Origin: Cyanosarcina radialis HA8281-LM2 | GTDB taxonomy: Bacteria > Cyanobacteriota > Cyanobacteriia > Cyanobacteriales > CCAP-1448 | DNA: 64,000 bases | Assembly: GCA_019359615.1 (NCBI GenBank) | Contig: JAHHHA010000001.1 | Location: 186,001 to 250,000, forward strand | Direction: 5' to 3' | Part shown: positions 1 to 64,000 of the stretch, in pieces | How positions within the stretch are numbered: position 1 is the first letter of the stretch | Layout: every line of letters begins with the position of its first letter | Program-made: the position numbers and the translations under genes | The notes under the pieces: model-generated | Told to the model about the DNA's origin: nothing | Seen by the model: the letters and a program-made list of their open reading frames with translations, nothing else | The model's database searches: none

Positions 1-207
1 GCTTGAGGACAGACTGATTCATCTTTAGTTTCCTGATGGCTAAAACCCTACCATTCTAGCAGTCGTCTTATTTCTTAACTTGCCAGCCATAGAGGGTGCA
101 TCACGTTGGGCTAATGCACTCTACAAGAGGGGCGAGCGCACTGCAATAAGGACAAAGATTAGAGGCGATCGCTTATACTCAAAGAGTCGTTTCTGGAGGT
201 CGGCACC

Positions 208-960
208 GTGGTTTCTCAGCCCTTGTCCCAGTCCTTACCCAGCACTGCCGACTTGCCCTGCTCGGATGAAACCCCCGTGGATAATGAAGACCAGAATCTG
301 CTGCCCAATGTCTTGCTATTTCTCCTCAAAAGCATCTGGGCCGAGCGGATGGACTGGTACTTTGGCGTGGATATGGCAGTCTACCACACCACTGGGGAAG
401 ACCCTACCATCCCTGTGGTGCCCGATGCCTTTTTGAGCATCGGTGTGGAGCGGCGCAAGGGGGGCAAATCGCGGCTCAGTTATGCGGTGTGGGAAGAAGC
501 CGGAGTAGTCCCCATCCTGGTGCTAGAGATGGTGTCTCAAACGCTCAGGGGCGAATATGGCGAGAAGATGGGCGTTTATGCCCGGTTGGGAGTGTTGTAC
601 TACGCGGTCTATAACCCAGGGCGCTGGGGGCAGAAGCGACAGAAAAAGCACGAGCCGTTTGAGGTCTACAAGCTGGTGAATGGGGAATACCAGTTGCAAG
701 CTGGGGAACCCTATTGGATGCCCGAAGTGGGGTTGGGCATTGGACGCTGCCCGATGCTCAGCGATAACGAGTTGCAGGAGCAGTTAGCCTGGTTTGACCA
801 AGGGGGCGATCGCTACCTGACGGCAGAAGAAAGGGCTGAGCAGCAGCAAGCACGGGCAGAACAGCAGCAAGCACGGGCTGAGCAAGAGCAACGCCAACGA
901 GAACGGTTGGAAGCGTATTTGCGATCGCAAGGCATTGACCCGAACCAACTACCGGATTAG
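208..960 (+). CDS. Uma2 family (DUF820) putative endonuclease
   Basis: The 250-residue product has the Uma2/DUF820 pattern, a PD-(D/E)XK-type nuclease fold very common in cyanobacteria: an Asp in PVVPDAFL (about residue 73) and the Glu of LVLEMVS (about 107) would form the metal site. The start is GTG, with CTGGAGG a few bases upstream. The C-terminal 45 residues are a charged Glu/Gln/Arg helix with two tandem copies of RAEQQQA, a likely short coiled coil. Cellular role is unknown for the family. The gene stands alone; the next gene is convergent. Confidence 0.85.
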   Translation: MVSQPLSQSLPSTADLPCSDETPVDNEDQNLLPNVLLFLLKSIWAERMDWYFGVDMAVYHTTGEDPTIPVVPDAFLSIGVERRKGGKSRLSYAVWEEAGVVPILVLEMVSQTLRGEYGEKMGVYARLGVLYYAVYNPGRWGQKRQKKHEPFEVYKLVNGEYQLQAGEPYWMPEVGLGIGRCPMLSDNELQEQLAWFDQGGDRYLTAEERAEQQQARAEQQQARAEQEQRQRERLEAYLRSQGIDPNQLPD

Positions 961-1136
961 CCAGCCCTCGATCTGGCAGGGATTTTAGCGATCGCAGCTT
1001 CGTGCAATGGCTCCGGAAACTTCTGATGTGGGATGTTGCCTGTCTTGCTTTGAACATAGCGATCGCCGAATTCGAGTAAAGCATCGGCACGGTTTGAAGT
1101 GATCGCAGGCTTTGAAATCGACTGAATGTACAGATT

Positions 1137-2141
1137 TTATTCACCTGACGGCAGGTACTTGAATAAATCATCTAAGATTCTATTCGCGCCTAAGATGCCT
1201 TGTGCGCCCCAAGTTTCTGGATCGACAACATAGGCTCGATTATTTTTCACCACTTTTAGGCTCTTAAACATCGGATGTTGAAAATAACTGGATGGTCTTT
1301 CGGCATAATCCACAATAAATAAAATATCAGAATCGAACTCATCAATCGTCTCAATGCTGACTGATGGCTTTAAATCTCTGCCTTGAGACAAAAATTTATA
1401 CCGTAACCCAACATCATTGAAAATAGCGGGAGGTAAAGTTCTAATTCGATCGGTAATCGTAAAAATGCCACCTTCGGTGAAAAAAATTACAGAAATCTCT
1501 AATTGCTGCAATTGATTTCCTAAGCGTTGCTTTAATTGATTAACTCGTTGGTAATACTGATTTAGAACTTCCTCTGCTTTTGCTTCTTGATTTAGTAATC
1601 TAGCGTGATATCGAAGATTCTCTTTATAGAATGCCCGATCTGTCGATTTGTAAAGTGAATTGTCTTCATCCCAATATGGATCGGGAACTGGAACCGTAGG
1701 AGCAATAGTGGACAGTAACTCATAATGAGGAGGTTGACAACAATCTAAGATCAAGTCAGGTTTGAGCTTTAGTATTTTTTCAAGGTCAGGCTGATAGGCA
1801 TTGCCAACATACTCAGCACCTGCAACCGCATCAAGCGATGCACCAAAAAGACCTGGTTTTCCTTTGTTTGGCATATCATAGCCAGTATATCCAATAGGCT
1901 TGATACCGAAAGCAATTAAGGCATCAAGGTTACGTTCAGGATTCAATGCAACAATCCGTTGTGGATTCAAAGGGACACAGGTTTCGCCAAGTGCGTGCTG
2001 AATCACCCGACACTCAACAGCAGGCTTCGAGGAAAGATGAGGGCTTTGGATGACAGGCTGGTAACAAGCTGTGATGAAAAGGCAGGAAAAAGCTATCAGT
2101 AAAAACAGTTTGATGAGACGATCGGATGGTCTTTTCATCAT
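1137..2141 (-). CDS. Iron-siderophore ABC transporter substrate-binding lipoprotein (FecB/FhuD type)
   Basis: This is a periplasmic binding lipoprotein for a ferric siderophore. From the ATG at 2141 the protein begins with a hydrophobic signal ending in a lipobox (FITAC, Cys about 26), followed by the two-lobe helical-backbone fold (NPERNLDALIAFGIKPIGYTGY near the start; LKPDLILDC in mid-protein; ILFIVDYAERP and AYVVDPETWG near the end). The open frame extends 22 codons further upstream, but that extension would precede the signal peptide and is unlikely. It lies downstream of the TonB-dependent receptor on the same strand, with a repeat between them. No permease or ATPase of the FecCDE type is in the window, so those must be elsewhere. 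Confidence 0.88.
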   Translation of the reverse strand: MMKRPSDRLIKLFLLIAFSCLFITACYQPVIQSPHLSSKPAVECRVIQHALGETCVPLNPQRIVALNPERNLDALIAFGIKPIGYTGYDMPNKGKPGLFGASLDAVAGAEYVGNAYQPDLEKILKLKPDLILDCCQPPHYELLSTIAPTVPVPDPYWDEDNSLYKSTDRAFYKENLRYHARLLNQEAKAEEVLNQYYQRVNQLKQRLGNQLQQLEISVIFFTEGGIFTITDRIRTLPPAIFNDVGLRYKFLSQGRDLKPSVSIETIDEFDSDILFIVDYAERPSSYFQHPMFKSLKVVKNNRAYVVDPETWGAQGILGANRILDDLFKYLPSGE

Positions 2142-2237
2142 TGCAGTGACTATCAGCAGGGTGCGTTGTATCTCTCTTCCCTTTGTCAGGCTGTTTACTC
2201 TCTTCATTGTCTCGCTTCTCTCAGTTTCCTTTGTGAA

Positions 2238-2332
2238 TTGACCCCCTCTAACTCCCCCTTGCTAAGGGGGAGAACCGGAGAACCCGCTACGGCTCCCTCC
2301 CCTTGCCAAGGGGAGGGCTGGGGTGGGGTCAA
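2238..2332. repeat. MITE-like repeat with TTGACCCC terminal inverted repeats
   Basis: The element starts with TTGACCCC and ends with GGGGTCAA. It contains two internal G/C-rich hairpins (CTCCCCCTTGCTAAGGGGGAG and CTCCCCTTGCCAAGGGGAG). Its right end supplies the TGA stop codon of the TonB receptor gene. It resembles, but is not identical to, the longer repeats at 7.3, 16.2, 18.1 and 33.8 kb. Confidence 0.7.
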
Positions 2333-4851
2333 AACTGCCATGAAATCGTCCCCTGTACAGTAAACGGCTCACCATAAGAAACACCAACATCACCAAGTTC
2401 AAAATACTCGACATCGAACAGATTCTTAAAGTTAAGGGCAGCACGAAAGCGATCGCGCTCGTAAAAAATGGAGGCATCCGTCCGAAAATAGCTGGGGAAT
2501 TGATAGGTATTCGGTAAATCCGCTTCCCGGTCTCCCACAAAGAACAATCCTAGACCCACGCCCAAGCCTTGAAAATCTCCCGATTGAATCTGATAGGTCG
2601 TCCACAGGTTGACGGAATTTTCCGGAACAAGCCGCAATCGATCACCTACAGGTAGGACGTTATCTTCAGTTAATCGAGCATCAGTGTAGGCATACCCCGC
2701 AAAGATGTTCCATCCTGGCAGGATTTCCCCGGCAATGCTCAGTTCCACGCCTCGGCTGCGCTGCTCTCCAGTCTGAACCGAAAATTCACCACGGGGTACA
2801 CCCGGTCTTCTGTCCTCCGTCAAGACACCAGTACGGGTCAGATCGTAGAGTGCTAGGGTAACCGCCAGTCGGTCATTCACATCTGCCTTCACTCCCACTT
2901 CATACTGAGTGCCCTGTTCCGGTTCAAACAGATCGCCCTCAAAACTGGTACCAGTGACCGGGGCAAACGAGCGACTGTAGCTAGCATAGAGAGAAATGGG
3001 TTCAATCGGCTGATAGACAATGCCGACACGCGGACTGAAGCCATCCCCTGATTGACGAGTTTCAGTCTCTGCTAGGAAGTCTTCGCTCCTTGCCTCAAAC
3101 AGATCAAACCGTCCGCCGAGCAGCAGCTTCAGGTTAGGAGTCAGCGTCACCAGATCTTGAATATAAATCCCCAGCGTGTCGGTTACGGTTGAAGCATTGT
3201 AAACAAGTTCGTAAGGTTCAGTCGGACGCTGCCCATACACGGGGCTGAAGATGTCTATGGGGGCAGCAGGTGCGGTGAAGAAAATGTTGAAGAGGTCAAA
3301 TCTGTTGAGATCGACCCCCAAGACTAGCTGATGACCAATTGACCCGGTGGCAAATCTGCCAGTGAGATTGACGTTGAGATTGTAAGCATCTAAACGGTAC
3401 TCCTGCTCACCAAACTCATTAAATAGGGTGGTGCGCCGATCGTCAGCCAGTCCTCCAAAATAAAAGTGACTGGAATCGTTGACCGTTTCGTTTCTCCATT
3501 GAAATTCCTGTTGGATTGACCAGTTGTCGCTGAACTCATGCTCTAGCCGATAGCCCAATCTGTATTGCGTTTGACTTCTATCACTGTCAGGGTTTCCCAG
3601 AAAACGATTGCGCGGAATCTCACCATTGGGGTTGGGAAACAGCGTGCCTTCCGGTGGTAATCCGGGATCATAAACCTGGCTTCTGTCTAGGTACTCGCCT
3701 TCCAGAGTAATGCGGGTGCGCTCACCAATGTCCCAACGGATCGCCGGGGCAAGAGCCAGGTTTTCCGTCTCAGCAAAATCAACGTCACTGCCTCTATTGA
3801 GGTAGCCTACATTGAGGCGATACAGCAGTGTCCTGGAGTCGTTCAACGGTCCGGATAGATCGATTGCACCCCGGTAGTAGTCATAGCTGCCGATACTAGC
3901 TTCAACCTCGTAAAAGGGGTCGCGCAGGGGTTGCTCTGTGACAATGTTGATGGTTCCTCCCAAATTGCCTGTGCCGTACAACACGGAAGCGGGACCTCTA
4001 AGCACTTCAATTCGTTCAGTATTGGGGAGAACCTCCGGTTCCACCCATCCCTCTCGCAAACCATTCCTGAGAAAACTGCTGTTGGCAAGGTTCAAGTTCT
4101 CAAAGCCTCGAATAAGAAATCTAGTAACATTACCGCTGCTTCTTGAACTATTGATTGGAGCTACACCAGAAGCGTTTCTCAAAGCATCGTTGATGTCGGT
4201 GACGTTTTGGTCGCGCAGCACTTCTTGGGGCACAACGGTGATTGACTGGGGAATGTCGCGCAGTGGCGTATCGGTGCGGGTTCCGACACTGGTATTCGGC
4301 ACACGATATCCGTCTTGCTCCCCTGTCACTACAATTTCAATTTCCTCACCCGGTGTCTCCCCTTCCGGGTTGAGGCTATAGGCGAATTCACCTGTTTTTA
4401 GCGTCACCTCGGTCTTTGGCAACGCATTGTTTCCCGCCACACTAACGCGAATATTGCTGACATCTTGCTGCACCACCTGCACTGTGGCAATATCAGCAGT
4501 TGGGTTCTCAGCGGTGAAGGTCTGAGCATCGGGCAACGTCAGCACGGCATTGGGAATATCGGCAATCAGGCTATTTCCTTCCCGCCGAAACTTTGTCGCA
4601 TCCACTTGCAGCGGTTTGCCCTCGGCAGTTTCCAGGATGATATCCAGTCCCGTTTCGGTGCGTTCTAATTTCACCCCCGTTACTTGCACGGTTGCGGCTT
4701 CGATCTGTGCCCTCCACTCTTTTACCGAGGTGGCTGGACGTTGAACCTGATTTAACCGAGGCACGATCGCCTCATTTGCGATCGCACTCTGTCCCAAAAC
4801 TACGCCACCACCCAAACCCAGGGCTAGGCTCAAGCCACACTTCATCATCAT
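2329..4851 (-). CDS. TonB-dependent siderophore receptor with N-terminal AMIN domain
   Basis: This outer-membrane receptor imports ferric siderophores using TonB energy. The 840-residue product has a signal peptide (about 1-26), a cyanobacterial AMIN domain (about 42-150), a plug domain (about 190-300, with DTPLRDIPQSITVVPQEVLRDQ and GVAPINSS..FLIRGF) and a 22-strand-type barrel to the C-terminal WQF, the terminal aromatic residue being typical for barrel assembly. Repeated aromatic/acidic strand patterns such as PRVGIVYQPIEPISLYASYSRSF and FNLFNVEYF-like FKNLFDVEYFELGD support the FhuA/FpvA class. The regulator gene lies upstream and the binding lipoprotein downstream on the same strand. The substrate is not readable. 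Confidence 0.93.
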   Translation of the reverse strand: MMMKCGLSLALGLGGGVVLGQSAIANEAIVPRLNQVQRPATSVKEWRAQIEAATVQVTGVKLERTETGLDIILETAEGKPLQVDATKFRREGNSLIADIPNAVLTLPDAQTFTAENPTADIATVQVVQQDVSNIRVSVAGNNALPKTEVTLKTGEFAYSLNPEGETPGEEIEIVVTGEQDGYRVPNTSVGTRTDTPLRDIPQSITVVPQEVLRDQNVTDINDALRNASGVAPINSSRSSGNVTRFLIRGFENLNLANSSFLRNGLREGWVEPEVLPNTERIEVLRGPASVLYGTGNLGGTINIVTEQPLRDPFYEVEASIGSYDYYRGAIDLSGPLNDSRTLLYRLNVGYLNRGSDVDFAETENLALAPAIRWDIGERTRITLEGEYLDRSQVYDPGLPPEGTLFPNPNGEIPRNRFLGNPDSDRSQTQYRLGYRLEHEFSDNWSIQQEFQWRNETVNDSSHFYFGGLADDRRTTLFNEFGEQEYRLDAYNLNVNLTGRFATGSIGHQLVLGVDLNRFDLFNIFFTAPAAPIDIFSPVYGQRPTEPYELVYNASTVTDTLGIYIQDLVTLTPNLKLLLGGRFDLFEARSEDFLAETETRQSGDGFSPRVGIVYQPIEPISLYASYSRSFAPVTGTSFEGDLFEPEQGTQYEVGVKADVNDRLAVTLALYDLTRTGVLTEDRRPGVPRGEFSVQTGEQRSRGVELSIAGEILPGWNIFAGYAYTDARLTEDNVLPVGDRLRLVPENSVNLWTTYQIQSGDFQGLGVGLGLFFVGDREADLPNTYQFPSYFRTDASIFYERDRFRAALNFKNLFDVEYFELGDVGVSYGEPFTVQGTISWQF

Positions 4852-4934
4852 TCCTCACTTCTCATCTGTCACTCAATTGCTAGAGATTCTTATCAACTGT
4901 GTGACTGAGTGTAAAGAATATTACCTGTTGCGAT

Positions 4935-5966
4935 CTACCCCAAAAGCGCACCCGATCGCCCCAAAAGTGCATTCCCCTCAATTAGTTTCCCTCGCACGCA
5001 CTCTAGGGGTGAAATCCCAAACTGCCGCCGAAATGTCCCCGCAAACTGACCCGGATTGGCGTATCCAACTACATTCGCCACCTCTGCCACAGTGCGATCG
5101 CCCGATCGCAGCAGTTCCTTCGCCACCTGCATCCTCTGCCGCGTCAAATATGCAAACGGCGTGATACCAAACACCGCTTGAAATCCCTTCTGTAACGTGC
5201 GCTTACTCAGTCCCACCTGCTGCGCCAACGCTAGTTGTGAGGGAGGATATTCTAGGTGCGATCGCAAAATCTCCGCTGCCAACTGAATCCGTTCGAGCGT
5301 CTGGGGTTTGAAGCAATGTTCGATCGGCGGTTCCTCCACCCCAATCCGCGCAATCTGGAGCGTCATCAACTCCATTACCTTACTTTGCAGATACATCCGC
5401 TTCACCGTGCCCACAAACGGACAGTTCACGATCTGTTGCACCACCGTCCGAATTGCCCCTGTGGTCTTGGGCGAAAACCGACGCTGCCAGTCCTCACTCT
5501 GCACCAACGGCTGAAGCTCTAGCGGCAAGTCTCCTGACGGTTCGGCAAAAAAGCGGTACAGCCACTCCGGTTCCATCTCAATGCTGACCCCAATCGAAGG
5601 TTGTGACTGCGGCGTAAAGATAAAATGCTTCTCTTGGATGCCATTTCCACCCACGTAGCCATAGTTGGCATCAACACACAGTCGATCGCGTAGACCGCCG
5701 GACTCCACCACCCCTGATAAATTCACCATAAACTGCACCGAATGGGGATTCTCCAAAACTTGCAGTTTGACATCGTACATGGTTTCATTGTAAATCGACA
5801 ATTCCAGTCCAGGATAGAGTTCGCTATTTCGTGCCGTCCCTTTCCCGATCGACGGTGGCGTGGTGTGAATCGTTTCCACGCGACCGAGGCTCGTCACTGG
5901 AGGAAACTGCTGCTCTCTTTCCTGCCAAAGTTCCGCTTCTGCTTGTGCCGTTAGTTCCAGAGTCAT
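4935..5966 (-). CDS. AraC family transcriptional regulator (PchR-like)
   Basis: The 343-residue protein carries an AraC/XylS two-helix DNA-binding domain at its C-terminus (about 225-325; LALAQQVGLSKRTLQKGFQAVFGITPFAYLTRQRMQVAKELLRSG and the second helix VANVVGYANPGQFAGTFRRQFGISP). The N-terminal part would bind a ligand. Such PchR-like regulators commonly sit beside TonB receptors and switch them on when the ferric siderophore is present; that role is inferred from the neighbour order here. A Fur-box-like palindrome lies just upstream of the start, suggesting iron repression. The residues after GISPLE (about 28) run beyond the usual end of the domain. Confidence 0.9.
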   Translation of the reverse strand: MTLELTAQAEAELWQEREQQFPPVTSLGRVETIHTTPPSIGKGTARNSELYPGLELSIYNETMYDVKLQVLENPHSVQFMVNLSGVVESGGLRDRLCVDANYGYVGGNGIQEKHFIFTPQSQPSIGVSIEMEPEWLYRFFAEPSGDLPLELQPLVQSEDWQRRFSPKTTGAIRTVVQQIVNCPFVGTVKRMYLQSKVMELMTLQIARIGVEEPPIEHCFKPQTLERIQLAAEILRSHLEYPPSQLALAQQVGLSKRTLQKGFQAVFGITPFAYLTRQRMQVAKELLRSGDRTVAEVANVVGYANPGQFAGTFRRQFGISPLECVRGKLIEGNALLGRSGALLG

Positions 5967-5977
5967 GAGAGCTTATT

Positions 5978-6000
5978 AATGATAATTAATCTCAATTATC
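5978..6000 (-). promoter_or_regulatory. Candidate Fur box upstream of the AraC regulator
   Basis: The stretch AATGATAATTAATCTCAATTATC spans 5978-6000; its core at 5981-6000 is an imperfect palindrome (GATAAT ... ATTATC, 8 of 10 positions pair). It lies 12-34 bases upstream of the regulator start codon and resembles the Fur consensus GATAATGATAATCATTATC. Iron control is inferred from this and from the genes downstream. Confidence 0.55.
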
Positions 6001-6100
6001 TCTAAAATGAGAGTTGAAAGTCAATAAATCAGAACTTACGCAGAAACCACTCTCGCAGCATCATGGGGAAAACTGTATATTGGGTCACAAAGCTTTCGGC

Positions 6101-6169
6101 GGTGGGTTACGTCGCGGATGAAAATTTATCGGTTTCCGATCGAAATCATCGCCGCGACTAACCCACCCT
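6101..6169. repeat. Hairpin-forming inverted repeat in the AraC-DUF952 spacer
   Basis: GGTGGGTTACGTCGCGG at the left pairs with CCGCGACTAACCCACC at the right with few mismatches, giving a long stem. The arms resemble dispersed G/T-rich cyanobacterial repeats. Apart from this and the Fur-like site, the 297-base divergent spacer shows nothing else clear. Confidence 0.6.
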
Positions 6170-6263
6170 ACGACTAATTCAGCAGCAACTCGATCGATCC
6201 CAAACACGGATTTTTCCTGTAAATTCGATCGATTCACATCAAATACTCAGGTTTATAATAATA

Positions 6264-6614
6264 ATGAAATACGTATATCATATCACCGAAGAAAGTCTGG
6301 TTGCAGCAGCAAAAATAACTGGCATTTACACCCCCATTGAATTTGACAAAGATAAATTTATTCATTGTTCGTATGAGGGACAAGTGCAAAGAGTCGCTAA
6401 TTACATATTTAAAGGACGGCTCGATCTAGTCGTGCTGGAAATCGATCGAGAAAAACTAATAGATCGACTGATTGACGAGAACTTAGAGGGTGGGGAAGAA
6501 TTATTTCCTCATTTGTATTCCGTCTTGCCATGGAATGCCGTACTAAATGTTTTTAAAATTGCTCCCGATTGCAACGGTCTATTTCAATTTAATCGGCAAA
6601 TGTATCTTAAATAA
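6264..6614 (+). CDS. DUF952 domain-containing protein
   Basis: The 116-residue product matches the DUF952 pattern along its whole length: it starts with YHIT, has FIHCSYEGQVQRVANYIF in the first half (the FIHxS..Q motif), then LVVLEIDREKL, and the FPHLYSVLPWNAVLNVFKI segment near the end. The family has an ADP-ribosyltransferase-like small fold, but no reaction is established. The gene is single with an A/T-rich leader and no obvious operon partners. Confidence 0.88.
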   Translation: MKYVYHITEESLVAAAKITGIYTPIEFDKDKFIHCSYEGQVQRVANYIFKGRLDLVVLEIDREKLIDRLIDENLEGGEELFPHLYSVLPWNAVLNVFKIAPDCNGLFQFNRQMYLK

Positions 6615-6786
6615 TGAAATAGTTATATAATAAGATCGGTTCAATAAATCGATGCGTCGGAGCGCAAAACTCAGTATTTTACTTTTCCTCAACCTCGATC
6701 GTCGCTTCCAGCAATCTATGACGCTAGATAGATAGAGAAAAAAGCAAGGATAGTTTTCTCTGTAGATATCCGATCGCATCAGTAAT

Positions 6787-6791
6787 GGAGG
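6787..6791 (+). promoter_or_regulatory. Shine-Dalgarno GGAGG that selects the 6800 start
   Basis: GGAGG lies 8 bases before the ATG at 6800, an ideal spacing. It overlaps the earlier in-frame ATG at 6785, so initiation at 6800 is favoured. Confidence 0.7.
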
Positions 6792-6799
6792 AAGCAAAG

Positions 6800-7192
6800 A
6801 TGTCCGCCGCTGATGAGGTATTCAACGCTCTGTTGCAGTCGTATGCAAGTGCCGTCAATGCTAGTAATTCGGCTGCCTATGCTAAGCTTTTCGCCCAGGA
6901 TGCAATTCGGATGCCGCCTGGAGCCAATCCGGAGTACGGGCCAGAGGCCATCCAGAAAGGCGAACAAGCCGACTACGATGTGGCCCGCTGGGAGGTAAAA
7001 TTTACTCCTCGCAACGCACTGGCGATCGCAGATGATTGGGTATATGGAATCGCAGATGTTGATGTATCGACTGTGGCTCACGTCGATGGCACGAGGTCGC
7101 AGTTTCGGTTGACGGCAACGTGGCTCCTGCATAGAGAGCCTTCTGGCAACTGGTCGATCCAGAGGCAGATGTGGAACCACAAGCCGAATTGA
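6800..7192 (+). CDS. SnoaL/DUF4440-like NTF2-fold protein
   Basis: This 130-residue protein has the NTF2-like cone fold used by SgcJ/SnoaL/DUF4440 proteins: an N-terminal helix pair (VFNALLQSYASAVNASNSAAYAKLFAQDAIRMPPG), a middle segment with GPEAIQKGEQADYDVARWEV, and C-terminal strands ending TATWLLHREPSGNWSIQRQMWN. The family often binds small hydrophobic ligands, and a few members are enzymes; no catalytic residues can be assigned. An earlier in-frame ATG at 6785 would add five residues, but the ribosome-binding site favours 6800. Confidence 0.8.
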   Translation: MSAADEVFNALLQSYASAVNASNSAAYAKLFAQDAIRMPPGANPEYGPEAIQKGEQADYDVARWEVKFTPRNALAIADDWVYGIADVDVSTVAHVDGTRSQFRLTATWLLHREPSGNWSIQRQMWNHKPN

Positions 7193-7242
7193 CGATCGTT
7201 CAAATTCATCGTAGCTACAATGAGGCATTGATGGTTGGGGTC

Positions 7243-7267
7243 GTTGGGTTTCCTGCCGTCAACCCAA
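7243..7267. repeat. 25-base palindromic repeat, copy 1
   Basis: TTGGGTT and AACCCAA flank TCCTGCCGTC. An exact inverted copy occurs at 40901-40925, so this is a dispersed hairpin element. Confidence 0.65.
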
Positions 7268-7280
7268 ACTACATCTTGTG

Positions 7281-7401
7281 ATACCAAATCCGCTTAGCAC
7301 TTGTCAGGTTTCCACAACCCACCTCCGGCTCCCCTCTCCCAAGCTTGGGAGAGGGGTTGGGGGTGAGGGCTGATTCAGGGTTTTTAAACCGGATTTGATA
7401 T
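7281..7401. repeat. MITE-like repeat, family A copy 1
   Basis: The element is bounded by ATACCAAATCCG and its near inverse CGGATTTGATAT. The centre holds a strong hairpin (CCCCTCTCCCAAGCTTGGGAGAGGGG) followed by TTGGGGGTGAGGGC. Other copies are at 16175-16293, 18045-18162 and 33770-33868. There is no coding capacity. Confidence 0.75.
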
Positions 7402-7443
7402 GAAATAGGCATCTTGCCTGTTCCACAGGTTTATAACTGATTC

Positions 7444-8400
7444 TTACGATCCAAGACGACGAGAACCAGCCGGACATTGAATTTGCCCGGAGGCAGTTTT
7501 CGGAGGTGTTGGTGCGGCTGGAGGCGTATTTGAAGGGGTATCGGTTTCGCAAATTCCAGAAACAAAAGTCGTCTTGCCTTTAACTTTGAAAGTAAATATA
7601 GCCCCCGTATAGCTTCGCAGTCCAGAGTTGGTGGCTTTAGCAGTTGCGATCGCGCTGCGAGTTAGATTGGTTTGAGACACGATCTGATATTGATAACCCT
7701 CTGTGGCGGGCGGAATACCAAGTTTTAAATCTTCGATTTTGTTAGTGAATTTTCCATTGTTATTGTAGTAAGTTCGTTGGAAATTATTTATGTAGCGAAT
7801 TCGATTTTGAGCGTTAGATTGTTGGCCTTCTAATTGTTGAGCGTAGAGATCGATGAGTTGAGTTTTGCGAGGTAGTGCCGTAATGTTAGAGAGTTTTTTT
7901 AGGACGATCGAACCCGTAGTAAATTCGGTCGGTCTAGATTCTCCCGGTGTTAAACCGATCCATTCGACTCGCATCTCCCCTGTCCCCGACATTTCAAAAA
8001 TGCTCAGCAAGGGTTCGCCACCGCTGGGAGAAGTAACGTCTACGTGCATCGGTTGGATGTCTGGATTAATCCGGTAACGAAATTCAAACGCAATGGGAGA
8101 TGAAGAGAACCCAGTGAAAAACGGGAATGACAGGGGCAATAGAATGAATAACTTGCTTTCTCTAGTAAAAATGACTTTGATGCCAACAGGTAAAATCTCT
8201 TTTAGCTGCCATTCCCCGATCAACTCTTCGGCTACAGGAAGTCTGGGGGTTAACGGTTGAGAGGGCGATTCTGTTGGAGTTGGGGTTTGCGCCAACGCTT
8301 TCCTGTTGCCATCCAACCAGAGCGAATTCGTGGTAATGGTACTAAACAGGGCGATCGAGATACTGTAGGCGATCGCTTTCTTGATAGCTTGCTGATTCAT
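7444..8400 (-). CDS. Type IV pilin-like G/H family protein
   Basis: The 318-residue product starts with a hydrophobic segment (about 7-27) that could be a signal peptide or anchor. Its C-terminal half (about 190-285) matches the cyanobacterial pilin-like G/H domain: RIRYINNFQRTYYNNNGKF, then LKLGIPPATEGYQYQI, then LRSYTGAIFTFKVKGKTTFVSGICE. The central part, with GEPLLSIFEMSGTGEMRVEWIGLTPGESRPTEF, looks like a beta-rich domain of unknown function. The tail is Pro/Thr-rich. It has no prepilin GFTLIE motif, so it is not a classical pilin. Probably secreted or envelope-anchored. Confidence 0.75.
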   Translation of the reverse strand: MNQQAIKKAIAYSISIALFSTITTNSLWLDGNRKALAQTPTPTESPSQPLTPRLPVAEELIGEWQLKEILPVGIKVIFTRESKLFILLPLSFPFFTGFSSSPIAFEFRYRINPDIQPMHVDVTSPSGGEPLLSIFEMSGTGEMRVEWIGLTPGESRPTEFTTGSIVLKKLSNITALPRKTQLIDLYAQQLEGQQSNAQNRIRYINNFQRTYYNNNGKFTNKIEDLKLGIPPATEGYQYQIVSQTNLTRSAIATAKATNSGLRSYTGAIFTFKVKGKTTFVSGICETDTPSNTPPAAPTPPKTASGQIQCPAGSRRLGS

Positions 8401-8490
8401 TTAGGTATATAACTTGCTAATTAACTGGATTTTACCAGCAAAAAGAATAACTGAGAATAATACAAGGAGTGCAGGAGAATTCTGAATTCT

Positions 8491-8530
8491 GAACTCCTGA
8501 ACTCCTGAACTCCTGAACTCCTGAACTCCT
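8491..8530. repeat. Tandem 8-base repeat (GAACTCCT)5
   Basis: Five perfect head-to-tail copies of GAACTCCT end 9 bases before the ABC permease start codon. Single or double copies of the same unit occur in other spacers (about 13675 and 25965). Confidence 0.9.
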
Positions 8531-8539
8531 CAAGAACTT

Positions 8540-9445
8540 ATGAAAACTGCACGTTCTTCAGCATCAAAATTAATGGATCGAGATGCGATCGCAGCTTGGA
8601 TTTTTCTCGCTCCTGCACTCATTCTGTTAGGGTTATTTTTGCTCTGGCCGATCGCTTATCTGTTTTACCTCAGCTTTACTACTGGTAGTTTTACCCTAGC
8701 TGGCATCCGTTGGATAGGTGGTAAAAATTACCTGCGCTTGCTGTCAGATCCAGACTTTTGGCAAGTTCTCGGCAACACTGCTTATTTCACCATTGCTACA
8801 GTAATTCCTAGTTTGATAATTCCTTTAGTCTTGGCAGTATTATTGAATCGATCGCTTGCTTGGCGGGGATTATTGCGAACCGCTTATTTCATCCCCTCGA
8901 TTACTTCCTTAGTTGCAGTCGGGTTGGGATTTCGCTGGCTGTTTCAACCCGAACCGGAAGGGCCAGTAAACCTACTATTAAAAACAATTGGAATCGAACC
9001 AATTCCTTGGCTCAGCAGCACCATTTGGGCGATGCCAGTATTAATTTTACTGAGCATTTGGAAGCAATTGGGTTTCAACTTAGTAGTGTTTTTGGCAGGA
9101 TTGCAAGCTATCCCCATCAGTCGCTATGAAGCTGCCGAATTAGATGGGGCCAATTCTTGGCAGCAGTTTTGGTATATCACATTACCAGGATTGCGACCTA
9201 CTTTAGTATTTGCCACTGTGACTACCGCTATTTTTACTCTGCGAAGTTTCGAGCAAGTTTATATCATCACTGGTGGCGGCCCGTTAAACTCGACAAATTT
9301 GCTGGTCTACTACATTTACGATCGAGCATTCGGTCAGTTTGATTTTGGTTATGCCGCTGCTGCTGCTACCGTACTGCTGGCGATCGCTCTATTATTAGTC
9401 TATTTGCAGCTTAAAGTCTGGGGCGAAGAAGAAATTAAGTCATAA
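8540..9445 (+). CDS. Sugar-type ABC transporter permease (MalF/UgpA family)
   Basis: The 301-residue inner-membrane protein has six hydrophobic segments (about 19-45, 76-103, 112-135, 160-185, 215-240, 265-290). It carries the permease EAA motif that docks the ATPase: YEAAELDGANSWQQFWYITLPGL (about 195-217). It belongs to the carbohydrate uptake type 1 group with MalF/UgpA-like permeases. No binding protein, second permease or ATPase is next to it; the next gene is a sensor kinase. Cyanobacterial ABC sugar genes are often scattered like this. The substrate cannot be read. Confidence 0.9.
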   Translation: MKTARSSASKLMDRDAIAAWIFLAPALILLGLFLLWPIAYLFYLSFTTGSFTLAGIRWIGGKNYLRLLSDPDFWQVLGNTAYFTIATVIPSLIIPLVLAVLLNRSLAWRGLLRTAYFIPSITSLVAVGLGFRWLFQPEPEGPVNLLLKTIGIEPIPWLSSTIWAMPVLILLSIWKQLGFNLVVFLAGLQAIPISRYEAAELDGANSWQQFWYITLPGLRPTLVFATVTTAIFTLRSFEQVYIITGGGPLNSTNLLVYYIYDRAFGQFDFGYAAAAATVLLAIALLLVYLQLKVWGEEEIKS

Positions 9446-9522
9446 GTTGGAAAAAATGAGAGAATAATGAGATCGGATCGAGCTAGTTAGCCTCAAGTTC
9501 TCTATCGATCGAGAAGTATATA

Positions 9523-12500
9523 ATGAGTCAGTTAGCAATAGTTGGTGTTGGCGATCGCCCAGAGGTGCTACAAACTTTAGCAGAACAGTTAACTCGCAGT
9601 TTTGGCCGAGACTATGCGATCGAACTGGCTGCCAGCAGTGAAGAAGCTCTCGAACGCTTAGCAAGATTAGAATTACAGGGAATCGATGTTCCTTTAGTTA
9701 TTTGCGACTACTCGCTCTCAGGCATGAGAGCAGATGAATTGCTGAGGGAAATTAACGCTCGCTATCCCCAAACCTTGAAGGTCATGTTGACAGAAACAAC
9801 TAGTACCGAGGTAGTGGGAAAGATAGTTAATACTGCCAATCTTTATCGTTATCTAGTTAAACCTTGGGACGAAATCGACCTGATTTTAACTGTCAAAGAA
9901 GCACTGCGAAGTTTCGATCGAGAGCGAGTTTTAAGCCAAATTAATGCCACTGGAGAACAAAAAATTGCCGAACGAACTGCCGAATTAATTGCTGCCAATA
10001 AGCAACTGCAAACAGAAATTGAGATGCGGCAGCAGGCAGAGGAAGAACTACAGCTATTCTTCAGTCAATCGCTAGATGGGTTCTTTTTCATGATGCTGGA
10101 CGAACCCGTGCAGTGGGATAACACGATCGATAAGGAAAAAGCCCTAGATTACATCTTCACTCGCCAGCGGATTACCAAGGTCAACGATGCCATGTTGCGG
10201 CAGTATGGGGTCAGTCGAGAGCAGTTCTTGGGATTAACTCCCAACGATTTCTTTGCCCACAATCTGGCTTACGGTAGAGAGTTATGGCGGCGCTTTTTTG
10301 ATGCTGGTAGATTGCACGTAGAAACTGACGAGCGCCGATTTGATGGCACGCCGATCTGGGTTGAAGGGGACTATATTTGCTTGTATGACGATCGAGGTCG
10401 AATTGTCGGTCACTTTGGCGTTCAGCGGGATGTCAGCGCTCGCCGACAAGCCGAAGCAGATCTGTGTCGAAGTCAGGAACGCTATACCATTGCTACTACT
10501 CAGAGTTTGGTGGGAGTCTGGGACTGGAATCTAGCCACCAACGAAATCTACTTGAGTCCCAACTTAAAAGCGATGTTGGGCTATGAAGAGAACGAAATTC
10601 CCGATCGCATTGAGCCTTGGGCCGATCTGGTGCATCCTGACGATAAAGCAGCCGTGATGGCAGCAGCGCAAGCTCATCTTGATGGTTTGACACCAGTATA
10701 TGAAATGCCCCATCGAATGCTGCATAAAGATGGTAGCGTCCGCTGGTTCCTCGTGCGAGGGGTGGTATTTCGAGATGAGAACGGCAAACCCTTTCGCATG
10801 GCAGGAACCGACACCGATATTACCCAGTTGAAGCAAGCAGAATTAGCAATGCGGCAGCGGGTGGAATTAGAACGGCTAGTTAGCAGTATCTCCACTCAGT
10901 TGATCGATCTCAATGCCGATCGAATCGACAGCGGTATCCAGCAGGCGCTCCAGCAAATAGGAGAGTTTACCGAGGTCGATCGCACCTATATGTTTCAGAT
11001 GTCTGAAGATGGCAGGCTGATGACCAATACTCACGAATGGTGTGCTGCTGGCATCGAATCTCAAATTCACGGACTGCAAAGCATACAGGTAGAGGTTTGC
11101 CCTTGGCTGATGGCAAAACTGCAAACGTTAGAGATTCTATACATCCCGCAAGTAGCCGAACTGCCCCCAGAAGCCAGCAGAGAAAAAGCTTTCTGGCAGT
11201 CCAAATCAGTGCAATCGATTTTGTGCTTTCCTTTAGTTGCTCGCGATCGATTAATTGGCTGCGTGGGGTTTCAGTCGATTCGCACGGCCAAAATCTGGAC
11301 GGAAGCTAGAGTTAACCTATTGAAATTAGTCGGGGAAATTTTGGCTAGCGCCTTGGCCCGCAAGCAGGTAGAAGAGGCTTTGCGCTTGACTCAGTTCGCA
11401 ATCGATCGGGCCGCTGATGCCGTCTTCTGGGTGGACTCGGAAGCTCGATTTTTATACTTTAACGAAGCTGCTTGTCGCTTGTCGGGATACTCGCGCGAGG
11501 AACTCTTAAATATGAGAGTGTACGATCTCGACCCCAACTTTCCGCCTGAAGTTTGGGCAAAAAGCTGGGAAGAACTCAAAGTCAAAGGACACCTGACAAT
11601 TGAAGGTTATATCCGCACGGCTAGCGATCGAATTTTAGCAGTAGAGATTACAGCTAATTATTTGCAGTTCCAAGGGCAAGAGGCTCAATGTACCTTTGTC
11701 AGAGATATTAGCGAACGGCAAGCCGCGCTGCGCGATCGCCAGCGAGCCGCTGAAGAGATCGAACGGACGCAAATGTTTCTCGATTCGATCGTCGAAAACA
11801 TTCCTAACATGATTTTTGTCAAGGATGCTAAAGATCTGAGGTTTGTCCGCTTCAATAAAGCTGGCGAAGAATTGCTGGGATACGATCGCTCTGAGTTGCT
11901 AGGTAAAAACGATTACGATTTTTTTCTGTCAGAGCAAGCCGATTTCTTTACAGCTAAAGATCGTGAAGTTTTAGAGAGCGGGAGTTTGTTAGACATTCCG
12001 TCCGAGCCGATCCAAACCAAAAACCAAGGTTTGAGGCTTTTGCATACCAAGAAATTACCAATTCTCGATCGAGATGGCAAACCACTATATTTACTGGGCA
12101 TTTCGGAAGATATCACCGAATGGCAAATCGCCCAACGCGATCGCTTGCAAGCAGAAGCCGCCCTGCGAGAGAGCGAGGAACGATTTCGGCAATTGACTGA
12201 AAACATCAACGCCGTTTTCTGGATGACTAACCTGGAAAGAAACCAAATTATTTACCTCAGTCCGGCTTGCGAGCAGATTTGCGGTTATACGTTAGCAGAT
12301 TTATACACCTCAACTACTAGGTGGCTCGATTTTATCCATCCCGAAGATCGCGATCGCGTCAGGAAGGCTTTCTTCAACCAGTTGCCAGGACATTACGACG
12401 AAGAATATCGGATAATCCGGCCAGATGGCGAGATTCGTTGGATTCGCGATCGAGCCTTTCCGGTTTATAACAAAGCTGGTGAAATTTACCGGATCGCTGG

Positions 12501-13560
12501 ACTGGCAGAAGATATCACCGAACAGCAAGCGGCGCTGCGCGAACGCCAACAAGCAGAAAATGCCCTGCGCCAAAGCGAAGGTCAAAATCGGGCTATCCTC
12601 GAAGCCATGCCCGATTTGATGTTGCGGGTAAAAAAAGATGGCACCTGCTTGGACATGAGATTTCCCAAATCTTCTGGAGGTGGAGATTTTGTCGCGATCG
12701 ATCGACATCTCTCAGAAGTCCTGTCGCCAGAGTTGCTGCAACGCCAACTGCGATACATCGAGCTAGCACTGACTACAGGCGAGTTGCAAGTTTACGAACA
12801 TCAATTAGTCAAGCGTGGACAAAACACCTATGAAGAACTCCGCATTTCTGCCAGCGGGCCCGATGAAGTGCTGATCGTCGTGCGCGACATTACCGATCGC
12901 AAGCTAGCAGACGCTCAAATTCAAGCTTCTTTGCAAGAAAAAGAAGTATTGCTCAAAGAAATTCACCACCGCGTCAAGAACAATCTCTACATCATCTCTA
13001 GTTTGCTCGACTGGCAAGCAGACACTACAGAAGATCGGGGGATGCTCGATGTCTTTACCGAGATCCAAAACCGCATCCAAACCATGGTACTGATCCACGA
13101 ACAACTCTACCAATCTAAAGATTTAGGGCAAGTTGACTTTGGCGAATACATCGGTCGTTTGGTAGAGAACCTCTGCTTCTCCTACAGCCAGCTTGACAGC
13201 TACATTCAACCGCACCTAGAGGTCGCTTCCGTACTGTTGAACTTAGAAACGGCCATTCCCTGCGGCCTGTTAATTAATGAATTGGTGACAAATTCTTTGA
13301 AACATGCGTTCCCAAAAGGTAGATCTGGGGAAATATATATTCAGTTCCATCAGGATAAGGATGAGCTACTGCACCTGAGAGTGCAGGATAATGGCATTGG
13401 CATCCCCGATCGCATCAATTGGCAGAATTCGCCCTCTTTAGGGTTAAAGCTGGTACGAATCCTCGCCCAGCAGTTGAGAGCCAAGATCGAGTGCGATCGT
13501 ACCAACGGCACTAGCTTCTCTTTAACCTTCCAGGAACTAAATTATCGACCGCGATTTTAG
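9523..13560 (+). CDS. Multi-PAS/GAF sensor histidine kinase with N-terminal receiver (HisKA_2 type)
   Basis: The 1345-residue protein senses several inputs. Domain order: receiver (about 1-130; Asp62 in VICDYSLSGM, Lys in YLVKPWDE; the usual N-terminal acidic pair is reduced to one Asp), a short coiled coil, about two PAS domains (190-440), GAF (445-620), about four more PAS domains (625-1135), then a HisKA_2 dimerisation domain with EIHHRVKNNL (His about 1148/1149) and an HATPase_c domain with NELVTNSLKHAF and DNGIGIPD. PAC-type tails such as GTDTDITQLKQAE separate the PAS units. No membrane segment is visible, so it is likely cytoplasmic. The receiver-EAL gene follows on the same strand and is a plausible partner. 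Confidence 0.92.
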   Translation: MSQLAIVGVGDRPEVLQTLAEQLTRSFGRDYAIELAASSEEALERLARLELQGIDVPLVICDYSLSGMRADELLREINARYPQTLKVMLTETTSTEVVGKIVNTANLYRYLVKPWDEIDLILTVKEALRSFDRERVLSQINATGEQKIAERTAELIAANKQLQTEIEMRQQAEEELQLFFSQSLDGFFFMMLDEPVQWDNTIDKEKALDYIFTRQRITKVNDAMLRQYGVSREQFLGLTPNDFFAHNLAYGRELWRRFFDAGRLHVETDERRFDGTPIWVEGDYICLYDDRGRIVGHFGVQRDVSARRQAEADLCRSQERYTIATTQSLVGVWDWNLATNEIYLSPNLKAMLGYEENEIPDRIEPWADLVHPDDKAAVMAAAQAHLDGLTPVYEMPHRMLHKDGSVRWFLVRGVVFRDENGKPFRMAGTDTDITQLKQAELAMRQRVELERLVSSISTQLIDLNADRIDSGIQQALQQIGEFTEVDRTYMFQMSEDGRLMTNTHEWCAAGIESQIHGLQSIQVEVCPWLMAKLQTLEILYIPQVAELPPEASREKAFWQSKSVQSILCFPLVARDRLIGCVGFQSIRTAKIWTEARVNLLKLVGEILASALARKQVEEALRLTQFAIDRAADAVFWVDSEARFLYFNEAACRLSGYSREELLNMRVYDLDPNFPPEVWAKSWEELKVKGHLTIEGYIRTASDRILAVEITANYLQFQGQEAQCTFVRDISERQAALRDRQRAAEEIERTQMFLDSIVENIPNMIFVKDAKDLRFVRFNKAGEELLGYDRSELLGKNDYDFFLSEQADFFTAKDREVLESGSLLDIPSEPIQTKNQGLRLLHTKKLPILDRDGKPLYLLGISEDITEWQIAQRDRLQAEAALRESEERFRQLTENINAVFWMTNLERNQIIYLSPACEQICGYTLADLYTSTTRWLDFIHPEDRDRVRKAFFNQLPGHYDEEYRIIRPDGEIRWIRDRAFPVYNKAGEIYRIAGLAEDITEQQAALRERQQAENALRQSEGQNRAILEAMPDLMLRVKKDGTCLDMRFPKSSGGGDFVAIDRHLSEVLSPELLQRQLRYIELALTTGELQVYEHQLVKRGQNTYEELRISASGPDEVLIVVRDITDRKLADAQIQASLQEKEVLLKEIHHRVKNNLYIISSLLDWQADTTEDRGMLDVFTEIQNRIQTMVLIHEQLYQSKDLGQVDFGEYIGRLVENLCFSYSQLDSYIQPHLEVASVLLNLETAIPCGLLINELVTNSLKHAFPKGRSGEIYIQFHQDKDELLHLRVQDNGIGIPDRINWQNSPSLGLKLVRILAQQLRAKIECDRTNGTSFSLTFQELNYRPRF

Positions 13561-13562
13561 GA

Positions 13563-13682
13563 GAGGGGGAGATGGGGAGATGGGGAGAGAAGAGGATTCT
13601 TTACTCAACACTCCACACTTCCTACACCACTCCACACTCAACACTCAACACTCCACACTTCTTAAGCTTCTGAACTCCTGAA
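13563..13682. repeat. Composite tandem-repeat spacer (GGGGAGAT and CACTCAA/CACTCCA units)
   Basis: A GGGGAGAT array is followed by several CAACACTCCACACTT units and then TGAACTCCTGAA. The same order of motifs recurs in other spacers in this window (25.9, 27.7, 51.2, 55.3 and 57.9 kb). Confidence 0.8.
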
Positions 13683-13687
13683 AAACT

Positions 13688-14965
13688 ATGGCCCCTCAAA
13701 TTTTAATTGTCGAAGACGAACTGATTGCCGCCGAAAATATTGCGAGGAATTTGAGAAAACAGGGGTATGAAGTAGTAGCAATTGTCGATTCTGGTGAAGC
13801 TGCAATTTTGACGGCAGCTAAGACTAATCCAGATTTAGTGTTAATGGATATCATGCTGCACGGTGAAATTGATGGCGTGGTGGCAACTGAAAAAATTGCC
13901 ACTCACTTACAAATTCCGGTGATTTACATGACGGCTTATGCTGACGATGCCACTTTGGAAAGAGCAAAAGAAACTAATCCCTATGGTTACTTGACCAAGC
14001 CATTTAAACCCCAAGATTTGCGAACGACAATTGAGATCGCCCTGCAAAGACATAAAACCGATAAAGCTTTAGAAGCAAGATATGCCGCTCGACTTTGCAT
14101 CGCTCAAGAGCAACTCAGAGAATTACAAAGCAAAGAAGGCGAGACTCATGGACTTTCTCAACTGCGATCGCTCGATCTATCTCCCGATTGGGAGTTATTA
14201 GCCACCGATTTGCTCTCTGCCTTAGAGCGCCAAGAGTTCCAACTCCACTATCAACCTCAATTTAACCTCAAAACCGGAAAAGTTTGCGGGGCGGAATCGC
14301 TATTGCGCTGGAAACACCGAGAACGCGGATTTATTTCACCAGCGATTTTCATTCCTCTAGCCGAGCAAACTGGCTCGATTCAGGCGATCGGCGAATGGGT
14401 GTTTCAGACTGCCTACCAGCAGATTAAATCGCTTTATCAAATGGGATACGATCGAATTCCGATCGCCGTCAATTTATCTGCCTATCAGTTCAACCAACAA
14501 GATATTTATCAACAATCGATCGACTGTGCGAGACGAGTAGGCGTACCCCCGCAGTCGATCGAAATTGAATTAACCGAAAGCAAGCTAGTTAAAGATGTTG
14601 AAGGGGCGATTTGGAAGTTGAAATCGTTGAAAGATTTGGGCATCAAGATCGCTATTGACGATTTTGGTACGGGTTATTCTTCTTTAAGCTATATTCAAAA
14701 TTTACCTTTTGACATTTTAAAAATCGACCAATGTTTTGTGCGCGGTATCGATCGAAATATCAAGAATCAAGCAATTGTTAAAGCTACTATTTCTATGGCT
14801 CATCAACTCAATTTGAATGTCATTGCTGAAGGAGTAGAGACTGAAGCAGAATTAGATTTTTTGATCCAAAACAATTGCAACCAGTGTCAGGGATATCTAT
14901 TTAGTCGCCCGTTGACACAGGTAGAATTTGAAAAATTCTTAAGCGATCGGATGAACGATAGATAA
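13688..14965 (+). CDS. Response regulator with EAL domain (cyclic di-GMP phosphodiesterase)
   Basis: Residues 1-122 form a receiver (Glu/Asp pair at 9-11, phosphoacceptor Asp54 in LVLMDIML, Lys104 in YLTKPF). Residues about 175-420 form an EAL domain that would cleave cyclic di-GMP. The signature reads ESLLRW rather than EALLRW, keeping the metal-binding Glu203. The other key motifs are intact: IAVNLSAYQF, IEIELTES, IAIDDFGTGYSSL, LKIDQ and VIAEGVETEAE. An active enzyme is therefore likely. It lies about 130 bases after the multi-PAS kinase on the same strand, so the kinase is the obvious candidate donor, though a repeat-filled gap separates them. Confidence 0.93.
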   Translation: MAPQILIVEDELIAAENIARNLRKQGYEVVAIVDSGEAAILTAAKTNPDLVLMDIMLHGEIDGVVATEKIATHLQIPVIYMTAYADDATLERAKETNPYGYLTKPFKPQDLRTTIEIALQRHKTDKALEARYAARLCIAQEQLRELQSKEGETHGLSQLRSLDLSPDWELLATDLLSALERQEFQLHYQPQFNLKTGKVCGAESLLRWKHRERGFISPAIFIPLAEQTGSIQAIGEWVFQTAYQQIKSLYQMGYDRIPIAVNLSAYQFNQQDIYQQSIDCARRVGVPPQSIEIELTESKLVKDVEGAIWKLKSLKDLGIKIAIDDFGTGYSSLSYIQNLPFDILKIDQCFVRGIDRNIKNQAIVKATISMAHQLNLNVIAEGVETEAELDFLIQNNCNQCQGYLFSRPLTQVEFEKFLSDRMNDR

Positions 14966-15047
14966 AGATTGTGACATTTACTACTAGAACCACCAAATCG
15001 ATCGCAGATCGGCTATAGATATAAAGTGGTGCGTTCCCTGATTGCTT

Positions 15048-16130
15048 ATGACTGAAATTCCCTCTAGCCCTCAAACTGCCGAAAACCCAGAGAATTCCGA
15101 GGCTTTGCTGCTGTTGTTGCGGCGGAAAGAAGGAAACTGGGTAGAATGGGGCAGAGCTTGTGCCAAGTTGCAAAAGGCTGGCTACAATCCCCAAACCATT
15201 TTTGAACAAACTGGATTTGAACCCATCCAGCAAAACCAAGTCATAGTAGGGGCGCAGGTTTACGACACCATGGTTAGTGGTGGAGTGTCGGAAGAAACGC
15301 GATCGCGCTACGCCCGCACTGGCAGCGATAGTTTGTACGAACTGCGGATTCTGACGGTACCCGAACGGGTAGCAGTGGCAGAATTTTTGCACTCTCGCAA
15401 CCTAGATTCGGAAGCGGCGAAGGAAGTTACCAAAGCGGTTAAGGAATTTTCCCGATTGCGGAATTTACCGACGGGATTTACCGAGCATCCTGGGGATGCG
15501 GTAGCTTACCAGTATTGGCGATATGCCAAGCAACAATCAGGCATTCAAGAGCGATCGCGCTTAATTGCTCGCGGTTTAATGTTCGCTCACTCGCAATCGG
15601 CACGGCAGCAAATCGAACAACTCCTGATGGATTTTGGCGGCACTGCTCAGCGTCAGGCTCCAAATTTGCCTTGGTACAGACTAGAATCAGCCGAACAATT
15701 ACCCCGCATCTTACCTGTAGTTAGCGGGCTATCTTTAACAGGGGCAGAACTAGAAGCTATTCCCCAAATAGAAGAGACTGGGGCGTTCCGGTTAGTAAAA
15801 TCGGGCGGGAATGGAACTTGGGTATCGCTACCTGGCTGGCGCGTCTTACTCCAAGCCCAAGATCCAGTGGGAATTATTTGTAAAAGTAGCCAGATCGCCC
15901 ATCAGCCATCAAGTACCGAAGCCGAAGAAGTGTTAGCCGTCATCGATCGTGGCGATTCTCAATGGGATGCCAACGGCTACTTTGCGATCGAGGAAGCAGG
16001 AAGCTTACAAATTCAGTGGTTTCCAGACTCTACCGACGTTCCCCTGCTCGGACGTTTGATTTTAGTAGTGCGTCCCAGGAAAATCATCGATGAATCCGTC
16101 GCCAAAGACATCTGGCAAATTGAAGAGTGA
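15048..16130 (+). CDS. raf1: RuBisCO accumulation factor 1 (Raf1)
   Basis: Raf1 is a cyanobacterial and plastid chaperone that brings RbcL dimers together during Rubisco assembly. The product has the N-terminal helical domain (about 15-195; RRKEGNWVEWGRACAKLQKAGYNPQTIFEQTGFEP and the RILTVPERVAVAEFLHSRNLD segment) and the C-terminal beta-sandwich dimerisation domain (about 215-350), joined by a short linker. At about 360 residues it has the usual length. The ATG at 15048 is preferred to the TTG two codons earlier. No Rubisco genes are in the window. Confidence 0.93.
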   Translation: MTEIPSSPQTAENPENSEALLLLLRRKEGNWVEWGRACAKLQKAGYNPQTIFEQTGFEPIQQNQVIVGAQVYDTMVSGGVSEETRSRYARTGSDSLYELRILTVPERVAVAEFLHSRNLDSEAAKEVTKAVKEFSRLRNLPTGFTEHPGDAVAYQYWRYAKQQSGIQERSRLIARGLMFAHSQSARQQIEQLLMDFGGTAQRQAPNLPWYRLESAEQLPRILPVVSGLSLTGAELEAIPQIEETGAFRLVKSGGNGTWVSLPGWRVLLQAQDPVGIICKSSQIAHQPSSTEAEEVLAVIDRGDSQWDANGYFAIEEAGSLQIQWFPDSTDVPLLGRLILVVRPRKIIDESVAKDIWQIEE

Positions 16131-16174
16131 GTCGATCGAACAATTAGCAATTCGCAATTGTCAATTGCGGTGTA

Positions 16175-16293
16175 ATATCAAATCCGGTTCTCATACCATC
16201 CATTGCTGCCCTCACCCCCAACCCCTCTCCCACGGGAGAGGGGAGCCGGAGTCGGGGCGAGGTCAAGACGGTTTTGTAAACCGGATTTGGTAT
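16175..16293. repeat. MITE-like repeat, family A copy 2
   Basis: The element runs from ATATCAAATCCGG to CCGGATTTGGTAT, a near-perfect terminal inverted repeat. Inside is the CCCCTCTCCC(A)CGGGAGAGGGG hairpin, with GAGCCGGAGTCGGGGCGAGG after it. It lies between the convergent raf1 and kinase genes. A heptamer array (ATTACTT units) follows. Confidence 0.8.
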
Positions 16294-16328
16294 AACCTAT
16301 TAGCTATTACCTATTACTTATTACTTAA

Positions 16329-17804
16329 CTAGTGCTGTTGGCTAGGAAGCTCGACCTTAACCCCTTTCTCTATGTATCCCAAAACCTCGATCGCATTTTG
16401 TCGCCAGCTATCTTCGTTTTTGTAAATCTCCAAGAATTTTTGCAGGTTTTGTTTGGCACTGGGCATATCGTTGAGAATATAATCTGACATTCCAGCATGA
16501 TACAAAGCCATAAAATTGTCTGGCTGGTATTTCAAAACTAATCGCATAATCTCACTAGCAGATTCATCATCGCCAGCATCAGCTACGGGATGACCGATAC
16601 CAAATACAATTGCTGCTGCATAAGAGCGAGAGTTTTTTGGTAGTTGTTGAATTAAGCGATCGGCTCGATCGATCTTTCCAGCTAAAGCATAACAACCAGC
16701 AGCATAAGCTTGGCCTTCGTTAGTATTAGGAGGAGGTGAAGAGCGAATTGCCGTTGCGACTTCTACTGAATTGCAGCGGGGTTTGATTCGATCGAACCAT
16801 TGCTGTTCTAGAGTTAAATTGGCACTAACAGCCGTAGTAGTTACTATTGGTAGATCGAACGATCGCTCATTTGTCGGTGCATTTGAAGAATAATTTAGCA
16901 CTAATCCAGTAGTGCCCGCAGTTAGCACTAAGCCGCCAACAATTAAACTTTTCAATAATGGTAAATTAGTCGATCTGCCAACTGGGGTTTTCTCGGTTTC
17001 CATTACGTCAATTGGCTTCAGTGCTTCTAAAGCTTCGTTGGCATTGCCATATCGATCTTTAACATTTGGCTCTACCATTTTCTGCAACCAGTCGAGCCAG
17101 CGAGGATTGAGATGCGATCCTGAATGCTTAAAATCGAATCGATAACTAGCATCGATTAGTTTGCCAACATCAACTGAATTAGTCTTAGTCAGCAAACAGA
17201 TTAAAGTCGCCCCTAAACTATATAGATCGGATGATGCTGTTAGAGGACGATTAAAGAGTTCTTCTGGAGCCATAAAACCTGGGGTTCCAGCAGCTACGCT
17301 GCTAATCGCAACTTCTCGATCGCCCAACCTAGCTAAACCAAAATCAATTAAATAAGCATTATTATATTCATCAATTAAGATGTTCTCTGGTTTAATATCT
17401 CGATGAAAAACAGGCATTCCTCGATTTTGCAAATATACTAAAATCTCTAAAACAGAGATAGCAATACTTTTAATTATTTCTGGTTCAGAAGTAGGTTTTT
17501 CAGCTAAAGTAGGTGCATTTTTATATTCTTGCACCATGCAAAATCCATCGACAGTTTCAAAAGAGTCTACATAGCGAGGAATGCGCGGATGTTCGAGGTC
17601 TTGCAAAACTTGAATCTCGCGATCGTAGGCTTTAAATCCTTGCCAACTCGAATCAGTCTGAAGAAAGCGAAATTGCTTGATGACTACCTGTTGTTCCGAA
17701 TTGAGATCTTTAGCTAGATAACTAATGCGCCCGCCTTCTCGATTTCTGCCTAATTCGCGAACGACCTCATAGTTGTGGCTCGAAAAGTTGGGATAGTTGA
17801 CCAT
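16329..17804 (-). CDS. Membrane-anchored Ser/Thr protein kinase with C-terminal TPR-like region
   Basis: The kinase domain (about 12-270) is of the bacterial PKN2 class: a slightly atypical Gly-rich loop (LGRNREGGRISYLAK), the Lys in VVIKQF, FHRDIKPENILID as catalytic loop, LIDFGLARLGD, and GTPGFMAPEELF in the activation segment. A single membrane span follows (about 287-307). The remaining 180 residues contain helical repeats similar to TPRs (DNFMALYHAGMSDYILNDMPSAKQNLQKFLEI), probably on the far side of the membrane and involved in sensing. Single gene; the stop codon lies just after a repeat region. Confidence 0.92.
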   Translation of the reverse strand: MVNYPNFSSHNYEVVRELGRNREGGRISYLAKDLNSEQQVVIKQFRFLQTDSSWQGFKAYDREIQVLQDLEHPRIPRYVDSFETVDGFCMVQEYKNAPTLAEKPTSEPEIIKSIAISVLEILVYLQNRGMPVFHRDIKPENILIDEYNNAYLIDFGLARLGDREVAISSVAAGTPGFMAPEELFNRPLTASSDLYSLGATLICLLTKTNSVDVGKLIDASYRFDFKHSGSHLNPRWLDWLQKMVEPNVKDRYGNANEALEALKPIDVMETEKTPVGRSTNLPLLKSLIVGGLVLTAGTTGLVLNYSSNAPTNERSFDLPIVTTTAVSANLTLEQQWFDRIKPRCNSVEVATAIRSSPPPNTNEGQAYAAGCYALAGKIDRADRLIQQLPKNSRSYAAAIVFGIGHPVADAGDDESASEIMRLVLKYQPDNFMALYHAGMSDYILNDMPSAKQNLQKFLEIYKNEDSWRQNAIEVLGYIEKGVKVELPSQQH

Positions 17805-17978
17805 AAGACAAATTTGGGGAAATACAACAGGCGATCGAATCGCATCTTCAAGATGCCAATCCTATGGTTCCCCAAATTGTTCCCAAACTATACAGGCTCC
17901 AATCTCAAAGTCTCTTTCCTAGGCTTGGGCAATCATTCAACCTCTGGCGATCGAAATTAAAAAAATAATTGGGTCATT

Positions 17979-18040
17979 TCTTGTGGGATAGCCCTCTGGG
18001 CTGTCCCTACACACAGGCACGATGCCTGCCCCACAAGAAT
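17979..18040. repeat. Dispersed hairpin repeat, family B copy 1
   Basis: TTCTTGTGGGATAGCC begins an element with two small stems (AGCCCTCTGGGCT and GGCACGATGCC) and ends CCCCACAAGAA, so the outer arms also pair. A related copy with the same building blocks is at 59634-59690. Confidence 0.6.
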
Positions 18041-18044
18041 TGTT

Positions 18045-18162
18045 ATACCAAATCGGTTCTCATACTATCCATTGCTGCCCTCACCCCCAACCCCTCTCCC
18101 AAGGGAGAGGGGAGCCGGAGTCGGGGCGAGGTCAAGGCGGTTTTGGAAACCGGATTTGGTAT
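18045..18162. repeat. MITE-like repeat, family A copy 3
   Basis: It is almost identical to the copy at 16175-16293, including the terminal ATACCAAATCGG / CGGATTTGGTAT and the central hairpin. It ends 14 bases before the stop codon of the protease gene on the minus strand. Confidence 0.8.
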
Positions 18163-18176
18163 TTATAGATGTCTGC

Positions 18177-19403
18177 TCAATGCCAATAGAAGTGCAGTCT
18201 ACCTACCCCAAGATCTAAAGGTTGCACTTGCTCCCCCGCTGGAAAGACTTTAACCCTAAACAAACAGATGATATCGGAAGGGTTACGAGTAGGGTTAAGA
18301 CCGATCGTAACTGTTTTGCCCGGAGGTACTGGAGGATCGAAGGTAACTAAAACGGTTTGGGTTTCCTTGTCTAACGCTACCTGTCCCAGGTTTAATTTAG
18401 CACCGCGATCGCGATGCCTACCTTCAAAAGCATGAGTCTCTTCTAGTCGATATTTGATTTTATCTCCTTCAATTTGGCTAATTGCAACTTGTTGCAGGGG
18501 AACGCCCGCCGTTTCTGGAATGCTGACGGTAAAGTAGTAGGTTGCGCCCCACTCGTAGGCCCGATTAGAAGAAGCGGCTGCTGTTACTAAGCGAGGAGAT
18601 TTAGCGAATGATACTCTTCCACCGCCACTCGGAGTTGATGTTGGAGTGGTGGAAATCGCAGAAGGTTGTGTAGTTACAGGGCGAGAACTAGCGACTCGAT
18701 CGTCTAGGTTGATTCCCGCTTGGGGTGCTAGTTTTAAAAAGGTATTAATGGGAATGCCCCAGTTAAAGCCATCTGTAATTCTTACCGTTCGTCCCGATTG
18801 CGGATCGACGATTTCATCGCCATTGGCTCTACCGTGAATCCCAATCAAGCGCCCTCGATCGTCTAGCACCGGCCCGCCACTCATCCCAGCAGCGGTGTTG
18901 TTGACATAACCGATCGCATAACCGTCTATGGCTTCGCTGGGCGATCGCAAACTAGAAATGCTGCCAGAGCTAAACTGATAGGAACCTTTAGGAAAACCAG
19001 CAACATAAACCGTAGTGCCTTCTGTAGCTGTCTCGGCATTGCCTAGCTGGGCAACGCTATACTGGCGGTTGCTGTTAAATTCCACCACTGCTAGATCTAC
19101 ACCTGGCAGCAGTCGGGCGGTAGTGTAATTTAAGGGATGACGATCGCCGTCGGGGGTAACGATGGCATAGCGATCGCTGGCCGTAGGAACGACGTGTTTG
19201 GCTGTCAAAACGTAATAAGTGTTGCCTTGCCGCTTGATAATTACGCCCGAACCTCGATCGTTGCCATTATCGATCTGTACGGAGATTTGTTTGGCAATTT
19301 TACCGACTTCTTGAGGAGATACGGCCGAGGCGACGTGCGGCTGCACCAATGCTATAGATGTGCCTAAGATCGCGGCTGCCAGTTGGCGATCGAACTTCAT
19401 CAT
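18177..19403 (-). CDS. Secreted trypsin-like serine protease fused to a DUF2808 domain
   Basis: A signal peptide (about 1-27) leads into a trypsin-like domain with the full catalytic triad: His70 (TAKH), Asp103 (GVDLAVVEF) and Ser175 (GMSGGPVL). After a Ser/Thr/Pro linker (about 245-265) comes a DUF2808 domain (about 270-405; SPRLVTAAA, VSIPETAGVPLQQVAISQ, VTFDPPVPPGKTVTIGL, VKVFPAGE, GVGRLHFYWH). DUF2808 is a cyanobacterial extracytoplasmic domain of unknown function. The combination suggests a periplasmic protease with a targeting or substrate-binding tail; that is inference. A stand-alone DUF2808 protein is at 56.4 kb. Confidence 0.9.
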   Translation of the reverse strand: MMKFDRQLAAAILGTSIALVQPHVASAVSPQEVGKIAKQISVQIDNGNDRGSGVIIKRQGNTYYVLTAKHVVPTASDRYAIVTPDGDRHPLNYTTARLLPGVDLAVVEFNSNRQYSVAQLGNAETATEGTTVYVAGFPKGSYQFSSGSISSLRSPSEAIDGYAIGYVNNTAAGMSGGPVLDDRGRLIGIHGRANGDEIVDPQSGRTVRITDGFNWGIPINTFLKLAPQAGINLDDRVASSRPVTTQPSAISTTPTSTPSGGGRVSFAKSPRLVTAAASSNRAYEWGATYYFTVSIPETAGVPLQQVAISQIEGDKIKYRLEETHAFEGRHRDRGAKLNLGQVALDKETQTVLVTFDPPVPPGKTVTIGLNPTRNPSDIICLFRVKVFPAGEQVQPLDLGVGRLHFYWH

Positions 19404-19590
19404 TTTTCTCTCCTGCTCCTAGACGCGATCGACTCCTGTTTGAGTACCAATAGTCCTACTACAACTACGATAGCTCGCTTTTCGGATGTGTTTGGAGGCG
19501 ATCGCTATACTCGAAGGATCTCAAGGATTTCTCGATCGCTAATTCGATCGAACAAAACTCCTGCATCGCATCGGTTTACTTAGATAATCT

Positions 19591-19770
19591 TTAGCTGGCT
19601 AGCGTTAGCAAACGCACAAATCCTTCTTGCTCAAAATGTCGGTCAGTAGTCAATGCCTCAGTAAGTCCGCGTTGGCGCATCAAAATGAAACTAACAGCGT
19701 CGCCAAGCGAATAAGTTTTATCCGATCGCACAATTAATAACTCAACTGCTGCTTGATGTATCGAGGAGCA
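19591..19770 (-). pseudogene. C-terminal remnant of a PIN-domain (VapC-type) toxin
   Basis: The minus-strand frame just after the antitoxin stop codon encodes about 59 residues that include DKTYSLGDAVSFILMRQRG, then LTEALTTDRHFEQEGFVRLL and a stop. This is the typical C-terminal half of a PIN ribonuclease (the D..S..D pattern and the TTD-HF-AGF-type motif). The N-terminal half, with the first catalytic Asp and the start codon, is gone. It is in the same frame as the antitoxin, separated only by the TAA at 19771-19773. It is judged non-functional. Confidence 0.8.
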
Positions 19771-20061
19771 TTATTCTTCCTCGTGGTTGCTGGCATACTC
19801 TTTAACTAAATCAGCATCAATACTCTCGTTATCTAGATTCCTAGACTCATCTAGCTGTAACGTCCCAAAATGTCGCTCAAATCTTGCCCGTGCTGCGTTC
19901 TTCTGGGCTTCATTGAGGAGTAATTTGAATCCTTGTCGCTCGAACTGCTGCTCTAACAAAGTTGCTGCTAATCGTTCTGGAGAGATCCCGAATGTTTGCG
20001 CTTGTAGCTGAATGGCAGCAAACGTCTGCTCGCTTAATTCTAAAGTCAAAATTTGGTTCAT
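19771..20061 (-). CDS. Antitoxin-like protein of a decayed PIN toxin-antitoxin pair
   Basis: The 96-residue protein begins MNQILTLELSEQTFAAIQLQAQTFGISPERLAA, a ribbon-helix-helix-like or helical N-terminus seen in many cyanobacterial antitoxins. It continues with ARARFERHFGTLQL and ends with NESIDADLVKEYASNHEEE. Its partner toxin directly downstream survives only as a C-terminal fragment, so this gene is an orphan. It may still bind its promoter or other toxins; that is inference. Confidence 0.7.
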   Translation of the reverse strand: MNQILTLELSEQTFAAIQLQAQTFGISPERLAATLLEQQFERQGFKLLLNEAQKNAARARFERHFGTLQLDESRNLDNESIDADLVKEYASNHEEE

Positions 20062-20170
20062 GAGAGTACAATACTATACAGCCATAATCTAAATTATAAC
20101 CTCTGTAAAATTAGCATCGACGGACAAAAGGTGCTTGTTGCCTACTGCTTGATGCGAGCAAGATGAAGAA

Positions 20171-20926
20171 TTAAAACTCAAACCGATTTAAAGTCTGCAA
20201 GCATTTTTGGAAAGCTCGTGCCTCTGGGTGTTGAGATTCGAGAAACTGGGAGGGAGTTCCTAAAAAGACCACCTCTCCTCGATCGAGCAAACCAATTCTC
20301 GACCCCAAAATGAAGGCTTCTTGAATATCGTGAGTGACAAAAATTACTGTTTTGCCCAATTGGGCTTGCAACCTGCGAAACTCTTGTTGCATTTCCAGGC
20401 GAGTAATCGGATCTAGCGCCCCGAAAGGTTCGTCCATCAACAGCAAGGGCGGATCGGCAGCGAGAGCGCGGGCCACGCCCACCCGCTGCCTTTGTCCGCC
20501 AGAGAGTTCGTGGGGATAGCGATCGCTAAATCGTTCTGGTGGCAAGCCTACTAGATGCAAAAGTTCGCCAACGCGGGTTTTGATTTGCTTGGGTTTCCAA
20601 CCTTCTAAAAATGGAACTAATCCAATATTTCGTTCTACCGTGAAATGAGGAAACAACCCGATTTCTTGGATGGCATAACCGATTTGCCGCCGCAATTTAA
20701 TTGGGTTCCATTTGGTAGTGGGAATACCTGCTACCCTCACTTCGCCCCCAGTCGGTACTAAGAGGTTATTAATTAATTTCATTGTCGTAGTTTTGCCGCT
20801 ACCGCTGCGACCCAATAAGATCAGGACTTCACCTCGATCGACAGTAAAATTGAGATTTGATACCAAAGGTCGATCGCTAGGGCAATAGGTAACACGATCG
20901 AATTCAACGGCGATTTCGTTTTTCAT
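20171..20926 (-). CDS. ABC transporter ATP-binding protein (osmoprotectant/OpuCA-like)
   Basis: The 251-residue protein contains all ATPase motifs: Walker A GRSGSGKT (39-46), Q-loop in YAIQEIGLFPHFTV, signature LSGGQRQRVGVARAL, Walker B LLLMDEPFGALD and the switch His in VTHD. The closest family by feel is the glycine betaine/choline/ergothioneine group (OpuCA, YehX), based on IGYAIQEIGLFPHFTVERNI and DPITRLEMQQEF. It lacks the C-terminal CBS domains found in some OpuCA proteins. No permease or binding protein is adjacent, so the substrate is uncertain. Confidence 0.85.
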   Translation of the reverse strand: MKNEIAVEFDRVTYCPSDRPLVSNLNFTVDRGEVLILLGRSGSGKTTTMKLINNLLVPTGGEVRVAGIPTTKWNPIKLRRQIGYAIQEIGLFPHFTVERNIGLVPFLEGWKPKQIKTRVGELLHLVGLPPERFSDRYPHELSGGQRQRVGVARALAADPPLLLMDEPFGALDPITRLEMQQEFRRLQAQLGKTVIFVTHDIQEAFILGSRIGLLDRGEVVFLGTPSQFLESQHPEARAFQKCLQTLNRFEF

Positions 20927-21053
20927 TGTTCCCAGATCGAAGTTGTTAATTGTTAATCGCCTTTAACCAAAATGACGTTAAATTAAGTGCTTGAGAGTTT
21001 CTGGCGACTGTGAGGCAAACTTACTCCTAATCTTTAGCCATTTTCATCAGCAG

Positions 21054-21767
21054 TTACACTGATATATTGGGATTTCTAGCAACACAGATGCGAACGAATT
21101 TATCCTCATCTTCAGCCATTTTCATCAGCAATTCCACTGATGTATTGGGATTTCTAGCAACACCTCGACGAACGTTTATATCGCTATCTTCAGCTAAGTG
21201 AGCGAGGATTTCTAAGGGGGTATTGGGATTGCTAGCAACCCCGCTGCGAATCCACTCAGATTTATCTTTAGCAAGTTCAATAACAAGTTGCAAGGGCGTA
21301 TTGGGATTTCTAGCAACACCTAGACGACCAGAAGAACTGTCTTCAGCAAGCCATTCGAGAATATCTAATGGTGTATTGGGGTTTTCACCAATTGCTATAT
21401 CAAGAAAGTGCGAGGCTTCGCAGGTTTTATATAATTTAGACCAGTGTTCCCGATCGTCAATCAATTTTCTTAGTGTTGTTGCTGGAGTATTGGGATGACT
21501 TGCTATTTGTCTGACTACCTCAAAATCAGTATTTTCTAGATCTTCAAGCAGAGCGGTCAAAATAGATGCTGGTGCTTGAGGATTGCCTGCAACTGCTGCC
21601 CGCACCAAAAAGTTGCGATCGCTACCAAGTTCCATTAGCACTTCTAATGGAGTATTTGGATTTGCTGCAACTGCTCGAATTACTGCCAATCGATCGCTCT
21701 TCACCAGTTGCATGAGAATTTTTGCTGAAGTTGTTGGATCTTTAGCTAAAGTTAATTCATCGAGCAT
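21054..21767 (-). CDS. Leucine-rich repeat variant (LRV) protein, last repeat cut by a stop codon
   Basis: The protein is made of about nine tandem units of 23-26 residues, each built around ARNPNTPLEVL..LAED or similar, the LRV repeat. LRV units form a right-handed alpha superhelix used for protein binding. The N-terminal Fe-S cysteine cluster of the Azotobacter founding member is absent. ATG 21767 (MLDELTLAKDP) is taken as start; an in-frame ATG lies 8 codons upstream. The final repeat reads NPNISV then TAA where its neighbour has NTSVEL. After the stop the repeat goes on (LLMKMAKD) to a second stop at 21027-21029, so this is a GAA-to-TAA nonsense change. Confidence 0.8.
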   Translation of the reverse strand: MLDELTLAKDPTTSAKILMQLVKSDRLAVIRAVAANPNTPLEVLMELGSDRNFLVRAAVAGNPQAPASILTALLEDLENTDFEVVRQIASHPNTPATTLRKLIDDREHWSKLYKTCEASHFLDIAIGENPNTPLDILEWLAEDSSSGRLGVARNPNTPLQLVIELAKDKSEWIRSGVASNPNTPLEILAHLAEDSDINVRRGVARNPNTSVELLMKMAEDEDKFVRICVARNPNISV

Positions 21768-22035
21768 GACAACCTCTAATAATCTAGTCAATAGCTACTG
21801 TCCCTAAATATAATATGGGATCGAAATCGTCCCTCCTCACTAGTACAACATGGCGTAAGTTAAGCTACCATTGCCAATCGCTCGAAAGCTTATGTCATAG
21901 GCTTTTTGACTTTTGACTTTTGACTTCCGCGTAGCGGTACTAGTGTCTCGTAGCCTGGAAAAGTGCCGTTTGGTCAAAGCGTCCCAAAAATAAGCCACAA
22001 TGAATAGCGAGTAGTAAGCTGGCTAGGGGTTAAAA

Positions 22036-24585
22036 GTGGCGAAATTCTTCCCCAAACTCAACGATCGATCCAACAAAACCAAGCGCCCAGCGGCAACTCT
22101 AGCTGATGCCAGGGAAAAAATGCACAGGCGCAAGCGCAGGCGGAAATCGCGATCGCCAGCGGCCGAGTTGGGAATTATTCTGCTCAGGCTACCGTTCCGA
22201 TTGCTCCGGCCTTTAGCTCCCAAGCGACCCTACTGGTTGTATACCTTGCGCTTGCTAGGCGTGGGTGTAGGCGGAGGAGCGATCGCTCTGGGGATCGGTT
22301 GGTGGCAACTAGAAAAGAGTTTGCCAGATTCAGCCAACGATGTTTTAACTTATACCAGACCGGAAACTTTAACTCTTAAAGCCGCCGATGGCAGCATCAT
22401 CAAGCAAACCGGACCGGCTACCCGCGAACAACTGAAAATCTCGCAAATGCCCAAGCCTTTGGTGCAAGCGTTTATTGCGATCGAAGATCGGCGCTTTTAT
22501 CAACATCAGGGAGTTGACTATCAAGGAATCCTCCGGGCAATTTTTTCTAACTTACAAGCCCAAGATGTAGTAGAAGGCGGTAGCACGATTACCCAACAGC
22601 TAGCGCGAATGGTATTTTTCGACCAAGAGCGCAGCCTGTGGCGCAAACTGCGAGAATTTCGGATGGCGCAAAGAATCGAGCAGGAAGTGCAAAAAGAGAA
22701 AATTCTCGAACGCTATCTCAATTTAGTCTATTTGGGCGAAGGAGCTTATGGAGTAGCCGACGCGGCTTGGGTTTACTTCAGCAAAAAAGTCGATCGACTA
22801 ACTTTAGCAGAAATGGCCATGCTAGCGGGGTTGCCAGCCGCCCCCCATGAATTCTCGCCTTTTGTCAATAAAGAGGTGGCACTCAAACGGCGAAATCTAG
22901 TTTTGCAAGAGATGCAAAAAGGTGGGTACATTACTTCAGCAGAAGCTGAAGCGGCCATCCGTCAGCCGTTAAACTTAAAACGCAGTCAGCCCAAACGCTT
23001 GCAGCAGCAAGCTCCCTACTTTACTCAATACATCGAAAAAGAACTGCCGAAGTATGTCTCGCCAGAGGTGTTGAAAGTAGGAGGATTAACTGTCGAAACG
23101 AGCATCAATCCTAAGTGGCAGCAAGAAGCGGAAGCAGCGGTAGAGCGGACGGTGGAAAAAAGAAGCCGACGCGATCGCTTCGAGCAAGTAGCCTTAGTAG
23201 CGATCGATCCCCGCAGCGGTCAAATTAAGGTGATGGTAGGCGGCAAAGATTTCGGCACCAATCAGTTCAATCGCGTCACCCAAGCCCAGCGGCAGCCCGG
23301 ATCGACTTTTAAAGTATTTGTCTATACCACTGCGATCGCGGCTGGAATTACCCCCTATCAAGGCTACCTGGATGCGCCCCTGAAGGTAGATGGATATCAA
23401 CCCAAAAACTTCAGCGAATCTTATTCTGGCTGGCTGTCGATGCGAGATGCTTTGGTGAATTCAGTCAACGTTGTTGCCCTCAAGATCCTGCTGGATGTCG
23501 GTTGGGAACCGACGATTAATACCGCCCGGAAAATGGGGATTGAATCGGATCTCCAACAGGTCTACTCTTTAGCTTTGGGCGGTTCGGAAGTCAATCTCCT
23601 CGAACTGACCAGTGCTTACGGCACTTTGGCCAATAAAGGAATGCACGTCGAAGCTCACGGCATTCGGCGCATCATCGACCAACGGGGCAAAGTAATTTAC
23701 GAAGAGAAATTCACTCCCGAACGAGCCGTTGATGAAGAAACATCGGCAATTATGACTTGGTTGCTGCGGGGAGTTGTCAATGAAGGCACCGGACAAGCAG
23801 CCGATCTCGACGATCGCCCGGTAGCTGGCAAAACTGGTACTTCTGATGAAGCCCGCGATCTGCTATTTGTCGGCTATATTCCCCAACTAGTTACTGGAGT
23901 ATGGTTGGGAAACGACAATAACGACCCGACTAACGGGGCTAGCAGCACCGCTGCCTACACTTGGAACCAGTTTATGGTGGAGGCGGTTAAAGATATCCCT
24001 GCCGAAGAGTTTCCCAAACGTCCAGAAAAGTTGGAAGGACGCAAACCGCAAATTAAAGTACAACCGATTAAGCCTGGAAGTATCGTTTCTGGCAAGCCAG
24101 ATCGAGCAGAAGACAGCGATGAAGACCAACCGCGATCGCGTCGTTCCCGCAGGTTGCGAGCAGCAGCATCCGAGGAAGAAGATCGCACCCCTCGCCGTCG
24201 GCGTTCCCGCAGGTTGCAGGAAGCATCGGATGAAGATAACCAAACTTCTCGTCGTCGTTCTAGGCGTTCTCGCCGCTCTGCCGAAGCTACCGAGTCTACT
24301 GATGAAAATCGATCGACTTCTCGCCGCCGTCGGGTAAGATCGAGGCGATCGTCCGACTCGGAACAGGAGACTCAAACTACCACTCGTCGTCGTCGCTCTC
24401 GTTCGGTGCGCTCGGCCGATGACAACCAAGAGAGTCGCTCGACTTCTCGCCGCCGTCGGGTAAGATCGAGGCGATCGCGGGGTGCTGCGGTAGAGACTCC
24501 CAGCAATCGATCGACTTCCCCTTCTACCCCTACTCGTCGCTCTCGCACCGCTACGCCCCACGAACCATCCGATCGAGAAAACTAA
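22036..24585 (+). CDS. Class A penicillin-binding protein (1A family) with long basic repeat tail
   Basis: This bifunctional enzyme makes and cross-links peptidoglycan at the inner membrane. It starts at a GTG. A membrane anchor (about 67-93) is followed by a glycosyltransferase domain (about 110-290; Glu150 in AIEDRRFYQHQG, then GGSTITQQLARM) and a transpeptidase domain (about 350-665; nucleophile Ser423 in PGSTFK, NSVN, KTGTSDEA). The last 160 residues are an Arg/Ser/Glu-rich tail with recurring SRRRR(V/S)RSRRS blocks, encoded by a duplicated 39-base segment. Such a tail is expected on the periplasmic side. Length (849) exceeds the usual 600-750 because of it. Confidence 0.93.
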   Translation: MAKFFPKLNDRSNKTKRPAATLADAREKMHRRKRRRKSRSPAAELGIILLRLPFRLLRPLAPKRPYWLYTLRLLGVGVGGGAIALGIGWWQLEKSLPDSANDVLTYTRPETLTLKAADGSIIKQTGPATREQLKISQMPKPLVQAFIAIEDRRFYQHQGVDYQGILRAIFSNLQAQDVVEGGSTITQQLARMVFFDQERSLWRKLREFRMAQRIEQEVQKEKILERYLNLVYLGEGAYGVADAAWVYFSKKVDRLTLAEMAMLAGLPAAPHEFSPFVNKEVALKRRNLVLQEMQKGGYITSAEAEAAIRQPLNLKRSQPKRLQQQAPYFTQYIEKELPKYVSPEVLKVGGLTVETSINPKWQQEAEAAVERTVEKRSRRDRFEQVALVAIDPRSGQIKVMVGGKDFGTNQFNRVTQAQRQPGSTFKVFVYTTAIAAGITPYQGYLDAPLKVDGYQPKNFSESYSGWLSMRDALVNSVNVVALKILLDVGWEPTINTARKMGIESDLQQVYSLALGGSEVNLLELTSAYGTLANKGMHVEAHGIRRIIDQRGKVIYEEKFTPERAVDEETSAIMTWLLRGVVNEGTGQAADLDDRPVAGKTGTSDEARDLLFVGYIPQLVTGVWLGNDNNDPTNGASSTAAYTWNQFMVEAVKDIPAEEFPKRPEKLEGRKPQIKVQPIKPGSIVSGKPDRAEDSDEDQPRSRRSRRLRAAASEEEDRTPRRRRSRRLQEASDEDNQTSRRRSRRSRRSAEATESTDENRSTSRRRRVRSRRSSDSEQETQTTTRRRRSRSVRSADDNQESRSTSRRRRVRSRRSRGAAVETPSNRSTSPSTPTRRSRTATPHEPSDREN
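24313..24477. repeat. Two 39-base direct repeats inside the PBP tail
   Basis: An identical 39-base segment occurs at 24313-24351 and 24439-24477, 126 bases apart (42 codons, in frame). It encodes STSRRRRVRSRR-type residues and ends in GCGATCG. The spacing keeps the reading frame, so unit gain or loss would alter tail length without a frameshift. Confidence 0.85.
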
Positions 24586-24629
24586 CGACGCGATCGCTCG
24601 AGGTCAAAACCCGTAGTTAATTAGAAACA

Positions 24630-25793
24630 CTACCGATAAACTGGCAAGGTAAAGTTAAAGCAACTACCTTGACCGGGAACCGATTCTACCCAAATTCTGC
24701 CGTAGTGCGATCGCACTATTCGCTGACACAAAGATAAACCCAAACCGTAGCCATCGCGATCGCGATCGCGTTCTAAGCGGAAACGGTCTTCAAAAATGCG
24801 ATCGCTCTCTGCTTCAGGAATTCCAGGCCCGTCATCTGCCACTAACACTTGGATTTTTCCCGTCGTCCGGTGCAGAACTGCTAGCTTAATCGTGCCTCCT
24901 TCTGGAGTGTATTTAATCGCGTTATCCAGCAGATTGACGAGTACCTGACGCACTCTTTCCCCATCCGCGTGGACGAAAGGTAAATCTTGAGGAATGTCTA
25001 CTTCTATTTTTTGGGATTTATTTTGCATTCCTTCTTGCATCTGCAAAACTACATCCCGACAAAGAGAGCCTAACTCCAATTTGTGAGGTTGAATCCGCAG
25101 TTCCGCACTGCTACCCCTAGCTGCTTGCAAAATATCTGCAATTAACCTGTCCATCGATCGAATTTGAGCGCGCGACTGCTGGATTAACTGCTCCATTAGC
25201 CCTGGTTTCAAATTTAAAGCAAAATCACCGATCGAATTTTGAGCCAATTCCAAGGTACCCAATGCCAGAGTCACCGCCGTCAGAGGATTGCGTAAATCGT
25301 GCGCCAATAGAGCAATGACTCGATCTTTAAATTGCAACTGTTCTAGCAGTTCTGTCTTTTCTTGCTTGAGTTGAAAAATTTCATCAGCTAATTGCATGAC
25401 TTCTGCCGTACAAGCAACAGATCCATTCCCATCAGTTGTTGATGAGATCGTTTCCGCCGAGCCATCTAAATCTGCTTCAACATCTTTAATTCCACTAATC
25501 CAACGAGACCACCAAGTTTCCAGTTGCTCGACCAAATTGCTACCAGCTAAGGTTTGTCTGGGTTCGGGAGAGATTTTGATCAAAGCTGGAGTTGCTACCA
25601 GCCGGAAATGTTCGGCTAAATAAGGCTGCTGCCCGACATCGACGATTTGCAGTTCAAACGGACGATCTGCCTGTAGCCGATCTAAGCAAGCGCGGATGGT
25701 CTGAAGCTCTCGCGAGCCAGAACGCTTATCGACAAACAGCAATAGCTGCAATGAGACTTTGGAATGGTTAAGGCGTTTAGGAACTGCCTGCAT
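24630..25793 (-). CDS. sasA: Circadian output histidine kinase SasA
   Basis: SasA binds KaiC through its KaiB-like domain and phosphorylates RpaA to pass clock timing to transcription. Residues about 13-100 are the thioredoxin/KaiB-like domain (LQLLLFVDKRSGSRELQTIRACL, ATPALIKISPEPRQTLAG). A Ser/Thr/Gly linker is followed by the HisKA domain (His165 in LLAHDLRNPL) and HATPase_c (NLLDNAIKYTPEGG, VADDGPGIP, GYGLGLSLCQRIV). The length of 387 is normal. It is transcribed convergently to the PBP gene and away from the GH57 branching enzyme. No kai genes are in the window. Confidence 0.95.
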   Translation of the reverse strand: MQAVPKRLNHSKVSLQLLLFVDKRSGSRELQTIRACLDRLQADRPFELQIVDVGQQPYLAEHFRLVATPALIKISPEPRQTLAGSNLVEQLETWWSRWISGIKDVEADLDGSAETISSTTDGNGSVACTAEVMQLADEIFQLKQEKTELLEQLQFKDRVIALLAHDLRNPLTAVTLALGTLELAQNSIGDFALNLKPGLMEQLIQQSRAQIRSMDRLIADILQAARGSSAELRIQPHKLELGSLCRDVVLQMQEGMQNKSQKIEVDIPQDLPFVHADGERVRQVLVNLLDNAIKYTPEGGTIKLAVLHRTTGKIQVLVADDGPGIPEAESDRIFEDRFRLERDRDRDGYGLGLSLCQRIVRSHYGRIWVESVPGQGSCFNFTLPVYR

Positions 25794-25901
25794 TTAGAAG
25801 ATGGATGCGCGGATTTTCATGATACTTTCTCTTTATATAAATTTAATATCTATTTTAGATTTTTCCAAGTCCCTGCGCGATTGAGTTTCGATCGAGGGCT
25901 G

Positions 25902-25985
25902 GGAGATGGGGAAATGGGGGGATGGGGAGAATTTTTAACTCCACACTCAACACTTCCTAACCTCCTGAACTCTTGAACTTCTAAA
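25902..25985. repeat. Composite tandem-repeat spacer
   Basis: Units of GGGGAGAT/GGGGGGAT are followed by AACTCCACACTCAACACTTCC and CTCCTGAACTC. The motif order matches the spacer at 13563-13682. Confidence 0.75.
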
Positions 25986-26070
25986 TGTAGTGTAAAAAAA
26001 TCTTAAAATACTGTAAAGTTTTTTCAGATCGCGTCAGTTACACATCGACAACAGGATATTCAAAATTACT

Positions 26071-27660
26071 ATGGCTATTGGCTACGTTGCCCTCGTCCTT
26101 CACGCCCATCTCCCTTTTGTTCGGCACCCAGAGAGCGACTACGTGCTGGAAGAAGAATGGTTGTTTGAAGCGATCTCTGAAACCTACATTCCCCTGCTCC
26201 ACGTCTTTGAAGGCTTGAAGCGGGATGGGATCGACTTCAAAATTACCATGAGCATGACCCCGCCCTTAGTGTCGATGCTGCGCGACCCCTTATTACAGGA
26301 ACGCTTTGACGAACACCTGGCGAAGTTAGAAGAACTAACCGAAAAAGAAATCGAGTACAACCAGCATAACGGTCACGTCCGCTACCTGGCAGAATTTTAC
26401 GCTCAAGAATTCAATAAGGTTCGCCAAACTTGGGAAAACTGCGGCGGCGACTTGGTAGCTGCCTTTAAACCATTTCTCGATAGCAACAACCTAGAAATTA
26501 TTACTTGCGGCGCTACCCACGGCTATTTGCCATTGATGAAAATGTACCCACAAGCAGTGTGGGCGCAAATTCAAGTAGCTTGCGAGCATTACGAGCAAAC
26601 CTTCGGTCGCCCTCCCAAAGGAATTTGGCTGCCAGAATGCGCTTATTACGAAGGACTAGAGCGAATGCTGGCTGATGCTGGGCTGCGCTATTTCCTCACC
26701 GACGGACATGGGATTCTTTACGCCCGTCCTCGCCCCCGCTTTGGCAGTTATGCCCCGATTTTTACCGAAGCTGGGGTAGCAGCTTTCGGTCGCGATCACG
26801 AGTCATCGCAGCAGGTATGGTCTTCTGAAGTTGGATATCCAGGTGCAGCAGAATACCGCGAGTTCTATAAAGATTTGGGCTGGGAAGCCGAGTACGAGTA
26901 CATCAAGCCCTATATCATGCCCAACGGCCAACGGAAAAATATCGGGATTAAGTATCACAAAATTACTGGTCGCGGCTTAGGTTTGGGAGATAAAGCCCTC
27001 TACGACCCTTATTGGGCTAGGGAAAAGGCAGCCGAACACGCTGGTAATTTTATGTATAACCGCGTGCAGCAAGTCGAACATCTCCACGGCCTGCTCCAAC
27101 GCCCTCCGATTGTGGTTTCCCCTTACGATGCAGAATTATTCGGTCACTGGTGGTATGAAGGCCCTTGGTTCATCGATTATCTGTTCCGCAAGTCGTGGTA
27201 CGACCAAAATACCTACCAAATGACCCATTTAGCAGATTACTTGCGCTCTCATCCCCAGCAGCAAGTTTGCCGTCCTTCTCAGTCTAGCTGGGGATATAAG
27301 GGCTTTCACGAGTATTGGTTGAACGAAACTAACTCCTGGATTTACCCCCACTTGCACAAAGCCGCAGAACGGATGATTGAATTGGGGAGACGAGAACCAG
27401 CCGACGAGTTAGAGTGGCGGGCATTAAATCAAGCAGCGCGAGAACTGCTGCTGGCCCAATCTTCCGACTGGGCGTTCATCATGCGGACGGGAACGATGGT
27501 ACCCTATGCCGTCAGGAGGACGCGATCGCATTTAATGCGCTTCCATAAACTTTACGACGAAATCAACGCTGGCAAAATCGACAGCGGGTGGCTCGAAAAG
27601 GTCGAACTGATGGATAATATCTTCCCCGACATCAACTATCGGGTCTATCGACCGCTTTAA
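26071..27660 (+). CDS. GH57 1,4-alpha-glucan branching enzyme (DUF1957 type)
   Basis: The 529-residue cytoplasmic enzyme would introduce alpha-1,6 branches into glycogen. It opens with the GH57 motif YVALVLHAHLPFVRHPE. The likely nucleophile is Glu189 (IWLPECAYYEG) and the acid/base Asp353 (VVSPYDAELFGHWWYEGP), positions close to those of the Thermus enzyme. The C-terminal DUF1957 helical region (about 420-525; SDWAFIMRTGTMVPYAVRRT) is intact. It is distinct from the GH13 GlgB branching enzyme. Upstream is a repeat-rich spacer, then sasA in the opposite direction; a link with clock-controlled glycogen use is only suggested by order. Confidence 0.93.
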   Translation: MAIGYVALVLHAHLPFVRHPESDYVLEEEWLFEAISETYIPLLHVFEGLKRDGIDFKITMSMTPPLVSMLRDPLLQERFDEHLAKLEELTEKEIEYNQHNGHVRYLAEFYAQEFNKVRQTWENCGGDLVAAFKPFLDSNNLEIITCGATHGYLPLMKMYPQAVWAQIQVACEHYEQTFGRPPKGIWLPECAYYEGLERMLADAGLRYFLTDGHGILYARPRPRFGSYAPIFTEAGVAAFGRDHESSQQVWSSEVGYPGAAEYREFYKDLGWEAEYEYIKPYIMPNGQRKNIGIKYHKITGRGLGLGDKALYDPYWAREKAAEHAGNFMYNRVQQVEHLHGLLQRPPIVVSPYDAELFGHWWYEGPWFIDYLFRKSWYDQNTYQMTHLADYLRSHPQQQVCRPSQSSWGYKGFHEYWLNETNSWIYPHLHKAAERMIELGRREPADELEWRALNQAARELLLAQSSDWAFIMRTGTMVPYAVRRTRSHLMRFHKLYDEINAGKIDSGWLEKVELMDNIFPDINYRVYRPL

Positions 27661-27740
27661 GAAGTGTGGAGTGTGAAGTGTTGAGTGTTGAGTAAAGAAT
27701 CCTCTTCTCTCCCCTCTCCCCTCCCCGTGTCCCCCCTCTC
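27661..27740. repeat. Composite tandem-repeat spacer between convergent genes
   Basis: Begins with GAAGTGTGGAGTGTGAAGTG and TTGAGTG heptamers and ends with a CTCTCCCCTCTCC run. It touches both stop codons; its C/T-rich end appears to continue into the last codons of the Anbu gene (GEGEE). Confidence 0.75.
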
Positions 27741-28493
27741 TCACTCTTCCCCCTCTCCTTGATGGTGCTGCCAGTCAACGTTAGCCATACGATCGAAAGC
27801 ATCTCGCAGGGCCATTTCCCAATGTTGGCGAATTTTAATTAAATAGGGATCGCCTAAGCCCAGACGGAGTTGATGCTCGATCTTGAAGGTGTCTCTTTCA
27901 TACATCATCAAATTAATCGGCGGGCCGACAGAGATGTTAGATTTCATGGTGGAATCTATAGACAGCAAGGCACACTTAGCTGCTGCTTCTAGAGGAGTGT
28001 CAAACTTGAGGATGCGATCGAGTATTGGTTTGCCATATTTGGTTTCGCCAATTTGTAAAAATGGGGTGTCTTTACTAGATTGAATGCAGTTGCCTTGGCT
28101 GTAAATCATGAACAGTTCTGGTTCTTGCCCCTTAATCTGCCCCCCTAAAAGTAGGGTACATTGAGCCTCAATTCCATCTTGCTGCAACCAGGAACCGTCT
28201 TGTTCTTGAATTAAGCGGATTTTACTGCCGATATAACGAGCGATATCGTATAGAGTTGGTAAGGTGTGGATATTTACTTCCTCTGGGATCTTGAGATCTT
28301 TCTGCAACAAAGTGATAATCGCTTGAGTAACTGAAAGATTACCAGAGGTACACACTAGGATCGCCCGTTCCCCAATTTGGGAAAAGTCAAACAGCTTTTG
28401 ATAAGTAGAAATATAATCTACTCCTGCATTCGTGCGCGAGTCGGCCCCAAGCACTAAGCCATATTTGGTAATAATCCCAAGACAGTAAGTCAC
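27741..28493 (-). CDS. Anbu-type proteasome-like peptidase (COG3484)
   Basis: Anbu is a bacterial relative of the 20S proteasome beta subunit and HslV. The product begins MTYCLGIITKYGLVLGADSRTNAG; Thr2 would become the N-terminal nucleophile after Met removal, and Asp18 and the Lys at residue 33 (YQKLFDF) fit the Ntn active site. The 250-residue length and the central CTLLLGGQIKGQEPELFMIYSQGN region are typical. In other bacteria Anbu neighbours a transglutaminase-like and an ATP-grasp gene; neither is here. Its last few residues look derived from the adjoining low-complexity repeat. Confidence 0.9.
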   Translation of the reverse strand: MTYCLGIITKYGLVLGADSRTNAGVDYISTYQKLFDFSQIGERAILVCTSGNLSVTQAIITLLQKDLKIPEEVNIHTLPTLYDIARYIGSKIRLIQEQDGSWLQQDGIEAQCTLLLGGQIKGQEPELFMIYSQGNCIQSSKDTPFLQIGETKYGKPILDRILKFDTPLEAAAKCALLSIDSTMKSNISVGPPINLMMYERDTFKIEHQLRLGLGDPYLIKIRQHWEMALRDAFDRMANVDWQHHQGEGEE

Positions 28494-28591
28494 AGCACGT
28501 TGTCGGGGTGAAAATTAGTTAAATTAATTCTATAGGAATCACGCAGATAAGTAAGCTGCGATGCGATCGAACGCGCCATTATCGATGCTAT

Positions 28592-28630
28592 AAAAAAGGG
28601 TTGATGAGTATACTTTCAACCCATCAACCC
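28592..28630 (-). terminator. Intrinsic terminator of dnaK
   Basis: On the minus strand a 9-bp stem (CATCAACCC downstream arm, GGGTTGATG) is followed by six Ts (28592-28597 as As on plus). It lies about 55 bases after the dnaK stop codon. Confidence 0.85.
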
Positions 28631-28685
28631 CGATTTTAATGTTAGCTAATCAAAAGTTAGCTAGATGTCCAATTCCGAACTGACC

Positions 28686-30596
28686 TTACTTAGTTTCTGA
28701 GAACTCAGCATCGATCACGTCATCGCCGCCGCTAGAGGTAGGACCGGAACTACCGCCATCAGAACCGTCTCCCCCTGGAGTGCCAGCATCGCCGCCACCT
28801 TGTTGGTAGATACTGCTACCGATGGTGTAAAGGGCTTGTTGCAACTCTGTAGTCAGACTCTTGATTCGATCGTCATCTTCTTTAGCGATCGCATCTTTGA
28901 GGTCTTTGAGCAAGCCTTCTACCTTCTCTTTATCGGCAGTTTGCACCTTGTCGCCCAGTTCCTTCATCTGCTTTTCAGCTTGATAAACTAGGGAGTCGGC
29001 TTGGTTCTTGCGATCGATTTTCTCGCGCCGTTCTTGGTCGGCGGTAGAATTGCGTTCGGCTTCCTTCACCATGCGATCGACTTCATCTTTCGGTAGGGTA
29101 GAAGCGCCCGTGATGCTAATCGATTGTTCCTTACCAGTACCCTTATCTTTAGCGGTAACGTTGAGGATACCGTTAGCATCGATGTCGAAGATAACTTCGA
29201 TTTGCGGTACGCCGCGAGGCGCTGGGGGAATACCATCCAAGCGGAAAGTCCCCAGACTCTTGTTGTCGTTGGACATTTCCCGTTCTCCTTGGAGGACGTG
29301 GATTTCCACGTTGGATTGACCGTCCACCGCCGTCGAAAACACTTCTGACTTCTTGGTGGGAACGGTAGTGTTGCGAGGAATAATTTTGGTCATCACACCG
29401 CCCAAGGTTTCCACGCCCAAAGACAGTGGAGTCACGTCTAGGAGCAAGATATCTTTCACTTCACCAGCTAACACGCCAGCTTGAATTGCTGCCCCAACAG
29501 CGACGACTTCATCTGGGTTAACGGTTTGGTTGGGTTCTTTATTGAGAACTCGCTTCACCACTTCTTGGACGGCAGGAATCCGAGTCGAACCGCCAACCAG
29601 TACCACCTCATCAAGCGCACTTTTATCGATCTTGGCATCGCGCACGGCATTTTCTACCGGAATGCGACAGCGATCGATCAAATCGGCACACAGTTCTTCA
29701 AACTTAGCCCGCGTTAAGGTCATCTCCAAGTGCTTGGGACCGTCTTGGGTAGCCGTAATAAAGGGCAAGTTGATTTCAGCTTGAGTGACGCTAGAAAGTT
29801 CGATCTTGGCTTTTTCTGCGGCTTCGGTTAACCGTTGCAAAGCTTGACGATCTTTCCGCAGTTCGATGCCTTCATCTTTCTTGAACTGTTCGGCCAGATG
29901 GTCAACGATTTTCTTGTCAAAGTCGTCACCGCCGAGGTGAGTGTCGCCAGAAGTGGCCAGAACTTCAAACACGCCTTCGCCGACTTCTAGGATAGAAACG
30001 TCAAACGTTCCACCGCCTAAGTCAAACACTAAGATGGTTTCGTTACTCTTCTTGTCTAAACCGTAAGCCAGAGAGGCAGCGGTCGGTTCGTTGATAATCC
30101 GCAGCACTTCCAAGCCAGCAATTTTGCCAGCATCTTTAGTCGCTTGGCGCTGGGAGTCGTTAAAGTAAGCCGGAACCGTGATTACCGCTTGGGTAACGGT
30201 TTCGCCCAGGTATTTGCTAGCATCATCCACCAACTTGCGGAGGACTTGGGCAGAAATTTCTTCTGGGGCAAACTGTTTGCCTTGAGAAGGACAGTCTAAT
30301 TTGACGTTACCGTTAACGTTAAGAACTTTGTAAGAAACTTCGGTAGCTTCGTGGGTAACTTCGCTGTGTTTGCGGCCGATGAAACGCTTAACCGAGTAGA
30401 AAGTGTTTTCTGGGTTCATCACCGCTTGGCGCTTGGCAATTTGCCCGACCAAGCGATCGCCATTCTTCGCAAAAGCGACTACCGAAGGCGTTGTCCGAAA
30501 ACCCTCGGCGTTAGCAATCACAGTCGGCTTACCGCCTTCCATCACGGCTACGCAGGAGTTTGTCGTACCTAAGTCAATTCCAACTACTTTTGCCAT
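28686..30596 (-). CDS. dnaK: Molecular chaperone DnaK (Hsp70)
   Basis: The 636-residue protein has the complete Hsp70 layout: ATPase domain (1-385; [62 protein letters not shown]), substrate-binding domain (about 390-505; [35 protein letters not shown]) and helical lid (510-600), ending in a Gly/Ser-rich tail and [12 protein letters not shown]. It folds and refolds cytoplasmic proteins with DnaJ and GrpE, which are not in the window. Cyanobacteria carry several dnaK genes; this sequence looks like the main, DnaK2-like housekeeping copy, though that assignment is tentative. Transcription ends at the hairpin described separately. Confidence 0.97.
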
Positions 30597-31019
30597 ATAG
30601 AGTTCTCTGGGTTCCTAATTAACTACAAAAACTTGGGGGGGGCAGATCGCAAGGACAGGTCGAACCAGCAAATATTTCCACCAGGGTCTTTGGGTATTAT
30701 TCTCTATACTGGCGGCGTAAGGCTTTCTCATGAAGGGTGGTTTTCCGAACCTCATAAAGGGCGGTTGCGGATGAAGGATAAAGTTTTAAGGTGAAAGCCT
30801 CAAATCTGACATCCTGTTATCCACCGATCGCTCGATCGCTCTTTCTTTGTTAGTGCGGCTGATTCATCGCACTGCATCTAATGTAAAAAATCTCACCTCT
30901 AGAGTAATTGGGGCGAACCGTAAATAAATAGGGGTGTTTGCCGTCAATCGATTTTGGATTTTAGATTTTGGATTTTGGATTGGCTTCGCCTTAACACCGA
31001 TTTTTTCAGTTAGTAGTAA
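30597..31019. other. dnaK leader and repeat-containing spacer
   Basis: This spacer has no gene. It holds an 8-bp inverted repeat (AGGCTTTC at 30720 with GAAAGCCT at 30793-30800), a second (AGTGCG ... CGCACT around 30855) and a run of TTTTGGATT units near 30955-30980. No CIRCE element is visible. The first inverted repeat could fold the dnaK leader RNA. Confidence 0.4.
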
Positions 31020-31214
31020 AAAAGCCGATCGCTTCTAGCGACAGTAGTTCTACTGGAATACCGAGGTCATAACAGCTTTGATTTACTTGAAACTCAAGCT
31101 ACTTATCATTCAGCAGTCCAGCCTGTTTGGACAATAACTCATGGCAAAGGACATCTCCTGAAATTAATTATCTTTGATGCTAAAAAGGCGGAGATCCTGA
31201 AATGGATAGAATAG
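31020..31214 (+). pseudogene. Internally deleted xisH relic
   Basis: The frame ending at TAG 31212-31214 reads ...TYHSAVQPVWTITHGKGH then LLKLIIFDAKKAEILKWIE. The first part matches the N-terminus of XisH family proteins (D-[IL]-[YF]-H-x-A-V ... GWTITHDP), the second their C-terminus (LKLIVF...EEILRWI). About 80 central residues, which hold the nuclease-fold core, are missing, and there is no start codon. The stop overlaps the xisI start by 13 bases, as in intact xisHI pairs. Confidence 0.75.
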
Positions 31215-31537
31215 ACGAATATCGCGATATTATCGAATGCATCCTAGAAGCACATCATCGCATCCCTTACAGTCACGGACGCATTGAGAGTAAGTTAATA
31301 ATCGATCGCGATCGCAACAATTTCTTACTGATGAATGCAGGTTGGGACGGTAAGCGCAGAATTCACGGTTGCGTCGTTCACGTCGAAATAATTGACGGCA
31401 AAATCTGGATTCAAAGAGATGGCATTGAAGACGGTATCACTGATGAACTCGTTGCCGCTGGAGTGTCCAAGGATAAAATCGTTTTAGCTTTTCATCCACC
31501 CTACGTGCGACAGCATACTGGCTACGCAGTTGCTTAG
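31202..31537 (+). CDS. XisI family protein
   Basis: XisI and XisH were described as factors controlling fdxN-element excision in Anabaena, but many copies occur in cyanobacteria without that element. The 111-residue product matches the family from end to end: MDRIDEYRDIIECILEAH at the start, LLMNAGWDGKRRIHGCVVHVEI in the middle, IQRDGIEDGITDELVAAGVSKDKIVLAFHPP and a C-terminal RQHTGYAVA. Its partner xisH is reduced to a relic immediately upstream, so xisI is an orphan here. A GGAG motif precedes the ATG. Confidence 0.93.
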   Translation: MDRIDEYRDIIECILEAHHRIPYSHGRIESKLIIDRDRNNFLLMNAGWDGKRRIHGCVVHVEIIDGKIWIQRDGIEDGITDELVAAGVSKDKIVLAFHPPYVRQHTGYAVA

Positions 31538-31566
31538 GGTAATTTCGCTGAAATACACATAACTTT

Positions 31567-31944
31567 ATGGTTCAACGGATAGAGGAAATACTCGGTACTG
31601 TCATTACCGAATATACCCCAAACGCCATCAAATTTGAGGGCTTGTCGTTGGAAACATTACAACAGATTCTGGCAGAGGGGTACACCACGCGATCGGCAAA
31701 TTTTAATGCTGCTCCCTCAGTCGGTTCCTTCGTAGAATTCGGGGAGCGTGCCGCCAAAAACGGAGCAAAAGCGACCTTTGATGGCATCGCCTTTGCCGAC
31801 AGAGAAACTCCCAATTTGGTAGTCGATGCAATAACTGTTATCGGCGTAAAAGAGCTAGATTTTGCGGGTGAATTCGTGCGATTTGCTCGCAGTTGCGATG
31901 AGATCGAAATTAGTTCTGAAAAATTATATGCTTGGTGGGATTAA
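31567..31944 (+). CDS. Hypothetical protein
   Basis: I do not recognise the 125-residue product. It is soluble and slightly acidic, and starts MVQRIEEILGTVITEYTPNAIKF. It has a Gly/Phe/Glu stretch (PSVGSFVEFGERAAKNGAKATF) and ends LYAWWD. Codon use matches its neighbours. It lies 29 bases after xisI and about 90 bases before the WGR protein, on the same strand, so the three may be co-transcribed. Confidence 0.6.
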   Translation: MVQRIEEILGTVITEYTPNAIKFEGLSLETLQQILAEGYTTRSANFNAAPSVGSFVEFGERAAKNGAKATFDGIAFADRETPNLVVDAITVIGVKELDFAGEFVRFARSCDEIEISSEKLYAWWD

Positions 31945-32036
31945 GAGCATGGGAGAAAGCGATCGCCCAGTGGGACAGCCGGGACGGCTAGATCGCAATT
32001 CATTTAGAAAGGCTGTATATAACTGCTCTCGATCGG

Positions 32037-33770
32037 ATGGCTAAAAAATTTGCGCTGGTCAAAGCCAATAATGGCAGATTAATCGTCAATGATGCTAGCA
32101 CTAGCGACCCAATAGGGCTATTAATTGCCTCATATCCTGGAGAAGGCTACCGCGCTTTTTCATACGACTATGGATCGGTATACGATCGCCATCAATTCGT
32201 CAATATCGATGAGTTTGCCGAAATCGATCGCGCTGTCGAGTATTTTGCGATCGAATATGTATCTCAGGCAGAATGGGCAAGACTGCTACCGATTGCTGAG
32301 ATAGAACCTCGATCTATCGATCCCGTGACCACAGAGGAGAAAAATAACATGGCAGAAGAAAAGACTTATTTGGAATTATCCGAAGCAGATGGAGTATCCC
32401 ATAAATTTTATGAAGTGACGATTAAAGATGCTGAGGTGACGATTCGTTACGGTAGAATTGGCGATCGCGGGCAGACTCAAACTAAAACTTATCCCTCGGC
32501 GGACAAAGCTAAAGCCGATGCCACGAAGAAAATTAACGAGAAGTTGCGGAAAGGTTACGAAGCAGCAGTCATGGGGGTGCGGCAGAAGCGCCCCGTCACC
32601 AGACGGGAGATCGTCAGCAATCGATCGACTGCCCAACAAGCCCCGGTGTTGTGGAAATTTGCCTCTGGATCGTCAGCCTTCGGTATTTTCATCGACAGCC
32701 AACGCTGTTGGGTAGGCAATCAAGACGGGCGAATTTTTGTTTTAGATGGCAACGGACAGGTTCTCAATCAATATCGATTGCCCGATGGGGTTAAGTGTAT
32801 TGTCGCTGACGACGACTGGATTTATGCGGGCTGCGACAATGGTAATGTTTACGACCTCAGCGGTAAAGTGCCGCGCGTCGCCTACGAAATTGCCCCCGAT
32901 GTCGATATTTTTTGGCTGGATATCAGAGATGGAGTTTTAGGGATTTCCGATGCCCAAGGTCGAATTGCGATCGTCAACCACGAAGACGAATCTCAGTGGA
33001 GGAAACAAAGCAGCGGTTCGTCTGGGTGGATGGTACGCTGCGATGAAATCGGCGTTTACCACGGACACAGTAACGGTGTCACCATGTACGACTGGGAAGA
33101 CGGCCGTTTAGTCTGGCAGCAGAAAACTGACGGTGCGGTACTCTTTGGCTGGCAAGAAGAAGGTTCGGTCTATGCTGGAACTAGCAGCAACAAAGTTTAT
33201 GGTTTTACCAAAAAAGGCAAATCGAGCCAGGTTTATCAATGCGATGCCGCTGTTTATTCTTGTGCCGCTGCCGAAGATGGGAAATACGTGTTTGCAGGCG
33301 ATAACTACTCTTCGATTTACTGCTTTAACGAAGCAGGCGATCGCTTGTGGAAGCTAGGCACTGGTTGCGGTTCGGCATTTTCCATGCAGTTTTTAGGCGA
33401 TCGCCTTTATATCGTCACCACCGATGGTTCCCTCGCGGCGATCGATGCCAGCGAAGCCGCGATCCAAGCTGCCCAAGCTGGTAACGTCCCAGAAGCGATC
33501 GATATTAAAGCACCAAAAACCGAAGTACCGCTGCCCTCAACTACTCTAGAAACTGCTACCGATACCGGGCAAGGGGTAATCGTCGAGTGCGTCCAAGACG
33601 GTTCTAAGTTGAGAATCCGCACGGTTTCTCCTGGCTACAACTCTAATTGGAACGTGCAATTTCCCAAAGATATTCGCCAAGCCGGAGGCCGCTACCTAGT
33701 AGAAGAACTTCGCGAATCAGCCCGTGGCGGCTTCTATCGTACCTTTGGGGACATCAAAAAATTAGAATGA
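32037..33770 (+). CDS. WGR-domain protein with PQQ/WD-like beta-propeller
   Basis: The 577-residue protein has an unrecognised N-terminal domain (about 1-100), a WGR domain (about 107-178; the central motif reads YGR rather than WGR at 138-140), and a repeat region (about 200-480) with motifs such as VWVGNQDGRIFVLDGNGQ-like RCWVGNQDGRIFVLDG, IYAGCDNGNVYDLSG, VYAGTSSNKVYGF and YVFAGDNYSSIYCF, typical of PQQ-type propeller blades. A final 65 residues (LRIRTVSPGYNSNWNVQFP) form a small separate domain. WGR domains bind nucleic acids in PARPs. An in-frame ATG at 32349 with AGAGGAG upstream starts precisely at the WGR domain, so the first 104 codons may be a fused separate gene. Confidence 0.8.
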   Translation: MAKKFALVKANNGRLIVNDASTSDPIGLLIASYPGEGYRAFSYDYGSVYDRHQFVNIDEFAEIDRAVEYFAIEYVSQAEWARLLPIAEIEPRSIDPVTTEEKNNMAEEKTYLELSEADGVSHKFYEVTIKDAEVTIRYGRIGDRGQTQTKTYPSADKAKADATKKINEKLRKGYEAAVMGVRQKRPVTRREIVSNRSTAQQAPVLWKFASGSSAFGIFIDSQRCWVGNQDGRIFVLDGNGQVLNQYRLPDGVKCIVADDDWIYAGCDNGNVYDLSGKVPRVAYEIAPDVDIFWLDIRDGVLGISDAQGRIAIVNHEDESQWRKQSSGSSGWMVRCDEIGVYHGHSNGVTMYDWEDGRLVWQQKTDGAVLFGWQEEGSVYAGTSSNKVYGFTKKGKSSQVYQCDAAVYSCAAAEDGKYVFAGDNYSSIYCFNEAGDRLWKLGTGCGSAFSMQFLGDRLYIVTTDGSLAAIDASEAAIQAAQAGNVPEAIDIKAPKTEVPLPSTTLETATDTGQGVIVECVQDGSKLRIRTVSPGYNSNWNVQFPKDIRQAGGRYLVEELRESARGGFYRTFGDIKKLE

Positions 33771-33868
33771 TACCGATTGACCTCGCCCCGACTCCGGCTC
33801 CCCTCTCCCAAGGGAGAGGGGTTGGGGGTGAGGGCAGCAATGGATGGTATGAGAACCGGATTTGGTAT
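33770..33868. repeat. MITE-like repeat, family A copy 4 (inverted, shortened)
   Basis: This copy is in the opposite orientation to those at 16.2 and 18.1 kb and has lost part of one end (ATACCGATTGACCTCG). The hairpin and the CGGATTTGGTAT end are intact. It begins on the last base of the WGR gene stop codon. Confidence 0.75.
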
Positions 33869-33992
33869 GAGAGGAGTTTAGGAGTTAAGAATGTAGAAAC
33901 GCGCCATAGCGTGTCTTGCCAGCTATGTTTGTTGCACGCAGTTAATGTCACATCTGGAGTGTGGGCAGGCATCCTGCCCCAGAGAGTAACAT

Positions 33993-34631
33993 CTAGGAAG
34001 ATAGCCTTTGAATCTCCCAGAGATCGGGTTCTTGCCGAGAATAGACAAAGCGATCGTGCAGTCGATTGGTTCGTCCTTGCCAAAACTCAAATCGGTAGGG
34101 AGTGACGCGATAACCTCCCCAAAAAGAGGGCAGAGGAATTTCGCCATCCATAAATTTTTGTTTTATCTCTTCAAACTGCATTTCTAACAGTTGCCGCGAT
34201 GAAATAATCGAACTTTGTTGCGAACACCAAGCACCTAGTTGACTACCTCGCGGACGGCTAGCAAAATATTTCAGCGACTCAGCAGCCGAAACTTTAGCAA
34301 CGGTACCAGTAATTTGCACTTGCCTTTCTAATGGCAGCCAGAGAAAGAGTAGCGATACTTGAGGATTTTCGGCAATTTGGCGGGCTTTTCGGCTTTCATA
34401 GTTAGTAAAAAAGACAAACCCAGAGCGATCGAAGTATTTCAACAGTACCGTCCGCACCGAAGGTTCGGCTTGAGCCGAGGCGGTGGCTAAAACCATCGCA
34501 TTTGGTTCTAATAAATTCGCCCCGCAAGCTTCTTGAAACCAAATTTCAAATTGGTCGAAAGGATCGGCCTTTAAGTCTTTGCGTCTCAGACCCGATCGCG
34601 TGTATTCTTGTCGTAAATTTTCGATGTCCAT
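33993..34631 (-). CDS. pdxH: Pyridoxamine 5'-phosphate oxidase
   Basis: PdxH oxidises pyridoxine/pyridoxamine phosphate to pyridoxal phosphate with FMN. The 212-residue product (from ATG 34631, [15 protein letters not shown]) has the family pattern: [51 protein letters not shown] (FMN site), [31 protein letters not shown], and the C-terminal [26 protein letters not shown] 16-codon upstream extension is open but would run into ruvA, so 34631 is the better start. The divergent ruvA start is only 6 bases away. Confidence 0.95.
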
Positions 34632-34637
34632 GTCAGC

Positions 34638-35264
34638 ATGATTGGCTATCTTCAAGGCACAGTAGCTAGCATCCAACAAGGCAGCAGCAACCGAGTTATC
34701 CTGATTCTAGACGTTAACCAAGTCGGTTACGAGGTGCAAATCCCACCCCGTCTCGCCCAGCAACTACCAGCACTGGGCGAACCATTTCAAGTTTTTACTC
34801 ACCAGCAAATCAAGGAAGAACAGATCTTGCTGTATGGTTTCGGTTCTGCGGCTGAGAGAGATTTATTTCGACAGCTAGTCAGCGTCAGCGGTGTCGGGGC
34901 GCAACTAGCTATAGCCCTCCTCGACACCCTCGGATTGCCAGATTTAGTCCAAGCGATCGTCACGGGTAACATTCGCGCCCTGACTAAAACTCCAGGCGTG
35001 GGCAACAAAACCGCCGAACGCCTAGCTTTAGAACTGAAAACTAAGCTGAAGCAGTGGCGACAAGATCTGGTGACGACGGGCAGCACTTCAGCCGCCCCCG
35101 AACTGTCGATTCAAGAAGATGTGGAGATGACTTTACTCGCTCTGGGATACAGCGGCGGTGAAATCGCCGAAGCCCTGCAAGCCCTCAGTCAAGATCCCAA
35201 GCTACTCAAAAATCCTAATGCCGAAGATTGGATTAGAAGAGCGATCGCTTGGCTCAGCAATTAA
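34638..35264 (+). CDS. ruvA: Holliday junction branch migration protein RuvA
   Basis: RuvA tetramers bind Holliday junctions and recruit the RuvB motor during recombinational repair. The 208-residue product shows the OB-fold domain (1-65; [36 protein letters not shown]), the paired helix-hairpin-helix domain (about 70-145; [40 protein letters not shown]) and the mobile C-terminal RuvB-binding domain (about 158-208; [17 protein letters not shown]). ruvB and ruvC are not in the window, as is usual for cyanobacteria. Its promoter must lie in pdxH coding sequence. Confidence 0.97.
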
Positions 35265-35404
35265 CCTAAGTTGCCAGCGATCGCACCTCAGATTTTTGGT
35301 ATTTAAGTAAATGGCGATCGCCTACTACAGGATGCCACAAAGCCCAAAATAGTCAGGTTTAAATGGTTAATATGTTCTAAGAATACAACAGCCGAAAACC
35401 CACC

Positions 35405-36010
35405 ATGACACAGGCACTCAAACAACGCACTTTTAGCCGCGAAGAATACCTAGAATTTGAAATAAATTCGGAGGAACGTCATGAATATGTGAATGGAGAA
35501 GTTAGACTCATGACTGGGGGAACGCCCGACCATAACGATATTGCCAGTAACCTGTTGGTTGCACTCAAACTACAACTTAAAGGAAAGCCTTACCGAATAT
35601 TTATGGCCGACCAACGGCTTTGGGTTCCCGATCGCAATCTCTATACCTATCCCGATGTGATGGTGGTCGAAAAACCGCTACAACTTCAAGCAGGGCGCAC
35701 TGACACCGTGATTAATCCCTGCTTTATTGCTGAAGTGCTATCCAAGTCAACCGAAAATTACGAATCTCCTTCGGAGACGCTGCGCGAACGCGGTGAAAAA
35801 TTCTCTTCCTACCGTACCATTGAAAGCTTTCGCGAATATCTTCTCATCGACCAATACAGTACCCACGTAGAACATTACGTCAAAACTGCTGCTAATCAAT
35901 GGCTGCTTTCAGAATATAACGATCCTAAAATCGCATTGTCATTAAGCACTTTTAAAGCTCAAATCGAAATAGCCGCTCTCTATGAAAATATCGACATTGA
36001 CGCTTCATAA
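35405..36010 (+). CDS. Uma2 family (DUF820) putative endonuclease
   Basis: The 201-residue product is a full-length Uma2 protein: SREEYLEFEINSEERHEYVNGEV at the start, TPDHNDIASNLLVAL, the metal-site Asp in YTYPDVMVV (about 82) and the Glu of FIAEVLSKST (about 110), then FREYLLIDQYSTHVEHY. It is much closer to the family consensus than the copy at 208-960 and lacks that copy's charged tail. Role unknown. It follows ruvA by 140 bases but has its own A/T-rich leader, so it is probably independent. Confidence 0.92.
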   Translation: MTQALKQRTFSREEYLEFEINSEERHEYVNGEVRLMTGGTPDHNDIASNLLVALKLQLKGKPYRIFMADQRLWVPDRNLYTYPDVMVVEKPLQLQAGRTDTVINPCFIAEVLSKSTENYESPSETLRERGEKFSSYRTIESFREYLLIDQYSTHVEHYVKTAANQWLLSEYNDPKIALSLSTFKAQIEIAALYENIDIDAS

Positions 36011-36133
36011 ATTCAGAAATTGGCGGTATTGAGTTAACTTAATTTTTGTTAAAGGCGATCGCCGCTCTACTAGACTGCATTTGGATGCTACCTAAGAGCG
36101 ATCGCAATTTTTCCACTTCCCGTACAAGACTTT

Positions 36134-36158
36134 CCCCCTTCCCTTGTAGGGAAGGGGG
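36134..36158. repeat. Perfect G/C hairpin between convergent genes
   Basis: An 11-bp perfect stem (CCCCCTTCCCT / AGGGAAGGGGG) with a TGT loop. A G-rich run follows. It may block read-through between Uma2 and the IscA-like gene but lacks a T-tract. Confidence 0.6.
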
Positions 36159-36177
36159 GTAGGGGGGTAAGGTCTTT

Positions 36178-36507
36178 TCAACTATTAACCGAGAAAGAAT
36201 TCCCACAGCCGCAGCTAGCGACTGCTAAGGGATTGTGGAAGCGAAAACCACCACCCATCAGATCTTCTGAGTAGTCTAAAGTTAAATCGCTAACGTAGTT
36301 TGCACTGCGATCGTCTACGACTACAGTAATGCCGTTACAGTCGTAGATGCGATCGCTCGGGCCGATCTCCGTGTCGAATCCCAAAGTGTAAAAAAAGCCG
36401 GAACAACCACCAGGTTGAACGCCTAAACGGAATCTGGCATCTAATTTCTGTTCTTTCGATCGCAAGCGTCCGATTTCTTTAACAGCAGCGGGCTTGATTT
36501 GGATCAT
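36178..36507 (-). CDS. Iron-sulfur cluster assembly accessory protein (HesB/IscA/SufA family)
   Basis: These A-type carriers bind Fe-S clusters or iron and pass them to target proteins. The 109-residue product has the three conserved cysteines: one in GVQPGGCSGFFYTLGFD (Cys39) and two in the C-terminal ASCGCGNSF. The DLMGGGFRFHNP segment is typical. Its start codon overlaps the stop codon of the cupin gene (36504-36507, ATGA), so the two are translationally coupled. Which paralogue (IscA, SufA or ErpA) cannot be decided from sequence alone. Confidence 0.93.
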   Translation of the reverse strand: MIQIKPAAVKEIGRLRSKEQKLDARFRLGVQPGGCSGFFYTLGFDTEIGPSDRIYDCNGITVVVDDRSANYVSDLTLDYSEDLMGGGFRFHNPLAVASCGCGNSFSVNS

Positions 36508-36920
36508 TTTCCTTGACTGCGAGCATAGTCATCTTGAAAGCGAATAATATCATCTTCTCCCAAATACTCGCCATTTTGGACTTCGATTAACACCAAAGGA
36601 ATCACGCCGGGGTTTTCTAGGCGATGGGGAGTGCATTGAGGCACGTAAGTAGATTGATTGCTAGCCAAGGTTAGTTCTTCCTCCCCACAAACCACTTTAG
36701 CCGTACCGGAAACGACGATCCAATGTTCGCTGCGGTGGTAGTGCATTTGCAGGCTGAGGCGATGACCGGGCTTGACTTCAATCCGCTTGATTTTATATTC
36801 TCTCCCTTCTTCCAGAACCGTAAAAGAACCCCAAGGTCTTAGTTCTGTAGCTGCTAAGCCATTAGCACTCATGGGTAGCGGTGTCACATTCACTGGAAAA
36901 ATTTCTTGTGCTTGAGCCAT
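36504..36920 (-). CDS. Cupin-domain mannose-6-phosphate isomerase-like protein (type II PMI)
   Basis: The 138-residue single-cupin protein matches the C-terminal isomerase domain of type II phosphomannose isomerase/GDP-mannose pyrophosphorylases: RPWGSFTVLEEGREYKIKRIEV, then the metal-binding cupin motif GHRLSLQMHYHRSEHWIVVSGTAKV with two His and a Glu/His, and YVPQCTPHRLENPG. Stand-alone forms are common in cyanobacteria and would interconvert fructose-6-P and mannose-6-P. It overlaps the IscA-like gene by four bases downstream, an unexpected pairing of sugar and Fe-S functions. Confidence 0.9.
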   Translation of the reverse strand: MAQAQEIFPVNVTPLPMSANGLAATELRPWGSFTVLEEGREYKIKRIEVKPGHRLSLQMHYHRSEHWIVVSGTAKVVCGEEELTLASNQSTYVPQCTPHRLENPGVIPLVLIEVQNGEYLGEDDIIRFQDDYARSQGK

Positions 36921-37127
36921 TTAGATCTCCGGTGGCGAATTGGTTTAGTCGGACTGGAATATTGTAATTAAGTCCAGACGATCGCGATCTTTGCTGTAGT
37001 ATCGATCGCTTTGGGCTAATACACATAGTTCCCCGATCGTTCCTGATAAATTAACAAATCGGCAGATGCGATCGAGTCAAAAAAACTTATGTTACAAAAT
37101 ATTTCTCGACTTTGCCATCGTTTAGCC

Positions 37128-38996
37128 CTATTTACCTAAGAAAATTCCCAGACCGTTGTGAACTCGACCCGCAGTAGAAGCAGAGCGATTAATTAATTGC
37201 CCTCCCAAGTATAGACTGGTGGAACTGCCGCCATCGAGATTGAGAGCGTTGACAACTCCCATCTGCTGCATGATTTGGGCGATTTCGGTCAAAGTTGGCC
37301 CCAAACCACCAGCGCGGTTGTGGACGGCAGCAATGACGATCGTTCCAGAGGGAGTAGTCCCAATAGCCGTGCGGATAGCAGATTCGCGAATGAAGCTATC
37401 CTGGAAGGTTTCAGCTTTAGCATCCAAAACGATTTGCCGATTTTGCAACAACAACGGGCCAGCCCCCAAAATTTGAGAGTAGCGGCTGAAATTGGCTGGT
37501 GTGGTGCGGCTTTCAATTCGCAGCGCCGTGCCGACGGGTAGAGAATTAGCAACTTCTGGCTGAGAGCGAATCGCCAGCACGTAACCGTCAGGGGGAATCG
37601 GTATCGGTGTTTGCCCCGCTGCACCTCCTGAGAACGTATTGGTAACTCGGTTATTTTGCACCACCACCAAGATTTCATTGTTAGTCAGCGGGGTGTAACT
37701 GGCTCCCCATTGCAGGGTATAGCGAGAAATTCCAGCTTTGACGTAGCCGCTATTCAAATAAAGAATCGGCAGGCGCTCTCGATTGGAGGTAATCAAGCTT
37801 TCTTCTAGGGTAAGGCGGCCGATCTCGATCGCGCCTTTGTCATTCCAGCCGATCGCTCCTCGATCTAATATCGGGCTAGATAACCATTTACCATCCCGTC
37901 TGATTGCCCCTAAAGGTAATTGTTGTTTGCGGTTAAAAAAGCCAGCATTGACGGCGGCTGAAGCTTGCCACAAGTTAGCTGTTTTCACTAAAGGGGCGAT
38001 GCCCACCATAGTCTGGGGATTGCTCCAAATCGGTCTTAAAAGCAATCCTGGCTGTTTGGGGTTGATTTCCAGCCAGACTACCGGAAACCGAGAACTCCCG
38101 ACGGTAACGAATTGTTGTCGCCAGCGGATTCCTGGGGCCCAGGCGATACTGCGGGCAGAGAAAGCTGCGGGTGCGAGATCGATAACTAAACGGTGGGGAT
38201 TGGCAACCGTTAGCACTCGAACCCGCCACCCCGTCGGTAGCGGTACTTGAATCTTAGTTTGATTTTGAGAACTTTCTAGTTTCAACCCCGAAGTATCTAC
38301 AGGCTGCACGGGCATAACGGGTGAGGGCGCATCTGGCTCGATGTTGTTTTCTCCTGGCACTCCCAGGGGCGCAATGGGGGGGCGAAAGCGTTCTATGAGG
38401 GTGGGATCGGCAGAACCCTCGATCGCAATTGTTGCTACGGTCCGATCCTGAATCACCGTAAACGGGGTAGCTCGATCTAATTCAACTACAATCCGGCGAT
38501 TAACGGGCGCTACTGTAGGGTTAGTTGAGGATGGTTGCGATCGATCTTCCTCTCGAATATTTTGGACTCGTGCTAACGGGGCAATAATTTCCAAGGTGCT
38601 GCCATTAGCTTGTAACTGCCAGCCAGCAGTTTTAGCAAAGTTGGTAATATCTACATAGCGGTAAGCACCGACGACTTTAGCAGGAGCTATGGCTTTAGTC
38701 GAGAACCAATTTAAGGGTTGTTGGCTGTAATTGCTCGTATCTGCTAGTTCCACGCCCAAGATTTGCATCAATCCGACATCGCCGATTCCCGTGCGTTGAG
38801 ATTTACCCTGTTGCCACTGCTGCCAAACTAAAGGTAACGTTCTACCGTTGAGAGATATGCGATCGCCCTTTTGGGTTCTTGGGGTAGAGGCTTGAGCTAT
38901 GGCTTCAGATCTAGCTGGAAGTGCTAATAGCTGTGTTGTGGTGACTGTGAAAGTGGTGAGATAGATTGATGCCATCACAATGCTTCGCATCAACAT
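37128..38996 (-). CDS. Secreted phosphodiester glycosidase family (NAGPA domain) protein
   Basis: The 622-residue product has a signal peptide (about 1-32), a beta-rich N-terminal region with AMIN-like features (about 95-290; IVVELDRATPFTVI, RVLTVANPHRLVIDLAP) and a C-terminal NAGPA domain (about 340-620; AAVNAGFFNRKQQLPLGAI, ILGAGPLLLQNRQIV, LNLDGGSSTSLYLGGQLINR, VHNGLGIFLGK). The domain was first known from the mammalian uncovering enzyme; bacterial members may cleave sugar phosphodiesters in the envelope. GAGGAG lies six bases before the ATG. It is separate from its neighbours. Confidence 0.9.
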   Translation of the reverse strand: MLMRSIVMASIYLTTFTVTTTQLLALPARSEAIAQASTPRTQKGDRISLNGRTLPLVWQQWQQGKSQRTGIGDVGLMQILGVELADTSNYSQQPLNWFSTKAIAPAKVVGAYRYVDITNFAKTAGWQLQANGSTLEIIAPLARVQNIREEDRSQPSSTNPTVAPVNRRIVVELDRATPFTVIQDRTVATIAIEGSADPTLIERFRPPIAPLGVPGENNIEPDAPSPVMPVQPVDTSGLKLESSQNQTKIQVPLPTGWRVRVLTVANPHRLVIDLAPAAFSARSIAWAPGIRWRQQFVTVGSSRFPVVWLEINPKQPGLLLRPIWSNPQTMVGIAPLVKTANLWQASAAVNAGFFNRKQQLPLGAIRRDGKWLSSPILDRGAIGWNDKGAIEIGRLTLEESLITSNRERLPILYLNSGYVKAGISRYTLQWGASYTPLTNNEILVVVQNNRVTNTFSGGAAGQTPIPIPPDGYVLAIRSQPEVANSLPVGTALRIESRTTPANFSRYSQILGAGPLLLQNRQIVLDAKAETFQDSFIRESAIRTAIGTTPSGTIVIAAVHNRAGGLGPTLTEIAQIMQQMGVVNALNLDGGSSTSLYLGGQLINRSASTAGRVHNGLGIFLGK

Positions 38997-39011
38997 AAAT
39001 ATCTCCTCATT

Positions 39012-39419
39012 CTAGTTTCCATCAAATCCATGGGCGTTCATCCAATCGGCGAGCGTTTTTGTAACAGTAATACTATCATTAGCTCCCAGTAGTTCCAAAA
39101 CGACCTTGGCGATCGTCATTGTCATCTCTGTTGGCATTTGCCCATCTTGTGTAGCAATAATAAAGTCATACTCAACAGCAAGATCGAGAGGTGTCTGTCC
39201 TTTCTCGTCCACTATATTTAGAGCGGCACCACGGTGTGCCAGATACTTAATTACTTCAATATTTCCTTCATCTGCTGCGTAGTGAAGCAGAGTCCATCCG
39301 AGCGGATGGTAATTATGTATTAATCTACTATCTCGATAGTTAATATCGCCACCTTGATTCAAATATTCATCTATATCGCTAATCTGCAAAGGGCTTTTAA
39401 CTACATCATCGAATTTCAT
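39012..39419 (-). CDS. Small ankyrin-repeat protein
   Basis: The 135-residue protein has at least two ankyrin repeats: HPLGWTLLHYAADEGNIEVIKYLAHRGAALNI (about 38-69) and VDEKGQTPLDLAVEYDF (70-86), preceded by a degenerate one (DIDEYLNQGGDINYRDSRL). The C-terminal 45 residues are helical without clear repeats. Ankyrin repeats bind proteins; no partner can be named. Its stop codon is followed by 15 bases and then the start of the phosphodiester glycosidase gene on the same strand. Confidence 0.85.
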   Translation of the reverse strand: MKFDDVVKSPLQISDIDEYLNQGGDINYRDSRLIHNYHPLGWTLLHYAADEGNIEVIKYLAHRGAALNIVDEKGQTPLDLAVEYDFIIATQDGQMPTEMTMTIAKVVLELLGANDSITVTKTLADWMNAHGFDGN

Positions 39420-39483
39420 ATAGTTACATTTTTGTTAAAGAAAATATTAAGAAGTTTCTATATGCGTTCGATATCATATCAAT

Positions 39484-39852
39484 TCACCCGATCTCATCCA
39501 CCAGAACGATTCCTCCTTCGCAAAAATCGATACCCAGATGATAATCCTCCAGAAGTGCGGTGCCGATAAGCGGACGACGACCTATTGCTAAAATCGGAAC
39601 TGCCCGTACTACACCATTCCAAAGAATAGTGCCTTGGTGAACGTTGGTAACAAGGAGCGAATTATCAGCCAGATTTGCATCTATCGGTGCAATGTAAGGT
39701 AAGCCAAGCTCTTCAACTACAGCAGGTGGTAGAGTTAGAAAACCTTCAAAGCCTGTATCTACAAGACACTCAATCTCGATTTCTCCACGTTCTGGAGGAT
39801 ACAGAATTACGCCTATAAGTGCTTTAAGTGCAACAACTGTTCCGTTTATCAC
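39484..39852 (-). CDS. Clan AA aspartic protease-like protein (retropepsin-like)
   Basis: The 122-residue product has the single-domain retropepsin-like pattern: ECLVDTGFEGFLTLPPAVVEELGL holds the DTG catalytic triplet (about 32-34), followed by VPILAIGRRPLIGTALLEDYHLGIDF, the hydrophobic-GXXLL element of clan AA. Such proteins would act as dimers; natural substrates in cyanobacteria are unknown. The start is GTG and overlaps the upstream gene's stop by four bases (GTGA), so the pair is translationally coupled. Confidence 0.88.
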   Translation of the reverse strand: MINGTVVALKALIGVILYPPERGEIEIECLVDTGFEGFLTLPPAVVEELGLPYIAPIDANLADNSLLVTNVHQGTILWNGVVRAVPILAIGRRPLIGTALLEDYHLGIDFCEGGIVLVDEIG

Positions 39853-40124
39853 TCTGCTGTCCTAATCAATGTCCCGCCTACTGCGTAAACAGCATCATAC
39901 CCAATTCGTTCTGCCCAAGTGACAGCGTTGGGATATTTGTCTTGTAAGCGATGACAAGCTGCAAGCAAATCCTTGTCGATCTCGTATTCGCCCGTATTGA
40001 GATCGATCGCAATAATTTTGCCGATATTGGCGGCTGTTTCAACCCGAACGCGAATTCTCTGCTGGTATAACTCTTTGCCACGCCGAGCGATTTCTTCAGG
40101 GCTAAGGGCTGGACGATTCATCAA
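39849..40124 (-). CDS. Small conserved protein coupled to the aspartic protease
   Basis: The 91-residue product begins MMNRPALSPEEIARRGKELYQQRIRVRVETAANIGKIIAIDLNTGEYEIDKDLLAACHRLQ and ends AVYAVGGTLIRTAE. Small proteins of this kind are often found immediately upstream of clan AA protease genes in cyanobacteria and may be the partner of a two-gene module; function is unknown. A toxin-antitoxin-like arrangement is possible but unproven. Overlap of four bases with the protease start. Confidence 0.75.
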   Translation of the reverse strand: MMNRPALSPEEIARRGKELYQQRIRVRVETAANIGKIIAIDLNTGEYEIDKDLLAACHRLQDKYPNAVTWAERIGYDAVYAVGGTLIRTAE

Positions 40125-40322
40125 ACCAAACTTCCTAACTATAAAATTTTGACTATTCTCATTTCTATTTTAAAGGCAAAAAGTTGTTCGATCGACGCAT
40201 CTTGCGGTCACGCTGGACGTATACTTGCCAAATGCTTGCCAAAGCGAGCGATCGCTTTCTAACTTGACATTACGAAGGGTAGGACGACGATCCGGAAACG
40301 AAAAATTACTCTGAAGATCGAC

Positions 40323-40841
40323 ATGAATCGACCGTTAATAGGCATTATCATGGGTAGCGATTCCGATTTACCCACCATGCAAGCAGCGATCGCCATCTGC
40401 GAAGAATTTCAGGTAGCGCATGAAGTCGCGATCGTCTCGGCACATCGCACTCCCGAACGGATGGTAGAATATGCCAAAACCGCCCACCAGCGAGGATTAA
40501 AGGTAATTATTGCTGGGGCTGGGGGTGCGGCTCATCTCCCAGGTATGGTAGCCGCCTTAACGCCTTTACCCGTCATCGGCGTACCCGTCGCCAGCCGTCA
40601 CTTACAAGGAGTTGATTCTTTATATTCGATCGTCCAAATGCCAGCCGGAATTCCTGTTGCTACAGTAGCGATCGGCAATGCCAAAAATGCCGGATTATTA
40701 GCAGTACAGATTTTAGCTTCTCATCATCCCGAATTGCTCCAACGGGTGCAAGAGTATCGGCATCAACTTACCGAATCTGTCATGGAAAAACAGGCTCGTT
40801 TAGACGAACTGGGCTACCAACAATATTTACAAAAAGAATAG
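40323..40841 (+). CDS. purE: N5-carboxyaminoimidazole ribonucleotide mutase PurE
   Basis: PurE class I moves the carboxyl group of N5-CAIR to carbon 4 in purine synthesis. The 172-residue product carries [13 protein letters not shown] (phosphate loop), [14 protein letters not shown] with the catalytic His, [28 protein letters not shown], and [28 protein letters not shown]. The C-terminal [14 protein letters not shown] is common in cyanobacterial forms. purK is not in the window. The gene is monocistronic, followed by a repeat-containing 380-base spacer. Confidence 0.96.
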
Positions 40842-41074
40842 AGGAGTTTAGGAGTTTAGAAGTTCAGAAGTAAGAAAGAATATAGTGCAATAGCTGTAGA
40901 TTGGGTTGACGGCAGGAAACCCAACAAACCCAAGCGCTACGACGTAAGCTAGAAAAAATTCAAAGACAAAATACAGTATCTAAAGCTACAAATACTGCAC
41001 GATTCATATTTATTTACAATCAATCACAAAACAGGATTGTTTATTTAACTAATTGCCACTCTAACGAACACTTG
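40842..41074. other. Spacer with short repeats between purE and amt
   Basis: It holds GAGGAGTTTAGGAGTTTAGAAG-like units just after purE and the second copy of the 25-base palindrome at 40901-40925 (inverted relative to 7243-7267). No gene or terminator is clear. Confidence 0.5.
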
Positions 41075-41115
41075 GTATCTTAGGTTACATTTCAAGGATT
41101 AGAACCAGCTATTGT
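41075..41115 (+). promoter_or_regulatory. NtcA-activated promoter of amt gene 1
   Basis: GTATCTTAGGTTAC (41075-41088) is a perfect GTA-N8-TAC NtcA box. A TAN3T -10 element, TATTGT, starts 21 bases further on (41110-41115), the layout of class II NtcA-activated promoters. Nitrogen-starvation control is thus well supported. Confidence 0.8.
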
Positions 41116-41221
41116 AACAATAATCTAGTCGATCGTGCTTGGTAGAATGGCGCGAAATTAACGACCTTAACTCTTAACGAAGTTGCGGGTGTTTTTTAGA
41201 CCAAAAAGCGGGAAAGTGAAG

Positions 41222-42838
41222 ATGTCTTATCGAACCAAACTAAAGAGGCAGTGGAATATCTCCAAATTGCTGCCGTTGTCTAGGATCAGTGCTAGCTGGA
41301 GAGCGCTGGGGCGATCGATCCAGCAGCTACCCTTGAGTTGGAAAGCCTGCATCCCATTAACAGTCACCATTTTGTTGCTGTGGAACTGCGCCAGCCTCGC
41401 TCAGGATAAACCCACCCTGGAAAGCCTAGCTGAAAATCAAGCGAATTTGAAAATCGGCATGGACACCATGTGGGTGATGATAGCCGGGATGCTGGTGTTC
41501 TTTATGAATGCTGGTTTCTGTATGTTAGAAACTGGCTTCTGCCGTCAAAAAAATGCAGTTAACGTTCTATCGAAAAACCTGATCGTTTTTGGCCTTTCCA
41601 CCATTGCTTTTTGGGCGATAGGCTTTAGCTTGATGTTTAGCGAGAGCAATCCATTTATCGGCGGACTCGGTGGAGCATTCATAGCAGGGGCAGATAACAG
41701 CCCCGCCACTGGAGATGCCTATCAAGGAATTTTCGGTTCCCTCAACTGGACGGGAGTACCGCTGCTGGCTAAATTCTTTTTCCAACTAGTCTTTGCTGGC
41801 ACCGCAGCCACGATCGTTTCGGGAGCGGTAGCAGAAAGAATTAAATTTGTCAGCTTTTTAATCTTCAGCGTCTTGCTAGTGGGAATTGCTTACCCGATTA
41901 CCGGACACTGGATTTGGGGCGGCGGCTGGTTGCAAAACCTGGTTAAAGATGCTGAAGGAACCACTACGCTGGGGTTTTGGGATTTTGCTGGCTCAACTGT
42001 AGTTCACTCAGTTGGCGGTTGGGCAGCCTTAATGGGAGCCATATTTTTGGGTTCCAGGATTGGCAAATACCGAGATGGTGAAAGCGTCGCCCTTCCCGGT
42101 CACAACATGAGCATTGCTACATTGGGCTGTTTGATTTTGTGGTTGGGCTGGTTTGGTTTCAACCCAGGTTCGACCATGGCGGCAGATCCAAATGCTATAG
42201 CCCACATTGCCATCACTACTAACACCGCTGGTGCTTTTGGTGGTGTAGCCGCTACCATTGCGGCATGGTTGTATCTCGGCAAACCTGACTTGTCGATGAT
42301 TATCAACGGCATTCTCGCTGGTTTGGTTGGCGTTACCGCTGCCTGTGCTTGGGTAAGCGTGCCTAGTTCTGCCATTATTGGTTTGGTAGCTGGCATCTTA
42401 GTAGTTTTCTCAGTTACTTTCTTCGACAAGCTCAAAATTGACGACCCAGTGGGAGCGACTTCCGTTCACTTGGTTTGCGGAGTTTGGGGAACCCTTTGTG
42501 TTGGACTCTTTGCTGAGGGCGCTCAAGAGACAGGCGGCCTTTATACCGCAGGTCCCGCCAAAGGATTGCTGCTTGGAGGTGGATTTACTCAGGTTTGGCC
42601 TCAATTAGTCGGGATTGTCGCTGTAGGAGCATTTACAGTGGCTATCAGTTCCATCTTCTGGATCGCCCTGAAGGCAACTCTTGGTATCCGCGTTACGAAT
42701 GAAGAGGAGACAATCGGCTTAGATATTGGCGAACATGGCATGGAGGCTTATAGCGGTTTCCTTAAGGAAACAAGTACGCCTGGTGTTGTTGGTGCTAGCG
42801 GTAGTGTTACCCATAAGCCCAGTAGTTATGCAGGCTAA
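41222..42838 (+). CDS. amt: Ammonium transporter (Amt family), copy 1
   Basis: The ammonium channel protein has 11 predicted membrane spans. From the ATG at 41222 it is 538 residues; an upstream TTG would add 13. A basic N-terminal stretch and a hydrophobic segment (about 46-60 from that ATG, ending SLAQDKPT) look like a long signal peptide. Amt signatures present: [84 protein letters not shown] and [13 protein letters not shown] with the twin-His positions. It ends [20 protein letters not shown], the AmtB-like C-tail that GlnK/PII binds. An NtcA promoter precedes it. Confidence 0.95.
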
Positions 42839-42906
42839 GCTCTGCAAAATTGACGGGCTTGACTACAACTTTCTGGCGAATAAATCCCAACTTCAGAAAT
42901 TGACAT

Positions 42907-42938
42907 TCCCACGGCTCAAATCGATCGCAGCCGTGGGA
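42907..42938 (+). terminator. Hairpin after amt 1
   Basis: A perfect 10-bp stem (TCCCACGGCT / AGCCGTGGGA) with a 12-base loop, followed by TTCTTC. The T-tail is weak, so the hairpin may help stabilise or pause the transcript. Confidence 0.5.
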
Positions 42939-42995
42939 TTCTTCGATCGCTATTACTTATAGTTAGCAGCGTCAAAATTTGCTCTTATCGCTATA

Positions 42996-43024
42996 CCCTC
43001 TCCCAAACGAGAGGGATTTTAGTT
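42996..43024 (+). terminator. Terminator between the two amt genes
   Basis: CCCTCTC and GAGAGGG form a 7-bp stem with a 6-base loop, followed by ATTTTAGTTTTTG. It separates the two ammonium transporter units. Confidence 0.7.
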
Positions 43025-43063
43025 TTTGTTTGCTCTTGCTAACAAAATTCTTTATTTAAAACT

Positions 43064-43077
43064 GTATACCAAAATAC
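43064..43077 (+). promoter_or_regulatory. NtcA box upstream of amt gene 2
   Basis: GTATACCAAAATAC is a perfect GTA-N8-TAC site, 77 bases before the start codon. A matching -10 hexamer is less clear (TTCAAT about 24 bases downstream). Confidence 0.65.
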
Positions 43078-43154
43078 AGAATGCTATTCCTACAAGCGCA
43101 TTCAATAAAACTCATTTGTTTAATCTAGTGTGACTGTTTAAGGAACAAAGTTAA

Positions 43155-44567
43155 GTGTTAAAGAAAATCCTGCTAATTGGGTTTATAGCTCTGTGGTTCT
43201 CGCTCGGTCCTCTAACGGGCAGTGCCATAGCCGCCGACGAACCCAAAATCGATACGGGCGATACCGCCTTCATGCTGATTTGTTCGGCGCTGGTATTGCT
43301 GATGACTCCAGGACTGGCGTTTTTTTACGGTGGGTTGGTGCGATCGCGCAACGTCCTCAATACGATGATGATGAGCCTGCTGCTGATGGCTCTAGTAGGC
43401 GTTACTTGGTCTTTGTGGGGCTACAGCTTAGCGTTTGGCGCTACTGCTAGCAACCTCAGCGACAAGGGCTTCGGACAGGGAATTGAAGCCTTTATCGGTA
43501 ATTTAAATTGGGCCTTCTTGAGCGGGGTAGACTTCAAACCCGACCCCCTCGGCTACGCTCCCACGATTCCACATCTAGTGTTTATGGCTTACCAGATGAT
43601 GTTTGCCATCATCACCCCGGCCCTAATTTCGGGAGCGATCGTCGAGCGGATGAGCTTCAAGGCGTATTTTTGGTTTATCATCCTCTGGTCTACATTTATC
43701 TATTCTCCTCTAGCTCACTGGGTTTGGGGCAAAGGCTGGATCGGAGCATTTGGCGCTTTAGACTTTGCTGGTGGGACGGTAGTACACATCAGTTCTGGCG
43801 TATCTGCCCTAGTTGCGGCTTGGGTAATTGGCGCTCGCAAGACTTACCCAGCACAACCGACTGTGCCCCATAACGTCCCCTATGTCTTGCTCGGTATTGG
43901 CTTGCTCTGGTTTGGTTGGTTTGGCTTTAATGCTGGTAGTGCGCTGGCAATTCAATACGATGCTGATAAAGGTCCCTATGCCGCAGTTGCTTTTGTCACC
44001 ACTATGGTAGCTAGTGCTGCTGGGGGGTTGACCTGGACGATTATCGAGTGGGTATTTAGAGGTAAACCGACCGCCATTGGTATTGCCAGCGGCTTTCTCG
44101 CCGGACTGGTGGGCGTGACTCCAGCGGCAGGTTTTGTCAATCCGATGGGCGCGATTTTAATCGGTTCTATCACCGCTGTTGTTTGTTTTTTTGCTGTCAG
44201 CTTGCGGGCTAAATGGCAGTTTGACGACTCTCTAGATACCTACCCGATTCACGGTGTTGGCGGTACTGTTGGTGCTTTACTGACCGGGATATTTGCTACT
44301 ACTACGGTTAACTCACTAACTGGAGACAATGGGTTAATTTTCGGCAACCCCATCCAGTTGTGGGAACAGTTTGTCGGCGTAGCAGTTACTTATATCTTTG
44401 CTGGGGTTGGCACTTTTGTCATCCTGAAAATTTTGGGGGCTATCATGCCTCTGAGAGTCAATCCTGCGGCTGAAGACCGTGGTTTGGATGTCAACGAACA
44501 CGGCGAGCAAGGTTACGGCGAAGATTTTGCCACTGGCATGAGTTATTCAGAAAAACTTCACGGTTAA
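43155..44567 (+). CDS. amt: Ammonium transporter (Amt family), copy 2
   Basis: The 470-residue protein starts at GTG, has a signal peptide (about 1-27, ending GSAIAADEPK) and 11 membrane spans. Amt motifs: LALLMTPGLAFFYGGLVRSRNVLNTMMMS-type segment, FMAYQMMFAIITPALISGAIVERMSFKAY, HWVWGKGWIGAFGALDFAGGTVVHISSGVSALVAA with the first channel His, GLLWFGWFGFNAGSAL, and YPIHGVGGTVGALLTGIF with the second His. It ends EDRGLDVNEHGEQGYGEDFATG, the PII-binding tail. It differs clearly from the upstream copy, so the two are old paralogues and not a recent duplication. Its own NtcA box and terminators make it a separate unit. Confidence 0.96.
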   Translation: MLKKILLIGFIALWFSLGPLTGSAIAADEPKIDTGDTAFMLICSALVLLMTPGLAFFYGGLVRSRNVLNTMMMSLLLMALVGVTWSLWGYSLAFGATASNLSDKGFGQGIEAFIGNLNWAFLSGVDFKPDPLGYAPTIPHLVFMAYQMMFAIITPALISGAIVERMSFKAYFWFIILWSTFIYSPLAHWVWGKGWIGAFGALDFAGGTVVHISSGVSALVAAWVIGARKTYPAQPTVPHNVPYVLLGIGLLWFGWFGFNAGSALAIQYDADKGPYAAVAFVTTMVASAAGGLTWTIIEWVFRGKPTAIGIASGFLAGLVGVTPAAGFVNPMGAILIGSITAVVCFFAVSLRAKWQFDDSLDTYPIHGVGGTVGALLTGIFATTTVNSLTGDNGLIFGNPIQLWEQFVGVAVTYIFAGVGTFVILKILGAIMPLRVNPAAEDRGLDVNEHGEQGYGEDFATGMSYSEKLHG

Positions 44568-44603
44568 TCGATCGAATTAGCTATTGCGGTGATTAACCTC
44601 TAA

Positions 44604-44634
44604 AGAGACGTAGCCTGCTGCGTCTCTATTTTTA
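44604..44634 (+). terminator. Intrinsic terminator of amt 2
   Basis: AGAGACGTAG and CTGCGTCTCT form a stem of about 10 bp (one G-U) around a 4-base loop, followed by ATTTTTAT. Confidence 0.85.
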
Positions 44635-44695
44635 TCGGACGAACCAAGATAGTAGGATAGTGTCAGACATAATCGATCGACGCTCAGTGGGATTT

Positions 44696-45901
44696 ATGGA
44701 TACAAAAGCTTTTAAGCGATCGCTCCAAAGTTCGGAAAACTACCATCGCAAAGGATTCGGTCATGCCGAAGAAGTAGCTGGGATGCTCAAATCTGAGTAC
44801 GAAAGCCATTTAATTCAAGAAATCCGCGCGAATAACTACACCCTGAAACGAGGCGATGTTACCATCCGCTTGGCAGAGGCGTTTGGTTTTTGCTGGGGAG
44901 TCGAACGCGCCGTGGCGATGGCTTACGAAACTAGAGAGCATTTTCCCACCGAAAAAATTTGGATTACCAACGAAATCATCCACAACCCCTCGGTAAATCA
45001 ACGTTTGCGCGAGATGGAGGTGGGATTTATCCCCGTAGAGGCTGGTATCAAAGACTTTTCGATCGTCAATCCTGGCGATGTGGTAATTCTACCTGCCTTT
45101 GGTGCCAGCGTGCAGGAAATGCAACTGCTCGACGAGAAAGGTTGCAAGATCGTCGATACGACTTGTCCTTGGGTAACTAAAGTTTGGAATACAGTAGAAA
45201 AGCACAAGAAAAAAGATTACACCTCGATCGTCCATGGCAAGTACAACCACGAAGAGACGATCGCGACTAGTTCGTTTGCAGGCAAATATCTAATCGTCCT
45301 CAATCTCCAACAAGCCGAGTACGTCTGCAACTACATTCTCAACGGCGGCAACCGAGATGAGTTTATGAGTAAGTTCGGTAAATCTTACTCGGTTGGGTTC
45401 GATCCCGATTTAGATTTAGAACGGGTAGGAATTGCCAATCAAACCACAATGCTGAAAACCGAAACCGAACAGATCGGCAAGCTGTTAGAGCGGGCGATGA
45501 TGAAAAAATACGGACCCGATCGCTTGAACGAGCATTTTCAAAGTTTTAATACCATTTGCGATGCTACTCAAGAACGGCAAGATGCGATGTTGAACTTGGT
45601 AGAAGAAAAACTAGATCTAATGGTCGTAATTGGTGGGTATAACTCTTCTAATACCACTCACTTACAAGAAATTGCGATCGAACGCCAGATTCCTTCTTAT
45701 CACATCGATAGCAGCGATCGCCTCGGGCCGGGCAATCGGATCGAACATAAACCCTTGGGGCAAGGTTTGGAAGTTACGGAAAATTGGCTACCCAGCCGTC
45801 CTTTGACTATCGGCGTTACTTCTGGGGCTTCCACCCCCGATAAAGTAGTTGAAGATACGATCGAGAAGATTTTAGCGATCTCCCTTCCGGTAGCAGTTTA
45901 G
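44696..45901 (+). CDS. ispH: 4-hydroxy-3-methylbut-2-enyl diphosphate reductase IspH
   Basis: IspH performs the last step of the MEP pathway, reducing HMBPP to IPP and DMAPP with a [4Fe-4S] cluster. The product from ATG 44696 ([27 protein letters not shown]) has the N-terminal extension seen in cyanobacterial and plastid enzymes, then the three cluster cysteines in [24 protein letters not shown] and [11 protein letters not shown], the catalytic-site GKYNHEET, and [18 protein letters not shown] near the end. A GTG 12 codons upstream is open but less likely. Isoprenoid supply feeds chlorophyll, carotenoids and quinones. Confidence 0.96.
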
Positions 45902-45987
45902 CCAACAATCTTGTAGCGTAGGCTTCTAGCCTGCCCACTGGAATAGCTAATGAAGGCTAGATCGCTTTCGCGATCGATTTAAACTGG

Positions 45988-46234
45988 CTATATCTTCAGA
46001 CGAGCGGCTAGAGGCACCCAAGTCTTAGTCGCACTTTGCCAAACTACAATAAATTGTTCGGGAGTAAGGGCGCGAAGTTCTAGGGTTTCTCCATCTGAAT
46101 TGGCAAATTCCACTTCATAGGCGCGATCGTTCGTTATACTGCTCGACAATAGTACCTAGAGCGCCTGCTTGAATCTTTGTCTCAGGTAAATCGATCGTTA
46201 GTTCTACAACATCATATAATTCAGGCTTTATCAT
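45988..46234 (-). pseudogene. DUF4926 gene broken by a 4-base duplication
   Basis: From ATG 46234 the minus strand reads MIKPELYDVVELTIDLPETKIQAGALGTIVEQYN and then runs into TGA. Shifting frame after AAC restores YEVEFANSDGETLELRALTPEQFIVVWQSATKTWVP up to a stop at 45988-45990, the full DUF4926 pattern. The shift is explained by a tandem duplication of 4 bases (CGTTCGTT on plus, near 46129-46136), since removing one copy gives NDRAYEVEF. The gene is single and small, with unknown function. Confidence 0.8.
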
Positions 46235-46472
46235 CTCGACCTCTGAATATATAGCGATATCGCGATCGCTCTCACCCGTAAAGTTTAGCTAAGATGGGTG
46301 GCAGCAATCTTGCGACCTGAGTAATATTTCAAAATGGCACTTGCAACTTAAATACTGTACCCATGATTTAGCTACTTCTCCGAACAACTGATTCTGTAGC
46401 TGGTATTCTATTTCCGCGCAAGTCCCAAACCTCGATCGAGCCAAGATATTGACCTTGTTAGAGGGAAGGATT
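46235..46472. other. Spacer without recognised gene
   Basis: The stretch between the broken DUF4926 gene and the next membrane protein shows no gene that I recognise. AGGGAAGGA just before 46473 is the ribosome-binding site of the next gene. Confidence 0.5.
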
Positions 46473-46856
46473 ATGAGTAGATTTTCGCGGGTAGCTATAG
46501 GAGTTGTAGCCTTACTCTGTGCTATTGCTTTTTTCATGACTGCTCTGAATCCAGGGAGCTTTCGTGCGGGGCCTCTCGTCTTTTATGGCATGAGTGTCTT
46601 GTGCGCTACGATCGCGATCGCTTGTTTTTTCCCTCAGACTCATCCCATAACCTTGCGGATTATTGGTACGACAATTTTCGTGGCTTATGTTGTTTATGCC
46701 GTTGATAGCTTTGGCAGTAAAAACTTCGGTCGGGCGCTCTTAGGATTCGCGATCTGGGGACTTCCTTCTGGTTATTTAGCGATCGCAGGTAAGTATCCAT
46801 CTTGGGGAACTGGCACGCAAGCATTTAATTCAAAATCAAACGACAAGCGAAAATAA
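46473..46856 (+). CDS. Small four-span membrane protein, unknown
   Basis: The 127-residue product begins MSRFSRVAIGVVALLCAIAFFM. Four hydrophobic segments (about 6-26, 36-54, 62-84 and 90-112) make it an integral membrane protein. The strong ribosome-binding site AGGGAAGGA lies five bases before ATG 46473, so this start is preferred to the TTG eight codons earlier. I do not recognise a family. It lies 40 bases before the LRR gene on the same strand. Confidence 0.7.
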   Translation: MSRFSRVAIGVVALLCAIAFFMTALNPGSFRAGPLVFYGMSVLCATIAIACFFPQTHPITLRIIGTTIFVAYVVYAVDSFGSKNFGRALLGFAIWGLPSGYLAIAGKYPSWGTGTQAFNSKSNDKRK

Positions 46857-46896
46857 TTAATAGAAAATAGAGCAAGCATCTATCAGACGGCTACTG

Positions 46897-48237
46897 ATGA
46901 AAATAGGCGATCGCTTTACCCCCCATATTTGCTCGAAAAGCATTTTAGCGAACTCTGTCGCTAGCCTCTTTCTAGGGGTCTGCTGTGGGAGTGCTAGTGC
47001 TGTTCCCAACCCACAAATCCCCGTTCGTTTTGTCGATTGGTGTTTGCGTAAAGCGATCCTGCCAGCCGCTACCCAACCAACGATCGAGGTCTTATTGGTA
47101 ATAGCTGAGACAACTAACTGTCAAGAAGCTGATAAAAAGCTCTCAACTCTTACAGAAATCAGTCTCGGTACTACCACAGAAGGCGACATGACTCGGATTG
47201 GCGACCTTCAACCCTTAGCTAGCTTGACCAATTTGACTAGCCTTAGCCTCGAAAACAATTACATTAAAGATCTCACTCCTCTATCAAATCTCACCAGTCT
47301 GACTAGTCTCGACTTAGAGTCTAATCAGGTCAGCGATCTCAAACCTTTAGCGAAGCTGACTAAGTTAACTAACCTCGACTTGATGAGCAATGAAGTTAAC
47401 GATCTCAAACCGCTAGCGAACTTAACTAACTTAACTAGTCTCAACCTCAATCGCAATCGAATAAGCAACCTCACCCCTCTATCTCGCCTGAGTAAGTTAA
47501 CTACTCTCACTCTTTCTAACAATTCGATCGCCGATCTCCAACCGTTGTCGAATTTGACTCAGTTGACTAGCCTCGAACTATCAGATATTCCCAACATCAA
47601 TATTACTCCTTTGTCTCATCTGACGAATTTGACCGAACTCTATTTGATTCGCGATCGCCTCAGCGACATCCAACCTTTGTCTAAATTAACTAAGCTGCGC
47701 AAACTCAACCTTGCAGACAATCAAATCGTTAACGTTCAACCATTGGCTAATCTAACCAATTTAACTTCACTCTCTCTAGACACCAATCAAGTCAGTCAAC
47801 TCGAACCCTTATCTAAATTGACTAATTTAATCGAGCTCAATCTCATCCAAAACCAAGTTATTCAACTCGAACCCTTATCTAAATTGACAGAGTTGAAAGA
47901 CCTAATACTAGGGATAAATCAAATTGAGGATTTACGACCGTTATCTTCTCTAAATAATTTGCAAAGCCTATGGCTTCACAGAAATCGGATTAGTAACCTT
48001 CGACCTTTATCGAATCTGACAAATTTGACCGGACTCAATCTGACAAGCAACCAAATTAAGGATCTCGAACCTTTATCTGGCTTGACTAATTTGACCTACC
48101 TCGACCTTTCCAGCAATCCCATTAGTAACCTAAAGCCTCTGTCATCTCTGACCAAAATAATTAATCTTCAACTTAGAGAGATTGCGATCGCTAACCCAAT
48201 TTGTCCAATTCAATCGGTATCTATCTGTCAATTTTAA
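46897..48237 (+). CDS. Secreted leucine-rich-repeat protein (internalin-type LRR)
   Basis: A signal peptide (about 1-38, ending SASAVPNP) and a short Cys-containing cap (CLRKAILPA, NCQEADKKL) precede about 15 LRR units of 22 residues, with the pattern LTSLdLesNqIsdLkPLsnLTnL (for example NLTSLSLENNYIKDLTPLS). This is the SDS22/internalin subclass, forming a curved solenoid. There is no LPXTG anchor and no C-terminal membrane segment. The end, NPICPIQSVSICQF, forms a Cys-containing cap. Protein binding in the periplasm or outside is the likely role. Confidence 0.9.
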   Translation: MKIGDRFTPHICSKSILANSVASLFLGVCCGSASAVPNPQIPVRFVDWCLRKAILPAATQPTIEVLLVIAETTNCQEADKKLSTLTEISLGTTTEGDMTRIGDLQPLASLTNLTSLSLENNYIKDLTPLSNLTSLTSLDLESNQVSDLKPLAKLTKLTNLDLMSNEVNDLKPLANLTNLTSLNLNRNRISNLTPLSRLSKLTTLTLSNNSIADLQPLSNLTQLTSLELSDIPNINITPLSHLTNLTELYLIRDRLSDIQPLSKLTKLRKLNLADNQIVNVQPLANLTNLTSLSLDTNQVSQLEPLSKLTNLIELNLIQNQVIQLEPLSKLTELKDLILGINQIEDLRPLSSLNNLQSLWLHRNRISNLRPLSNLTNLTGLNLTSNQIKDLEPLSGLTNLTYLDLSSNPISNLKPLSSLTKIINLQLREIAIANPICPIQSVSICQF

Positions 48238-48241
48238 ACGA

Positions 48242-50848
48242 CTAACTCGATCGCACTGCCGCCACTCCAACGATTTGTTCGTTCGGTTTGAGTTCGACCA
48301 GGCGATCGCCTGCTCCATCTTTGCCCCAAAGCGGCACTCGATCGATTGCTAAACGTACCTGGCGATCGGAGGTTATCAGCGCGATTTCCTTAGCTTCAGA
48401 GACTAATACCATTGCTGCCAAAGCATCTGTTTTAGTAGTAAATTGCATTGCTGAAGTTCCGATATCCGTGCGATTTGCTAGCCTGAGAGCGTTAACTGGC
48501 AAACATTTGCCGTATCCTAGAGCCGAAACTAGTAACAAGCGATCGGTGAAATTGAGCGTCGCCGCCCCCACCAGTTGCTCGGCTCGACCGAGCCGCAACC
48601 CTGGTATTCCTTGAGTTCCGCGCCCCATTACGGGTAGCTGTCGATCGTCGAGTTGAAAGCGCAGCAACCGTCCCCCAGAAGTGGCTAAAACTACCTCTTG
48701 TTGCCCTTGAGTCAGGCAGGCATACTTGAGCGCGTCGTTTTCCTTGAGTTTAATTACAGTCAGGCCGCGAGCCGTCATGTTAGCTAACTCTGAAGCTGAC
48801 AGGCGCTTGATTTGACCCTGCTGAGTAAACAAAACCAAGCTAGCTGTAGCTGGATCTTCTGGCAGGAAAAATTGCCCGACTAAGCTTTCTGTCGTTCCCT
48901 GGAAGGATGCTGGCAGCAAGGTAATTAGTGGCGTTCCCTTAGAACTGCCGTTATCGGGCGGGATTTGGCCGACTTCGATCGGGTAAGCTTTGCCACCGCT
49001 GGTAATCGCAACTAATTGAGCTTGGGTGTTAGTCAGTTGAGTGAGGGTCGTAAAATCGCCATTTGATTTAGAATTGGCAGCTTTACCATTGTTTGCCAAT
49101 CGTCGAATATAACCTTTTTGAGTAAGTTCCACGATCGCCTCTGTCGGTTCTTCATCAAGGATTGGTAGAGATTCTTCCCGATCGATCGTTGCTGGGACTT
49201 TTGAGTTTTGGGTTTTGGGCTTTGATTTAGGAACTTCTCCCTTTTTTGCCTGTCTCTCTTTCTCCCTCTCTCCCTCTCTCCCCCTCTCCCTCTCTCCCTC
49301 TCTCCCTCTCTCCTCTTGCCTGTTAGCTAGCTTAGTACGTCGGGGATTGCCGTACTTGCGTTTGAGAGTGCGTAAATCTTTTTTTAAGACTTTGAGCAAT
49401 TCGTGACGATCGCCTAACAGTCGTTGCAATAATTGAATGCGATCGCTCAGTTGGTCGTACTCTGCCTGTAAGTTCTGCTTCTCCAAACCCGTCAAGCGGC
49501 GCATCGGCATGGCTAAGATCGCATCGGCTTGCGACTCGCTGAAGTTCAACTGTTCCTGAAAATTCAGCTTCGCCGTGCTGCCATCGGGGGCATTTCTAAG
49601 AATCTCGATGACATCATCTAAATGGTTTAAGGCTGCTAGTAACCCTTCAACCAGATGGATGCGTTTTTGCGCTTGTTCCAAATCGTGGGTGTAGCGACGA
49701 GTCAGGGTTTGTTCGCGGAAATCCAAGAAGCGCTCTAATAGCTGTCTGAGAGATAACTGACGCGGCTGTCCGTCTACCAAAGCTAAGAGAATCGCCCCGA
49801 AGTTATTTTGTAGCGACGTTTCCTTGTAAAGCTGCCCGATAATCCTTTTGGGGTCGGTATCGCGCTTCAGTTCTATGACTGCTCGCATCCCCTCGCGATC
49901 GCTCTCATCCCTGACATCGGCAATGCCCTCAATTTTGCCTGAATTTACCAGTTCTGCCACTTTTTCGATCCAAGCCGCCTTATTTACCTGATAGGGCAAC
50001 TCGGTCACTACGATCGCCGTTCGCGTAGAAGCGCGAGATCTGGCATCTCTATTTTTGGCTCTAGTAGATTGCCTGGTAATTTCTTCCACCTGGGCGATCC
50101 CTCGGATGGTAATAATCCCCTTACCCGTAGAGTAGGCTTCTCGAATTCCTTGAGTTTCGACGATTTCCCCGCCCGTGGGAAAATCTGGAGCCGGAATGAT
50201 TTTCCACAACTGTTCGTCGGGTAAATCTGGGCGATCGATCAGCGCAATTAAGCCATCTACAACTTCTGCTAAGTTATGCGGCGGAATGTTTGTGGCCATC
50301 CCGACAGCAATACCCGTGCAACCGTTGAGCAACAAAATCGGCAACTGGGCTGGCAGCACCACTGGTTCGGCTCCAGAACCGTCGAAATTATCGCTAAAAT
50401 CGACTGTAGATTCGCCAATTTCGCTTAATAATACTTCATGGCTGATTCCTGCCAACCTAGTTTCGGTGTAGCGCATGGCTGCTGGCGGATCGTCATCTAC
50501 CGAACCGAAGTTGCCATGACCGTCAACTAAGGGATAGCGGGTCGCCCAATCTTGGGCCATCCGCACGAGTGCGTCGTAAACCGATTGATCGCCGTGGGGG
50601 TGATATTTCCCTAACACGTCTCCCACCACGCGGGCAGATTTGCGATAAGGGCGATCTGGAGTCAAGCCCAGTTCGTGCATCGCATAGAGAATTCGACGGT
50701 GGACTGGCTTTAAACCGTCCCGCGCGTCGGGTAAGGCTCGCCCCACGATCACGCTCATAGCATATTCCAAGTAAGAGCGTTGCATCTCAGCGTGTAGGGC
50801 TGTGGGAACAACCTGTCCGGTTGCGAGCAGATTCAACTGTTTCGCCAT
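48242..50848 (-). CDS. gyrA: Type IIA topoisomerase subunit A (GyrA/ParC family) with low-complexity insert
   Basis: This subunit cuts and rejoins DNA with GyrB/ParE. The breakage domain (about 20-500) holds [32 protein letters not shown] (85% like GyrA) and catalytic Tyr127 in [11 protein letters not shown]. The position of E. coli Ser83 is Gln88. A beta-pinwheel domain follows (about 565-860). Between them, about residues 506-536 form a Glu/Arg/Gly/Lys-rich insert encoded by a tandem CTCCCTCT-type repeat. A clear GyrA box (QRRGGRG) is not visible, so the protein may be the second, ParC-like paralogue of cyanobacteria; the gene symbol is provisional. Confidence 0.85.
49243..49318. repeat. 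In-frame CTCCCTCT-type tandem repeat within the topoisomerase gene
   Basis: The coding strand complement is GAGAGGGA-like units repeated about eight times. The same C/T-rich family occurs in spacers (51.2 kb, 55.3 kb), but here it is translated as [13 protein letters not shown]-type residues. Confidence 0.85.
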
Positions 50849-50870
50849 TAGCTTTGTTACCTATAAAAAA

Positions 50871-50990
50871 GCGATCGCGTAGCGTCTCCTGAAAGGAGAA
50901 TCGCAGAGCCTCTGGAGTGCGAGCATCGCAGAACCTCTGGAGTGAGAGAACCGTGCAGCGTCTCTGATGAGAGAATCGCTAAAAATTACG
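50871..50990. repeat. Four imperfect 26-33 base hairpin units upstream of the topoisomerase gene
   Basis: Successive units end in GAGAATCGC, GAGCATCGC, GAGAACCGT and GAGAATCGC; each contains a short palindrome (TCTCCTGAAAGGAGA, CTCTGGAG, CTCTGGAG, TCTCTGATGAGAGA). They lie just upstream of the start codon on the minus strand and include the HIP1 site at the left edge. Confidence 0.65.
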
Positions 50991-51178
50991 ACTGTGTTGC
51001 TGGGCAATTAGCAAGAATTTACCTCGATCGGATATTGCACGAGAGATGCCCAGTTGACAAGTGTAAGCCATAGCTGCTTAGAAGGCAGTACCAGGAATCG
51101 AAGTTTATATTAAGTACTTATGTACTATTTAAGCAAACTTGGCAAGTCATCTACAAAATTGCAGGAGGCAGAAGCTTT

Positions 51179-51268
51179 GGAAGTGTTAAGTGTTAAGTGT
51201 TGAGTGTGGAGTGAAAAATTCTCCCCATCTCCCCATCTCCCCATCTCCCCATCTCCCTCTCTCCCCTT
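51179..51268. repeat. Composite tandem-repeat spacer
   Basis: AGTGTTA-type heptamers (GAAGTGTTAAGTGTTAAGTG) are followed by CTCCCCAT x4 and CTCTCTCC. The orientation is opposite to the spacer at 13563-13682. Confidence 0.8.
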
Positions 51269-51304
51269 AGCTTACTTATGCTTCCCAAAATGGGAACAAT
51301 AGAA

Positions 51305-51520
51305 GAGAGCCGCTGCGATCGCCTAGCAGAGTAGAAAGGTCGCAAGACCACGGCTCTACTCGTATCCTTAGCAGGGTAGAATCAGGATGAGCTTATGCAC
51401 CAAGCATAGACTGCGGTGGCAGGTGGCGGGAAGACACCAAGGGTTTTCAGCCCAGATCGGCAAGACCTTGCTAACATTTAGCTATCTAATCTCTAAGAAT
51501 AGAGTAGTTTAGCGAATGTC
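51305..51520 (+). ncRNA. Candidate structured RNA upstream of the PP2C gene
   Basis: A run of nested helices can be drawn: AGAGCCG with CGGCTCT enclosing the hairpin GGTCGCAAGACC (a GCAA tetraloop), then ATCCT with AGGAT, TATGC with GCATA, GGTG with CACC, GGG with CCC, GCAA with TTGC, and CTCT with AGAG near the end. No known RNA family (RNase P, tmRNA, 6S, SRP, cobalamin riboswitch) fits by eye. It may be a leader of the phosphatase gene or a small RNA; no terminator poly-T is clear. Confidence 0.35.
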
Positions 51521-51592
51521 AGAACTCAAACAACTCTCGCTAAGCAGTATCCAGGGTAAATGTTATAAGAAAGAGCAAATAATAAAAAAGTT

Positions 51593-53827
51593 ATGAGTTT
51601 CTGCCCCAAGTGTAGTTTTCAAAATCCACCTACCAATAAGTTTTGTCAAAAATGCGGCACCTCGCTGACTCATAAAGCGTGCAAGCAATGCGGCTATCCC
51701 GAAGTGCCATTGAGCGCGGCCAATTGCCCTCAATGTGGGGTGTTGGTAGGTAAAGTCTGGTGGGCCGCGATCGCCAAAAATGTAGAGCAGTCAGCAGTAA
51801 TTACCGAAGACCGAGCCGAAGCGATACGTGCTGACGCACAGGCTAGCGCCAACGCTACCGAGCCATCAACTGCTGAAGCCGAGCCTTTGCTGCTAGAGGA
51901 ACCGATGCCAGTCGAGGTAGAAACATCAGCCCCTTTATCGCCAGAAGGCTCAGAAGCCGAGGTTTCGCTAAATTGGCCGCTACCAGAGGTAGAAGCTAAC
52001 AGCACCGATGAGTCTCCCCAGCCAGAAACCAGTTCTCAATCGGACTCGTCAGACATTTCTCCAGAACCATTGGTTGAAAGCGCAGTTGCTGCTACTAATA
52101 GCGAAGACAACAGCCCAGAAGAGGTGGAGGAACCAAGCCCAGAAGAGGTGGAGGAACCACCCGCAGCAGTGGAATATTTGGGCGCGGAGAGACGCTATCA
52201 AGTGTTGGAGGAGCCAATACCTGCCCAGATAGCTAATGGTAAAGAGATTAGACGGGTCAGGGTTTTAGATCTTCATCCCTTGCAAAAATCTCCCTTAGAA
52301 GCATTATTAGCATCGTCATCTGGTCGCGCTGCCTCTGCCACCCCGGAAACTGGGGAGGCGACTGCTTGGGAAAAACTCGACTTGCCAGCAATGGCTAAGT
52401 CCTATTTAAGACTCCGCTCCTCTCTAGCATCGATCTTGCCAGCCCTCCACGATGCTTGGCGCGATCCTGATGGTCAAGAGGTAGTTTTACTCGAAGATCG
52501 TTCTGATTGGCAGGTATTAGGCGATTTGTGGAGCAACCAACAAGTATCTATGCTGCAAATACTCTGGTGGTTGGGCGAAATGGCTATTCTGTGGGAGGAA
52601 CTAGAAGGCTGCCATTGCCGTCAAAGCTTGTTAGAAATCGACAATTTGCGGGTGGATGAAGACCAAACGATCGCCCTGCAACAACTCTATCTAGAACCAG
52701 AATCTGCGGAACTAACCCTCCAAGACTTGGGGAAAACGTGGCATTTACTGTTCCACAAAACTCACCGAACGCTGTTTTCATCCCTGGTGCAAATGCTATA
52801 CGACCTCGGCAAAGGCGATATTAAAACCATCCAAGAACTGCGAGAAAGATTGCGAGATATCGCCAACGAACTCCAGCCAGGAACTAATGCCCCGGCCGAA
52901 CCAGAGCCAGCAGAAAATGGCGAGGCGATCGAAACTCAAGAACCCGGATCTAGCGAGGAAGCGCTCGTCGAAAGCGGTGCTAGCGATGATTTGCCCACTG
53001 TAGTATTACCCAAACAGTTAGTCCGCCTAGATGATGCTGGTAGCACCCATCCCGGTCGCCAGCGCAACTACAATGAAGATTCGTTTGCGATCGATATCAA
53101 GCTCCAAAAGCAGGAAACCCCCAAAGGTCAAAACCTCCAAGCTCACGGCTTGTACGTTCTTTGCGATGGCATGGGAGGACACGCAGGGGGAGAAGTAGCC
53201 AGCGCCTTGGCGGTCGATACCTTGAGGCAATATTTCGCGACCAACTGGCAAGAGCAGTTTCCCAGCGAAGATGCAATTAAAGAGGGGGTGCGTTTAGCCA
53301 ACCGGGCCATTTACGAAATCAACCAGAAAAATTCTAGCTCCGGCACTGGGCGCATGGGGACGACCCTGGTAATGCTGTTAGTTCAGGATAATAAAATTGC
53401 GATCGGCCACGTCGGCGACTCTCGCCTTTACGGACTGACTAGAGGCAGAGGATTGGAAAGATTGACCGTCGATCACGAAGTCGGCCAGCGAGAGATCCAG
53501 CGGGGAGTAGAGCCTGCGATCGCGTATTCCAGACCTGATGCCTATCAGCTAACTCAAGCTTTAGGTCCCAGAGACGAGAACTTTATCAAACCAGACGTTA
53601 AGTTTATCGAGCTAGAGGAAGATACCCTGTTAATTTTAGGTTCCGATGGTTTGACAGATAACGATCTGCTGGAAAATAACTGGCAAAAGTACCTGGCTCC
53701 CCTGCTCAGTTCTAGCGCCAACTTAGAAAAAGGAGTTCAAGAGTTAGTCGATTTTGCCAACGAATACAACGGCCACGACAACATCACAGCCGTTTTAGTT
53801 CGAGCCAAAGTGGGATCTAAGCATTAG
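51593..53827 (+). CDS. Zinc-ribbon PP2C-family Ser/Thr phosphatase with degenerate kinase-like middle
   Basis: The 744-residue protein begins with two zinc ribbons (CPKCSFQNPPTNKFCQKCG at 4-22; CKQCGYPEVPLSAANCPQCG). An acidic Glu/Pro/Ser-rich linker (about 60-195) includes a duplicated SPEEVEEP. A middle region (about 200-435) resembles a pseudokinase: the catalytic-loop position reads SLLEIDNLRVDEDQTIALQQL with no HRD or DFG. The C-terminal 255 residues form a PP2C domain with all metal motifs: RNYNEDSF, LCDGMGGHAGGEVAS, GTTLVML, GHVGDSRLYGL, LGSDGLTDN and GHDNITAVLV. It lies just before an FHA kinase gene on the same strand, so the two probably regulate a shared target. Confidence 0.9.
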   Translation: MSFCPKCSFQNPPTNKFCQKCGTSLTHKACKQCGYPEVPLSAANCPQCGVLVGKVWWAAIAKNVEQSAVITEDRAEAIRADAQASANATEPSTAEAEPLLLEEPMPVEVETSAPLSPEGSEAEVSLNWPLPEVEANSTDESPQPETSSQSDSSDISPEPLVESAVAATNSEDNSPEEVEEPSPEEVEEPPAAVEYLGAERRYQVLEEPIPAQIANGKEIRRVRVLDLHPLQKSPLEALLASSSGRAASATPETGEATAWEKLDLPAMAKSYLRLRSSLASILPALHDAWRDPDGQEVVLLEDRSDWQVLGDLWSNQQVSMLQILWWLGEMAILWEELEGCHCRQSLLEIDNLRVDEDQTIALQQLYLEPESAELTLQDLGKTWHLLFHKTHRTLFSSLVQMLYDLGKGDIKTIQELRERLRDIANELQPGTNAPAEPEPAENGEAIETQEPGSSEEALVESGASDDLPTVVLPKQLVRLDDAGSTHPGRQRNYNEDSFAIDIKLQKQETPKGQNLQAHGLYVLCDGMGGHAGGEVASALAVDTLRQYFATNWQEQFPSEDAIKEGVRLANRAIYEINQKNSSSGTGRMGTTLVMLLVQDNKIAIGHVGDSRLYGLTRGRGLERLTVDHEVGQREIQRGVEPAIAYSRPDAYQLTQALGPRDENFIKPDVKFIELEEDTLLILGSDGLTDNDLLENNWQKYLAPLLSSSANLEKGVQELVDFANEYNGHDNITAVLVRAKVGSKH

Positions 53828-53990
53828 GGAGAAGGAGAAGGTGAAGAGAGGGGAGACGCGGGGAGGGGAGAGGGGAGAGAATTTAACTGCCTCCTGCCTA
53901 AGTGAAAAGATAATGGTTTAGAGGTCTTAAATCGCCGACAACTCTATCTATTACTTATTACTTGTTACTTATTACTTATTACTTAACTCC
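53828..53990. repeat. Repeat spacer between phosphatase and kinase genes
   Basis: A purine-rich run of GGGGAGA-type units follows the stop codon. Nearer the kinase gene are five ATTACTT heptamers (53946-53984). Single-letter variation is low in each. Confidence 0.75.
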
Positions 53991-53992
53991 CA

Positions 53993-55276
53993 ATGAATAC
54001 CCAATTAACAGAGGTAATCTTCACGCTAGTCAATACTCAAGGGTCTGCTCCCGGTCAGCAGTGGAAGATCGACAATCAAAATACTATTCGCATCGGTCGC
54101 GCTCCCGATAACGACGTGGTGGTGAACGACCCGATGGTGTCGAGGCATCACATAGACCTGCATAAAATTGACGATCTGAAGTGGCAATTGGTAAATCGCG
54201 GCACTAATGGCACCTTTGTCAATGGAATTTTAGTTTCCCAATCGTTGGTAACTTCAGAGTCGGTGATTCAAATGGCGCAAGGCGGGCCGACGTTGAAATT
54301 CCAAATTTATACATCATCAATTGTTGCTAACCCTGACGCTGCTAGCCTGCCACCAATACCACCAATCCCCCAATTACCGCAGGTCGGCGGACAAGCGATC
54401 GCCCCTACAGTTGTTTGCACTCATGTTGGCAATCCTCCCGGAAATTTGTTCTGCATCCACTGCGGTCAACCAGCAGTCCAGGTACAGCAATTTATCCGCC
54501 AGTATCAAGTGTTGCGCACTCTAGGGCAAGGAGGGATGGGGACGACCTATCTGGCTTGGGATAAAGATGGCGGTCAACCCGGACGGCCCAAAATGCTGGT
54601 GATTAAAGAAATGAATGCCGACATGGCCCAAATCGAGAAAGCCAGAGAATTATTTGAACGAGAGGCGCGAATTCTCAAAAATCTTCAGCATCCAGGCATT
54701 CCGAAGTATTATGACTTCTTCGTCGAGGCTGGCAAGAAGTATCTAGCTATGGAGTTGATCCACGGTCAAGATTTAGAAAAGCGGATCTATCAACAAGGCC
54801 CCGTTCCTCCTTCGCAAGCGATCGAATGGGCCATTCAAACTTGCGACGTTTTAGATTACATTCACAGGCAACACCCACCCCTGATCCATCGAGATATCAA
54901 ACCTGCCAACTTGATGGTCAGAACTCTCAACAATCAGATCGTAGTGTTAGATTTTGGAGCGGTTAAAGAAATCGGTACGTCAGCCGGAACCAGGATTGGG
55001 GCTGAGGGTTACTGCGCTCCAGAACAATATCGGGGTCAGCCTTGCACGCAGTCAGATTTATTTGCGATCGGGCCGACGTTGATATTTCTCATGACCGCCA
55101 AAAACCCGATGGATTTTTATCACCTTTCAGCCACCGGATATCAATTTAAAGTCGATAACGTCCCGACGATCGCACCCCGATTGAGAGCGACGATCGAAAA
55201 GGCCACATCTACTAAAGTGGGCGATCGCTATCAAACAGCCAAAGAACTCTCGCAAGCTCTGCTAGCGTGTTTGTAG
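53993..55276 (+). CDS. FHA-domain Ser/Thr protein kinase
   Basis: Residues about 31-95 are an FHA phosphothreonine-binding domain (IRIGRAPDNDVVVNDPMVSRHH, NRGTNGTFVNG). A Pro-rich linker and a zinc-ribbon-like stretch (Cys142, Cys154, Cys157) follow. The kinase domain (about 171-425) has LGQGGMGTTYLAWD, the Lys in LVIKEM, LIHRDIKPANLMV, VVLDFGAVKEIG and YCAPEQYRGQ. No membrane segment, so it is cytoplasmic. It follows a PP2C phosphatase gene by 165 bases; shared zinc-ribbon elements in both suggest that they act on the same complex. Confidence 0.93.
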   Translation: MNTQLTEVIFTLVNTQGSAPGQQWKIDNQNTIRIGRAPDNDVVVNDPMVSRHHIDLHKIDDLKWQLVNRGTNGTFVNGILVSQSLVTSESVIQMAQGGPTLKFQIYTSSIVANPDAASLPPIPPIPQLPQVGGQAIAPTVVCTHVGNPPGNLFCIHCGQPAVQVQQFIRQYQVLRTLGQGGMGTTYLAWDKDGGQPGRPKMLVIKEMNADMAQIEKARELFEREARILKNLQHPGIPKYYDFFVEAGKKYLAMELIHGQDLEKRIYQQGPVPPSQAIEWAIQTCDVLDYIHRQHPPLIHRDIKPANLMVRTLNNQIVVLDFGAVKEIGTSAGTRIGAEGYCAPEQYRGQPCTQSDLFAIGPTLIFLMTAKNPMDFYHLSATGYQFKVDNVPTIAPRLRATIEKATSTKVGDRYQTAKELSQALLACL

Positions 55277-55400
55277 AAGAGAGAAGTTCAGAAGCTTTGG
55301 AAGTGTGGAGTGTTAAGTGTGGAGTGTTGAGTGTGGAGTTAAAATTTCTCCCCATCTCCCCATCTCCCCATCCCCCCATCTCCCCTTCTCCCTCTTATCC
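55277..55400. repeat. Composite tandem-repeat spacer
   Basis: It contains GAAGTTCAGAAG, AGTGTGG/AGTGTTA/AGTGTTG heptamers, then CTCCCCAT x4. This is the same order and direction as at 51179-51268. Confidence 0.8.
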
Positions 55401-55408
55401 TCATAAAG

Positions 55409-56296
55409 ATGAGTCAGCGAGCGCTACTGTTAATCAATCCTCATGCTCGGCGAGGCCGTGAAACTCAAGAGCAGGTGATGGAGTGCTTGCAACAATTCGA
55501 TCTCGAACTGATAGCCGAGTCGGGAGAAAACCCAGAACGATTTCCCGCACTAATTAGGAAATACCACCAACAAATCGATCTGGCGATCGTCGGCGGCGGA
55601 GATGGAACGATCAATGCGGCAGTTGAGGGGTTGTTGGATACCGATTTGCCTTTGGGGATTATCCCTTTAGGAACTGCCAATAATTTGGCCCGAACTCTGG
55701 GCATTTCCTCGTCGATTCCAGAAGCTTGCCAAGCGATCGCTACCGGACGAGTTCGACGGATCGATTTGGGTTGGGTGAACGGGCAGTATTTTTTGAATAT
55801 TGCTAGTTTGGGCTTGAGTTCGGAGGTCAATCGTCGCGTGTCTAAACGCTTGAAACGACATTGGGGGGTACTGGCTTATATCGTTACAGCTTTGCAGGTG
55901 TTCTCGACCTTTAGGCCGTTTTGGGTAGATATTTATTGGGATGATGGGTCTATAGAAGTAAAAACTCTACAAATCACTGTGGGTAACGGTCGATATTACG
56001 GTAGCGGGTTGGCTATTGCTGAGGATGCCACCATTGACGATCGCAGGCTAGATTTGCACAGTCTAGAGATTCAACATTGGTGGGAAATTCCCCCGCTGCT
56101 GCTAGCGGCTTTACGGGGCAAATCGTCTGCTGGCCAGGGTGTGAGGCTGATTCAAGGCCAAGATATTCAAATCTACACGCGCAAACCCTTCCCCATTCAC
56201 ACTGATGGCGAACGCACTACTCAAACTCCAGCCAGATTTCGAGTGATTCCTCAAGCTTTAGCTGTTTTCGTGCCGAAATCTGCCGACGATCGATAG
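55409..56296 (+). CDS. YegS/DAGK-family lipid kinase
   Basis: The 295-residue protein has the diacylglycerol/sphingosine-kinase catalytic fold: LLINPHARRG at the N-terminus, the nucleotide loop VGGGDGTINAAVEGL (about 59-73), GIIPLGTANNLARTLGI (about 80-96) and, near the end, IHTDGERTTQTPARFRVIPQALAVFVP. It would phosphorylate a membrane lipid at the inner face of the membrane using ATP. YegS-like enzymes act on phosphatidylglycerol or diacylglycerol; the exact lipid is not readable. Likely a separate unit. Confidence 0.93.
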   Translation: MSQRALLLINPHARRGRETQEQVMECLQQFDLELIAESGENPERFPALIRKYHQQIDLAIVGGGDGTINAAVEGLLDTDLPLGIIPLGTANNLARTLGISSSIPEACQAIATGRVRRIDLGWVNGQYFLNIASLGLSSEVNRRVSKRLKRHWGVLAYIVTALQVFSTFRPFWVDIYWDDGSIEVKTLQITVGNGRYYGSGLAIAEDATIDDRRLDLHSLEIQHWWEIPPLLLAALRGKSSAGQGVRLIQGQDIQIYTRKPFPIHTDGERTTQTPARFRVIPQALAVFVPKSADDR

Positions 56297-56416
56297 CCAA
56301 CCATTTTTAAATCAAAATTTAGCAACTTTAGATCTATTTATCAGCACTTTCTCATCGGCAACTTATTTTGCTGATGTTTCATTGAGATGGAACTAAAGTT
56401 GCTGAGGATTAAAACA

Positions 56417-56983
56417 ATGTTGAAACAACTAACTAATCTCACTTTGTCATCGACGGCGATCGCGTTAGGAATTTTCCTGTCTGGGACTGGCGTAATTATG
56501 CCCGCTGTCGCCCGCGAGCTACCAAACGGACAGAGTATCTTCGATCGCTCTCCTCGCTTAGTTCGCAGCGCGGCTAATTTTGAGGCTCCGGGATTGCCCC
56601 GTCCTACCTACCAATTCACTATTAGCGTTCCCGAAGATGCTGGCGCACCTCTTAAGGCAGTGACGATCGCTCAGCCAGAAAATGCCCAGAAGATCGATTT
56701 TAAAGTGAATCTAAGTAGTGCTTTTATTGGTAATAGTTTTGCGGGCGGTCCGGCAGTATCTTTAGCTAGTATTGGCGGCGAACAACCTGCTAAATCTAAC
56801 GAAGTAACTATAGCGTTCGATCCGCCTGTCGCTCCTGGAAAAACGGTAACGGTTGCCCTTACAGCCGATCGCAATCCTTTCCCAGGCGGGATTTACTTAT
56901 TTGGAGTAACGGCATTTCCCCCAGGTGAAAATAGTTCTGGCTTGTTCTTAGGTTACGGTCGCCTACACTTAGATAGCGACTAG
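56417..56983 (+). CDS. DUF2808 secreted protein
   Basis: From ATG 56417 (MLKQLTNLTLSSTAIALG) the protein has 188 residues, with a signal peptide (to about 32, IMPAVARE). The rest is one DUF2808 domain: SPRLVRSAANFEAPGLPRPTYQF, ISVPEDAGAPLKAVTIAQPENA, VTIAFDPPVAPGKTVTVALTADRNP and a C-terminal FPPGENSSGLFLGYGRLHL. The gene encodes the isolated version of the domain fused to a protease at 18177-19403. An earlier ATG at 56387 is open but the TGAGGA motif lies between and favours 56417. Confidence 0.88.
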   Translation: MLKQLTNLTLSSTAIALGIFLSGTGVIMPAVARELPNGQSIFDRSPRLVRSAANFEAPGLPRPTYQFTISVPEDAGAPLKAVTIAQPENAQKIDFKVNLSSAFIGNSFAGGPAVSLASIGGEQPAKSNEVTIAFDPPVAPGKTVTVALTADRNPFPGGIYLFGVTAFPPGENSSGLFLGYGRLHLDSD

Positions 56984-56991
56984 AAACGATC

Positions 56992-57057
56992 GGTAATAAG
57001 TAATAAGTAATAAGTAATAAGTGAAGAAAGTTTTTGACTATTACCTATTACTTATTA
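56992..57057. repeat. Inverted heptamer arrays able to form a hairpin
   Basis: TAATAAG x4 (56993-57021) faces ATTACCTATTACTTATTA (57040-57057) in the opposite orientation. The transcript can fold into an A/U-rich hairpin after the DUF2808 gene. Confidence 0.7.
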
Positions 57058-57090
57058 ACCAATTCATTCACTTGCAAAAAACAGTATTAT

Positions 57091-57107
57091 TGTGTATGAT
57101 TTACACA
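57091..57107. promoter_or_regulatory. Palindromic operator candidate upstream of the OmpR regulator
   Basis: TGTGTA and TACACA flank TGATT as a perfect 6-bp inverted repeat. Overlapping it is GTATTATTGTGTAT (57084-57097), one base short of the NtcA consensus GTA-N8-TAC. TACACATAAT at the right edge could hold a -10 element. Confidence 0.45.
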
Positions 57108-57214
57108 TAATCAATAAATCTGCCGTGAAAAAGTCTTGTTGCAGCCTATGCGGGATGTCGGATCGCTAGTGGCTGAAAACTCATCAATATTTAACCTGTT
57201 TCCTCGGAAAACCC

Positions 57215-57895
57215 ATGACGGCGCACATCTTATTAGTTGAAGATGAAGTCAAGCTAGCGAGGTTTGTAGAACTGGAGCTAGGTTATGAAGGTTATCAAGT
57301 CAGCGTAGCTCATGATGGTATGGCTGGGCTATCGGCAGCACGAGAGTCTAAACCAGATTTGGTAATTTTAGATTGGATGCTACCGGGAATATCGGGTTTA
57401 GAAATTTGTCGCCGCTTGCGATCTACAGGAGATAAAGTCCCGATAATTTTATTAACGGCTAAAGATGAAGTAGGCGATCGCGTGGCTGGTTTAGATGCTG
57501 GTGCAGATGACTATGTAGTCAAACCCTTTAGCGTCGAAGAATTGCTGGCTAGAGTTAGGGCCCACTTACGGCGCACTCAAGAACCCGATCCCGATGCTTT
57601 AGAATTTGCCGACTTGAACTTAAACCGCAGAACGCGGGAAGTACATCGAGGCGAACAATCGATCGAACTGACAGCCAAAGAATTCGACTTACTAGAATAC
57701 TTACTGGCTCACCCCAGGCAAGTGCTGACCCGCGATCGCATCTTAGAACAAGTTTGGGGCTACGACTTCATGGGCGACTCGAACATTATTGAGGTCTATA
57801 TCCGCTACTTGCGTCTCAAGCTAGAAGCCAACGATCGACCCCGACTGATCCACACCGTTCGCAGCGTCGGTTATGTCTTGCGGGAATCGGGATAG
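57215..57895 (+). CDS. OmpR/PhoB-family response regulator
   Basis: The 226-residue protein has an N-terminal receiver (acidic pair at 10-11, phosphoacceptor Asp53 in [10 protein letters not shown], Thr81, Lys103 in YVVKPF) and a C-terminal winged helix (about 130-224; [54 protein letters not shown]). It binds DNA as a dimer after phosphorylation. The sequence resembles the NrrA/ManR group of cyanobacterial regulators, but I cannot decide which. No cognate kinase lies next to it. The upstream palindrome may be its own or an NtcA-related operator. Confidence 0.92.
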
Positions 57896-58027
57896 GGGAG
57901 ATGGGGAGATGGGGAGATGGGGAGATGGGGAGATGGGGAGATGGGGAGATGGGGAAGCAGGGGAAGCAGGGGAGAATTTTTCACTCAACACTTAACACTT
58001 AACACTTAACACTTCCATAGCTCCTAA
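57896..58027. repeat. Composite tandem-repeat spacer
   Basis: About seven GGGGAGAT units are followed by GAAGCAGG x2 and then CACTTAA heptamers (57985-58008), ending CTCCTAAACTCCTG. This is the longest GGGGAGAT array here. Confidence 0.85.
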
Positions 58028-58036
58028 ACTCCTGCC

Positions 58037-58486
58037 TTACTTTTCTCCCAAAACGCTCCAGGAGTTAGACATATTGAAGACTTGGGGTTGCGTTTGAGCG
58101 ATCGCTAAACCCAATACCACAGTAGTTATGCTCAATGCTAATGAACTGAAAACGATCTTCGCCAGCAGCAGCCAGCGGTTGGTTTCCTCGGATCGATCGT
58201 TTTCATTTAAAAATAGTTGCGCCGTGGGATGAATGTTGAAACTCTCATCTTCTACAGGCTTGGCTTCTACTGTCACTTCGGTTTTGCTGACACCGATTAA
58301 CTCTAGTGTTTTTAACTGGCGTAGAGCATCTAGAATTTCGCGATCGCTATAACTTCTTTCCCGATACTCGCCCGTCCACGCTTGAAAATCTTGCAAGTCA
58401 ACCTTGAGTTTCGTCTCCAGAGGCACTCGCGCTACAATCCATTGGTACAGTAGACTGGCACAAGGTGTTAGTTTGGCTTCTAACAT
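58037..58486 (-). CDS. Single-span membrane protein with possible winged-helix N-terminus
   Basis: I do not recognise the family. The 149-residue product begins MLEAKLTPCASLLYQWIVARVPLETKLKVDLQDFQAWTGEYRERSYSDREILDALRQLKTLELIGVSK, which has the spacing of a replication-initiator-like winged helix. A single membrane segment follows (about 103-128, LLLAKIVFSSLALSITTVVLGLA). The C-terminal 20 residues are short and outside the hydrophobic part. A membrane-bound regulator is conceivable. Related sequences seem restricted to cyanobacteria in my experience. Confidence 0.6.
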   Translation of the reverse strand: MLEAKLTPCASLLYQWIVARVPLETKLKVDLQDFQAWTGEYRERSYSDREILDALRQLKTLELIGVSKTEVTVEAKPVEDESFNIHPTAQLFLNENDRSEETNRWLLLAKIVFSSLALSITTVVLGLAIAQTQPQVFNMSNSWSVLGEK

Positions 58487-58687
58487 AGGTGGATCTCCAG
58501 ACTAAAAATCGCTATTAAATCTCCCAGCGATGACATCTAATAAATGGGGTACTTTGGCTTAGATAAAATTTCTTTCTTATCTAATTAATTGTAACATCGG
58601 TTACAGTTTAAACCGAAAATTTATGCATTCTTCACATTTGGCGTTCCCTAAGCCCCGCGCCCATTACCTTATTCCCTAATCGATCGA

Positions 58688-59509
58688 TTGCCCAAACAGC
58701 GACTTGACACTTTATTGGTAGAACTCGATTTATGCTCCTCGCGGCAACAGGCCCAGAGGTTGATTCGGGCTGGGGAAGTAATGGTAAACCGACAAGTTAT
58801 TGATAAACCCGGTACAGAAGTAGAAACTGACGCGCCGATTGAAATCGCCCAGCGATCGCCCTATGTTTCTAGAGGGGGGGAAAAGCTCAGCCGCGCGTTG
58901 GAAGCGTTTGCCATTTCGGTCGCTGACAGGATTTGCCTGGATGGGGGAATTTCTACAGGTGGCTTTACCGATTGCCTGTTAAAAGCTGGTGCCAAACTGG
59001 TTTATGGCATCGATGTCGGCTACGGACAAGTAGACTGGGGTTTGCGAAATGACTCGCGGGTAGTTTTGCGAGAACGCACCAATCTTCGCTACCTCCAACC
59101 AGACGATCTCTATGCTGGTAAAGAGGAAGACTACGCCGATTTGGGGGTAGTAGATGTTTCGTTTATTTCCCTCACCAAAATTTTGCCTGCTTTATGGCAC
59201 TTACTCGTCGAGCCGCGCGAAGTGATTTTGTTGGTGAAACCCCAATTTGAAGTCGGACGCAAGCTAGTAGGAAAAAAGGGAGTAGTTCGAGATCCTCAAG
59301 TTCAAGCTGAGGCGATCTTTCAGGTTTGGCAAGCCGCTGGCGAATTAGGGTGGCAATATCGGGGCTTAACTTGGTCGCCGATTACCGGCCCGGCAGGTAA
59401 TATCGAGTATCTTTTGTGGCTGGCAGCAGATAGCCCCACAACAGTAATAGATTTAGAAGCGATCGCTCAAATTACTGCCACTGCTCGCCAAAAATTAACA
59501 CCTAACTAG
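58688..59509 (+). CDS. TlyA family rRNA (cytidine-2'-O)-methyltransferase
   Basis: TlyA-type enzymes methylate ribose of 16S/23S rRNA cytidines. The 273-residue product starts at TTG (PKQRLDTLLVELDLCSSRQQAQRLIRAGEV, an S4 RNA-binding domain, 1-65). The FtsJ-like methyltransferase domain (about 75-250) has the SAM loop (LDGGISTGGFTDCLLKAGA), KLVYGIDVGYGQVDW, DVSFISLTKILPAL and LVKPQFEVG with the catalytic Lys. TTG is used because family members start M-[AP]-K-[QR]-RLD. It is alone on this strand; the peptide cluster begins 405 bases downstream. Confidence 0.92.
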   Translation: MPKQRLDTLLVELDLCSSRQQAQRLIRAGEVMVNRQVIDKPGTEVETDAPIEIAQRSPYVSRGGEKLSRALEAFAISVADRICLDGGISTGGFTDCLLKAGAKLVYGIDVGYGQVDWGLRNDSRVVLRERTNLRYLQPDDLYAGKEEDYADLGVVDVSFISLTKILPALWHLLVEPREVILLVKPQFEVGRKLVGKKGVVRDPQVQAEAIFQVWQAAGELGWQYRGLTWSPITGPAGNIEYLLWLAADSPTTVIDLEAIAQITATARQKLTPN

Positions 59510-59539
59510 TAGACGGTCAAGCTTAATTTGGTGCATTAG

Positions 59540-59690
59540 GTAGGGTGCGTTAGGCAGCAATAACCCTTGCGCTGAGTGAAAATCAACAGTCCGCCGTAAC
59601 GCACATTTTTAGCTTAAAGCATCGATCGAATTTCTTGTAGGGCAGGCATCTTGCCTGCCGTGGGACAGCCGGGACGGCTATCCCACAACT
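59540..59690. repeat. Two dispersed hairpin repeats after tlyA
   Basis: The first (59540-59604) pairs GTGCGTTAGGC with GCCGTAACGCAC. The second (59634-59690) contains GGCAGGCATCTTGCCTGCC and GGGACAGCCGGGACGGCTATCCC, the family B elements also found at 17979-18040 and, in part, near 31970 and 33960. Confidence 0.65.
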
Positions 59691-59748
59691 CATGCCTGGA
59701 TTGCTTTAGCAGTTGTTGGCATTGATGCCAGATCTAATGCTCGATCTG

Positions 59749-59830
59749 ACTTTATCTGACTTTTTATCACTTATTGCAACAATTTAACCCTCAATTTCCT
59801 ATAAAAACTAGTAACTTTATCTGACTTTTT
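59749..59830 (+). promoter_or_regulatory. Pair of 17-base direct repeats upstream of the peptide cluster
   Basis: ACTTTATCTGACTTTTT occurs at 59749-59765 and 59814-59830, identical in all 17 bases and 65 bases apart (start to start), about six helical turns. The second is 83 bases before the first peptide start codon. This suggests a regulator site or a promoter duplication. Confidence 0.55.
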
Positions 59831-59913
59831 CATGCTGTGTAAATCAGAGCAAATAGTTACTTTATATACATGGTTAATTCAAACCAACGAACTACCAATC
59901 AAAGAAAAAAACA

Positions 59914-60108
59914 ATGTCAAACCAACTCGAACAAACTCAATCTTTGTATGCTGAAAAACTGAGCGATCGCGACTTAGAAGCGATTGTCGGAGGAGTCAAA
60001 GACGAGCGAAGCTCAACTTGTCCTTACAATCCGTCCAACTTACCTCCAGATCATCCCTGCTATATCGGACCGGACAAGAAAACTAAACCGACTCCAACCG
60101 GACGCTAA
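59914..60108 (+). CDS. Double-glycine leader peptide precursor 1 (RiPP/bacteriocin-like)
   Basis: The 64-residue precursor has a 27-residue leader ending LSDRDLEAIVGG, the class of leader removed by C39-peptidase ABC exporters. The 37-residue core (VKDERSS..) holds two Cys and six Pro, including the motif DHPCYIGPDKKTK. It is polar and would be small and exported. No maturation enzyme or exporter lies within the window, so modification cannot be judged. Three such genes follow one another in this strand with conserved leaders and variable cores. Confidence 0.75.
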   Translation: MSNQLEQTQSLYAEKLSDRDLEAIVGGVKDERSSTCPYNPSNLPPDHPCYIGPDKKTKPTPTGR

Positions 60109-60155
60109 ATCTTTGCCAACATTTTCAAATACTAACCAATTTAAGGAGAAAACCA

Positions 60156-60356
60156 ATGTCTATTCAATTGCAACAAACTGCCTTCTTGTCTGAAATCGAA
60201 TTAAGCGATCGCGAATTAGAAATCATCACTGGAGGAACTAGCGGTACTGTACCGACAACCGAAAAACCTAAACCTTGCCTAATCCTGGTTCCCGATGGCA
60301 GAAATCCTGATGGCACACCAAAATACAAACTCGTCAATATCTGCGACAAAAAATAG
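60156..60356 (+). CDS. Double-glycine leader peptide precursor 2
   Basis: The 66-residue precursor has a leader of exactly 27 residues ending LSDRELEIITGG. The 39-residue core has two Cys, in EKPKPCLIL and VNICDKK, and a basic C-terminal end. The start region AGGAGAAAACCAATGTCTATTCAA is almost identical to that of precursor 3, showing a recent duplication of the leader. A shared architecture with precursor 1 (GG at 26-27) supports one exporter for all three. Confidence 0.78.
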   Translation: MSIQLQQTAFLSEIELSDRELEIITGGTSGTVPTTEKPKPCLILVPDGRNPDGTPKYKLVNICDKK

Positions 60357-60364
60357 GATTTGAG

Positions 60365-60408
60365 TAACAGCAGAGACAATAACTAATACTGAATTGCTTC
60401 TGCCGTTA
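60365..60408 (+). repeat. Hairpin between precursor 2 and 3
   Basis: TAACAGCAG and CTGCCGTTA pair over 8 of 9 bases. There is no T-tract, so it could be a processing or attenuation element between the two peptide genes. Confidence 0.4.
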
Positions 60409-60532
60409 CGATCGATTCCTTAAGTTTAGAAGTTGTTGGGTAGATTGCAGATCGAGTTTTTTCAACAGCAATTGAAAGTCGAACCACTGTAACACCCGAC
60501 ATTTTTCATCGACCAATTACAAGAGAAAACCA

Positions 60533-60757
60533 ATGTCTATTCAAGCCCAACAAATTGCCTTTTTGTCTGAAACCGAATTAAGCGATCGCGAATTAGAAAT
60601 CGTCGTCGGAGGAGTTGTTAATAAACCAGTACCTCTGCCTTTACCTCCTAAGCCTTGTCCGACTTTTCCTCAACCAGGCGGTCCTTGTTATCCTTTTCCG
60701 CCTAAGCCTTGTCCGGCAGGTAGCGATTGCCCCATTCCTACACCAATGCCTTTGTAA
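60533..60757 (+). CDS. Double-glycine leader peptide precursor 3 (Pro/Cys-rich core)
   Basis: The 74-residue precursor has the leader ending LSDRELEIVVGG (GG at 26-27). The 47-residue core is 40 percent proline (19 Pro) with four Cys, and repeats PPKPCP twice (LPPKPCPTFP and FPPKPCPAGS). The GGPCYPF segment resembles HPCYIG in precursor 1. Pro/Cys spacing suggests disulfides or a polyproline helix; no known RiPP class can be assigned from sequence alone. It is followed by a terminator. Confidence 0.8.
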   Translation: MSIQAQQIAFLSETELSDRELEIVVGGVVNKPVPLPLPPKPCPTFPQPGGPCYPFPPKPCPAGSDCPIPTPMPL

Positions 60758-60781
60758 TTAGCCTCAAATTGCCACTTTCAA

Positions 60782-60823
60782 CCAGCAATCCTGCCTAAAG
60801 TTGGATATGCTGGCTGTTTTTTT
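60782..60823 (+). terminator. Terminator of the peptide cluster
   Basis: CCAGCA (60782-60787) pairs with TGCTGG (60808-60813), the inner ATCC/GGAT pair extends the stem, and CTGTTTTTTT follows. Confidence 0.85.
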
Positions 60824-60882
60824 GAAAGGAATTTTTTGTACGATTTCACCACTAGCTCTATTAGCGATCGCTCTAATAGTTG

Positions 60883-62952
60883 CTAGAAATCGTAATCTAC
60901 TTCGACAATTTCAGTGTATTCAAATTCGTTGGGACTTTGCCTGACTAAAGGATAGCGTGTTCCACCTAGCTCAATACTATCTTCTTCGCAATCTGGTTTA
61001 GAAGAGTAGTAAATTAACACGTATTCTCTACCAACTCGATTGGCAATTTCTTCAGCTACCTCACCCCGCCACTGAGTTTTTGTCACTAAAACCACTAATT
61101 GATTGGCTAGTTGGGGGATAATTTTGGCAATTTGCCTGCGGTAAATCTCATCCAAACTCCCAAAGGGGGAGTCCATGACAATCGGGAAAGTGCTAGTATC
61201 TGGCAGCATGAGCATTTTGCGATCGCTCCATTCCCGCACTCTGTCGATAATCCCCCCAATAAACGAGAGACTGAGGATTTGATTTTCTCCCGTGGAAGCT
61301 GCTACGGGTGATTCTATGCCAGCGGTGTTTTCCACCAGCGTCAGTTCGTATTTCTCGCTAATTTTGGGAATGTAAGGGGTAAAAGAAATTTCGCTAAATA
61401 TCTCTCGTACTCGCTGTTCCAGTTGACAGCGAAATTGCCTCTCTTGCCGATTTCGCACTTCCGTCAATCGTTCGATCGCATCTTGAGTAGCAGCAATCCG
61501 ACGCTGAGCCAGTGCTTGTTTTTCTCGATCGAGGTTTTGTTTGAGAATTTGTTTATTTAACGCTTCAATTTGAGATTTTAAATTAATAATTTGCTGTCGA
61601 TCGGCTCCTTGTTCTAAAGTTAGCTCTCTAATTTTCTCTTCGATTTCATCCAGACGCTTTTGCAGATTGCGAATTTCGGCACTGGGATCGGTTCTCAACT
61701 TTTCTTGAATCGTATCTAGTTGCTGTTCGATGTCGTTAATTACTTGTCGGAATTGACTGATATTAGCTTGTTCTCGATCGACCTCTTCCCAAAATGTTGC
61801 TACTTGTCGATCGATTTCATCTACTCTGGCGATCGTGCGAATTGTAGTTTCTTCGATCGCGGCAATTCCAGCTTTATCTTTCCAAGATTGCACCCGTTCC
61901 CAGCTAGCACTACCTTCAGATAGTTCGTTACCGCAAAGACAATATTGAGATTTGAGCAATTCGTCGATTAAGTCTCTTGAAATTCCAGGTTTTAGCTCAC
62001 CTCGCTGGCGCAAATTTTCGATGATTTGCCGAAATTGAGCCGTTACTTCGGCTAGTAATACGGTGTACCCCTTGGATGAAATTGCCCGTTTGAGAATATC
62101 CTTACTTTTTTTAAGATTTTCTCGATCTAAATCTTTTTGTGCTTCTAGTTGCTGTCGCCTTAATTGCAACTCCTTAGCAGCACTAAGTTCTCGCAAAAGC
62201 TGGTTAGTTTCTTTTTTAATTGTTTGTTGATGTTCGATTTCTAGCTCGATCTCTTTTTGACGGTTGGCGAGGCGATCGCTTTCTTTTTCGATTTTCTGTT
62301 GTTCTTTTACCAGTTGCTTAATTTCCAAATCTCCAATCGCCTTCAACTCATTCTCTAAGCTTTTCTTTGCTTCTACTAAATGCTTAATCGAACGATTTAA
62401 TACCTCTACCCCCAACAACATTTTAGTCGCTTCCGCGATTTCTGCCTTCTTATCAGCGCGAACTATTTTCTCAATTCGTTCGCCATCAAAGAAGAAATAC
62501 TGATGCAAACTTCCCGGCAAAATTTCCCCGATTACTTCTTCTGGGGGTTGCGGAGGTGGATACCATCTACCATCATCGCCAGCGACCTGCATATATAGAT
62601 CCGTTTTACCGATATCCACATCAAACTCGTTTTTATAAACCCGACACATTCGCCTAGTGCGATAGCGTTTCCCGTCGTGTTCCCAAGCAACTTCTACCCA
62701 ACATTCTACCGGATCGCCAATTTCAGCTTCAGCGATCGCGCGTTTATTCACCAATTGAGTTTCCGAAGCAAAAGCCGCACTAAACTTCTCGTACAACACC
62801 CAAGTAAATCCATTGAGCAAACTGGTTTTCCCCGCCCCATTATTGCCATGAATTACTGTCGTGTTGCGTTCGCGATCGCAGGCAAGCTGAATTTCTGGAG
62901 TTTTGCCATAAAACTGCCGGAAGTTACAAAGTTTAATCGAAGTTAATTTCAT
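60883..62952 (-). CDS. SMC/Rad50-like AAA ATPase (DndD type)
   Basis: The 689-residue protein resembles DndD, the ATPase of DNA phosphorothioation systems: FRQFYG near the start, Walker A GNNGAGKT (36-43), FFFDGERIEKI (about 165), two long coiled coils (about 180-310 and 390-520) around a zinc-hook-like CLCGNEL (about 345), the ABC signature in STGENQILSLSFIGG, and Walker B VMDSPFGSLDE near the C-terminus. Other dnd genes (dndA, B, C, E) are absent from the window, so it may be a stand-alone defence or repair ATPase. It is translationally coupled to a 57-residue gene. Confidence 0.85.
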   Translation of the reverse strand: MKLTSIKLCNFRQFYGKTPEIQLACDRERNTTVIHGNNGAGKTSLLNGFTWVLYEKFSAAFASETQLVNKRAIAEAEIGDPVECWVEVAWEHDGKRYRTRRMCRVYKNEFDVDIGKTDLYMQVAGDDGRWYPPPQPPEEVIGEILPGSLHQYFFFDGERIEKIVRADKKAEIAEATKMLLGVEVLNRSIKHLVEAKKSLENELKAIGDLEIKQLVKEQQKIEKESDRLANRQKEIELEIEHQQTIKKETNQLLRELSAAKELQLRRQQLEAQKDLDRENLKKSKDILKRAISSKGYTVLLAEVTAQFRQIIENLRQRGELKPGISRDLIDELLKSQYCLCGNELSEGSASWERVQSWKDKAGIAAIEETTIRTIARVDEIDRQVATFWEEVDREQANISQFRQVINDIEQQLDTIQEKLRTDPSAEIRNLQKRLDEIEEKIRELTLEQGADRQQIINLKSQIEALNKQILKQNLDREKQALAQRRIAATQDAIERLTEVRNRQERQFRCQLEQRVREIFSEISFTPYIPKISEKYELTLVENTAGIESPVAASTGENQILSLSFIGGIIDRVREWSDRKMLMLPDTSTFPIVMDSPFGSLDEIYRRQIAKIIPQLANQLVVLVTKTQWRGEVAEEIANRVGREYVLIYYSSKPDCEEDSIELGGTRYPLVRQSPNEFEYTEIVEVDYDF

Positions 62953-63122
62953 CGGACAACTTCTTTAACTATCCTCAAGATATCGTCATTAATATGAGAA
63001 AAACTCTTTTTATCCAACCGACTCTTTTCTACCTGCCACACCCGTTCGATAATTTGCCGTACCTCTGGCGGGGCAGTTAAAATCGGCTCTTGCACCTCAT
63101 CTACATTAGGATCGTTATTCAT
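62949..63122 (-). CDS. 57-residue protein coupled to the DndD-like ATPase
   Basis: This small gene precedes the ATPase on the minus strand and overlaps it by four bases (ATGA). The product is MNNDPNVDEVQEPILTAPPE..RQIIERVWQVEKSRLDKKSFSHINDDILRIVKEVVR in pattern, with a helical C-terminal half, and is acidic at the N-terminus. GGAAGG lies about 5 bases before its ATG. No family is recognised. The tight coupling argues for a partner of the ATPase. Confidence 0.7.
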   Translation of the reverse strand: MNNDPNVDEVQEPILTAPPEVRQIIERVWQVEKSRLDKKSFSHINDDILRIVKEVVR

Positions 63123-63419
63123 AACCTTCCTTCGTGTACCTTTGCGTTAAAAAATAAAAGCTATTGGGTAAATTTTTTTTCTCAATACTCTAGATCTCTC
63201 CCTTTTTTTTTGATATGATAGATTCGACGAGGAAGATCTATCTCGGAATATTTTCACATACAAAGATATCGATTATATTAAATATACCATGCAAAAGACT
63301 AATTTGGGCATTTAATAATTACATTTCTTAAATTAACTTGGGAGCGGATGCAGAAAAAGAGCGATCGCTATGAAAAATGAGGAATTGAAACCAGCGATCT
63401 CCCGCTCGTAAGGACGAAA
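63123..63419. other. A/T-rich spacer
   Basis: No gene is visible. It has T-runs (63172 and 63203), an A/T-rich stretch around 63260-63340 that could hold a promoter for the minus-strand genes, and a HIP1 site at 63361. A short GGAATTGAAAC near 63382 resembles the end of CRISPR repeats, but occurs once. Confidence 0.4.
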
Positions 63420-64000
63420 TCAAAATTCCCTTTGCGAATAGATGAGAATCGCGATCGCCAACAACAATACCGTATAAACCAAACCATACAAAGCGTGTCC
63501 GAGTAGCACGTTTGTTGGTGGCAATACCCCATAAACCGCATCATTTTTGAAATCGAGTCGCGATAGATCTGGCAAAAATAAATAAAGCCAGTTAGTCATT
63601 TTTTCAAAGTTAGGATTTTGGGCTAACTTACTCAGCCTTACCATATCTTGACTGAGATGCCCCATTAAATAAACGGCAAACGATAGTAACGTCGCCAATA
63701 TCGAACTAGTAAAAACTCCAAACATCAGCGCCGCTGCCGTCAACAACGATAGTTCGAGAAATAAAAATAACGCCGATACGGCAATGCTTTGTAAGGGATA
63801 AGCAATTCCACTAAAGCTGAGAACGAGAAAATAAATTGCCGTCATTGAGGCGACCAAAACTGCTAAAACCCCTGATAATCCCAAGTGCTTACCAATAATA
63901 AATTCGGCGCGACTAATGGGTTTAGGAATTAATACCAATACAGTTTTTTTCTCAATTTCTTTATTAATCAAACCAGTACCGACAAAGATCGCCACGATAA
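63420..64000 (-). CDS. ABC-2 type transporter permease (partial, N-terminus outside the window)
   Basis: The visible 193 codons carry six hydrophobic segments, with the ABC-2 pattern EKKTVLVLIPKPISRAEFIIGKHLGL near the visible start, GHLSQDMVRLSKLAQ in the middle, and a final segment GLVYTVLLLAIAILIYSQREF. The reading frame is open to the window edge, so the true start is beyond 64000. These permeases move polysaccharides, peptides or antibiotics; no ATPase is in view. The pattern KEIEKKT..L..P..R.EFI.GK is typical of NosY/YhaP-like permeases that lie next to their ATPases. Confidence 0.85.
   Translation of the reverse strand, partial: IVAIFVGTGLINKEIEKKTVLVLIPKPISRAEFIIGKHLGLSGVLAVLVASMTAIYFLVLSFSGIAYPLQSIAVSALFLFLELSLLTAAALMFGVFTSSILATLLSFAVYLMGHLSQDMVRLSKLAQNPNFEKMTNWLYLFLPDLSRLDFKNDAVYGVLPPTNVLLGHALYGLVYTVLLLAIAILIYSQREF

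Follow-up and report, generated by a model that had tools for sequence, protein, structure and literature searches.

Exporter-less double-glycine peptide genes in a cyanobacterial genome share promoter repeats with genes for other, predicted secreted proteins

Three consecutive small genes in the 64-kb stretch of DNA analysed here (the window, G000:C21:186001-250000, from a host genome of 6.5 Mb) encode double-glycine precursor peptides, and the 10-bp direct repeats upstream of them recur at the other exporter-less precursor promoters that we found in the genome. These shared repeats are what is new here; the preliminary description of the window had not noticed them, and could not see a related cluster on another contig, C37. 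With their near-identical export tag, no exporter nearby and a promoter element that also stands before secreted-peptide genes dispersed through the genome, the genes look like part of a coordinated secreted-peptide set. We consider it probable that they are double-glycine precursors whose cores are exported in trans, and that they are co-regulated with other secreted proteins through the repeats.

The three open reading frames were found as the preliminary description had placed them, with its leader and core lengths and its count of prolines and cysteines in the third core (Table 1). All three leaders are 27 residues long and end in LSDR[DE]LE..xGG. The PCY and KPC motifs, previously given as common to the cores, are shared only in pairs (PCY by cores 1 and 3, KPC by cores 2 and 3), and neither occurs in all three. 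Behind gene 3, the fold of 60758-60830, around the possible terminator, has a z of -1.9, with 10 of 200 shuffles equally good, and a simple terminator scan did not list this hairpin.

Table 1. Features of the precursor cluster (positions within the window)
Feature	Position	Strand	Description
First array of 10-bp direct repeats	59739..59775	+	exact 19-mer at 59745-59763
Second repeat pair	59810..59837	+	65 bp further; ends in CATGCTG
Leader cassette 1	59893..59994	+	21 nt before ATG + 27-codon leader; 65% to copy 2
Precursor gene 1	59914..60108	+	64 aa; core 37 residues, 2 Cys
Leader cassette 2	60135..60236	+	reference copy (100%)
Precursor gene 2	60156..60356	+	66 aa; core 39 residues, 2 Cys
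Leader cassette 3	60512..60613	+	87% to copy 2
Precursor gene 3	60533..60757	+	74 aa; core 47 residues, 19 Pro + 4 Cys
Possible terminator	60782..60823	+	CCAGCA/TGCTGG hairpin, then seven T

C39 peptidases are described as recognising Leu(-12)-X3-Glu(-8)-Leu(-7) with V/L/I at -4 and GG, and 13 leader residues are enough for one such protease (available part of PMC6363468). The pattern in the form L(-12), E/D(-8), L(-7), V/I/L(-4), GG is present in 3/3 window genes, and the strict C39-type leader motif picks out three small ORFs in the whole 64 kb, exactly precursor genes 1-3. Chance would yield far fewer, with a mean of 0.11 and a maximum of 1 in 150 order-3 Markov sequences simulating the window, none of which had two motif ORFs within 1 kb on one strand.

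The similarity between the genes ends sharply at the predicted cleavage site. A 102-nt block starting 21 nt before the ATG occurs three times (Table 1), and the DNA of genes 2 and 3 is near-identical from the ribosome-binding site to codon 27, with similarity dropping to chance level just beyond. Their leaders agree at 71/81 nt, with 0.16 synonymous and 0.11 non-synonymous differences per site, and the leader of gene 1 is more distant (53/81 and 55/81 nt to the other two). With so little silent change in the leaders, unrelated cores are hard to obtain by ordinary substitution since the leaders parted; judging from the sequences, either the cores of genes 2 and 3 were probably replaced or their leaders homogenised. 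Peptides A and B of the C37 cluster show a break in similarity at the same place. We rejected this boundary as an unusual feature, since a comparison of 70 paralog pairs whose leader identity is 0.6 or higher, drawn from 17 of the 24 loci examined and not independent within a family, showed that such patterns are common in cyanobacterial precursors: the cores of 33 pairs were no more alike than shuffled sequences (z <2) and those of 28 were clearly related (z >=4), and among the pairs from other genomes 23/55 had a core z <2. The boundary is a clear, though not rare, case of leader reuse and core replacement. Within all three leaders, a palindrome that we take to be HIP1, GCGATCGC, encodes the residues SDR (59963-59970, 60205-60212 and 60582-60589); it is missing from the C37 leaders. 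The name HIP1 occurs in the available part of PMC6331805.

In the window itself we found no exporter or RiPP enzyme, in agreement with the preliminary description: in a blastp comparison (E 1e-3) of 17 exporter and RiPP proteins of the host genome with window ORFs of at least 60 aa, the sole match was a 251-aa stand-alone ABC ATPase at 20171-20926. The genome-wide check for C39-peptidase ABC transporters that the description had proposed returned seven C39 matches, six of which contain the catalytic-motif pattern used in the search, and this makes trans export possible. The conserved leader therefore stands in a genome that does have C39 exporters, and the proposed family of exported, variable peptides fits both the leader pattern and these remote exporters. 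The seventh match (L044 8222-10741) is encoded on the window's own contig, some 72 kb upstream of the precursor cluster. It is a long ABC exporter whose domains include a cNMP-binding and a C39-like one, and the search for the catalytic-motif pattern gave no match in it. On contig C7, a short-type exporter stands with HlyD and CTB-type genes, two of which exceed the NF038167 cut-off. The gene directly behind the exporter encodes a protein of 113 residues with ELSDREQENISAG close to the start; of the exporter-adjacent leaders this one scored best with the leader profile, though weakly (7.4 bits, E 0.7). This exporter is at most a candidate for the window peptides.

Long-type exporters stand on C27 and C54. 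Genes for an APH-type kinase and HopA1, a combination reminiscent of class V lanthipeptide enzymes, lie beside the C39 exporters at both loci (L039 7802-12954 on C27, identified by Pfam; L041 7615-12122 on C54, alike by eye), and the C27 locus also has a KSKS-repeat double-glycine peptide. In the group I clusters of Wang et al., which have long-type exporters, only 0.35 precursors each were recognised (PMC3140520, Table 2, the part available), so the C27 and C54 exporters, too, may handle precursors encoded at a distance.

In comparisons with curated families, the precursors stay below every cut-off. Against the CTB family bacteriocins (NF038167) they score 13.4, 16.3 and 15.7 bits, with a curated cut-off of 32; Nif11-leader RiPP precursors (TIGR03798) match the genome five times, always outside the window cluster; and lantibiotic models stay below cut-off, with LANC found only on C53 and none adjacent. 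The earlier impression that the cores look unlike lanthipeptides or cyanobactins is borne out by these comparisons, yet two LanM genes on C53 could act in trans. Their locus (L130, G000:C53:1-18443) also encodes TfuA and YcaO, in between the two LanM genes, as well as several precursors of LanM type; this short contig gave no C39 match.

Modification at a distance is the substance of one alternative, in which the genes would be prochlorosin-style RiPP precursors and a distant LanM, YcaO/TfuA, APH kinase with HopA1 or radical SAM enzyme would modify the cores in trans before export. Candidate enzymes are encoded in the genome, namely the C53 LanM pair with TfuA and YcaO between, the APH and HopA1 genes that adjoin the C27 exporter, and a radical SAM gene with SPASM beside C2 precursors that have the same promoter repeats. 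Prochlorosins, moreover, typically combine one common leader with hypervariable cores (available part of PMC10783134). We nevertheless regard this alternative as unlikely: the window leaders have 27 residues against 48 at the LanM genes, cores 1-3 match no RiPP family above cut-off, and core 3 offers only one Ser and two Thr for its four Cys.

A profile built from the three window peptides alone and run against the whole genome gave, as its next best matches, five places on C37 (E 0.007-0.036), followed by one at 1.9. The cluster there consists of five small genes, each with a 27-residue leader, four of which make up a two-gene unit duplicated in tandem (425 bp); the cores abound either in Arg or in Ser, Pro and Lys. 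No C39 match was found on C37, which makes this a second exporter-less cluster with the window leader type, and the exporter-less precursor loci found in the genome are three (C21, C37 and C2). Beyond the host, a six-leader profile found no full-leader relative in 291 genomes; 63 other genomes matched at E 0.05, the best at 2.9e-4 and mostly in the stretch beside GG. Pattern matches in genome_contigs and viral_contigs (153 and 74) included none confirmed at E 1e-3, and a search of plasmids for DNA similarity gave no match. That no orthologs and no nearby exporter were found would suit a decaying or silent cluster, the remnant of an old precursor locus that has lost its exporter. Such a history is very improbable, as all three frames are open, the cleavage residues are kept in 3/3, promoter repeats are present and exporters are encoded elsewhere in the genome.

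The 10-bp direct repeats upstream of gene 1, TCTGACTTTA TCTGACTTTT, conform to a consensus, CTKACTTTTTCTKACTTTTTC, that often occurs as two pairs 44-65 bp apart. They are found also upstream of both C37 promoters and, on C2, before two double-glycine genes of Nif11 type next to a radical SAM gene, at 154-180 nt from the precursor start codon. Across 18 promoters compared, the 19-mer was present with 0-2 mismatches at 5/5 exporter-less precursor promoters, four of them independent, the window promoter having supplied the pattern and matching by construction; at the remaining 13, of which 11 lie near an exporter or LanM and 2 belong to Nif11 proteins lacking GG, it had 4-9 mismatches, giving 0/13. 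Among 258 control ORFs of at least 100 aa from regions of the host genome, none had fewer than 5 mismatches within 250 nt upstream. Genome-wide, the 19-mer with up to 3 mismatches gave 43 sites and its reversed control 4; for a 25-base form that was built once the sites had been seen, WACTTTTTCTKACTTTTTCWKGCTG, the counts were 20 and 0. A sigma-70 scan gave one match only, on the minus strand and below the shuffle mean. Two literal 15-base versions of the repeat had no match in a literature search, one too narrow to show that the element is undescribed.

Repeat sites in the host genome stand before a varied set of genes, several of which encode proteins with Sec-like starts (on C5, C7, where there is a Pro/Cys-rich pair, C46, C29 and at C37:182131). 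By a crude signal-peptide rule, 6/13 of the host genes behind sites were positive, the monooxygenase among them evidently falsely, compared with 42/259 control ORFs. Not every product is secreted: sites also precede the genes for NblA, two LuxR-type regulators (one a response regulator), an MFS transporter, a styrene-monooxygenase-like protein, a DUF4278 protein and a Mo-nitro_C protein, and some sites have no clear gene behind them. The site before the NblA gene (PF04485; L289 1253-1435 on C1) lies 90 nt upstream of its start and hints at a stress-type regulator. The C7 pair (L257 3327-3967) comprises two tandem Sec-type Pro/Cys-rich peptides with [RP]FIDPF repeats, similar in composition to window core 3, and on C5 a Sec-type protein of ELWKSNGT repeats follows two repeat pairs (L256 913-2298).

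Confinement of the repeats to the host genome, as a search with at most one mismatch had indicated (10 sites in the host and 10 in the other 290 genomes, against a control of 5), was overturned by the longer, looser pattern. Across 148 genomes of the order, the 25-base form gave, besides the host's own sites, 8 in G001 (control 1), the only other member of the host family seen, 16 in G024 (control 0), and 19 sites in 17 genomes among the remaining 145 (control 4). In G001, a gene with a Sec-like start lies behind 6/8 sites, and two of these six genes look by eye like orthologs of the host's C46 and C37:182131 genes; the gene behind a seventh site encodes a relative of the 65-residue C7 protein (phmmer E 8e-13, two-sequence database). 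One G024 site also precedes a relative of that protein (E 2e-6); 11/16 sites were examined in this genome, and 7/11 had no gene start by the rule used. No double-glycine gene was seen behind the G001 and G024 sites examined, and the promoter type therefore seems older than the double-glycine genes under it. A 77-residue Sec-type peptide of G001 with a Tyr/Arg/Lys/Cys-rich end (L308, C148), whose gene starts 92 nt after a site, resembles in composition the C37 core GHKRYYRYCYYKNGKRYC, and like products may thus use different routes in the two genomes.

The cluster's neighbours are genes for a TlyA-type methyltransferase and an AAA/SMC-type ATPase, and the nearest named matches of a neighbouring protein come from cyanobacteria such as Hassallia, Scytonema, Nostoc and Trichocoleus. 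The AAA gene is present at E 1e-60 in 33/40 genomes, the host included, and on its 3' side no convincing double-glycine gene was seen in 19 other loci, one of which (L103) ends after 88 nt. A conserved neighbourhood was rejected, with a TlyA-type gene in none of 80 genome_contigs loci (tblastn 1e-20). An unrelated double-glycine ORF occurred near the AAA gene in 1/80 of these loci: in Scytonema sp. RU_4_4 (L162 7372-7617), an 81-residue ORF with an unrelated core lies just downstream of the AAA gene and on its strand.

These surroundings bear on a further alternative, that the peptides are secreted antimicrobials (bacteriocins) or signals and not structural. Their best family resemblance, weak at 13.4-16.3 bits against a cut-off of 32, is to the CTB bacteriocins, and double-glycine peptides are often bacteriocins or pheromones (available part of PMC10986499). 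On the other hand, no immunity-like gene was recognised adjoining the cluster, whose neighbours are the methyltransferase and the ATPase, and the fact that Sec-type proteins and NblA share its promoter points to a broader state; we rate this alternative as rather unlikely.

In the co-regulated, trans-exported reading that we favour, a regulator would bind the 10-bp direct repeats and switch on together the exporter-less precursors on C21, C37 and C2 and the other secreted proteins. Binding of tandem direct repeats is reported for PhoB (available part of PMC11126600) and, by our own reading of the corresponding part of PMC6331805, also for RpaB. The 27-residue leader would be removed after GG by a C39-peptidase ABC exporter from another locus, which would also carry the cores out of the cell. 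As their even Cys numbers (2, 2, 4) suggest, the cores may become disulfide-bridged without dedicated tailoring. The leader and ribosome-binding site behave as a cassette reused before replaced cores. Production of the peptides may be tied to a stress or community state. They would be comparable to EbfG1-4 of Synechococcus elongatus, and by this analogy an extracellular or community role would be expected; we propose, tentatively, that they are extracellular, surface or matrix peptides.

More speculatively still, the sites may mark a 'secretome' switch, in which one response regulator would act on paired 10-bp repeat arrays and its small products would leave through both C39 exporters and Sec. 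Double-glycine cassettes with exchangeable cores would have been recruited to this older promoter type in the present lineage, and the products would build or tune a Pro/Cys-rich extracellular layer. If so, two secretion routes would be tied to one switch, and the role of cyanobacterial double-glycine peptides could be tested through deletion of a single element or regulator. Genome mining commonly sets out from exporters or modifying enzymes and so easily misses double-glycine precursors without an exporter; a promoter element that groups them with other secreted proteins offers a means to find both such genes and their regulator.

Several known systems resemble parts of this arrangement. Like the repeats described here, HLR1, the RpaB element, has TTAC-type half-sites about one helical turn apart, by our own reading of the sequences listed in the available part of PMC6331805, where nblA is named as an HLR1 gene; one of our sites precedes nblA. 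HLR1 is a TTACA-type direct repeat; in the present repeats, for which RpaB is a possible binding protein, we see a 10-bp period and a half-site CTKAC followed by T, not A. Prochlorosins likewise place hypervariable cores behind a common leader, and a dedicated transporter is not always present, but their Nif11 leaders of ~60 aa and their modification by ProcM (available part of PMC10783134) have no counterpart found for the window genes. The cyanobacterial double-glycine bacteriocin precursors of Wang et al. 2011 (PMC3140520, in part) share with the window genes a conserved leader, little-conserved cores and an arrangement of several in a row; that survey acknowledges distantly located precursors and was centred on exporters and enzymes, whereas the window precursors are exporter-less and share a promoter element. 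Another parallel is provided by EbfG1-4 and PteB of Synechococcus elongatus PCC 7942 which, in the available parts of PMC4997328 and PMC9981879, comprise tandem small double-glycine precursors with differing mature parts that are similar in size to those of the window peptides and, like them, without homologs elsewhere. The EbfG peptides are exported by a C39 exporter and enable biofilm formation (the latter from PMC4997328), with ebfG genes that lie beside pteB, whereas the window genes have no adjacent C39 exporter; and EbfG1-3 form amyloid (PMC9981879), whereas the window cores are Pro/Cys-rich.
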